Shown here piece after piece: positions 1 to 33,803 of a DNA stretch of 33,803 nt (positions are counted from its first letter, which is position 1; every line of letters starts with the position of its first letter). The position numbers and the translations under genes were made by a program. The notes beneath the pieces were generated by a model. That model was not told the origin of the DNA. It saw only the letters and a list, made by a program, of their open reading frames with translations, and did not search any database. The DNA lies in assembly GCA_027013815.1 (NCBI GenBank), contig JALWFY010000121.1, positions 1 to 33,803 of the forward strand. The letters are read 5' to 3'. This DNA is from Desulfohalobiaceae bacterium (GTDB lineage: Bacteria; Desulfobacterota; Desulfovibrionia; Desulfovibrionales; Desulfothermaceae).

Positions 1-2
1 TC

Positions 3-1172
3 CCTTATTATTTAAAATGGGTGGCAGACTTTTATACCTTCATAGGCAAAACAATAGGAGAACCATTTCGCAATCCTGAAAAAAATCAGTTTCTGGCTCA
101 TCTAGCACAAAATCATGAAGACTGGCAGGTAAACCAGGCTAATTATGCCCTGAAATTATTTGATTATTTTCTCGATTCTAGAAATAAACTACTACCAGAA
201 TCAAAAGCCTCTCAAGCCTGGGAATTACTAAGAGACGATCTCATCAAAGCCCTTCGTTTGCGTCACCGATCTTACAATACAGAAAAAACCTATCTCACCT
301 GGTTAAAACATTTTCAAAACTTTCTTCACTCAAAAAATCCTGAGCAGATAAGCCCTGATGACATACAAAATTTTCTCACCTATCTTGCCATTGAACGAAA
401 GGTTTCAGCATCAACTCAAAATCTGGCATTAAATGCCATTATTTTTCTTTTTAGACATGTTATAAAAAAAGATATTAGCCATGTTATTGACGCAGTTCGG
501 GCTAATACCAAAAGACGCTTGCCTGTAGTTCTCACAAAAAAAGAAATCAATGCGATTTTTGATAAATTGAAAGGTACGCACAAGTTAATGGCTATGTTGA
601 TTTACGGATGCGGATTAAGATTAATTGAATGTGTCCGCTTGCGTGTTAAAGACATTGATATGGAGCAAAATATCCTTATTGTCCGCTCTGGAAAAGGAGA
701 TAAAGACAGAATTACCATATTGCCTGAATCATTAAATGAAAGTTTGCTTAAACATTTTGAACAAATAAAAAGGATATATGATCAGGACAGAGAAAATGAC
801 CTAGCTGGAGTGTTTTTGCCTCATGCACTTGAAAAAAAGTATCCCAATGCTGGTAGAGAGTGGGGGTGGTTCTGGGTATTTCCGTCAAAAAACCTGGCAG
901 TTGATCCCCGTACCAAGACAATCCGAAGACATCACATTCAACCTGGAACTTTACAGCGTGTTTTTAAAAATGCTGTTCAAAAATCTAGGATTACCAAACA
1001 GGCTACTATCCATTCCCTTAGGCACAGCTTTGCCACCCATTTACTTGAATCTGGATATGATATTCGAACTGTTCAAGAACTCCTGGGACACAAACACGTC
1101 CAAACCACAATGATTTATACCCATGTGGCAAAAAAGAACATACTTGGGGTTAAAAGTCCTTTGGATAGATGA
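3..1172 (+). CDS. Integron-type tyrosine recombinase (IntI-like), 5' end cut by window edge
   Basis: This is a site-specific tyrosine recombinase of the integron-integrase class, which recombines attC cassette sites with attI. A SAM-like core-binding domain (about residues 68-155 from the GTG at 21) precedes the catalytic domain. Catalytic residues are visible: Arg in GCGLRLIECVRLR, Lys in SGKGDKDR, His-x-x-Arg in HSLRHSFATH, His in LLGHKHVQTT and Tyr in MIYTH. The segment ALEKKYPNAGREWGWFWVFP matches the extra block that separates IntI proteins from XerC/XerD. The frame is open to the edge, and codons 3-20 read PYYLKW, which looks like the family N-terminus, so the GTG at 21 is probably not the real start; no ribosome site precedes it. 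All catalytic residues are intact, so it may be active. attI and cassettes, if present, would lie to the left, since intI is normally transcribed away from them. Confidence 0.88.
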   Translation, partial: PYYLKWVADFYTFIGKTIGEPFRNPEKNQFLAHLAQNHEDWQVNQANYALKLFDYFLDSRNKLLPESKASQAWELLRDDLIKALRLRHRSYNTEKTYLTWLKHFQNFLHSKNPEQISPDDIQNFLTYLAIERKVSASTQNLALNAIIFLFRHVIKKDISHVIDAVRANTKRRLPVVLTKKEINAIFDKLKGTHKLMAMLIYGCGLRLIECVRLRVKDIDMEQNILIVRSGKGDKDRITILPESLNESLLKHFEQIKRIYDQDRENDLAGVFLPHALEKKYPNAGREWGWFWVFPSKNLAVDPRTKTIRRHHIQPGTLQRVFKNAVQKSRITKQATIHSLRHSFATHLLESGYDIRTVQELLGHKHVQTTMIYTHVAKKNILGVKSPLDR

Positions 1173-1420
1173 AAATCTTATCCTGCAATAAAAGCTTGCC
1201 AAACTAAAGTTCCGAAAATTGCATGGTGGAATAAAAAGCACAGAAGGCTAAAGGGTAAGAATCTTTCCTTTTGCCATCTGCGCTTAGGCCTTTGTCTAAT
1301 ATTGTCCTTAGCTTCTATATATTTCTATATATAATGATCTATGCCTCCCAAAAAAACGTAATTTTTTTATGTTTTTTCAGGGAAAAGCATATTTATGCTA
1401 TTGGGTTTTATAAAAAAGGA

Positions 1421-1460
1421 TCTTTTTTGTCAAAAATAATATAAAAATAAACATTTTTGT
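1421..1460. promoter_or_regulatory. Candidate enhancer site pair upstream of amtB1
   Basis: ACATTTTTGT at 1451-1460 matches exactly two boxes upstream of glnA. A weaker copy, TCTTTTTTGT, starts 30 bp earlier at 1421. The near-palindrome ACA-N4-TGT and its place about 100 bp upstream of the -12 element suit a bacterial enhancer-binding protein of the NtrC class. That reading is inference from repetition at three promoters. Confidence 0.45.
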
Positions 1461-1537
1461 ATTATTTCTTTTGCATAAAACAAGCAAATAAAAAAATATA
1501 TTTAATAAAATAAGTATATTATGCAAATAAAACATTG

Positions 1538-1553
1538 TGGCATAGAAACTGCT
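1538..1553 (+). promoter_or_regulatory. Sigma-54 (-24/-12) promoter of amtB1
   Basis: TGGCATAGAAACTGCT has the invariant GG and GC with the correct 10-bp gap. Transcription should begin near 1564, just ahead of the GGAGG at 1577-1581 and the ATG at 1590. Confidence 0.75.
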
Positions 1554-1589
1554 CTTATAAATAAAAAAATTTATATGGAGGTATTTGTG

Positions 1590-2798
1590 ATGATCTTAGG
1601 TTCTGATACTTGTTGGTTACTTATTTGTTCAGCCCTTGTTATGTTAATGACCCCTGGACTTGCCCTATTTTATGGAGGTATGGTCAGGAGCAAAAATGTA
1701 CTTAATACCTTGTTACTTAGTTTTGTTGCCCTTGGATTAATTACGGTTGAGTGGGTATTTTTTGGATATTCTATGGCATTTGGCAAGGATATTATGGGTA
1801 TTATAGGAGGACTAAACTATCTATTTTTAAACAAGGTTTCTTTTGCCCCAGGTCCTTATGCCTCTAATGTCTCCCATATGGCCTTTATGGTATTTCAAAT
1901 GATGTTTGCAATCATAACTCCTGCCCTGATTTCTGGAGCAGTTGTAGAAAGGATGAAATTTTCAGCATATGTATGGTTTATATTGTTGTGGTCTATTTTT
2001 GTATATAACCCTGTGTGTCATTGGGTATGGGGAAAAGGGGGATGGCTTGGAAAATTAGGGGCACTGGACTTTGCTGGTGGAACTGTGGTGCACATTAATG
2101 CAGGTATTTCTGCCCTAGTAGCTGCATTGATATTGGGGAAAAGAAAGGGTTATCCAAGTTCTCAATTTATACCCCACAATCTCACCTTAACTATGGCAGG
2201 TGCAGGGCTTTTGTGGTTTGGATGGTTTGGATTTAATGCAGGCAGTGCCCTTGGTGCAAACAACAGTGCAGTGCTTGCATTTGTCACTACTCAGATAGCA
2301 GCTGGTACTGCCTCATTGGCATGGATTTTAGCTGAATGGATACACATAAAAAAGCCAAGTACTTTAGGAGCCGCGTCAGGCTTAGTCGCTGGCCTAGTTG
2401 CCATCACTCCAGCTGCAGGTTTTGTATCTCCCATGGGGGCAATATTCATTGGGTTGGGAGCAGGAGTAATCTGTTATCTTGCAGTGATATTAAAAGGTAA
2501 ATTTGGTTATGACGACTCCCTAGATGCCTTTGGTGTCCACGGAGTTGGAGGTATTTGGGGAGCAATTGCAACGGGAATCTTTGCCACTTTTGGAGCTAAG
2601 GGATTGTTATATGGTAATTTTCATCAACTAATAGTTCAATTCATTGCGGTAATATCTACTATTGTATATTCAGGTCTAATGACCTTTGTGATATTAAAGC
2701 TACTTCAAATGACTATAGGTATCAGGATAGTTGAAGAAGACGAAATAATGGGACTTGACCTATCAAACCATGGGGAGACAGGTTATAAATTGTTGTAA
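1590..2798 (+). CDS. amtB: Ammonium transporter AmtB, copy 1
   Basis: This is an inner-membrane ammonium channel of the Amt/MEP/Rh family, 402 residues with about 11 hydrophobic segments. Family marks include MTPGLALFYGGMVR in the first helix, AGGTVVHINAG with the first pore histidine, and DAFGVHGVGGIWG with the second. The cytoplasmic tail ends GLDLSNHGETGYKLL, the part that meets PII. The start is set at ATG 1590, after GGAGG at 1577; earlier in-frame codons back to 1521 fall in or before the sigma-54 promoter. There is no obvious signal peptide. It is followed by a closely similar second copy with its own promoter, so the two look like an old tandem duplication kept under the same control. 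Confidence 0.95.
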   Translation: MILGSDTCWLLICSALVMLMTPGLALFYGGMVRSKNVLNTLLLSFVALGLITVEWVFFGYSMAFGKDIMGIIGGLNYLFLNKVSFAPGPYASNVSHMAFMVFQMMFAIITPALISGAVVERMKFSAYVWFILLWSIFVYNPVCHWVWGKGGWLGKLGALDFAGGTVVHINAGISALVAALILGKRKGYPSSQFIPHNLTLTMAGAGLLWFGWFGFNAGSALGANNSAVLAFVTTQIAAGTASLAWILAEWIHIKKPSTLGAASGLVAGLVAITPAAGFVSPMGAIFIGLGAGVICYLAVILKGKFGYDDSLDAFGVHGVGGIWGAIATGIFATFGAKGLLYGNFHQLIVQFIAVISTIVYSGLMTFVILKLLQMTIGIRIVEEDEIMGLDLSNHGETGYKLL

Positions 2799-2822
2799 GG
2801 AATATCTAGGGCTAAATTTGTT

Positions 2823-2861
2823 ACGAAAATGTACTTATTAAAAGAGATTTTACAATAATGT
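2823..2861. promoter_or_regulatory. Candidate enhancer site pair upstream of amtB2
   Basis: ACGAAAATGT (2823-2832) and ACAATAATGT (2852-2861) start 29 bp apart. Read on the other strand, each differs by one base from the ACATTTTTGT boxes near amtB1 and glnA. They lie about 88-117 bp upstream of the -12 GC. Confidence 0.45.
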
Positions 2862-2926
2862 GTATTTTTAGAAAATAATATTTATATAACTAATTGTAAT
2901 ACATGAAAAATTACCCAAATACAACT

Positions 2927-2942
2927 AGGCATAGAAGGTGCT
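2927..2942 (+). promoter_or_regulatory. Sigma-54 (-24/-12) promoter of amtB2-nadE-glnB
   Basis: AGGCATAGAAGGTGCT keeps the GG-N10-GC spacing and shares GGCATAGAA with the amtB1 promoter. It probably drives amtB2, nadE and glnB, which follow with short gaps. Confidence 0.72.
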
Positions 2943-2979
2943 ATTCTCCTACGCTAAAAAAATAATAGGAGGTATAGCT

Positions 2980-4188
2980 ATGATTTCAGGTGCTGATGTT
3001 GTATGGGTATTAGTGTCCATGGCAATGGTCATGTTGATGACCCCAGGGCTTGCTGTGTTTTATGGCGGCTTAGTTAGGAACAAAAATGTACTAAATACTG
3101 TCCTAATGAGCTTTATTGCACTAGGGGTCATCTCTCTTGAATGGTTTGTCCTGGGGTATTCAATGAGTTTTGGCCATGATGTTGGGGGCATAATAGGTGG
3201 ACTAAATCACTTCTTTTTAAAAGGTGTGGGGTTGAGCCCAAGTCCCAATTATGCCACAACTATTCCCCAGGGACTTTTTATGTTGTTTCAGATGATGTTT
3301 GCCATCATCACCCCTGCCCTGATATCTGGTGCCATTGTGGAGAGGATGAAATTTTCAGCATACGTGTTTTTTATCCTGGCATGGGCAATCTTAGTATACA
3401 ATCCATTATGTCACTGGGTATGGGGAAAAGGTGGTTGGCTAGCAAAATTAGGTGTTATTGATTTTGCAGGGGGCATAGTTGTCCATATTAGTGCTGGTAT
3501 TTCAGCACTTGCTGCAGCCCTTGTTTTGGGAAAGAGAAAGGGATATCCAAGTTCTGAATTTACACCCCACAACCTTCCAATGGCTGCAATCGGGGCTGGA
3601 CTCTTGTGGTTTGGATGGTTTGGATTTAATGGTGGTAGTGCATTGGCTGCAAATAAAATTGCAGTACTTGCTGTTATAAATACCCATATTGCAGGGGCAG
3701 CAGCAGCTGTATCGTGGATAATTGCAGAATGGATACATCTTGGAAAACCTAGCACCTTAGGCGTAATTTCTGGCCTTGTTGCTGGTCTGGCCACAATTAC
3801 TCCAGCCTCTGGATTTGTACCTGTTTGGGCAGCACTATTAATCGGTTTAATGACTGGAGTAATATGTTATATAGCAGTTGTACTCAAAGTAAAGATGGGG
3901 TTTGACGATGCACTGGATGCATTTAGTATTCACGGAATTGGCGGAATATTTGGTACTATAGTTTTGGGGATATTTGCATGTTATGGAGCAAAAGGGCTAA
4001 TTTATGGAAATCCCCATCAACTTTTTGCTCAACTAATAGGAGTAGTTGTTACAATTTTGTATTGTGGCATACTAACAGTAGTAATTTTAAAGGTTATAGA
4101 TGCAATTATTGGATTAAGACTGCCAGAAGAAGAAGAGGTCATGGGGCTAGATTTGACTCAACATGGAGAAGAAGGTTATAAGATTTAA
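2980..4188 (+). CDS. amtB: Ammonium transporter AmtB, copy 2
   Basis: This is the second Amt-family channel, 402 residues, closely similar to copy 1 over its length. Pore histidines are present in AGGIVVHISAG and DAFSIHGIGGIFG, and the tail GLDLTQHGEEGYKI fits PII binding. The start is ATG 2980, 7 bases after AGGAGG (2967-2972); a longer frame from 2938 would overlap the sigma-54 promoter and is rejected. It is first in a likely operon with nadE and glnB. Pairing of amtB with a PII gene is very common and points to PII gating of the channel. The two copies differ in periplasmic loop residues near position 80, so affinity or partner choice may differ. Confidence 0.95.
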   Translation: MISGADVVWVLVSMAMVMLMTPGLAVFYGGLVRNKNVLNTVLMSFIALGVISLEWFVLGYSMSFGHDVGGIIGGLNHFFLKGVGLSPSPNYATTIPQGLFMLFQMMFAIITPALISGAIVERMKFSAYVFFILAWAILVYNPLCHWVWGKGGWLAKLGVIDFAGGIVVHISAGISALAAALVLGKRKGYPSSEFTPHNLPMAAIGAGLLWFGWFGFNGGSALAANKIAVLAVINTHIAGAAAAVSWIIAEWIHLGKPSTLGVISGLVAGLATITPASGFVPVWAALLIGLMTGVICYIAVVLKVKMGFDDALDAFSIHGIGGIFGTIVLGIFACYGAKGLIYGNPHQLFAQLIGVVVTILYCGILTVVILKVIDAIIGLRLPEEEEVMGLDLTQHGEEGYKI

Positions 4189-4213
4189 ACACATACTTAA
4201 GGATCTTATAACC
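4174..4213 (+). promoter_or_regulatory. Inverted repeat over the amtB2 stop codon
   Basis: GGTTATAAGAT (4174-4184) and ATCTTATAACC (4203-4213) are perfect 11-bp arms with an 18-base loop spanning the amtB2 TAA. No T-run follows, so it is not a standard terminator. It could affect mRNA decay or the amount of nadE-glnB transcript relative to amtB2. Confidence 0.35.
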
Positions 4214-4236
4214 ATCCATAACTTCAGGAGATTAGA

Positions 4237-5880
4237 ATGAAAATAGCCCTGGCACAGCCAAATCCAATAATTGGAGATTTTGAGTTTAACTTTAAGAAGA
4301 TAAAAGAGCTTATAAAAAAGGCTGAGGCAGAAAATGCGGATCTGGTGATATTTCCAGAATTGTCAATAATGGGATATCCCCCTTTAGATTTTCTCAATAG
4401 AGGGGAATTTGTGGGGGATTCTCTTATTTTTTTAGAAAAAATAAAAAGATTAAGTGATAATATAGGGATAATACTTGGTGCTGTGACTCTAAACTACGGA
4501 AAAGGAAAGCCTTTTTATAATAGCATGCTTTTTTATCACAAAGGTAAAAAACAATATGAATATCATAAAAGACTACTTCCTACATATGATGTATTTGATG
4601 AAGCCCGGTATTTTGAGCCAGGGGAGGGGGTAGGGGTAGTGAATATAGGAGGTCTTCGTATTGGTCTTACTATTTGTGAGGATATATGGACTGAAAAGGG
4701 ATTTAACCCCTTTGAATATAGGGTTAATCCTGTTGAGGAGCTGATTGATGTGGGGGTAGATATTATAATTAATATCTCTGCTTCCCCATATTATATAAAA
4801 AAGATAGAAGAAGTAAAAAAACTCATATCTATTCACTGCACAAAATATTCTCTCCCCATGCTCTATATAAATCAGGTAGGTGGAAATGACGAACTCATAT
4901 TCCAAGGCCATTCTATGGTATTTGATAAAACTGGGCATATGATAAAAAAGGCAAAGGATTTTCATGAGGACCTAATTTTTTGGAACACAAAAGATACAGA
5001 TACTAAGGATGAGAATATATTTGAACTGAACACAGAAGATGAGCTTATTTCTGCTCTCTGTGTTGGTATTTCAGATTATTGTAAAAAGCTTAATTTTAAA
5101 AAGGTATTAGTTGGACTTAGTGGTGGAATAGATTCTTCTGTGGTAGCAGCCCTTGCCCAAATAGCCCTTGGAAAAGAAAATGTGATGGGTGTGGCTATGC
5201 CAGGGCCATATAACTCTCCTGAAAGTTTAGAAGATGCAAGGGAACTTGCAAGTAATCTGGGAATAAGGTTTGAAGTAGTTTCAATTTCTTCTTTTTTTAA
5301 AGAAGCCAAGGATACCTTGAAGGGTATCTTTAATGAGCTAAGAGAAGATGTCACAGAGGAAAATATACAATCAAGGCTAAGGGGCGTCATATTAATGGCA
5401 ATTAGTAATAAGTTTGGTTATCTTCTTTTAAATACAGGAAATAAGTCTGAATTAGCAGTTGGATATTGTACCCTTTATGGTGACACAAATGGGGCACTGT
5501 CTATTTTAGGAGATGTAAAAAAAACAATGGTTTATAGAATAGCCCATAGGATAAATGAAAGATTTTCCTATATCCCTGAGAGGGTCTTAATAAAACCACC
5601 CTCAGCTGAATTAAGGCCAGATCAAAAAGATGAAGACTCCCTGCCTCCCTATGATCTTTTAGATAAAATTATTGAAAGATATATTGAACAAGGAAGGTCT
5701 GGGGAAGAAATAATACAGGAGTTGGGAAACAGGGAGATTGTAAAAAGGGCCTTAATTATGATAAAAAACAATGAATACAAGAGAAGGCAGACCCCCCCTG
5801 TATTAAAAGTTACAAAAAGGGCCTTTGGTCTTGGTTGGAGATTTCCTATTGCCCATGGATATAGACCAATATATAACTAA
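4237..5880 (+). CDS. nadE: Glutamine-dependent NAD+ synthetase
   Basis: It converts deamido-NAD+ to NAD+ using ammonia released from glutamine. It has 547 residues in two domains. The N-terminal nitrilase-type amidase (about 1-250) has the triad Glu41 (FPELSIMGYPP), Lys111 (YHKRLLPTYD) and Cys147 (GLTICEDIW). The C-terminal synthetase has the ATP pyrophosphatase loop VGLSGGIDSSVVAALA near residue 291 and TGNKSELAVGYCTLYGD further on. The length is normal for the bacterial two-domain form. ATG 4237 follows AGGAG closely. It sits between amtB2 and glnB, so its expression should rise under nitrogen limitation. Confidence 0.95.
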   Translation: MKIALAQPNPIIGDFEFNFKKIKELIKKAEAENADLVIFPELSIMGYPPLDFLNRGEFVGDSLIFLEKIKRLSDNIGIILGAVTLNYGKGKPFYNSMLFYHKGKKQYEYHKRLLPTYDVFDEARYFEPGEGVGVVNIGGLRIGLTICEDIWTEKGFNPFEYRVNPVEELIDVGVDIIINISASPYYIKKIEEVKKLISIHCTKYSLPMLYINQVGGNDELIFQGHSMVFDKTGHMIKKAKDFHEDLIFWNTKDTDTKDENIFELNTEDELISALCVGISDYCKKLNFKKVLVGLSGGIDSSVVAALAQIALGKENVMGVAMPGPYNSPESLEDARELASNLGIRFEVVSISSFFKEAKDTLKGIFNELREDVTEENIQSRLRGVILMAISNKFGYLLLNTGNKSELAVGYCTLYGDTNGALSILGDVKKTMVYRIAHRINERFSYIPERVLIKPPSAELRPDQKDEDSLPPYDLLDKIIERYIEQGRSGEEIIQELGNREIVKRALIMIKNNEYKRRQTPPVLKVTKRAFGLGWRFPIAHGYRPIYN

Positions 5881-5897
5881 GTAATAATTGTTTTTAG

Positions 5898-6248
<351 letters not shown>

Positions 6249-6263
6249 TAATAACAAAATAGA

Positions 6264-6304
6264 ACATTTTTGTATTTCTTTTTTTATATTTAGTACATTT
6301 TTGT
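6264..6304. promoter_or_regulatory. Candidate enhancer site pair upstream of glnA
   Basis: ACATTTTTGT occurs exactly twice, at 6264-6273 and 6295-6304, 31 bp apart. The sites are 80-111 bp upstream of the -12 GC. A one-mismatch copy, GCATTTTTGT (6399-6408), lies downstream of the promoter near the predicted transcript start and could be a repressing site. Confidence 0.5.
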
Positions 6305-6361
6305 TTAATATTAGAGAAGGATAAATTATAAATATTTATTTATTTTAATTAATTAAATAAT

Positions 6362-6377
6362 TGGCACAGAACTAGCA
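6362..6377 (+). promoter_or_regulatory. Sigma-54 (-24/-12) promoter of glnA
   Basis: TGGCACAGAACTAGCA matches the TGGCAC half of the consensus exactly and has GC at the right distance. The leader to glnA would be about 60 bases. Confidence 0.8.
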
Positions 6378-6448
6378 AAAAAGATAAGGTTAAGTTTAGC
6401 ATTTTTGTTTTAGGAAATTTTAAAAAATAATTTTATAGGAGGTTTTAG

Positions 6449-7861
6449 ATGAGTCCCAAAGAAGTTCTTGCCTATGCAAAAGAGAATAAAGTTAAGATGG
6501 TAGACATAAGATTTGTAGATTTTCCTGGTGTTTGGCAACACTTCAGCGTCCCAATTGAAGAACTAGATGAAGGGAGTTTTGAAAATGGTTTTGGTTTTGA
6601 TGGGTCTAGTATTAGGGGTTGGAGGTCTATTAATGAAAGTGATATGTTAGTAATCCCTGATCCTGAGACTGCTACCATTGATCCTTTTTTTGAAGTTCCA
6701 ACCTTGGCAATAATTGGAAATATTGTCGATCCAGTTACTAGAGAAAAATATGCTAGGGATCCAAGATATATTGCCCAAAAGGCAGAGGAATACCTCAAAT
6801 TTACAGGGATTGGAGATACAGCATATTTTGGTCCTGAGGCAGAATTTTTTATCTTTAATGATATTAGGTTTGATACTGATTCAAACCTTAGTTTTTATTT
6901 TGTAGATTCTGATGAAGGTATATGGAATTCTGGTAGGGAAGAAAGTCCAAATCTTGGTTATAAACCAAGGTATAAAGAAGGGTATTTTCCAGTTCCACCA
7001 ACAGACACCTTTCAAGACATAAGGACAGAGATGGTCCTTGAGATGCAAAAGGTTGGTATATATGTGGAATGTCAACACCATGAGGTAGCAACTGCCGGCC
7101 AAGCAGAGATCGATATGAGATTTGCCCCACTTCTGAAAATGGGTGATCAACTCATGTGGTTTAAGTATATAATTAAAAACGTTGCCAGAAGACATAACCT
7201 CACAGCCACCTTTATGCCAAAGCCACTTTTTGGCGATAATGGCTCAGGAATGCACACTCATGTGAGTATATGGAAAGACGGTCAACCTACATTTGCAGGA
7301 GACAAATATGCTGGCATAAGTGAAAATGCCTTGTTTGCAATTGGTGGAGTATTAAAACATGCAAAGGCACTTTGTGCATTCACAAACCCAACCACTAATT
7401 CTTACAAGAGACTGGTTCCTGGTTATGAGGCCCCAGTAAATCTTGCATATTCTAGCAGAAACAGGAGTGCTGCCATTAGGATACCAATGTATTCTCCATC
7501 TCCAAAGGCAAAGAGATTGGAAGTAAGGTTCCCAGATCCATCATGTAATGGTTATATGGCATTTAGCGCCTTGTTAATGGCTGTATTAGACGGGATTGAA
7601 AACAGAATAGATCCAGGGGAGCCCCTTGATAAGGATATTTATTCCCTATCTCCTGAGGAACTAAAAGATGTTGGTTCAACTCCTGGGTCCCTTGAAGAGG
7701 CATTAGACGCACTTGAAAATGACTATGAGTTTCTCTTAAAGGGCGATGTATTTACAGAAGAAGTAATCAAGGCTTGGATTAGCTATAAGAGAGAAAATGA
7801 AATTGATCCAATTAAACTCAGGCCTCATCCCTATGAATTCATGCTTTATTATGACATCTAA
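6449..7861 (+). CDS. glnA: Glutamine synthetase type I (GSI-beta)
   Basis: It makes glutamine from glutamate, ammonia and ATP and is the entry point of the GS-GOGAT cycle. It has 470 residues, as usual for bacterial GSI, a dodecamer. The beta-grasp signature is near FDGSSIRGW, the ATP-binding region is at [11 protein letters not shown], and NRSAAIRIP carries the glutamate-site arginines. Tyr398 in DIYSLSPEE lines up with the adenylylation tyrosine (Tyr397) of enterobacterial GlnA, so it should be controlled by the GlnE encoded next. AGGAGG precedes ATG 6449 by 6 bases. A hairpin terminator follows, so it is probably its own transcription unit under sigma-54. Confidence 0.97.
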
Positions 7862-7895
7862 TATACATCATAGTATTTAAGGATTCTATGATTAA

Positions 7896-7928
7896 AAGCC
7901 TGTCCATGGCTGGGCAGGCTTAATTTTT
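7896..7928 (+). terminator. Rho-independent terminator after glnA
   Basis: AAGCCTGTCC (7896-7905) pairs with GGGCAGGCTT (7912-7921) across a 6-base loop with one G-T pair, followed by AATTTTT. Confidence 0.85.
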
Positions 7929-7948
7929 CTAATACTACTTTCTATAAT
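7920..7948 (+). promoter_or_regulatory. Possible sigma-70 type promoter of glnE-glt
   Basis: A perfect TATAAT lies at 7943-7948. The -35 place 17 bases earlier (TTAATT) is poor. It overlaps the tail of the glnA terminator. Weak support. Confidence 0.3.
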
Positions 7949-8001
7949 TTTAAGACAATTACATAGTCTTTCAGGATTTACTAAAAAGGGATAGTCTTTC
8001 A

Positions 8002-10683
8002 ATGGTTGGAAAAAGGGAAGTAACTCTTTTAAAAGATATAGGATTTTTTTCAAGATATCTAGGTAGATTACTTGAAAACAAGAAATATTATGAATGGCTT
8101 GTAGATAGAGGTGGTTTACAAAAGACTTATCCCTTAATGGAATTATACACAGAACTCAAGGAACAACTATCTGGATTAAATGGATTGGACGAGATAAAAA
8201 GATCAATTAGAGAATTTAAACAGCGCCATTTCCTACGTTTAGGTGCAAGGGATTTTTTAAAAAATATAGAATTTCAGACCCTGGTCCTACAAATTTCCTA
8301 TATAGCTGAGGTCTGTCTCCAGGTGGGCATTGAGATACTCTTGTCTAAACCTACTATCTGGAAGAAGGACAGTTTTGTTCCTATAGAGTGTGAATTTTGT
8401 ATACTTGGGTTAGGCAAACTTGGGGGAAGGGAACTAAATTATGTCTCAGACATTGATTTAATATATATATATAATCCTAACAAGACATCGCACTCCTGTC
8501 ATCTATACACATATCTTGTAAGGTGCCTAAATTCCATAATAGGCGATATGTTTGAAGGAGATAGGGTATTTAATGTAGACATGAGGCTCAGACCAAAGGG
8601 AAGGTATGGAGAATTAATCCAATCCTATGAAAGCGCTATTGATCACTATTTATTGTCCGGTTCTTCTTGGGAGAGGCAGGCCCTATTAAAGGCAAGGGGA
8701 GTGGCTGGAGACAGAAACCTGGCCACATTATTTTTAAACGAGGTACGGCCATTTGTATTTAGAAGATTTTTGGATTTTCAGGCAATAGATGAAATTAGGT
8801 CTATGAGGGACAAGATCTTGAAAGAGATCGGACAAAAAACAGGGGATGTCCCAGAAGACGTTAAATTGGGTATTGGAGGCATTAGGGAGATTGAGTTTAT
8901 AGTCCAAGCATTTCAACTCATCTACGGTGGAAGATATCCTGAACTCATGGAATCAAATACCATCTTATGTATGGAAAAATTGAGAAAATTAAAGTTAATC
9001 CCATTAAAGGTCCTAAAAGAGCTAAGGGATGCATACATATTCCTAAGGAGGGTAGAACATTGGATCCAATTAGATGATAATAGACAATCATCAAAGATTC
9101 CAAGATCTACCTCAGATAGACGTAGATTATCTTGCGCCATGGGGTTTGATACCTGGGATGATTTTTTAAAAAAATTAAAGACATATGCCTCTTTTGTACA
9201 CACACATTTTAGGGAACTTTTTTCAAAGGCAAAAAAACAAACGATTACAAAGGATTCTAAATCACAAAAAGACAATACTTACAAAGAAGTAGATAAAGAT
9301 ATTATTTCTTTGTCCTGTTTTGGCCCTACAGCGAGACTCAAGGTCAAAGATCTATTAAATGAGCTGTCCAAGACCTTATCTGATGATGCATTTTATGGGG
9401 CGTCAAAGAGAATTCAGACCTTTTTGAACAGGATTGAAAAAAGACCTGGGTTAATGAAGTATCTAGAAGAAAACTTAAATAGTACTATAGAGATAATTTC
9501 TATGATCGGTAGGTCAAGGTTTTTTTCTGAGTTTTTATGTTCCCAGCCATCTTTAATTGAAGGGATAATAGAGGGTACAAAATTTAGGGAACAAGAAGAT
9601 TGGAAGATTTATGCATCAAGGATAATTGAACCCTTGGATTTTGCAGATGCAGTGGAATGGATGAGAAAAATAAAAAATGAGAGGATACTTTATTTTGCTA
9701 TGCAGGACATAAAAGGTATGTTGGGATTAAAGCCCCTTTTATATAATCTCACTGATGTGGCAGAATTTGTAATAAACGCAGCATATAGCAAAGTACTTGA
9801 ATATACAAACACAGACAGAGAACTTCCCCTTGCCATATTGGGACTTGGGAAGCTAGGTTCAAAAGAACTTGGTTATTTTTCTGACCTAGACCTAATGTTT
9901 GTCTATGAACCTGTTCCCCATGAGGATCCTGAAATTATTCCAGATAAAGTGATCAAACTAGTTCAAAGGTTCAACAACATACTTAGAATGCCCCTTCAAG
10001 AAGGACCGGGCTATGAAATAGATACAAGGCTTAGGCCTACGGGGAATTATGGACCCTTAATTGTGACTCTATCCAGATGGAATGAATATTACAATAATGA
10101 AGCGGATATTTGGGAGATTCAGTCACTTTTAAGGTTAAGACCCATAGCAGGAAATCCATATCTTTGTGAAAAAATCAAGAAACTAAAGATAGACATCTGC
10201 TTTAAGCAAAGGGACAAGGGGTATGTATGGGAAAAGATTTCTTACATGAGGAATCGTATAATAAATGAAAGGGCAAAAGAATCAAAGGACGTGGTGGATA
10301 TAAAGGTTGGAAGAGGTGGAATGATAGATATTGAATTCATTGTTCAAGGTTTGTTCCTCTCACAGGCCATTTCATCAACATATATGGAAAAAGACACACT
10401 GTCTATTTTGGATAGGATGTTTGATTTATTGTCCATTGATATGGAATTTTCTAACTTATTAAAACAAGTGTATAAAGAGTATATTTCTCTCTTGCAACGG
10501 GTTCAACTTTTGACAAATTTGAATTCATCCCGTATCTCAAGAAAAAAGTTTTTAGATGCAATACAAATGGGTCTATGGCCTGCTTGTGATAGTCCATTGA
10601 TCGAGGCATGGGAAGATATTCAAAAATATAAAAAATTGGTAGACAGATTTTGGGAACATTTCTTAACTATCATTTGTAATTAA
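8002..10683 (+). CDS. glnE: Bifunctional glutamine synthetase adenylyltransferase/adenylyl-removing enzyme
   Basis: It adds AMP to, and removes AMP from, the regulatory tyrosine of glutamine synthetase. It has 893 residues, slightly shorter than the enterobacterial protein. It carries two nucleotidyltransferase domains: the N-terminal adenylyl-removing one with GLGKLGGRELNYVSDIDL (about 134-152) and the C-terminal adenylyltransferase with GLGKLGSKELGYFSDLDL (about 612-630); both keep the Asp-x-Asp metal pair. Helical PII-responsive segments lie between and after them (IGGIREIEFIVQ; GGMIDIEFIVQ). Start ATG 8002 is preceded by a weak AAGGG. It is followed 32 bases later by the glutamate synthase genes, so modification and the GOGAT arm are probably cotranscribed. 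An 11-bp repeat ATAGTCTTTCA occurs at 7963 and again at 7991, touching the start codon. Confidence 0.96.
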   Translation: MVGKREVTLLKDIGFFSRYLGRLLENKKYYEWLVDRGGLQKTYPLMELYTELKEQLSGLNGLDEIKRSIREFKQRHFLRLGARDFLKNIEFQTLVLQISYIAEVCLQVGIEILLSKPTIWKKDSFVPIECEFCILGLGKLGGRELNYVSDIDLIYIYNPNKTSHSCHLYTYLVRCLNSIIGDMFEGDRVFNVDMRLRPKGRYGELIQSYESAIDHYLLSGSSWERQALLKARGVAGDRNLATLFLNEVRPFVFRRFLDFQAIDEIRSMRDKILKEIGQKTGDVPEDVKLGIGGIREIEFIVQAFQLIYGGRYPELMESNTILCMEKLRKLKLIPLKVLKELRDAYIFLRRVEHWIQLDDNRQSSKIPRSTSDRRRLSCAMGFDTWDDFLKKLKTYASFVHTHFRELFSKAKKQTITKDSKSQKDNTYKEVDKDIISLSCFGPTARLKVKDLLNELSKTLSDDAFYGASKRIQTFLNRIEKRPGLMKYLEENLNSTIEIISMIGRSRFFSEFLCSQPSLIEGIIEGTKFREQEDWKIYASRIIEPLDFADAVEWMRKIKNERILYFAMQDIKGMLGLKPLLYNLTDVAEFVINAAYSKVLEYTNTDRELPLAILGLGKLGSKELGYFSDLDLMFVYEPVPHEDPEIIPDKVIKLVQRFNNILRMPLQEGPGYEIDTRLRPTGNYGPLIVTLSRWNEYYNNEADIWEIQSLLRLRPIAGNPYLCEKIKKLKIDICFKQRDKGYVWEKISYMRNRIINERAKESKDVVDIKVGRGGMIDIEFIVQGLFLSQAISSTYMEKDTLSILDRMFDLLSIDMEFSNLLKQVYKEYISLLQRVQLLTNLNSSRISRKKFLDAIQMGLWPACDSPLIEAWEDIQKYKKLVDRFWEHFLTIICN

Positions 10684-10715
10684 TAATCTTATCAAAACAA
10701 AGGTGGAGATAGAAT

Positions 10716-11855
10716 ATGTGTCGTTTAATTGCATTTACCAGTGAGGTCCCTAAATCTCCAATGTTGGCCATAAATTCCCTTAATGTAATGAAAGAGGGTC
10801 ATGATGGCTCAGGAGTGGGACTTTTTTTAACAGACTTAGGAGGTATGTTTGAAGAACTCAAAGAATATCCTATTTTGTCTGGGATATTCACAAAAGAGGG
10901 CATGAAGACCTTAGACAGTTACCTCATGCCAATGGGATTTAAAACAAAGTATAACCATTCCATCAAAGTGAAGAAAGACCCGCCTCCTGGTGTGCCTAAA
11001 AGATACATGTACAACATCAGGGCATATGAATATCCTGAAGATTGGGAAGAGCTATCCTTTGAAGAAAAAAGACACAGGCTCATGATGATAAGGTTAAAGC
11101 TAAGGGATATGGGTCTAAAAGATGAGAGCATGATTGTATATAGCTTTTACCCTGACGCAATCCTCTTAAAAGAGATTGGCGACCCCATGGCAGTAGCAGA
11201 ATATCTTGATTTGGAGAATGCAGGGCTAAAGGCAAGGGTGGTTATGGCCCAGGGTAGACAAAATACAAACTATGCAATAAATTTGTATGCATGCCATCCT
11301 TTCTTTATTCAAGGGATAGCATCAATGACCAATGGTGAAAATACCGCCTTTGTGCCAATTAGGGAATTTTTAGAATCTAGGGGGTTCCCAGGATATGTTG
11401 GTTATCAATCTGACTCTGAGGTATTTACCCATATCTTTCACTATATGCTAAACTTTTTAGGACTGCCCCTAGAATTCTATAAACACATAATTACGCCACT
11501 TAAAGACGAAGATATTGAAATCCATCCTAATAAGGAATTTTTAAAGAGATTAAAGCATTCTTGCAGGAGGCTTATAATTGATGGTCCCAACTGTGTCATA
11601 GGATGTATGCCTGATAAGACATTGGTCATGGTACAGGATAGGAAAAAATTGAGGCCAGGAGTAGTTGGAGGGAAAAAGGGATTTTTTGCCTTTTGCTCAG
11701 AAATGTGTGGCCTTGATTATGTATTAAAGGAAGAATTAGGTGAAAATAATTTTGAATATTTTCAACCAATGTATTTAGATACAGTTTATGTCACCGCAGA
11801 TCGTAAGGAGGTTAAAAAGTGTTCTCAAATGGACCCATTACGCCTTCCCAATTGA
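10716..11855 (+). CDS. Glutamate synthase, glutamine amidotransferase subunit (GltB1-type)
   Basis: This is a class II (Ntn) glutamine amidotransferase domain encoded as a separate protein of 379 residues, corresponding to the N-terminal part of the large bacterial GltB. The nucleophile is Cys2 (MCRLIAFTSE) after removal of Met1. MTNGENTAF and YQSDSEVF look like the glutamine-binding parts. It should release ammonia from glutamine for the FMN subunit encoded next. GGTGGAG is placed 7 bases before ATG 10716. The gene overlaps the next by 37 bases. This split form resembles archaeal and sulfate-reducer glutamate synthases. Confidence 0.85.
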   Translation: MCRLIAFTSEVPKSPMLAINSLNVMKEGHDGSGVGLFLTDLGGMFEELKEYPILSGIFTKEGMKTLDSYLMPMGFKTKYNHSIKVKKDPPPGVPKRYMYNIRAYEYPEDWEELSFEEKRHRLMMIRLKLRDMGLKDESMIVYSFYPDAILLKEIGDPMAVAEYLDLENAGLKARVVMAQGRQNTNYAINLYACHPFFIQGIASMTNGENTAFVPIREFLESRGFPGYVGYQSDSEVFTHIFHYMLNFLGLPLEFYKHIITPLKDEDIEIHPNKEFLKRLKHSCRRLIIDGPNCVIGCMPDKTLVMVQDRKKLRPGVVGGKKGFFAFCSEMCGLDYVLKEELGENNFEYFQPMYLDTVYVTADRKEVKKCSQMDPLRLPN

Positions 11856-13453
11856 GTTTAAAGGACCTTCCTTGGCTCATTTATTGGGATAAAGAAAAAT
11901 GTCAACTTTGTGGTAGATGTGTGGCTGCATGTCCAGTAAGGGCAATTGAACTTGGAACATTTAGAAAAAGGATCGTTGAAACTCCAATTAATAATAAAAA
12001 AGCCCACTCAAATGTATATAAAGTATTTTATGGGATAAAACAAAAGGCAGATCCTGCCCATGCATGTATTGGATGCGGCCTTTGTTCAAAGGTGTGCCCC
12101 AATGATGCAATTATACCTTATCACAATGAGGAGGTAGACAAACTAAGGTTCCACATAAATTTAGGTGGTCAACCAAGGAGAAGAGGGGGGAGGAGAAATG
12201 ATCCAGGGACATTGTTAGACAGGATCAAATTCATCCGTATCTCCATGTTAACAGACCCTGCCCTTGATGCTGGAAGACATGAATTTGAACTCAGGACACT
12301 CCTTGGTCGGGTACTTCCACCAGAAGAAAACCTAAGACTATACAAAGAAGAGGGTTGGACACCACCTGTTAGGGAAATCTACCCCCTTGTGATTGGAGGT
12401 ATGTCCTTTGGTGCCCTGTCCCCGAATATGTGGGAAGGCTTGGTCATGGGGGTTACTTATTTAAACGAAGAATTGGGTATGCCTGTTAGGATGTGTACAG
12501 GAGAGGGGGGATGTCCCCCAAGGCTTTTGAGATCCAGGTTCTTAAAATATATAATATTGCAAATTGCCAGTGGATATTTTGGATGGGATGAGATTATACA
12601 TGCAATCCCAGAGATGAAAGAAGACCCATGTGCCATTGAAATAAAATATGGTCAAGGAGCAAAGCCTGGAGACGGCGGACTCCTTATGTGGTATAAGGTG
12701 AATAAACTTATTGCTGCAATCAGGGGAGTCCCTCCTAGAGTAAATCTCCCAAGCCCACCAACCCATCAGACAAAATATTCCATAGAAGAATCCGTTGCCA
12801 AGATGATACAGTCCATGTATATGGCGTGGGGATTCAGGGTACCTGTTTATCCAAAGATATCAGGTACATCTACCGCCCTTGCTGTCTTGAATAATCTGAC
12901 TAGGAATCCTTATGCTGCTGCACTTTCCATTGATGGAGAAGATGGAGGTACAGGCGCTGCATATAATGTCTCCATGGACCATATGGGACATCCAATTGCA
13001 AGCAATGTAAGGGACTGTTATTTAAACCTAGTTAAATTAGGGAAACAAAATGAAATCCCAATATTTGGTGCTGGGGGAATAGGCAAGAGGGGAAATCTTG
13101 CTGCAAATGCTGCTGCCCTGATCATGCTTGGTGCAAGTGGGGTCCAGGTAGGGAAGTATATTATGCAGGCAGCAGCAGGTTGTGTTGGGTCTGAATCTGA
13201 TAGGTGTAATATTTGTAATATTGGACAATGCCCAAAGGGGATAACCTCTCAGGACCCACGCATATATAGACGACTTGATCCTGAAAAGGTGGCAGAAAGG
13301 CTAGTAGATGTGTTTATGGCCTTTGATACTGAACTGAAAAAGATCGTTGCCCCACTTGGCAGGTCCACGTCTCTACCCATTGGTATGTCTGATGCTTTGG
13401 GAATTGATGACTACCATGCAGCAGAAAGGTTAAAAATAAAATACGTGGTCTGA
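11819..13453 (+). CDS. Glutamate synthase, FMN/iron-sulfur central subunit (GltB2-type)
   Basis: This is the catalytic subunit that reduces 2-oxoglutarate plus ammonia to glutamate, 544 residues. An N-terminal ferredoxin-like part has two 4Fe-4S motifs: Cys28/31/34/38 (CQLCGRCVAACP) and Cys83/86/89/93 (CIGCGLCSKVCP). The TIM-barrel FMN domain follows, with VIGGMSFGALSP, YGQGAKPGDGGLL, GEDGGTGAA and GGIGKRGNLAANAAALIML. CNICNIGQCPKGI supplies the cysteines of the 3Fe-4S cluster of the family. The start is GTG 11819 inside the end of the previous gene; AAGGAGG at 11805-11811 supports it and implies coupled translation. The enzyme probably takes electrons through the ferredoxin-like part from the third subunit. 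Confidence 0.9.
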   Translation: MFSNGPITPSQLSLKDLPWLIYWDKEKCQLCGRCVAACPVRAIELGTFRKRIVETPINNKKAHSNVYKVFYGIKQKADPAHACIGCGLCSKVCPNDAIIPYHNEEVDKLRFHINLGGQPRRRGGRRNDPGTLLDRIKFIRISMLTDPALDAGRHEFELRTLLGRVLPPEENLRLYKEEGWTPPVREIYPLVIGGMSFGALSPNMWEGLVMGVTYLNEELGMPVRMCTGEGGCPPRLLRSRFLKYIILQIASGYFGWDEIIHAIPEMKEDPCAIEIKYGQGAKPGDGGLLMWYKVNKLIAAIRGVPPRVNLPSPPTHQTKYSIEESVAKMIQSMYMAWGFRVPVYPKISGTSTALAVLNNLTRNPYAAALSIDGEDGGTGAAYNVSMDHMGHPIASNVRDCYLNLVKLGKQNEIPIFGAGGIGKRGNLAANAAALIMLGASGVQVGKYIMQAAAGCVGSESDRCNICNIGQCPKGITSQDPRIYRRLDPEKVAERLVDVFMAFDTELKKIVAPLGRSTSLPIGMSDALGIDDYHAAERLKIKYVV

Positions 13454-13597
13454 TGAAGGGTGAAGTATGAAGGATGAAGGGTGAATACAGATCACTAATC
13501 ACTAATAAAAGTGAACTGTGAAAAACTGTGAACCGTGAATAGTAGTTTTTAATTCAAAATTCAAAATCCATAATTCAAAATTATTATAAAAATAATA
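13454..13597 (+). repeat. Degenerate heptamer arrays inside the glutamate synthase operon
   Basis: Starting at the gltB2 stop codon, units of the TGAAGGG/TGAAGTA/TGAAGGA kind follow one another, then GTGAACTGTGAAAAACTGTG and CGTGAATAG, then ATTCAAAA units (13551-13582). The same unit types fill the 22.6-28.5 kb island. The run is non-coding and separates genes that are otherwise tightly packed. Confidence 0.7.
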
Positions 13598-13613
13598 AGT
13601 AGGGTGATTAGTC

Positions 13614-15950
13614 ATGGGACAAAAAATAAGAGATGCATATTATATTCCTGGGATGGAAAATGGAAAAAGGGTTGATTCCAGGATATTAGAGGAGAGGATA
13701 CAAAGAGCTGTTGAACAGGGATATAGAAAGATTGAAGTTGAGGCTTATGGACAACATGGAATTGGAGGAAGACTGTGGAAGGCAGGCAATGAAGAAGTCT
13801 TAATATATATAACTGGTGCGCCTGGACAAAGGGTGGGTTCCATGGGATTTCCAAATACAAAGATAGAGATCCTTGGAAATTCCTCTGATGATGTGGGTTG
13901 GTTAAATGCAGGGGCTGAAATAGTAGTGCATGGTCATGCCTCAAATGGAATAGCCAATGCCATGGCCCAGGGAAAGATTTATATCGCTGGAAACATTGGG
14001 GCACGTGGTATGACCATGACCAAGTTTAATCCCAGATTTTCCCATCCAGAACTCTGGGTCCTTGGATCTGTAGGAGACTATTTTGCAGAATTTATGGCAG
14101 GGGGTATTGCAGTAATTTGTGGATATAATCCACAAAATCCAGAAAATGTACTTGGATATAGGCCATGTGTTGGAATGGTAGGTGGGAAGATATTTGTCAG
14201 GGGAAAACATGGGCCATTTAGTGAAAAAGATGCAAAACGGGTCCAGATATCCGAGGAAGAATGGGAATGGTTGACTAATAACCTTAAGGTCTTTTTACAA
14301 AGAATAAATAGAGAAGAACTATTTGAAGAGCTGTCAAGATATGAAGATTGGGACCTTATTGTGTCTAAAACCCCATATGAGAAAAGGGCTCAAGGACTCA
14401 AGTCCATGTCTGAGTTCTATGAAAAGATATGGTGCAAGGAACTTGGAAAAGGAGGATTAATTGGGGATTTAGTAGATTATGACAGGAGCCCCATTCCTAT
14501 TATAACCACAGGTGAGTTAAGGAGATATATACCTGTTTGGGAAAACAAAAAATATGCTGCTCCATGTGAATCTGCGTGTCCTGCTGGCATACCTGTACAG
14601 GAAAGATGGGCACTTATAAGGGATGGACGATTAGATGAAGCAGTGGATATTGCCCTGGTATTTACCCCATTCCCAACTACTGTTTGCGGATATCTATGTC
14701 CTAATTTGTGTATGCAAAATTGTACAAAACTAAAATATAACATGAGCCCTGTGGACGTAACACTCTTAGGAAAGGCTAGTACAGAGGCAAATCCACCAAA
14801 GATTCCTGAAATTACTGGGAAAAAAGTGGCTGTAATTGGAGGCGGACCTGGAGGTATCTCTGCAGCTTGGCAACTTAGGTTAATGGGACATGATGTAGTT
14901 GTGTTTGACAGGGAAGAAAAGCTAGGTGGCAAAATACAAAAATACATTCCTAAATCTAGGATACCTGAAGATGTCTTAAACAAAGACTTGGAGAGGATTA
15001 GAAAAGTAATATCCCATGTTCAATTAAAACAAGATATAGACAAAGATAAGTTCAAAGAATTAGTTGCAGAATACGACTTTGTGATACTGGCAATAGGTGC
15101 ACAAAGGCCAAGGTTACTTCCTGTTGAAGGAAAAGAAATGCTTATCTCAGCCCTTGATTTTTTGGGAAAGAGTAAAAGAGATGAAATCAAGCCAGGAGAT
15201 AGGGTAGTTGTAATTGGTGCTGGTAATGTAGGATGTGATGTGGCAACAGAGGCACATAGACTTGGTGCTAAAGAAATAACCCTTATAGACATTCAAGAGC
15301 CAGCGTCTTTTGGAAAGGAAAGACAAGAGGCTGAAAAGATAGGGGCCAAATTTATGTGGCCAGTTTTTACCAAGAAAATAACAAAAGATGGGGTAATTAC
15401 TGATTCTGGAGAACTTATACCAGCAGATACAGTGGTAATATCCATAGGAGATGTACCAGAGTTGGAATTTTTAGGTGAAGATATTGAGATAGAGAAGGGA
15501 TTTGTAAAGGTAAATGAATATTATCAGACCTCAAATCCAAAGGTATTTGCAATAGGAGATGTGGTAAAATTAGGCCTTATTACCGATGCCATTGGAGCAG
15601 GAAGGATAGCAGCCACGGCCATAGACGAGATCTCCAAGGGGCTGGAAGTTACTATCCCAAAACGTCCTGAGATAGACAAACAAAGGATGAATCCATTTTT
15701 CTTTAACCCAAGGTTAGTAAGATATCAGGATGTCTCAGAATGTGCCAGTGAATGTATGTCCTGTGGAAGGTGTAGGGACTGTGGCATATGTATAACCCTT
15801 TGTCCTCAGGCAGCTATCTCAAGGGTTTCCCTTGCAAATGGTGAATTTGAACTTGTGGTCGATGGAGACAGGTGTATTGGATGTGGTTTTTGTGCTGATG
15901 TGTGTCCATGTGGCATCTGGAACCTAGTGCCAAATGATCCAGTATGTTAA
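13614..15950 (+). CDS. Glutamate synthase third subunit: GXGXG domain fused to GltD-like oxidoreductase and ferredoxin domain
   Basis: This 778-residue protein joins parts that are separate elsewhere. Residues about 1-240 are the GXGXG beta-helix domain of glutamate synthase (GQHGIGGRLWKAG, GAPGQRVGSMGFP, AGNIGARGMT). Residues about 315-700 resemble the small subunit GltD: cysteines in CESACPAGIP and CGYLCPNLCMQNC, the FAD site GGGPGGISAAWQL near 408, the NAD(P) site GAGNVGCDVATEA near 536, and FAIGDVVKLG. The C-terminus is a two-cluster ferredoxin (CMSCGRCRDCGICITLCP and CIGCGFCADVCPCGIW). It would pass electrons from NAD(P)H or ferredoxin to the FMN subunit. ATG 13614 follows AGGGTGA by 6 bases. 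A 160-bp repeat-filled gap separates it from gltB2. A strong hairpin follows. Confidence 0.9.
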   Translation: MGQKIRDAYYIPGMENGKRVDSRILEERIQRAVEQGYRKIEVEAYGQHGIGGRLWKAGNEEVLIYITGAPGQRVGSMGFPNTKIEILGNSSDDVGWLNAGAEIVVHGHASNGIANAMAQGKIYIAGNIGARGMTMTKFNPRFSHPELWVLGSVGDYFAEFMAGGIAVICGYNPQNPENVLGYRPCVGMVGGKIFVRGKHGPFSEKDAKRVQISEEEWEWLTNNLKVFLQRINREELFEELSRYEDWDLIVSKTPYEKRAQGLKSMSEFYEKIWCKELGKGGLIGDLVDYDRSPIPIITTGELRRYIPVWENKKYAAPCESACPAGIPVQERWALIRDGRLDEAVDIALVFTPFPTTVCGYLCPNLCMQNCTKLKYNMSPVDVTLLGKASTEANPPKIPEITGKKVAVIGGGPGGISAAWQLRLMGHDVVVFDREEKLGGKIQKYIPKSRIPEDVLNKDLERIRKVISHVQLKQDIDKDKFKELVAEYDFVILAIGAQRPRLLPVEGKEMLISALDFLGKSKRDEIKPGDRVVVIGAGNVGCDVATEAHRLGAKEITLIDIQEPASFGKERQEAEKIGAKFMWPVFTKKITKDGVITDSGELIPADTVVISIGDVPELEFLGEDIEIEKGFVKVNEYYQTSNPKVFAIGDVVKLGLITDAIGAGRIAATAIDEISKGLEVTIPKRPEIDKQRMNPFFFNPRLVRYQDVSECASECMSCGRCRDCGICITLCPQAAISRVSLANGEFELVVDGDRCIGCGFCADVCPCGIWNLVPNDPVC

Positions 15951-15961
15951 TAAAATATATT

Positions 15962-15997
15962 AAAGATAAAGGGGCAAATTTTTGCCTCTTTATCTTT
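15962..15997 (+). terminator. Hairpin terminator after the glutamate synthase genes
   Basis: Sixteen-base arms at 15962-15977 and 15982-15997 pair with one G-T mismatch and a 4-base loop. The right arm is T-rich; no long T-run follows. Confidence 0.7.
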
Positions 15998-16032
15998 ACA
16001 ACTTAGTAAGTTAGGTGTAAGGCAAAAAATAC

Positions 16033-17253
16033 ATGCTAAAAAAATTATATGTTAATTTTGGAAATTTTCTCTTATCATTTTCAGATGCCATAGACCTTGC
16101 CTATTCTAAGATAGCTTCTCATCAAATAAGAACAGCCTTTATATCCTGGGAAATTGCCAAAGCAGCATCTCTGCCTAAAGAGAGAATTAAGAATCTTTTT
16201 ATTGCGGCACTGTTTCATGATATTGGTGCCTTATCTATTGAAGAAAAAGTAAGTCTTATTGAACTTGAAGATATTGATCCACATCCCCATTGTATTCGTG
16301 GAGAAGCTTTGTTTAAATCGACACCTGTGTTCTCAAAGGCTGCAAAAATTATAAGAAATCATCATAGACCATGGAACCAATGGGATACTCCTATAACCAC
16401 CTCAGATGTCTTTGAAGCTCAAGCAATATATCTTGCAGATCTTTTAGAGAGAAAAATTGACCGCAAACAATATATCTTACACCAGAGCGAGAATTTAAAA
16501 GAAAAAATTGTATCCCTATCTGGAGATCAAATAGAGGATTTCTGGTTAGACTTATCGTCTCCTAGACTATATTCTACTCTCTTACATTTTGGGCCGTTTC
16601 GTGTTGTAGAGATTGATTATGATAATATTTTCTCTATTGCAACTCTATTTAGAAAGTTAATTGATTTTAAGTCTAGATTTACCGCAACTCACTCCACTGG
16701 AGTTGCTGAATGTGCCCTGATCTTGTCAAAATTGTTTGGCCTAACAGAGGAAGAAATTAAACATATAAAACTTGCTGGTTATCTTCATGATTTAGGAAAA
16801 CTTGCCATACCAAATTCTATACTTGAAAAAGACGATAGGTTAACTAAAGAGGAATTTGCAATTATTAAACAACATACCTATTTTACTTATTCAGTACTAA
16901 ATTCAATTGGTGAACTTGAGGATATAGCTGAGATAGCTGCTTTTCATCATGAAAGACTAGATGGTACTGGTTATCCTTTTCATGTTGGAGCGGAAAAAAT
17001 AAATACTTGCGCAAGGATAATGGCAGTAGCAGATATATTTACAGCCCTTACTGAAGACAGGCCCTACAGAAAAGGGATGAAGAAAAAGGAAATAAAAAAA
17101 ATTTTAAAGTCTCTATCTCAAAGCAATGCACTTGATAAAAAAATCGTCAATCTTCTCCTAGAAAATTTTGAAGAAATTTCACGTCATGTAAAGGAAAAAC
17201 AACTTGTTTCAAGGGAGGAGTTTGAAATAACATTTTCTGACATTATTAAGTAA
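16033..17253 (+). CDS. Tandem HD / HD-GYP protein, probable c-di-GMP phosphodiesterase
   Basis: This is a 406-residue cytosolic protein with two HD-fold domains. The N-terminal one keeps a His62-Asp63 pair (LFHDIGAL) and IIRNHHRPW but lacks a GYP motif. The C-terminal one is a full HD-GYP domain, with HDLGKL near 253 and HHERLDGTGYP near 305, the latter being the signature of enzymes that cleave cyclic di-GMP. No sensor or receiver domain is visible. The ribosome site is weak (AAGG about 10 bases before ATG 16033). It stands alone between two terminators, so the neighbours give no clue to its target process. The N-terminal domain may be a degenerate, regulatory copy. Confidence 0.85.
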   Translation: MLKKLYVNFGNFLLSFSDAIDLAYSKIASHQIRTAFISWEIAKAASLPKERIKNLFIAALFHDIGALSIEEKVSLIELEDIDPHPHCIRGEALFKSTPVFSKAAKIIRNHHRPWNQWDTPITTSDVFEAQAIYLADLLERKIDRKQYILHQSENLKEKIVSLSGDQIEDFWLDLSSPRLYSTLLHFGPFRVVEIDYDNIFSIATLFRKLIDFKSRFTATHSTGVAECALILSKLFGLTEEEIKHIKLAGYLHDLGKLAIPNSILEKDDRLTKEEFAIIKQHTYFTYSVLNSIGELEDIAEIAAFHHERLDGTGYPFHVGAEKINTCARIMAVADIFTALTEDRPYRKGMKKKEIKKILKSLSQSNALDKKIVNLLLENFEEISRHVKEKQLVSREEFEITFSDIIK

Positions 17254-17349
17254 TGAAAATGAAACAAGTCAATATCACACTATAATCACAAGACAAGAAA
17301 ATTATCCATCTATCCAAAATACCTTTCTCAAGGTATCGAAATCTTGAAT

Positions 17350-17384
17350 GTCTCATATAAAAATTATATGAGACGTTTTTGTTT
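17350..17384 (+). terminator. Rho-independent terminator after the HD-GYP gene
   Basis: GTCTCATATAA (17350-17360) pairs with TTATATGAGAC (17364-17374), loop AAA, followed by GTTTTTGTTT. Confidence 0.85.
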
Positions 17385-17403
17385 CATTTAAAATTTAAGA
17401 CAT

Positions 17404-18381
17404 TTAACCCTGTTCGGTTAATTCTTGAGAAAGGACTTTTACGCTTTCAAGGATCTTATCCCTTGTTTTTCTCATAAAGTCCATATCCTTTCCTGCTGGG
17501 TCTTCTATATCCCAATCAATTCTTTTACTCCCTGGAATAAATGGACATTCTTGCTCACAGCCCATGGTGACTATATAATCAGGTATAAATTCAGCTATCA
17601 GAGATTCCAAAGAAGTTGGTTTAATATAAGCCATGTCAATCCCTACCTCTTCCATTGCCTGTACCATATTGGGGTTGATCTCATCTAATGGATTTGAGCC
17701 AGCTGAGCGTACATCGTATTGGTCCCCATAGTATTTTTTAAAAAAGGCCCAGGCCATCTGACTTCTACATGAATTTTCCCTACACACAAATACAATTTTT
17801 TTTCTATTTATAAATCGTTCACATATCTCTTTTGCCTTATTTTTCACATCTTCCAGGATACTTGGGAAATTTTTTATTTCTCCAGCTTTTTCAACCTTTC
17901 TAACACATATCTCGTCCAAATATCTTGTTCCGCATGCATCAAAAAAATATTTTGCAATTAGCTTTGATCCATCAAACAGGTTTTTTCCTTTTGTGGCTCC
18001 AACCCCAATAAATATTCCCTTTCTATGGTTTCTTCCTGGATCCTCGAGTCCTTTTACATATTTTCTTGTCCATAGGGCTTGAGATCTATCAATTAAGGCC
18101 TTTACCTGTGCAGTGGGACCATAGAAAAACATAGGGGTTGCAAGTATTATCAGATCAGCAGCAAATATCTTTGGATAAACATCTTGCATATCATCGTCTA
18201 ATATACAATATCCTTTTTTATCACAATTCCCACATTCCATACATGGTTTAATATTAACCTTGGCAACCTCTATTTTTTCAACCTGAGCCCCCATGTCTAT
18301 AGACTCTTTTAAAAAGGTGTCTAAAAGTATATTGGTATTTCCATTTAACCTTGGACTTCCTTGAATTCCCAGTATCTTCAT
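17404..18381 (-). CDS. Fusion of FMN-reductase-like flavoprotein and arsenate-reductase/LMW phosphatase domain
   Basis: This 325-residue protein has two parts. Residues about 1-190 are a flavodoxin-fold NAD(P)H:FMN reductase of the iron-sulfur flavoprotein kind: GIQGSPRLNGNTN binds FMN, Cys47/50/53/59 (CMECGNCDKKGYC) follow, and TPMFFYGPTAQ is typical. Residues about 195-325 are a low-molecular-weight phosphatase/ArsC domain: the P-loop VFVCRENSCRSQMA has Cys200 and Arg206, catalytic Asp lies in WDIEDPAG, and MGCEQECPFIPG holds Cys275 and Cys279 like the redox pair of thioredoxin-type ArsC. GGAG precedes the ATG at 18381. It is divergent from the redox genes to the right. The flavin domain may recycle or supply electrons to the ArsC domain; that is inference. 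A phosphotyrosine-phosphatase role is the alternative. Confidence 0.85.
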   Translation of the reverse strand: MKILGIQGSPRLNGNTNILLDTFLKESIDMGAQVEKIEVAKVNIKPCMECGNCDKKGYCILDDDMQDVYPKIFAADLIILATPMFFYGPTAQVKALIDRSQALWTRKYVKGLEDPGRNHRKGIFIGVGATKGKNLFDGSKLIAKYFFDACGTRYLDEICVRKVEKAGEIKNFPSILEDVKNKAKEICERFINRKKIVFVCRENSCRSQMAWAFFKKYYGDQYDVRSAGSNPLDEINPNMVQAMEEVGIDMAYIKPTSLESLIAEFIPDYIVTMGCEQECPFIPGSKRIDWDIEDPAGKDMDFMRKTRDKILESVKVLSQELTEQG

Positions 18382-18421
18382 ATCAAATTCTCCTTTTTTA
18401 TTGAATTAATATTAGTTAATG

Positions 18422-18450
18422 GTTATCTTGATAAGACTATTTTTTATCAA
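18422..18450 (-). promoter_or_regulatory. Possible promoter and operator of the FMN-reductase/ArsC gene
   Basis: On the - strand TTGATA (18450-18445), a 17-base spacer and GATAAC (18427-18422) resemble a sigma-70 promoter. TTGATAA (18428-18434) and TTATCAA (18444-18450) form a palindrome over its -35 box, ending 2 bp before the + strand sigma-54 promoter. A shared regulator site for both directions is possible. Confidence 0.35.
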
Positions 18451-18452
18451 CC

Positions 18453-18468
18453 TGGCAAAGAAAATGCA
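18453..18468 (+). promoter_or_regulatory. Sigma-54 (-24/-12) promoter of the redox gene set
   Basis: TGGCAAAGAAAATGCA has GG and GC at the exact spacing and resembles the three nitrogen promoters, but no ACA-N4-TGT pair was seen before it. The start would be near 18480, about 50 bases ahead of the first gene. Confidence 0.6.
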
Positions 18469-18528
18469 ATTTTTAAACCACAGGGCTAAAAAGTTAATTG
18501 GCGCTTATAAAACTATACTGGAGGTATT

Positions 18529-18822
18529 ATGGATAGATTATTTTTAAAATTCATCTTTGTTGTGTATTTTGTCTTAATTATATTTTCATGCTCAAGTACA
18601 AGTTCTAAAAATAAAGACATAGGAAAGCTGCTCTATGATTCTGGATGTAACAAATGTCATGATAATTCAATAGTATGTTTAAATCTTGGCAAAGATAATG
18701 CATATTGGAAAAAGACAGTGTATAGAATGGCAAAAAAGGTAAAGACAAATACCGTAGACAAACGGCTTTTGATTGATACCTTGTCATCTTTGAAAAAAGG
18801 GAAAAACGACCTTTGTGATTAA
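18529..18822 (+). CDS. Small c-type cytochrome lipoprotein
   Basis: This is a 97-residue protein with a hydrophobic signal (residues 4-20) ending in a lipobox, LIIFSC, with Cys21 as the lipidation site. One heme-binding motif, GCNKCH (Cys40, Cys43, His44), indicates covalent heme c. Met67 (YRMAKK) could be the sixth ligand. It should be anchored at the periplasmic side of a membrane and carry electrons. GGAGG lies close before ATG 18529. It is first after the sigma-54 promoter and is followed by soluble cytosolic redox proteins. No partner reductase is visible. The CxxCH motif and lipobox are seen directly; the electron partner is unknown. Confidence 0.8.
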   Translation: MDRLFLKFIFVVYFVLIIFSCSSTSSKNKDIGKLLYDSGCNKCHDNSIVCLNLGKDNAYWKKTVYRMAKKVKTNTVDKRLLIDTLSSLKKGKNDLCD

Positions 18823-18860
18823 TTTTTAAAATCAAAAACAAAACATAGGAGGTATTAGAG

Positions 18861-19304
18861 ATGAAAAAGGTGTTAATAGCTTATGTAAGCAGGACAGGGA
18901 ACACAGAAAAAATGGCAAATTATATTGCTGAGGGGGTTAGAATTTCTGGTCATGAGACAGTCTTAAAAAAGGTATCAGACATTAAGTCTCCTGAGGAATT
19001 GGAAGAATATCACGGTTATATCTTTGGGTGTCCAACTTATCATAGGGACATGACCCCAGCAATGAAACAGTTTCTGTTTTTAGCGGAAAAGGTTAATCTA
19101 GTTGGAAAGATTGGTGGCGCCTTTGGGTCTTATACCCATTCTGGTGAGTCAGCACCAATGATCTTTGATACAATGCAGTATGTCTTTAAAATGGACATGG
19201 TAGACCTAGGACCACTTAGTTTAAAAGAAGCAGTAATAGATACAGATGATGGTCTTAGGGCGTGCCAGGACTATGGTAAAGAAGTTGGTAAAAAATTAGG
19301 ATAA
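18861..19304 (+). CDS. Flavodoxin-family protein
   Basis: This is a 147-residue flavodoxin-fold protein. The FMN phosphate loop is SRTGNTEKMA (residues 10-19), and GCPTYHRDMTPAMKQF and GSYTHSGESAP are the other flavin loops. It has no fused domain or signal, so it is a cytosolic one- or two-electron carrier. AGGAGG lies 8 bases before ATG 18861. It follows the cytochrome lipoprotein by 38 bases and precedes the rubredoxin-like gene by 17, which suggests one transcript and possibly a joint role in electron transfer or oxygen defence. Confidence 0.88.
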   Translation: MKKVLIAYVSRTGNTEKMANYIAEGVRISGHETVLKKVSDIKSPEELEEYHGYIFGCPTYHRDMTPAMKQFLFLAEKVNLVGKIGGAFGSYTHSGESAPMIFDTMQYVFKMDMVDLGPLSLKEAVIDTDDGLRACQDYGKEVGKKLG

Positions 19305-19321
19305 AATAAGGAGGCATAGAA

Positions 19322-19474
19322 ATGGCAGAATGGAAATGCACAAATTGTGGATATACCTTAAAGGCAGAAACCCCACCTAAGGAATGTCCTTCTTGTAAAA
19401 AAAAGTGTGAGTTTGTGGATGTTTCTTGTTACATTCCAGATTGCAAAGACCAGGGCAAAGATACAAGGTTGTAA
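19322..19474 (+). CDS. Small rubredoxin-like iron protein
   Basis: This is a 50-residue protein. WKCTNCGY and ECPSC form the paired CxxC knuckles of a rubredoxin-type iron site (Cys6, Cys9, Cys22, Cys25). Three more cysteines (29, 36, 41) are unusual for a plain rubredoxin and might form a second metal or disulfide site. AAGGAGG at 19308-19314 is well placed for ATG 19322. It lies between flavodoxin and DsrE-like genes. A hairpin follows. It resembles short rubredoxin-like proteins of sulfate reducers; that family match is from memory and not tested. Confidence 0.82.
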   Translation: MAEWKCTNCGYTLKAETPPKECPSCKKKCEFVDVSCYIPDCKDQGKDTRL

Positions 19475-19491
19475 TGAAAAAACAATTCTTT

Positions 19492-19521
19492 GAAGAGGTC
19501 TGTTATTTGGGCCTCTTCTTT
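19492..19521 (+). terminator. Hairpin after the rubredoxin-like gene
   Basis: GAAGAGGTC (19492-19500) pairs with GGCCTCTTC (19510-19518) with one G-T pair, then TTT. It is probably a partial terminator, because the next gene begins 20 bases later. Confidence 0.55.
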
Positions 19522-19540
19522 AAAAAAGGAGTAAAAATAG

Positions 19541-19888
19541 ATGAAAAAAGTAGCCTTATTTGCCTTTAATGGGAGTCCCATGTGTTTTATTCATGTCCTT
19601 TTAAATGGAATACGTTTAAGAGAAAAAGGAAATCAAACAAAAATAATTGTGGAAGGTGAGGCAACAAGATTAATCCCAGATATGTTTGATGAAAAAACTA
19701 TGTTGTATAATTTTTCAAAAAGAGCTCTTGAGTTAGAAATTATTGATGGTGTTTGTGAAGCTTGCTCAAAAAAAATGGGTACATATGATGTGGTACTAAA
19801 AAAAGGTTTAAAGACCTTAAGTGATCTTTTCGGACATCCATCAATGGATAGATATTTAGCTGATGGTTATGAGATCATAACATTTTAA
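19541..19888 (+). CDS. DsrE-like small cytosolic protein
   Basis: This is a 115-residue protein starting MKKVALFAFNGSPMCFIHVL and ending HPSMDRYLADGYEIITF, which resembles single-domain DsrE/DsrF-fold proteins of anaerobes. Cysteines at 15, 72 and 75 (GVCEACSKKMG) could carry a persulfide, as in sulfur-relay members, but the family function is not settled. No signal or membrane segment is present. The GGAG before the ATG follows the preceding hairpin closely, so read-through from the redox set is likely. Assignment to the DsrE fold is moderate; sulfur transfer is inference only. Confidence 0.65.
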   Translation: MKKVALFAFNGSPMCFIHVLLNGIRLREKGNQTKIIVEGEATRLIPDMFDEKTMLYNFSKRALELEIIDGVCEACSKKMGTYDVVLKKGLKTLSDLFGHPSMDRYLADGYEIITF

Positions 19889-19913
19889 TTTAATTTTACA
19901 TAAGGAAGGTCCT

Positions 19914-20021
19914 ATGAAAAAAGTCTTTTTATACACTCTAAGTACATGTGGACACTGTAGAAATACTAAAAATTTTTTAAAACAAAGAGATATTGAGTTT
20001 GATTTCATATTGTTATTATAA
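19914..20021 (+). pseudogene. 5' fragment of a glutaredoxin-like gene
   Basis: Thirty-five codons begin MKKVFLYTLSTCGHCRNTKN with a CxxC redox site in the normal place for a glutaredoxin, then KQRDIEFDFI and a stop. Full proteins of this type have about 80 or more residues, including a cis-proline and glycine-rich part missing here. No other frame downstream continues the fold. AAGGAAGG precedes the ATG. The frame ends just before the 3' part of an unrelated gene, so a deletion probably removed the rest. Confidence 0.65.
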
Positions 20022-20085
20022 ATTAATGGTGTATTAGAAAATTTGTCAAAGGGATATTTATGAAAAAATCCTTATCTTTGAATTC

Positions 20086-20664
20086 ATGGCAAAAAGGGTA
20101 AATACCCAGCTTGAGAGGCTAAAACAAAAGAATAAAAATAGTTTTATGTTTATAGATGAACCAGGACTGCAATTTTTATTTAGTGCCTTGTCTGGATATA
20201 ACGATGTCTTTGCACGTGAAGATATAGAGAATCTACTATCTCAAATAAATAGGCCAAGGGGTATTCATCTATGCGGAAATCCTGATTGGGATTTTTTATT
20301 TGGGTTTGATATGGATATTGTATCAATTGATATTTATACTAATCAAAAGGTCATTCCCTTATATGGAAAGTCCATTAAGAACTTTATTGAAAGAGGTGGG
20401 ACTATTGTATGGGGAATAATTCCAACTAATTATGAACCATTTTTAAATGAAAATTTAGATAGCTTAAAAAGTTTATTAAACAACATATGGAAAACAGTAT
20501 TAAAATCAGGGATAGACAGACAAGAGCTCCTCTCAAAGAGTATGCTCTCTCCTGCCACGTGTTGTTTAGTAAATCAAGACAAGGAAAAAACTGTTGAAAA
20601 TGCATTCTCTCTTTTAAAGAAACTCTCACAACAACTAAGAGAAGAATATAAGCTTTTTAAATGA
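20086..20664 (+). pseudogene. 3' fragment of a UROD/MetE-like (cobalamin-independent methionine synthase fold) gene
   Basis: The 192-residue frame matches the C-terminal half of UROD/MetE-like proteins: FIDEP near residue 23, IHLCGNPDWDFLF with the His-x-Cys metal ligands, DIVSIDIY, FIERGGTIVWGIIPT, and a late Cys in SPATCCLV. Family members are usually about 330-350 residues, so the N-terminal half is missing. The same frame is open back to 20038 and the added codons still look coding (YEKILIFEF), so the ATG at 20086 is only the first Met, without a ribosome site. A stop at 20035 and a glutaredoxin 5' piece lie right before it. It overlaps the antiporter start by 4 bases (ATGA). It could still be translated from the fused message, but full activity is unlikely. 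Confidence 0.68.
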
Positions 20665-22442
20665 ACCTTGAATTTTCTATTCCACTACTAATTTTTTGTT
20701 GTTTTATCCTTCAATGGTTGTCTTGGAGGGTTAAATTACCTGCTATTTTATTTCTCCTCTTGTTTGGCATTATAATAGGTCCTATTTTAAATATATTTAA
20801 TCCAGATAAAATATTTAGCAGTTTCTTTTATCCTTTTGTGTCTCTATCTGTTGGTTTAATACTTTTTGAAGGAAGTTTATCATTAAGATTTATGGAAATT
20901 AAAGGGTTGGAATCAGTTATTAGAAGGCTTGTAACTATAGGGGCAGTAATAACTATTATTATAACAATGGTATCTACTCATTATTTATTAGATCTTTCTT
21001 GGAAAATATCTCTTTTATTTGGAACTATAACAGTGGTAACTGGACCAACAGTTATAACTCCAATACTAAGGATAATTAATCCTACAACAAATATAAGTAA
21101 TATCCTAAAGTGGGAAAGCATTTTAATAGATCCAATAGGTGCCATATTGGCTGTATTAGTGTATGAATTAATCATCCTTGGTGGTGAGACCAATGGAGCT
21201 CTACACATTCTTTTTTCCCTTATTAAAATTGTGGGAATAGGAGTTATAATTGGAACTATATCAGGATATTTATATGGAGTCTCAATTAAAAAACACTGTA
21301 TACCAGAATATCTACACAAGGTTTCTTCTCTTGCATTAGTCATGATAGTTTTTGCATTTTCAAATTTTTTAAAAAATGAATCAGGTCTTTTGAGTGTAAC
21401 GATTATGGGGATAGTCTTGGCAAACCAAAAAGACGTTGATTTAACTGAATTAATTGACTTTAAAGAGACAATAAGTATTATTTTAATATCCATATTGTTT
21501 ATATGTCTTGCCTCAAAAGTAGATTTAATGGAGCTAAAATCTCTTGGGGTTAAATCAATTATTGTGTTATTTATTATGCAATTTTTTTCAAGGCCTCTGA
21601 GTGTTCTAATATCCACTTTTGGCTCAAGGTTAAAATGGAATGAAAGACATATGATTGCTTGGATAGCACCTAGGGGTATAATCGCAGCTGCAGTATCTTT
21701 TTTATTTTCCATAGGATTTGAAAAAAATGGTCTTTATGGGGGTTCTTTTTTAGTACCCTTGACCTTTGAGGTGATTATTTTCACTGTTGTCCTTCAAGGG
21801 TTAACATCAAGGCCCATTGCAACTCTTTTAAAGGTATCAAAAAAGAAACCCCAGGGGTTTTTAATAATTGGATCTAATTTGGTTTCCAGGACAATAGCAT
21901 CTTCCTTACATGAAAATGGAATTTACACTGTAATAGCTGATCCTGGATGGGAGGGAATATCAATCGCCAAAAATATGGGTCTATATACATATTATGGGAA
22001 TCCCATGTCAGAACAGGCAGACAGGAATTTGGACCTAACTAACATTGGCAGGGTGCTGGCATTGACCCCAATAGACTGGGTAAATATATCCTCTATGCTT
22101 CATTTTAAAATGGAACTGGGAAAAGAAAATGTTTATACAATAAACACCATTGATCCCAAAAATAATGTCTTAAGAAAAAAAATAGATTATAAAAAGTATG
22201 GACATGTTTTATTTTCAGAAGAAATCTCTTATTCCAAATTACATAATTTATTTTCAGAGGGATTTTTGCCCAAAACAACAAAGATTACAGAAAAAATTAC
22301 CATAAATACCCTCACAAAGGAAGGTGACATTATCTTGCTTTTTGCAATAAATCCATTAAATGAGGTAATGATATTTAATTCAAGCCAAAAAATAAGACCA
22401 AAAACTGGGTGGAGGGTTATATATATAATTAAGCCAATTTAA
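20661..22442 (+). CDS. Monovalent cation:proton antiporter, CPA1-like, with C-terminal TrkA-N/Rossmann domain
   Basis: This is a 593-residue inner-membrane protein. About 12 hydrophobic helices cover residues 1-390 and include LILFEGSLSL, GTITVVTGPTVITPILR and KWESILIDPIGA, typical of NhaP-type exchangers with the Asp of the ion site in IDPIGA. The cytosolic part from about 400 has a Rossmann-like fold (GFLIIGSNLVSRTIASSL) like TrkA-N, likely binding a nucleotide that gates transport. The start ATG overlaps the stop of the preceding fragment (ATGA), implying coupled translation and an older operon with an intact upstream gene. Whether it carries Na+ or K+ cannot be told. Confidence 0.88.
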   Translation: MNLEFSIPLLIFCCFILQWLSWRVKLPAILFLLLFGIIIGPILNIFNPDKIFSSFFYPFVSLSVGLILFEGSLSLRFMEIKGLESVIRRLVTIGAVITIIITMVSTHYLLDLSWKISLLFGTITVVTGPTVITPILRIINPTTNISNILKWESILIDPIGAILAVLVYELIILGGETNGALHILFSLIKIVGIGVIIGTISGYLYGVSIKKHCIPEYLHKVSSLALVMIVFAFSNFLKNESGLLSVTIMGIVLANQKDVDLTELIDFKETISIILISILFICLASKVDLMELKSLGVKSIIVLFIMQFFSRPLSVLISTFGSRLKWNERHMIAWIAPRGIIAAAVSFLFSIGFEKNGLYGGSFLVPLTFEVIIFTVVLQGLTSRPIATLLKVSKKKPQGFLIIGSNLVSRTIASSLHENGIYTVIADPGWEGISIAKNMGLYTYYGNPMSEQADRNLDLTNIGRVLALTPIDWVNISSMLHFKMELGKENVYTINTIDPKNNVLRKKIDYKKYGHVLFSEEISYSKLHNLFSEGFLPKTTKITEKITINTLTKEGDIILLFAINPLNEVMIFNSSQKIRPKTGWRVIYIIKPI

Positions 22443-22471
22443 AAAACATATTTAAAATAAGAGACTAAATA

Positions 22472-22680
22472 TTACAGGGGTCCACCTAAGTAGATACCCT
22501 TAATACCCAATTTTTGAAATTCTCTATATATCCAGGGCCCAAATTTTCCGCTTTCATAGACCAGAAAGAAAATGGTTGGAGGATATTTTTATTTAAGAAA
22601 ATTATACAAACCAAGTTTTTTATGAATATAAATTACCAACGAAAAATCTTTACCTTTAAATGAAATTTTTTTAATCTGTG
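22472..22680 (-). pseudogene. Decayed transposase remnant, possibly IS110-like
   Basis: Two short - strand pieces look coding. The first (22680-22593) reads KKISFKGKDFSLVIYIHKK and resembles the IS110 N-terminus with GIDxHKK, but the catalytic Asp is replaced by Tyr. The second, in another frame (22588-22472), reads VYESGKFGPWIYREFQKLGI and resembles the later IS110 stretch YEAG-x-GF-x-LYR. The middle is missing and the frames do not join. The rest of the 22443-22859 gap holds repeats. Family naming is tentative. Confidence 0.42.
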
Positions 22681-22687
22681 TTTGATG

Positions 22688-22804
22688 TTTGAACTGTGAA
22701 GAGTAGAAATTTTGGATTTAATGTAAGTAATCGTTATTTATTGTAATTATGTAAGTTAGAGGAATTTGTAATAATTGATGGTAATTAAGTTATTTATTGT
22801 AATT
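22688..22804 (+). repeat. Short repeat array upstream of coiled-coil gene 1
   Basis: TTGAACTGTGAAGAG at 22688 is a heptamer relic. GTTATTTATTGTAATT occurs at 22733-22748 and 22789-22804, 56 bp (eight heptamers) apart, with further GTAATTA-type units between. No gene is seen in this part. Confidence 0.5.
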
Positions 22805-22859
22805 TGTGGTAATTTAAGACGAAATTAGAAGATTTGGGAGTCTATAGGAGGAGCAAAAT

Positions 22860-23480
22860 ATGTCTGAAGAAAAAAAGGAAATATTTCCCCAAGAGATTCA
22901 AACATTAATAGCAGGAATATTTCCAAATACAAAATTTTTTGAGACCAAGTTTGAGAATTTGCAGATGCAGATTGATATGTTGAGGAGAACGCAGGAAGAT
23001 TTTAAAGAGGAAATGAGGGATCTGAGACAAGATATGAATTATAGGTTCCTGCAAGTAGATAAAAGGTTTGAACAGGTAGACAAGAGATTTTCAGAGATGA
23101 AAGAGGATATGAATGCGAGATTTGCTGAGGTTGATAGAAGATTTTCTGAAATGAAAGAGGACATAGACAGAAGATTTGCAATGGTTGATGAAAGATTTGA
23201 GCAGGTAGATAAGAGATTTGAGCAGGTAGATAAGAGATTTGAGCAGATTGATAAAAGATTTGAGCAAGTAGACAAGAGATTTGAACAGGTAGATAAAAGA
23301 TTTGAGCAGGTAGATAAAAGGTTTGAGCAAATAATAGCATCAATAGATAGGCTTTCTGATAAGTTAGATAAAAGGGACACAGAACATAGAAATTTCACAT
23401 TAAAGATGTTTTCAATTTCAATAGGGATATCAATCTTAGGAGTTTTAGGAGCATTTTTAAAAACAATGGGAGTGTTTTAA
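22860..23480 (+). CDS. Tail-anchored coiled-coil protein with RFEQVDK heptads, copy 1
   Basis: This is a 206-residue protein of unknown function. The N-terminus (1-64) is charged and helical. Residues about 65-156 are a perfect chain of units beginning RF: heptads such as RFEQVDK and two hendecads RFSEMKEDMNA and RFSEMKEDIDR, 92 residues in all. Phe and the Val/Ile three residues later form the a/d stripe of a coiled coil. After RFEQIIASIDRLSDKLDKRD comes a C-terminal hydrophobic helix (about 180-202), so it is probably a membrane-anchored rod with its body in the cytosol. GGAGGAGC lies before the ATG. A near-identical shorter copy starts at 26122. The layout recalls repeat proteins such as Borrelia Bdr and DUF1640-like proteins; no homology is claimed. 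Confidence 0.8.
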   Translation: MSEEKKEIFPQEIQTLIAGIFPNTKFFETKFENLQMQIDMLRRTQEDFKEEMRDLRQDMNYRFLQVDKRFEQVDKRFSEMKEDMNARFAEVDRRFSEMKEDIDRRFAMVDERFEQVDKRFEQVDKRFEQIDKRFEQVDKRFEQVDKRFEQVDKRFEQIIASIDRLSDKLDKRDTEHRNFTLKMFSISIGISILGVLGAFLKTMGVF

Positions 23481-23484
23481 ATTA

Positions 23485-23518
23485 GGGTGAACTGTGAATG
23501 GTGAACGGTGAACTGTGA
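23485..23518 (+). repeat. GTGAACT/GTGAACG heptamer array after coiled-coil gene 1
   Basis: Four to five tandem 7-bp units (GTGAACT, GTGAATG, GTGAACG, GTGAACT, GTGATAG) begin 5 bases after the stop codon. The last bases of the gene and ATTAGG before the array are the same after copy 2. Confidence 0.8.
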
Positions 23519-23572
23519 TAGGAACGAATAGTTACCCTGGTAAATTCATATATGATGTTAAAGAGAGTGGTT

Positions 23573-25114
23573 ATGAAAAAACTTCCAATAGGTATACAGA
23601 CATTTAGTGAGATTATTCAAGAAAATTATTACTATGTGGATAAAACAGAATTTGCATACAAGCTTATAACAAGGGGTAAGTATTATTTTCTCTCACGACC
23701 GCGACGCTTTGGCAAATCTCTTTTTCTTGATACACTTGCAGAGATATTTTCAGGCAACAAAGAACTATTCAAAAGATTGTATATTTATGACAAGTATGAT
23801 TTTTCTCCTCATCCAGTTATAAGAATCTCGTTTGGTAGTGGAGATTATTCCTTAGATGAAAACCAGACAATTGATGAGATAAAACACATATTAGAGGACA
23901 ACTTAGACGCTTTAGGTTTAGAATGTAAGGATATAGGAGATTTTAAAAACTGTTTTAAACAACTCATAAGAAAAGCTCATCTCAAATACAATCAAAGAGT
24001 TGTCATTTTGATAGATGAATATGACAAACCCATTTTAGATAACATTACCAACCAAGATAAGGCTATAAAAGCAAGAAGCATACTGAAAAATTTTTATAGC
24101 ATAATCAAAGACAATGATAGATATATTAAATTTGTCTTTATTACAGGAGTATCAAAATTTTCCAAATTGAATCTATTTAGTGGATTGAACAATCTAGAAG
24201 ATATCACTATAAATAAAGAATATGCAGAGATATGTGGCTATACTCATGATGATTTACTAATTGTTTTTAAAGATAAAATAAATAAAGTAAACATAGATTT
24301 GGTAAAAAAATGGTATAATGGCTACAATTATTTGGGCAAACCTTTATATAATCCCTTTGATATACTTTTGTTTCTCTCATCCGGTCATGATTTTAGAAAC
24401 TACTGGTGGCAAACAGGCAATCCATCATTTCTGATAGAGAAACTAAAAGAAGAAAACTGCTACATTCCTGAGCTTGAGAATGCCTTAATATCAGAGGAGG
24501 CATTGGAAGCCTTTGATGTTGAGTATATAGACCTAAGGGCACTGCTATGGCAGACGGGGTATTTGACTATCAATGATAAACTAACAGATGACACAGGTAG
24601 TAACATGTATAGATTGTCTGTTCCCAACCTTGAGGTTCAGTTCTCTCTAAATAGACTCTTTATAGATTATCTTACTAATCAAAGAATAGAAAAGACTAGA
24701 TACGAGTTTAATATAAAAAATGCCTTAAAAGAAAATGACTTTGAATCATTTATAAATCACCTAAAGACCATCTTTGCAACTATTCCCTATACCAACTATG
24801 CAAACAACATAATATCTAAGTATGAGGGATATTATAATAGTGTCATCTTTGTGTATTTAATGGCACTTGGCTATGAGGTGATACCAGAGGATATAACCAA
24901 TAAAGGAAGGATAGATTTAACAATAAAGACAAAAGATAAGATATTGATAATAGAGTTTAAAGTAGATGTAGAAAAAGAAAAGCCCATATATCAGATAAAG
25001 CAGAGGAGATATTTTGAGAAATATTTAAGTGAAAACAAAGAAGTTTATTTAATAGGCATATCTTTTAATAGTGAAGAAAGAAATATAGTAGATTATGAAA
25101 TAGAGAAGATATAA
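23573..25114 (+). CDS. AAA-ATPase-like protein with C-terminal PD-(D/E)XK nuclease domain
   Basis: This 513-residue protein has the layout of the AAA-ATPase_like / PDDEXK_9 family. It starts MKKLPIGIQTFSEIIQENYY, typical for the family, so ATG 23573 is preferred over 23552. The nucleotide loop is FLSRPRRFGKSLF (variant Walker A) and VVILIDEYDKPILD is Walker B. The C-terminal domain has GYEVIPEDITNKGRIDLTI and ILIIEFKVD, giving the Asp...Glu-x-Lys nuclease core. These genes are often multicopy and strain-specific; roles in DNA mobility or defence are proposed but unproven. Ends at a heptamer array and has no operon partner. Confidence 0.88.
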   Translation: MKKLPIGIQTFSEIIQENYYYVDKTEFAYKLITRGKYYFLSRPRRFGKSLFLDTLAEIFSGNKELFKRLYIYDKYDFSPHPVIRISFGSGDYSLDENQTIDEIKHILEDNLDALGLECKDIGDFKNCFKQLIRKAHLKYNQRVVILIDEYDKPILDNITNQDKAIKARSILKNFYSIIKDNDRYIKFVFITGVSKFSKLNLFSGLNNLEDITINKEYAEICGYTHDDLLIVFKDKINKVNIDLVKKWYNGYNYLGKPLYNPFDILLFLSSGHDFRNYWWQTGNPSFLIEKLKEENCYIPELENALISEEALEAFDVEYIDLRALLWQTGYLTINDKLTDDTGSNMYRLSVPNLEVQFSLNRLFIDYLTNQRIEKTRYEFNIKNALKENDFESFINHLKTIFATIPYTNYANNIISKYEGYYNSVIFVYLMALGYEVIPEDITNKGRIDLTIKTKDKILIIEFKVDVEKEKPIYQIKQRRYFEKYLSENKEVYLIGISFNSEERNIVDYEIEKI

Positions 25115-25143
25115 AACTGTGAACTGTGAAGGGTGAAGGGGAG
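25115..25143 (+). repeat. Heptamer array after the AAA-ATPase/nuclease gene
   Basis: GTGAACT, GTGAAGG, GTGAAGG units begin 4 bases after the stop codon and lead directly into a copy of the four-helix gene 5' end. Confidence 0.75.
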
Positions 25144-25147
25144 AAGG

Positions 25148-25210
25148 ATGGATCATAAAGATTTGGATGGATGGAAAAGGGGGTTTTTATTTGAATTAAA
25201 ACGTTTTTAA
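25148..25210 (+). pseudogene. Truncated copy of the four-helix-bundle gene 5' end
   Basis: The first 10 codons (MDHKDLDGWK) match the start of the gene at 27940 (MDHKDLDVWK). The DNA match also covers the AAGG before the ATG and stops after about 34 bases. The frame then runs RGFLFELKRF to a stop. As at 27940, a GTGAA heptamer array lies just upstream. Confidence 0.7.
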
Positions 25211-25292
25211 AAGCATTCTTCTCCTAGTTTTTATGCCATTTGTTTTCATAATTCTCCTTGACCTTTTCGTTCAATTATTATATCCAAAATTT

Positions 25293-25826
25293 ATGCTAGA
25301 TAGCCTAATCACTTCAAAGACTAGGATCAGATTAATTGTCAAATTTTTTTTAAATCCAGGGGTTAGTGCCTATTTGAGAGAACTTGCCTCTGAATTTGGA
25401 GAATCTACTAATAGCCTTAAACAAGAGCTTGATAAGTTATCTAAATCTGGGATCTTGAGCAAAGACGCTGAAGGTAGAGTAATAAAGTATTCTGCCAATA
25501 GAGCTCACCCTCTGTTTCCTGAGCTTACATCAATTGTGCGTAAATATTCTGGTATAGACAAGATTGTGGAAAATGTGCTCAGTCAACTGGGAAAAGTAGA
25601 GAAAGCATATATTGTTGGAGATTATGCAAAAGGTATAGATTCTGGTATAATTGATCTTGTAATAGTTGGAGATGTGGACTTAAGTTATTTGTATAAATTG
25701 ATTACAAAAGTTGAACAATTAATTAAAAGAAAAATAAGGGTACTTGTGATTAAGGCAGAAGAACTAGAAGAGTATGGGAATAAATTAAAGGTAGATGATG
25801 GGATTTTGTTGGTGGGTGCTACTTAA
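25293..25826 (+). CDS. Winged-helix protein with nucleotidyltransferase-like domain
   Basis: This 177-residue protein has two parts. Residues about 1-85 are an ArsR-like winged helix (TSKTRIRLIVKFFLNPG, YLRELASEFGESTNSLKQEL, GILSKDAEGRVIKYSAN). Residues about 95-177 look like a minimal nucleotidyltransferase domain with GDYAKGIDSGIIDLVIVGD, keeping one Asp of the metal site but without a clear Asp-x-Asp pair. It is probably a DNA-binding regulator, perhaps with a degenerate transferase. The frame is open to 25233 but MLDSLITSKTRI fits the family start. No ribosome site is clear for either. Such genes often sit near polysaccharide or mobile regions; the target is unknown. Confidence 0.75.
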   Translation: MLDSLITSKTRIRLIVKFFLNPGVSAYLRELASEFGESTNSLKQELDKLSKSGILSKDAEGRVIKYSANRAHPLFPELTSIVRKYSGIDKIVENVLSQLGKVEKAYIVGDYAKGIDSGIIDLVIVGDVDLSYLYKLITKVEQLIKRKIRVLVIKAEELEEYGNKLKVDDGILLVGAT

Positions 25827-26007
25827 ATCCTAGAAATAGTTAAATTATTTTACAGAGGTGAACCTAGGGCTAAAGGCTAAAGAAAATGAACAGTAAACTG
25901 TGAACAGTGAACTGTAAGTTGTGAAGGGGGGTGTAATAAAGGCTAAGGGCTAAGGGATGAGTAAAAGAGGTTTTAAGAGACTTTAGGTCTGGCAAAAGAG
26001 TGAGGAA
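25827..26007 (+). repeat. Mixed heptamer arrays between 25.83 and 26.0 kb
   Basis: This gap holds GGGCTAAAGGCTAAAG (25868-25883), GTAAACTGTGAACAGTGAAC (25892-25911) and GGCTAAGGGCTAAGGG (25941-25956). The two unit families (GTGAACx and GGCTAAA) lie side by side. No gene is seen. Confidence 0.7.
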
Positions 26008-26037
26008 TTGACTGTTTATATGTATCGGTTATATATA
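26008..26037 (+). promoter_or_regulatory. Candidate sigma-70 promoter of coiled-coil gene 2
   Basis: TTGACT (26008-26013), an 18-base spacer and TATATA (26032-26037) give a plausible promoter about 85 bases before the ATG at 26122. Confidence 0.45.
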
Positions 26038-26121
26038 TCAGGTCTCGAATAACGAATCTTTTTAATAGGTTACACTAATAATAAAAAAAGAGACTTAAAT
26101 AACATAATTAGGGAGCAAAAG

Positions 26122-26604
26122 ATGTCTGAAGAAAAAAAGGAAATGTTTCCCCAAGAGATTCAAACCCTAATAGCAGGGATATTTCCAAATACAAAATTCT
26201 TTGAGACCAAGTTTGAGAATTTACAGATGCAGATTGATATGTTGAGGAGAACGCAAGAAGATTTTAAAGAGGAAATGAGAGATTTAAAACAGGATATGAA
26301 TTATAGGTTCCTGCAAGTAGATAAAAGGTTTGAACAGGTTGATAAAAGATTTTCAGAGATGAAGGAAGATATTGACAGAAGATTTGAGCAAGTTGACAAA
26401 AGATTTGAGCAAGTTGACAGAAGATTTGAGCAGGTAGATAAAAGGTTTGAGCAAATAATAGCATCAATAGATAGGCTTTCTGATAAGTTAGATAAAAGGG
26501 ACACAGAGCATAGAAATTTCACATTAAAGATGTTTTCAATTTCAATAGGGATATCAATCTTAGGAGTTTTAGGAGCATTTTTAAAAACAATGGGAGTGTT
26601 TTAA
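26122..26604 (+). CDS. Tail-anchored coiled-coil protein with RFEQVDK heptads, copy 2
   Basis: This 160-residue paralogue of the protein at 22860 has almost the same N-terminus (65 residues) and C-terminal tail and membrane helix. The central repeat is 46 residues (five heptads and one hendecad) against 92 in copy 1, exactly half, so whole units were gained or lost and the coiled-coil phase is kept. DNA identity outside the repeat is very high, which implies recent duplication or gene conversion. GGGAGC lies before the ATG; a separate promoter is likely. Function unknown. Confidence 0.8.
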   Translation: MSEEKKEMFPQEIQTLIAGIFPNTKFFETKFENLQMQIDMLRRTQEDFKEEMRDLKQDMNYRFLQVDKRFEQVDKRFSEMKEDIDRRFEQVDKRFEQVDRRFEQVDKRFEQIIASIDRLSDKLDKRDTEHRNFTLKMFSISIGISILGVLGAFLKTMGVF

Positions 26605-26608
26605 ATTA

Positions 26609-26750
26609 GGGTGAACGGTGAACTGTGAACTGTGAACGGTGAAGGGTGAAGGATGTAAAGGCTAAAGGCATAAGGCAAAAGGCTAAAGGGGATAGAGGCT
26701 GTAGAGGTTGTATAAGGGGTAAAGGGCGTAGAAGGCGTAGAGGGGGGAGT
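26609..26750 (+). repeat. Three kinds of short-unit arrays after coiled-coil gene 2
   Basis: First GTGAACG/GTGAACT/GTGAAGG units (26610-26652), then AAGGCTAAAGGCATAAGGC and similar (about 26657-26690), then GGCGTAGAAGGCGTAGAG (26725-26742). All are G-rich on the + strand. The first array begins a few bases after the stop codon. Confidence 0.78.
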
Positions 26751-26753
26751 TAG

Positions 26754-26830
26754 TTATGGTTAGTTGCGGAAGAAACTAACCCGTAACTAAACAATGAACT
26801 AACCTGTAATTAACCCGCAACTAACCATAA
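26754..26830. repeat. Perfect 16-bp inverted repeat before the archaeal-type ATPase gene
   Basis: TTATGGTTAGTTGCGG (26754-26769) is the exact reverse complement of CCGCAACTAACCATAA (26815-26830). The 45-bp loop holds AACTAACCCGT-like direct repeats. It could be a leader hairpin or the end of an inserted unit. Confidence 0.7.
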
Positions 26831-26852
26831 ATTCAAAAATAGGAGTCAAGAA

Positions 26853-27896
26853 ATGCCTTTTTATGATCGAGAGGAAGATAAAAGGCGGATGAAGGCGGTG
26901 CTCAGTGGGGAGCCGAACCTTGTTTATTTTGTGTATGGTCCGATCAACAGCGGGAAGACGGCGTTATTGATGAGGGTATTTGAGGAACTGCCCGAGGAAT
27001 ATCGGGTGTTTTATATAAATTTTCGGTGGAGGTATGTAGGAGAAGTAAGGGATTTAATTCAGGTACTTTTTAGAGTGAAAGGGAAAAAGGAGAAGCTTTC
27101 TGTATTTTTGGAGAAGGCTCTAAAAGGCGGAGCAAAGTTGTTTGAGAAGCTTGGCGGGATACCAATACCCGAAGAGGTTTTTGATTTACTTTTCAGGCGG
27201 ACAGAGAGGGCAGAAGATGTATTTGCCTTTTTAAAGGATTATTTTAGTTTAGTGGTTGAGAAAGGGTATAAGCCAGTATTTGTGTTAGATGAGATGCAGA
27301 CCATAAAGGAAGTAATAAACACAGCGGGTAAGCCAGTAATTCATGAGCTATTTAATTTTCTTGTTGGTCTAACAAAGGAGACACACTTGTGTCACTCACT
27401 TTGTGCGACGAGTGATTGTTTGTTTATAGAGGATGTTTATAGTAATGCGAGGCTTGAGGGCAGGGCGGAATATATTTTAGTAGATGATTTGTCGAAAGAG
27501 AAAGCCTTTGAGGTTTATGAGGAGTTTGGTTTTAGAGAGAAAGAGAGAGTATGGGAATATATAGGTGGAAAGTTTGGAGATATGATAAGGCTTTATGAGA
27601 AGGAAAAAAGTGGCCTAGAGGAAGGGGAGGCCTTAGAGGAGCTATGGCGAGATGAGGTTGGGAAATTGAGGATGATAGAAGGAGATATTTTTGAGAGGTA
27701 CGAGGAAGCCGAAGCCCTTTGGGAGTATTTGGGAAAATTTGGGGAAGTTTGGGAGCGTCCTGTGAGTATCAGGAAGGAGAAGAAGTTCATGTTTTTTTGG
27801 GTAGATAAGAACATTTTATTTTACAACCCGGTGAGGGGCACAATCAGGCCGCAGGGGAGGCTGATCCAGAGGGCGATAGGGGAGATAGTGAAATAA
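26853..27896 (+). CDS. Archaeal-type P-loop ATPase
   Basis: This 347-residue protein starts MPFYDREEDKRRMKAVLSGE and has Walker A VYGPINSGKTALL (about 26-38) and Walker B PVFVLDEMQTI (about 145-155). The overall form (N-terminal ATPase, helical C-terminal part with a winged-helix-like end) fits the archaeal ATPase family (ATPase_2) common in hyperthermophiles and some thermophilic bacteria. AGGAG precedes the ATG. It uses more G+C and more CGG codons than its neighbours, a sign of transfer. It is framed by an inverted repeat upstream and a heptamer array that begins at its stop codon. Function in this family is not established. Confidence 0.8.
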   Translation: MPFYDREEDKRRMKAVLSGEPNLVYFVYGPINSGKTALLMRVFEELPEEYRVFYINFRWRYVGEVRDLIQVLFRVKGKKEKLSVFLEKALKGGAKLFEKLGGIPIPEEVFDLLFRRTERAEDVFAFLKDYFSLVVEKGYKPVFVLDEMQTIKEVINTAGKPVIHELFNFLVGLTKETHLCHSLCATSDCLFIEDVYSNARLEGRAEYILVDDLSKEKAFEVYEEFGFREKERVWEYIGGKFGDMIRLYEKEKSGLEEGEALEELWRDEVGKLRMIEGDIFERYEEAEALWEYLGKFGEVWERPVSIRKEKKFMFFWVDKNILFYNPVRGTIRPQGRLIQRAIGEIVK

Positions 27897-27932
27897 GTGA
27901 ACTGTGAACGGTGAACTGTGAACTGTGAGTGG
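27897..27932 (+). repeat. Heptamer array between the ATPase and four-helix genes
   Basis: Five tandem units (GTGAACT, GTGAACG, GTGAACT, GTGAACT, GTGAGTG) begin 1-2 bases after the ATPase stop and run to the ribosome site of the next gene. Confidence 0.8.
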
Positions 27933-27939
27933 TAAAAGG

Positions 27940-28317
27940 ATGGATCATAAAGATTTAGATGTATGGAAATATAGTATAGATTTTGTGATGGATGTCTATA
28001 AAATTACATTGGATTTTCCAAGAGAAGAAGTTTACGGCTTAACAAGTCAAATAAAAAGGTCTGCAGTATCAGTGCCTTCTAATATTGCTGAAGGATTAGC
28101 CAGGCAGACAAAAAAAGAACAAATCCAGTTTTTGTATATAGCTTTAGGTTCATTGTCAGAATTAGAAACACAATTAATTATCTCTAAAAAACTGGGGTTT
28201 CTTCAAGAAACTGCTTATAATGATATGCAATTTAAAATAGAACGTATAAGAAAATTATTAACTGGTTTAATAAAATATCAGAAAAGAAGTCTAAAACGCG
28301 TGAACGGTGATCTGTGA
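27940..28317 (+). CDS. Four-helix-bundle protein (S23 / 23S rRNA intervening-sequence type)
   Basis: This 125-residue all-helical protein starts MDHKDLDVWKYSIDFVMDVY. SQIKRSAVSVPSNIAEGLAR is the family hallmark. Members are known from 23S rRNA intervening sequences and as free genes; the accessory protein Avd of diversity-generating retroelements has the same fold. ATG 27940 is chosen because MDHKDL is the usual start and is also kept in the truncated copy at 25148; an earlier in-frame GTG at 27925 lies in the repeat array. The last six codons (RVNGDL) and stop are made of GTGAACG-type repeat DNA, so the C-terminus was added or replaced by the array. No rRNA or reverse transcriptase is near. 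Confidence 0.85.
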   Translation: MDHKDLDVWKYSIDFVMDVYKITLDFPREEVYGLTSQIKRSAVSVPSNIAEGLARQTKKEQIQFLYIALGSLSELETQLIISKKLGFLQETAYNDMQFKIERIRKLLTGLIKYQKRSLKRVNGDL

Positions 28318-28448
28318 ACGGTGAACGGTGAAAAGTGAACGGACATGATGCGTGAATGGTAAACGGTGAACAGTGATTGGTGAAAGGTAAGGTAAAATGT
28401 AAATTTTGATGACAGCTTACAATTCACGGTTCACAGATCACAGTTCAC
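28300..28448. repeat. Long inverted repeat built of heptamers
   Basis: The arms 28300-28325 and 28423-28448 are reverse complements at 24 of 26 positions. The left arm covers the four-helix stop codon; the right arm (TTCACGG, TTCACAG units) is the only array in the window with the C-rich strand on +. The 97-bp loop holds more units (GTGAACG, GTGAATG, GTAAACG, GTGAACA). RNA from here could fold into a long hairpin just before the flippase fragment. Confidence 0.8.
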
Positions 28449-28470
28449 AGTTCACCATAAAGGAGATTTC

Positions 28471-28758
28471 ATGCTAACTAACCTTACGGCTAAATTTCGG
28501 GAAAAGCTGAACTCAGATACCCACTTTGCGGAGCTCATAAAGGGTTCTGGAATTGCTTTTGTTTTAAGGATTGTTGGAATAATCGCCGGGTACGTTTTCA
28601 CTCTGTTTGTTACGAGAACTCTAGGGGCAAAGGCCTGGGGGATTTTCGCTCTATCATTGGTTGTGCTTCAGATAGCTTCTGTTATTGGAAGGTTGGGGAT
28701 GGATACAGCTCTTTTGAGATTTACTGCTGAGTATACAGCGAAAGGGGAAAGTATTTAG
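28471..28758 (+). pseudogene. 5' fragment of a polysaccharide flippase (Wzx/MATE-like), A
   Basis: Ninety-five codons match the start of oligosaccharide flippases: two hydrophobic helices with IKGSGIAFVLRIVGIIAGY, VTRTLGAKAWGIFALSLVV and [15 protein letters not shown]. Full proteins have more than 400 residues and about 12-14 helices. The frame stops right after KGE, where a full gene would go on. AAAGGAG lies before ATG 28471. The stop (TAG) overlaps the GTG of a second flippase fragment by one base. G+C is higher than in the genes from 30.2 kb on. Confidence 0.78.
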
Positions 28759-29063
28759 TGGCAAGGAGAATTCTAAATATAAAACTTAGTGCTGATAAAA
28801 GGCGTCTTTTGGAAAACTTTTTTTCGCTATCGGTTCTTCAAGGCGCCAATTATATTCTTCCTTTAATTACTCTACGTTATTTTGTAAGAGTTTCAGGGCT
28901 TGAAAGGTTTGGGCTCAAAGCATTTGATCAAGCTTTTATTCAATATTTTAATATCCTAACAGATTATGGATTCAATTTGTCAGTTACAAGGGAAATTTCC
29001 ATATATCAAGAGAAAAAAATTGGTTGGCTTAATGGTCAACTTTTGGATATGTTAATAGAATAA
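28758..29063 (+). pseudogene. 5' fragment of a second polysaccharide flippase, B
   Basis: A 101-codon frame from GTG 28758 reads [40 protein letters not shown] and [10 protein letters not shown], the N-terminal region of a different flippase subfamily. It then diverges ([14 protein letters not shown]) and stops; the remaining roughly 300 residues are absent. GGGGAAAG precedes the GTG. Two different flippase 5' ends in tandem without 3' parts suggest repeated deletions or cassette exchange at this edge of the locus. Confidence 0.75.
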
Positions 29064-29099
29064 ATTTTTTTTCCATATGCTTTTTAAGCAGGAGGTAAT

Positions 29100-30050
29100 A
29101 TGAAAAAACGTATTCTCGTAACTGGCGGGGGAGGATTTATAGGTAGTCACTTGTGTGGGAGGGTTTTAAAAGAAGGACATGAAGTTTTGTGTGTGGATAA
29201 TTTCTTTACAGGTAGTAAGAGAAATATTGTTCATTTAATGGATGATCCATATTTTGAAATTCTCAGGCATGATATCTGTTTTCCTCTTTATGTAGAGGTA
29301 GATGAGATTTACAATCTCGCCTGTCCTGCAAGCCCGGTTCATTATCAAAAGGATCCGGTACAAACTACTAAAGTTTCTGTCTTAGGAAGTATAAATATGC
29401 TGGGGTTAGCCAAAAGGCTCAAAATTAAGATTCTTCAAGCATCCACTAGCGAGGTTTATGGAGATCCCGAGATTCATCCCCAGCCAGAAACTTACTGGGG
29501 AAATGTAAACCCTACTGGTCCGCGCGCCTGCTACGATGAAGGAAAGAGGTGTGCGGAGACTTTGTTCTTTGATTATCACCGACAGCATAAAATCAAAATC
29601 AAGGTGGTAAGGATTTTCAATACCTATGGTCCCAGGATGCATCCGAACGATGGCCGGGTGATGAGCAATTTTATTGTTCAGGCGCTTAAAAACGAGTCTA
29701 TTACAGTTTACGGAGATGGAACGCAGACAAGAAGCTTTTGTTATGTGGATGATATGGTGGAGGGGATAATAAAGATGATGAATAGTCCCGACGATTTTAC
29801 AGGTCCTGTAAATCTTGGGAATCCGGAGGAATATAGGATTATAGATCTTGCCGAGAAGATTATAGATCTTACGGGATCGAGGAGCAAAATTGTGTTTAAG
29901 CCATTACCTCAGGACGATCCAAAGAGGAGACGCCCTGATATTACCCTTGCTAAGAAAAAACTTGTGTGGGAACCAAAAACGCCGGTAAAGGAAGGTTTAA
30001 ATAAGACCATAGCTTATTTTGAAGAGCTTATGCGAAAACGAGAGCTTTAA
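29100..30050 (+). CDS. UDP-glucuronate decarboxylase (UDP-xylose synthase)
   Basis: It converts UDP-glucuronate to UDP-xylose with bound NAD+. This 316-residue protein is an extended short-chain dehydrogenase. GGGGFIGS (9-16) binds NAD, the catalytic set is Thr116/Ser117/Glu118 (STSEVYGD) with Tyr145 and Lys149 (ACYDEGK), and [20 protein letters not shown] and [19 protein letters not shown] are decarboxylase marks that separate it from dTDP-glucose dehydratases. GGAGG lies 4 bases before the ATG. It has more G+C (CCG, GCG, CGC codons) than galE and later genes, so it was probably acquired separately. It supplies a pentose donor for the surface glycan. It lacks the ArnA formyltransferase part. 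Confidence 0.92.
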
Positions 30051-30277
30051 ACTTTTTCCCTATTCAGGGGCTCTATATTTTAGGTTTAGTAATAAGTCAA
30101 AGAAATGGAGCGAGGTGTATTTCGTTTGATGTTGATGATCTTAAAAAAATAATGTTGTCATAAAGGAGAGGAAATAGAATATATGCAGAGTTTATAACTG
30201 ATAAAACAAAATCGTTAAAACCAAAAAAAAAGCTGAAAGATTATATAAATTTAAAAAGATAATAATTGGAGTGATAA
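30051..30277. other. Short spacer with unrecognised coding-like scraps
   Basis: One + strand frame (about 30090-30258) reads LVISQRNGARCISFDVDDLK, a stop at 30160-30162, then RIYAEFITDKTKSLKP and a stop. It looks like decayed coding sequence, but I do not recognise the family. No promoter or terminator is clear. The composition changes across this gap from the richer uxs to the very AT-rich galE. Confidence 0.3.
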
Positions 30278-31249
30278 ATGATTTTAATAGTAGGTGGAGC
30301 AGGTTATATAGGAAGTCATATAAATAAATTATTAAATCAGCAAGGATATGAAACTATTGTTTTTGATAACTTAATATATGGTCATAGAGAGGCAGTAAAA
30401 GGGTCAGAATTTGTTTTAGGAGATTTAAATAATATTGAACAGATAAGATTAGTCTTTAAAAAATATAAAATTGATGCAGTTATGCATTTTGCTGCTTTTG
30501 CTTATGTTGGTGAATCAGTTGTCAAACCTGAAAAATATTATATTAACAATGTAAGCAATAGTCTAAATCTATTGCAAGTAATGAGAGAGTTTAATTGTAA
30601 ATACTTTATCTTTTCATCTTCTTGTGCAACTTATGGAGAGCCTCAATATATCCCCATAGATGAAAAACATCCACAAAATCCAATCAATCCATATGGACAA
30701 AGTAAATTAATGGTAGAAAGGATATTAGAAGATTATTCTAATGCATATGGCTTAAAATATGTAAGTTTAAGATATTTCAATGCAGCCGGAGCTGATATTG
30801 ATACAGAAATAGGAGAAAACCATAACCCTGAAACCCATCTAATACCTTTAATACTTGATACAGCTCTTGGGATAAGAGAAGATATAAAAGTCTTTGGTAC
30901 ACATTATGATACACCAGATGGAAGCGCAATTAGGGATTATATTCATGTAATGGATCTAGCAGATGCTCATATATTAGCACTTGAGTATTTGAAGAGAGGC
31001 GGAAAATCAGATGTTTTTAATTTAGGCAATGGAAATGGATATTCTGTTTTTGAAATTATAGAAATGGTAAGAAAAATTGCTCAAAAAAACTTTAAGGTAA
31101 CTATAACAGATAGAAGAGCAGGGGATCCTGCAAAATTAATAGGGGATGCAACAAAAGCAAAAAAAGTATTAGGTTGGAAACCTAAATATTTTGAATTGGA
31201 AACTATTATAAGTACAGCTTGGAAATGGCATAAAAAGCTAAAAAAATGA
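30278..31249 (+). CDS. galE: UDP-glucose 4-epimerase
   Basis: It interconverts UDP-glucose and UDP-galactose. This 323-residue extended SDR enzyme has GGAGYIGS (6-13) for NAD, FSSSCATYGEP with Thr118, and Tyr139/Lys143 in NPYGQSK; RDYIHVMDLADAH and FNLGNGNGYS are typical GalE motifs. GGAG precedes the ATG. Its product feeds the UDP-galactopyranose mutase encoded two genes on, so the two together make UDP-galactofuranose. It begins a very AT-rich set in one orientation with short gaps (galE-GT4-glf-flippase). Confidence 0.94.
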   Translation: MILIVGGAGYIGSHINKLLNQQGYETIVFDNLIYGHREAVKGSEFVLGDLNNIEQIRLVFKKYKIDAVMHFAAFAYVGESVVKPEKYYINNVSNSLNLLQVMREFNCKYFIFSSSCATYGEPQYIPIDEKHPQNPINPYGQSKLMVERILEDYSNAYGLKYVSLRYFNAAGADIDTEIGENHNPETHLIPLILDTALGIREDIKVFGTHYDTPDGSAIRDYIHVMDLADAHILALEYLKRGGKSDVFNLGNGNGYSVFEIIEMVRKIAQKNFKVTITDRRAGDPAKLIGDATKAKKVLGWKPKYFELETIISTAWKWHKKLKK

Positions 31250-31289
31250 AATATAATTTGTGAAATAAATCTAAAAAAAGGATATATCA

Positions 31290-32444
31290 ATGAAAATACT
31301 TCATATATATAGGGATTTATGGGGAGAAGGAGGGGTTCCTCATGAAGCAATGTCTTTAATTAAAGAACAGATGGAATTGGGAATGGACATTTACACTATT
31401 TCTTCAAATGATTCTAAAAAAAAAGTGCCATCTCAATTTATAGAGGTAAAAGAAAATGTAGAAGCTCATGAAATTGGTAAGTTTACTAATGTAAAGAAAA
31501 TGATTAGAAAGATAAAACCTGATATAATTCACTGTTATTCTCTTGGTATTCCAGAGCATACTATTTGGTTTCTTTTTTTGAAAGAATTGAACATACCAAT
31601 TTTTTTATCGTTTCATGGAATACTTAATCCATATTTGTTAAAGAAAAGATTTGGGGGTAAATTAAATACACCTCTTCATTATTTATTGAAATTAATTTAT
31701 AGAAAAATATTTGATAAAAATTTGTTGAAACTGTGTTCAGGTTTTCATCTTTTATCAGAATTTGAGAAAAATTTATTGTCTTCTTTTATAAATTTGGAAA
31801 AAAAAGTAACTATTATTATGCCAAATGGAGTAGATTTGGAGTTTGATTATGGAATTAATAAAAAAAACAATTATAAAAAAAATAATGAGATTACTTTTTT
31901 GTATATTGGAAGAATAGACATATATCAAAAAGGATTAGATATTGTATTAAACGCATTTAAAAAGATTCAATTAAAAACTCCTTTAAAGTTAAATTTAATT
32001 ATAGCAGGACCATCTGTTAAATTTAATACCTATATATTAAAAAGAAAAACTGATAACTTAAAATTAAAAAATGTTACTTTTTTAGATTATGTAAATGACA
32101 AAAAGAAGGCAAAATTATTTGAAAAAGCTGATTATTTTTTACATATTTCAAGATTTGAAGGTATGGCAAGAGCTGCTCGAGAAGCAATTGCTAATAATAT
32201 TCCTTTAATTGCAAGTTATGAAAGTAATTTTGGATCTTGGGTAGAAAAATATAATCTTGGTTTTGCTTGTAATGTTAGTAGTGAAAGTTTAATTAATGCA
32301 TTAGAAAAAGCTATTAGTATTAATAATAAATATAATTTATTAGTTAATAATGTAATATCTTATAAAAAAAAGTATAATTGGAAATATGTAGCTGAAAATA
32401 TTGTTAATGCTTACAAAGAATGTTTAAAAAGGATAAAGCTATGA
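31290..32444 (+). CDS. Glycosyltransferase, GT4 family (GT-B fold)
   Basis: This 384-residue cytosolic or membrane-associated glycosyltransferase has an N-terminal Rossmann half with HIYRDLWGEGGVPHEAMSL and PDIIHCYSLGIPEH. The donor-binding half has LYIGRIDIYQKGLDIVL and the E-x7-E motif in FEGMARAAREAIANNIPLI. Donor and acceptor sugar cannot be told; galactofuranose or xylose are possible from the neighbours. AAGGAT precedes the ATG. The stop overlaps the start of glf (ATGA), so translation is coupled. Very AT-rich with many AAA and AAT codons. Confidence 0.9.
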   Translation: MKILHIYRDLWGEGGVPHEAMSLIKEQMELGMDIYTISSNDSKKKVPSQFIEVKENVEAHEIGKFTNVKKMIRKIKPDIIHCYSLGIPEHTIWFLFLKELNIPIFLSFHGILNPYLLKKRFGGKLNTPLHYLLKLIYRKIFDKNLLKLCSGFHLLSEFEKNLLSSFINLEKKVTIIMPNGVDLEFDYGINKKNNYKKNNEITFLYIGRIDIYQKGLDIVLNAFKKIQLKTPLKLNLIIAGPSVKFNTYILKRKTDNLKLKNVTFLDYVNDKKKAKLFEKADYFLHISRFEGMARAAREAIANNIPLIASYESNFGSWVEKYNLGFACNVSSESLINALEKAISINNKYNLLVNNVISYKKKYNWKYVAENIVNAYKECLKRIKL

Positions 32445-33544
32445 AAACAGATATATTAATAGTAGGGGCTGGTCTTTCTGGATTAGTTATAGCTAATCGA
32501 GCGGCGAAAAATGGTTTAAAAATTTTAATTGTTGAAAAAAGAAATCATATAGGTGGAAATTGTTATGATTATTATAATGAAATAGGAGTATTAGTCCATA
32601 AGTATGGGCCTCACTATTTTAGAACTAATAAAAAAGAAGTTTTTGATTATTTGTCTCAATTTACAGAATGGCATTATGTTCAATATAAAGTGAAAGCGTA
32701 TGTAGATGGTAAACTACTTTCACTACCTATTAATTTAAATACTATTAATGAAATGTATGGATTAAATTTATCATCTTTTGAACTTAGGGAGTGGTTTGAA
32801 GAGATTAGAGAAAAAATAGATAATCCTGGAAATTCTGAGGAAATAGTGGTTTCTAAAGTTGGGAGAGAAATTTATGAAAAATTTTTCTATGGTTATACTA
32901 CTAAACAATGGAGTTTAGAACCTAAAGAACTTGATGCTTCAGTTACAGCAAGAATACCTGTTAGAACAAATAGAGATGATAGATATTTTACAGATAAATA
33001 TCAAGCTATGCCAAAATATGGATACACTAAAATGTTTGAAAAAATGAGTGCACATCCAAATATAAAGATATTATTAAATACCAACTTTAAAGAAATTAAA
33101 GATGAAATAAAATATAAAAAGTTAGTATATACTGGACCTATTGATGAGTTTTTTGATTTTAAATTTGGAAAATTACCTTACAGATCACTCAAATTTGAAC
33201 ATGAAAATTACTTCCAAGAATTTTATCAAGAATATTCTCAAATAAATTATCCGAATGACTATGATTTTACAAGAGTAGTTGAAATAAAACATGTTACAGG
33301 ACAAAAGCACCCATATACCACTATAGTAAGAGAATATCCAGCAAATGAAGGCGAACCATATTATCCTATACCTGCACAAAAAAATAAAAAAATTTATAAT
33401 AAATATAGAGAGGAAGCTGAAAAATTAAAAAATGTATATTTTATAGGAAGGCTTGCTAGTTATAGATATCTTAATATGGATCAGGTAATTGATGAAGCAC
33501 TGAAGGCTTCACAAAAAATAATTAATAATGCTTTGGAGTTTTAA
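32441..33544 (+). CDS. glf: UDP-galactopyranose mutase
   Basis: It is a flavoenzyme that converts UDP-galactopyranose to UDP-galactofuranose. It has 367 residues, the normal size. VGAGLSGLVIANRAAKNG binds FAD, KRNHIGGNCYDYY follows, and YGYTTKQW, ARIPVRTNRDDRYF and FIGRLASYRYLNMDQVIDEA are family marks with the substrate arginines. The start is ATG 32441 within the ATGA overlap with the glycosyltransferase; an earlier in-frame Met at 32420 lies inside that gene and is less likely. The AAAAGGAT at 32427 is suitably placed. It implies galactofuranose in the surface glycan. Confidence 0.95.
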   Translation: MKTDILIVGAGLSGLVIANRAAKNGLKILIVEKRNHIGGNCYDYYNEIGVLVHKYGPHYFRTNKKEVFDYLSQFTEWHYVQYKVKAYVDGKLLSLPINLNTINEMYGLNLSSFELREWFEEIREKIDNPGNSEEIVVSKVGREIYEKFFYGYTTKQWSLEPKELDASVTARIPVRTNRDDRYFTDKYQAMPKYGYTKMFEKMSAHPNIKILLNTNFKEIKDEIKYKKLVYTGPIDEFFDFKFGKLPYRSLKFEHENYFQEFYQEYSQINYPNDYDFTRVVEIKHVTGQKHPYTTIVREYPANEGEPYYPIPAQKNKKIYNKYREEAEKLKNVYFIGRLASYRYLNMDQVIDEALKASQKIINNALEF

Positions 33545-33803
33545 AATTAGAAAAATATATATTTTTTTAGAACAATTACTATATTCATTGACATCATTTT
33601 TGGTTTCTATAACATTAGCTAGAAATTTGTCTGCAAATGAATTTGGTAAATGGGTGATTTATATTACCTTAATATATCTTATTATTAGTATAAATAATAG
33701 TAGTTTTTGGCAATTATTTATAGTTAATTATACTAAATTGAATAGTAAAATAAAAAAAATTTTTTATAAAAGTACTATTATAATAGCTAGTGCTACTGTA
33801 ACA
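33528..33803 (+). CDS. Polysaccharide flippase, N-terminal part (cut by right edge)
   Basis: A frame from ATG 33528, overlapping the end of glf by 17 bases, is open for 92 codons to the window edge. It begins MLWSFKIRKIYIFLEQLLYS and goes on with SITLARNLSANEFGKWVIYI, the usual N-terminus of Wzx-like oligosaccharide exporters, with hydrophobic helices at about residues 12-32, 40-60 and 82-92. No ribosome site precedes it, so coupling to glf is likely. This is the third flippase start in 5.4 kb and the only one that may be intact. Confidence 0.75.
   Translation, partial: MLWSFKIRKIYIFLEQLLYSLTSFLVSITLARNLSANEFGKWVIYITLIYLIISINNSSFWQLFIVNYTKLNSKIKKIFYKSTIIIASATVT

What the first reader, a model, noticed from the sequence alone, without database searches (positions are those of the whole stretch)
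28290..28454. Repeat DNA forms the C-terminus of the four-helix protein and one arm of a 26-bp inverted repeat
The last codons RVNGDL and the TGA are made from GTGAACG-type units. The same bases pair at 24 of 26 positions with the only reverse-oriented array in the window (28423-28448). The gene end, stop codon and hairpin arm are one element, which could act as terminator, structured RNA or recombination end.
Basis: seen in the sequence. Interest (0 to 1): 0.6.

Follow-up and report, generated by a model that had tools for sequence, protein, structure and literature searches.

The report
Mobile four-helix gene in repeat hairpin
The repeat-built gene end and hairpin arm are one edge of a small jumping DNA element: a gene for a small four-helix protein enclosed between mirror-image arrays of 7-letter repeats and slotted between the genes of operons in several bacterial phyla; I found no earlier description of the element in this form.

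Summary
The four-helix gene (27940-28317, PF05635/TIGR02436, the "S23" protein of 23S rRNA intervening sequences) is enclosed by two inverted arrays of one 7-bp unit: 27897-27935 and 28419-28456 (32/38 complementary). In the full RNA fold these two pair; the arm at 28300 is a second, same-sense array inside the element. Of 101 non-redundant PF05635 loci, 74 carry such inverted arms (HepT genes 0/29; far flanks 1/94), mostly period 7. The unit differs from locus to locus but matches between the two arms of a locus. Arms abut the upstream stop codon; neighbours are co-directional about 9:1. Related cyanobacterial plasmids give occupied and empty sites (e.g. 97% identical flanks with and without a ~430-bp insert just after a TAA stop, with a GTAAT duplication). 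They also show decayed, ORF-less and nested copies. The window holds two decayed copies and solo arrays. The protein is under purifying selection (dN/dS about 0.1). Best reading: an IVS-like selfish mobile element living in operons rather than rRNA, with tandem-heptamer stems. How it moves is unknown.

The parts
27893..27896 (.). ATAA, including the TAA stop of the upstream ATPase gene; candidate left copy of a target duplication (matches 28457-28460; unproven, no empty site found for this locus)
27897..27935 (+). left arm: about five GTGAACx units directly after the stop codon of the upstream gene
   Evidence: pairs with 28419-28456 in the RNA fold
27940..28317 (+). four-helix bundle (S23 / 23S rRNA-intervening-sequence) protein gene, 125 aa; last codons RVNGDL and TGA lie in repeat units
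   Evidence: PF05635 E 1.9e-40, TIGR02436 E 5.5e-39; PDB relatives 2gsc, 2rld
   Evidence: same layout in the C38 copies L010, L014, L015
28419..28456 (-). right arm: reverse-oriented GTGAACx array, right end of the element
   Evidence: 32/38 complementary to 27896-27933 and 30/38 to 28299-28336; fold
28457..28460 (.). ATAA; candidate right copy of a target duplication (unproven)
25115..25180 (+). decayed copy: array plus the first ~12 codons of a four-helix gene (MDHKDLDGWK...), directly after the stop of 23552-25114
   Evidence: 25115-25177 is 86% identical to 27907-27969; sequence and translation
25886..26056 (+). decayed copy: GTGAACx array plus a four-helix-like fragment with stops (SKRGFKRL*VWQKSEELTVYMYRLYISGLE*); assigned by eye
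26610..26650 (+). solo GTGAACx array just after the stop of 26122-26604 (no four-helix gene)
23486..23518 (+). solo GTGAACx array just after the stop of 22860-23480

Best explanation
27897-28456 is an intact copy of a small selfish mobile element akin to the 23S rRNA intervening sequences (IVS), but living between protein genes of operons. It is one S23-type four-helix gene inside a stem whose two arms are tandem arrays of one 7-bp (sometimes 8-9 bp) unit in inverted orientation. Shown: the architecture, its recurrence in several phyla, empty and occupied sites, decayed, ORF-less and nested copies, purifying selection on the protein, and predicted pairing of the arms in RNA. Inferred: the element relies on transcription by the host operon; the folded transcript is tolerated or cut as IVS RNA is; the four-helix protein binds the hairpin and helps the element spread; the arms drift by slippage and are kept alike by copying between the two hairpin strands. 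The enzyme that cuts and joins is not identified and must act in trans, because the element encodes no recognisable transposase.
For: Recurrence: of 101 non-redundant PF05635 loci, 74 have an inverted up/down score >=16 (1.0% of cross-locus pairs, 1/94 far-flank controls) and 80 beat all 20 cross-locus partners (expected 4.8). This holds in all three sampled groups: own genome and family 13/14, phylum sample 41/60, genomes of other phyla 20/27. HepT control 0/29. Arm period is 7 in 55/74. The upstream stop abuts the left arm, the next start is mostly 0-30 bp after the right arm, neighbours are co-directional 51:5 and 53:6. Occupied and empty sites: Trichormus and Scytonema vs Aulosira and Tolypothrix; Nostoc plasmids at A|B and B|C; Calothrix brevissima; nrdB|nrdA. 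Elements 78-81% identical over ~418 bp lie at three unrelated sites. dN/dS is 0.08-0.14 between diverged copies, and arm pairs with arm in the MFE of 66/73 elements. Relics in the window.
Against: No empty site was found for the window's own locus. A target duplication is clean in only one case (GTAAT); TTCTA may be partly array sequence, ATG is only 3 bp, and a test on array edges over 74 loci found no signal. About a quarter of PF05635 loci lack clear arms. No mobilising enzyme is known. Excision in RNA was not tested. The Coxiella S23 protein is reported as apparently not made in vivo (PMC4990558).
Confidence: 0.82

Rival explanations
1. Ordinary heptanucleotide microsatellites (like cyanobacterial STRRs) that expand by slippage in intergenic DNA; the four-helix gene is an unrelated passenger that happened to land in them.
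For: Arrays without a four-helix gene are common: 120 stretches with GTGAACN arrays in many phyla before the scan stopped, solo arrays in the window and at the cas6|cas4 junction of L392. Copy number varies between L385 and L401.
Against: Slippage does not make two inverted arrays 400 bp apart share one unit, nor place them around one protein family (74/101 vs 0/29 HepT), nor delete gene and arms together at empty sites.
Confidence: 0.07
2. A functional operon module: the hairpin with its gene acts as an intercistronic regulator or insulator (terminator, RNase III site, mRNA stabiliser) kept because it benefits the host.
For: Tight fit between co-directional genes, strong predicted stem, conserved protein.
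Against: Sporadic presence at any one junction (gmd|fcl occupied in 2 genomes, 4HB-free in the rest), frequent decay, unrelated host genes on either side, and no conserved stem sequence. No T-run after the stem in the window.
Confidence: 0.08
3. An RNA-mediated (retro) version of the same mobile element: the hairpin transcript is excised, copied by a reverse transcriptase in trans with the Avd-like four-helix protein as cofactor, and inserted.
For: The family is related to Avd of diversity-generating retroelements (bAvd hit; PMC10053308); IVS RNA is excised by RNase III (PMC4990558); strong sense-strand bias.
Against: RVT_1 (E<=1e-15) in only 14 of 42 genomes with four-helix genes and 6 of 37 without, so an RT of that kind is not generally available. 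The GTAAT duplication suggests staggered DNA cuts.
Confidence: 0.2
4. A DNA-level non-autonomous transposon (MITE-like) moved by a resident transposase that recognises the hairpin shape rather than a fixed end sequence.
For: Inverted ends, one clean 5-bp duplication, ORF-less and nested copies, no conserved end sequence.
Against: No partner transposase identified; does not explain why the four-helix gene is kept under purifying selection.
Confidence: 0.35

Closest known systems
23S rRNA intervening sequences (IVS) with an S23 ORF (Leptospira, Coxiella burnetii)
   Same: Same protein family (PF05635), similar size (Coxiella 428 nt), ORF inside a stem-loop closed by inverted repeats (28-bp stem in Coxiella), horizontal acquisition inferred; mobility of the ORF-bearing IVS was proposed by Ralph and McClelland 1993 as cited in PMC4990558.
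   Different: Here the host site is between protein genes of operons, the stems are tandem arrays of 7-8 bp units that differ per locus, and occupied/empty sites are shown. RNase III cutting is not shown.
Heptanucleotide direct repeats: cyanobacterial STRRs (from memory) and TAACTGA repeats of marine Beggiatoaceae (MacGregor 2015, PMC4679880)
   Same: 7-bp tandem units in intergenic DNA, phylogenetically scattered, touching gene starts and ends. That paper speculates that a repeat-binding protein could itself be the mobile element.
   Different: No four-helix gene and no paired inverted arms are reported there; here solo arrays look at least partly like remnants of armed elements.
MITEs and other non-autonomous terminal-inverted-repeat elements
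   Same: Short, inverted ends, ORF-less derivatives (L406), nesting (L411).
   Different: Ends are not a conserved sequence but a locus-specific tandem array; an ORF under purifying selection is carried; no parent transposon is known.
Avd accessory proteins of diversity-generating retroelements (bAvd, PF22296)
   Same: Homologous four-helix fold (bAvd below cut-off; paper).
   Different: The genome's Avd-like gene lies beside a reverse transcriptase (C137) and shows no heptamer arms.

Membership tests
PF05635 / TIGR02436 four-helix (S23) protein family | curated profile score over cut-off across the domain | tested here: met
   137.8 bits vs cut-off 33.8, residues 4-109 of 125; TIGR02436 132.7 vs 24
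rRNA intervening sequence (IVS) | S23 ORF within a stem closed by inverted repeats | tested here: met
rRNA intervening sequence (IVS) | located inside a 23S (or 16S) rRNA gene | tested here: not met
   lies between an ATPase gene and a flippase-gene fragment; the other elements examined also lie between protein genes
rRNA intervening sequence (IVS) | transcript excised by RNase III | not testable with these tools
   only RNA folds were made
TIR transposon / MITE | terminal inverted repeats | tested here: met
   74/101 loci
TIR transposon / MITE | target-site duplication of fixed length | tested here: inconclusive
   GTAAT clean; TTCTA ambiguous; ATG/TAATG partial; array-edge test negative
TIR transposon / MITE | shared end sequence with an autonomous transposon | not tested
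   ends are locus-specific; no partner transposon was sought
Diversity-generating retroelement | reverse transcriptase and template/variable repeats next to the Avd gene | tested here: not met
   no RT hit among the window genes tested; the genome's only RVT_1 hit is on C137
Cyanobacterial STRR / heptanucleotide repeat | tandem 7-bp units in non-coding DNA | tested here: met
   but this describes the arms only, not the element

The most novel reading that the evidence does not exclude
A previously undescribed class of bacterial mobile element: S23 'heptamer-stem' elements, ~420-560 bp, which use their own four-helix protein as mobility factor, recognise hairpin shape rather than end sequence, insert at stop/start junctions of operons with a short duplication, and rebuild their own arms by slippage and strand-to-strand copying, so that each copy carries a private repeat unit. 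Many solo heptamer arrays in bacterial genomes would then be their footprints.
Probability: 0.45. Interest if true: 0.87.

Novelty: new variant of a known kind. Interest (0 to 1): 0.77.

Why it matters
PF05635 is a widespread family of unknown function named after rRNA intervening sequences, and how those sequences spread has been open for about 30 years. If S23 genes are the cargo of mobile hairpin elements that insert into operons, this links three loose ends: the role of the S23 protein, the origin of rRNA intervening sequences, and part of the unexplained intergenic heptamer repeats seen in cyanobacteria, Bacteroidetes and others. It also gives clean empty/occupied site pairs (Nostoc, Trichormus and Picosynechococcus plasmids) in which movement and RNA processing can be tested. 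For annotation, it warns that tails and N-terminal extensions of neighbouring genes can be array-coded.

Tried and rejected
(1) First search for four-helix genes beside GTGAACN arrays used seeds read on the wrong strand; its 1/120 result is discarded. (2) The array-like stretch inside fcl of L009 looked like an in-frame insertion; a 71% identical orthologue (L356) has the same length there, so that reading is dropped. (3) Up arms carrying stops in all frames and down arms staying open, as an 'insulator' design: stop densities 0.082 vs 0.062, 35 vs 25 loci, not convincing. (4) Target duplication at array edges over 74 loci: mean 3.09 vs 3.00 in shuffles, no signal; edges are too fuzzy. (5) Reverse-transcriptase dependence: RVT_1 in 14/42 genomes with and 6/37 without four-helix genes. 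(6) Phages: no tblastn hit for the protein. (7) Empty site for the window's own locus in the genus: none found. (8) Literature: searches for the four-helix/S23 family with repeats or mobility found no description of this association in the held library; subscription papers are not held.

Full report
WHAT IS THERE. The finding is real: 28300-28325 and 28423-28448 are complementary at 24 of 26 positions, and RVNGDL-TGA is written in GTGAACG units. But the inverted array (28419-28456) pairs at least as well with other arrays: 33/38 with 26610, 32/38 with 27896, 30/38 with 28299. In an RNA fold of the whole stretch (27885-28470, -139.6 kcal/mol, z -4.9) it pairs with the array upstream of the gene, 27897-27935. 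So the unit is [array +] four-helix gene [array +] [array -], 27897-28456, sitting directly after the TAA of an ATPase gene and 14 bp before the ATG of a flippase-gene fragment. The gene belongs to PF05635/TIGR02436, with solved relatives 2gsc and 2rld.

IT IS A GENERAL ARCHITECTURE. Other PF05635 genes of this genome also sit between inverted short arrays, but with different units: GTGATAG/GAGATAG, GTGGAATA, GGAGAAT, TTTTGGA. The diverged Avd-like member beside a reverse transcriptase (L021, C137) does not. I collected 101 non-redundant PF05635 loci from the own genome, its family, a phylum sample and genomes of other phyla. Best local match between 250 bp upstream and the reverse complement of 400 bp downstream: median 19.5 within a locus against 9.0 across loci; score >=16 in 74/101 against 1.0% across loci; 80/101 beat all 20 random partners (expected 4.8); 1/94 for flanks about 1 kb away; same-orientation score >=16 in only 19/101. 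The share is similar in all three groups, 13/14, 41/60 and 20/27. As a matched control, 29 HepT (PF01934) loci gave 0. The arms have period 7 in 55 of 74, 8 in 11, 9 in 7, and are G-richer on the upstream sense strand in 65. Arm similarity is 0.64 within a locus but 0.16 between loci even when the proteins are 40-50% identical: each copy has its own unit, shared by its two arms. In the minimum-energy RNA fold the two arms pair in 66 of 73 elements.

POSITION. In 65 of 74 a long same-strand frame ends near the left arm, most within about 10 bp of its edge. The next gene mostly starts 0-30 bp beyond the right arm. Neighbours are co-directional 51:5 upstream and 53:6 downstream. Examples of host junctions are gmd|fcl (two genomes with different units; 4HB-free in the other genomes examined), cas10|cmr3, cas6|cas4, nrdB|nrdA (there antisense), integrase|hypothetical and TraM|hypothetical.

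IT MOVES. Trichormus variabilis plasmid C and Scytonema NIES-4073 carry the element where Aulosira laxa and Tolypothrix PCC 7601 plasmids, about 97% identical, do not. Empty: AAAAAGTAATTAACAAAT. Occupied: AAAAAGTAAT|AAATCAGAATTCAGG...ACTCCTGAGTTCTTCTTT|GTAATTAACAAAT, that is, an insert directly after a TAA stop with GTAAT on both sides. Nostoc C052 has a decayed copy at the same site (array plus four-helix fragment). In another three-gene operon on Nostoc plasmids, A|B is occupied in pNsp_a and pNPM1, B|C is occupied by a different element in pNsp_c, and pNsp_b and pC052_B are empty at both. pNPM1 also shows a nested repeat element inside its four-helix gene, and pNsp_c has an ORF-less version (long arms, no gene) at TraM|hypothetical. 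Elements 78-81% identical over about 418 bp lie at three unrelated sites (L385, L404, L410). Further pairs: Calothrix brevissima vs Aulosira/Tolypothrix, Picosynechococcus PCC 7003 vs 7002, and Nostoc edaphicum vs Calothrix NIES-4105. Between diverged copies dN/dS is 0.08-0.14, so the protein is maintained while copies spread; decay is nevertheless common (fragments and internal stops).

THE WINDOW. The same GTGAACx unit follows stop codons at 23486, 25115, 25886, 26610 and 27897. 25115-25180 contains the first codons of a second four-helix gene (86% identical to 27907-27969), and 25886-26056 a degraded one (the latter assigned by eye). Nine of the 13 GTGAACNGTGAAC sites of the whole 2.6-Mb genome lie in this contig, in 23.5-28.5 kb. 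This looks like local spread and decay of one element lineage. ATAA flanks the intact copy on both sides (27893-27896, 28457-28460), but without an empty site this is only suggestive.

HOW IT PROBABLY WORKS. Established elsewhere: rRNA intervening sequences with the same protein family are ~430-nt stem-loops, cut from 23S rRNA by RNase III, inferred to be horizontally acquired and once proposed to be mobile (PMC4990558; also reported in rRNA insertions of CPR bacteria, PMC11270868). I infer that the elements here are the same kind of selfish stem-loop in operons. The sense-strand bias fits an element that depends on host transcription. Inverted arms with a private unit fit slippage within an arm plus copying between the arms. 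What cuts and joins DNA is unknown: an RT is not generally present, and no transposase is encoded. MacGregor's suggestion that a heptamer-binding protein might itself be the mobile element (PMC4679880) fits, but binding was not tested.

LIMITS. Arms are missing or unclear in about a quarter of loci; the target duplication is clean in one case only and the bulk test was negative; the genomes of the 'other phyla' group were chosen because they hold GTGAACN arrays, although the phylum sample was not; the literature library lacks most subscription journals.

Noticed in passing
G000:C137:5729-6773 (L021): A diverged Avd-like four-helix gene directly followed by a reverse transcriptase: probably a diversity-generating retroelement of this genome; it has no heptamer arms and so serves as an internal negative control.
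   Followed up: partly
window 28471-29063: Two consecutive frames both match only the N-terminal ~80 positions of Polysacc_synt (PF01943): remnants of two flippase genes next to the element.
   Followed up: no
window 22860-23480 and 26122-26604: Two coiled-coil genes with in-frame 21-bp repeats of similar sequence (GATAAAAGATTTGAGCA), each followed within ~7 bp of its stop by a GTGAACx array.
   Followed up: no
window 13452-13582 and 26656-26826: Further short tandem arrays with other units (GATGAAG, AATTCAA, TAAAGGC, and an AACTAACCCGT array whose reverse [14 protein letters not shown] just upstream of it); possibly remnants of other elements of the same type.
   Followed up: no
L388, L392, L393 (cas6|cas4 junction of type I-D CRISPR operons): Three cyanobacterial plasmids carry different heptamer arrays at the same junction, two with a four-helix gene and one as a solo array: either a hot spot or one old insertion whose arms were rewritten.
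   Followed up: partly
L192, L211, L371: Inverted arms run in frame into the next gene and appear to supply or extend its N-terminus (epimerase, ABC transporter, fucose synthase), so annotated N-termini there may be array-coded.
   Followed up: partly
L411 700-1085: A different repeat-armed insert with a GC-rich inner hairpin is nested inside a four-helix gene of the Nostoc N6 plasmid pNPM1.
   Followed up: no
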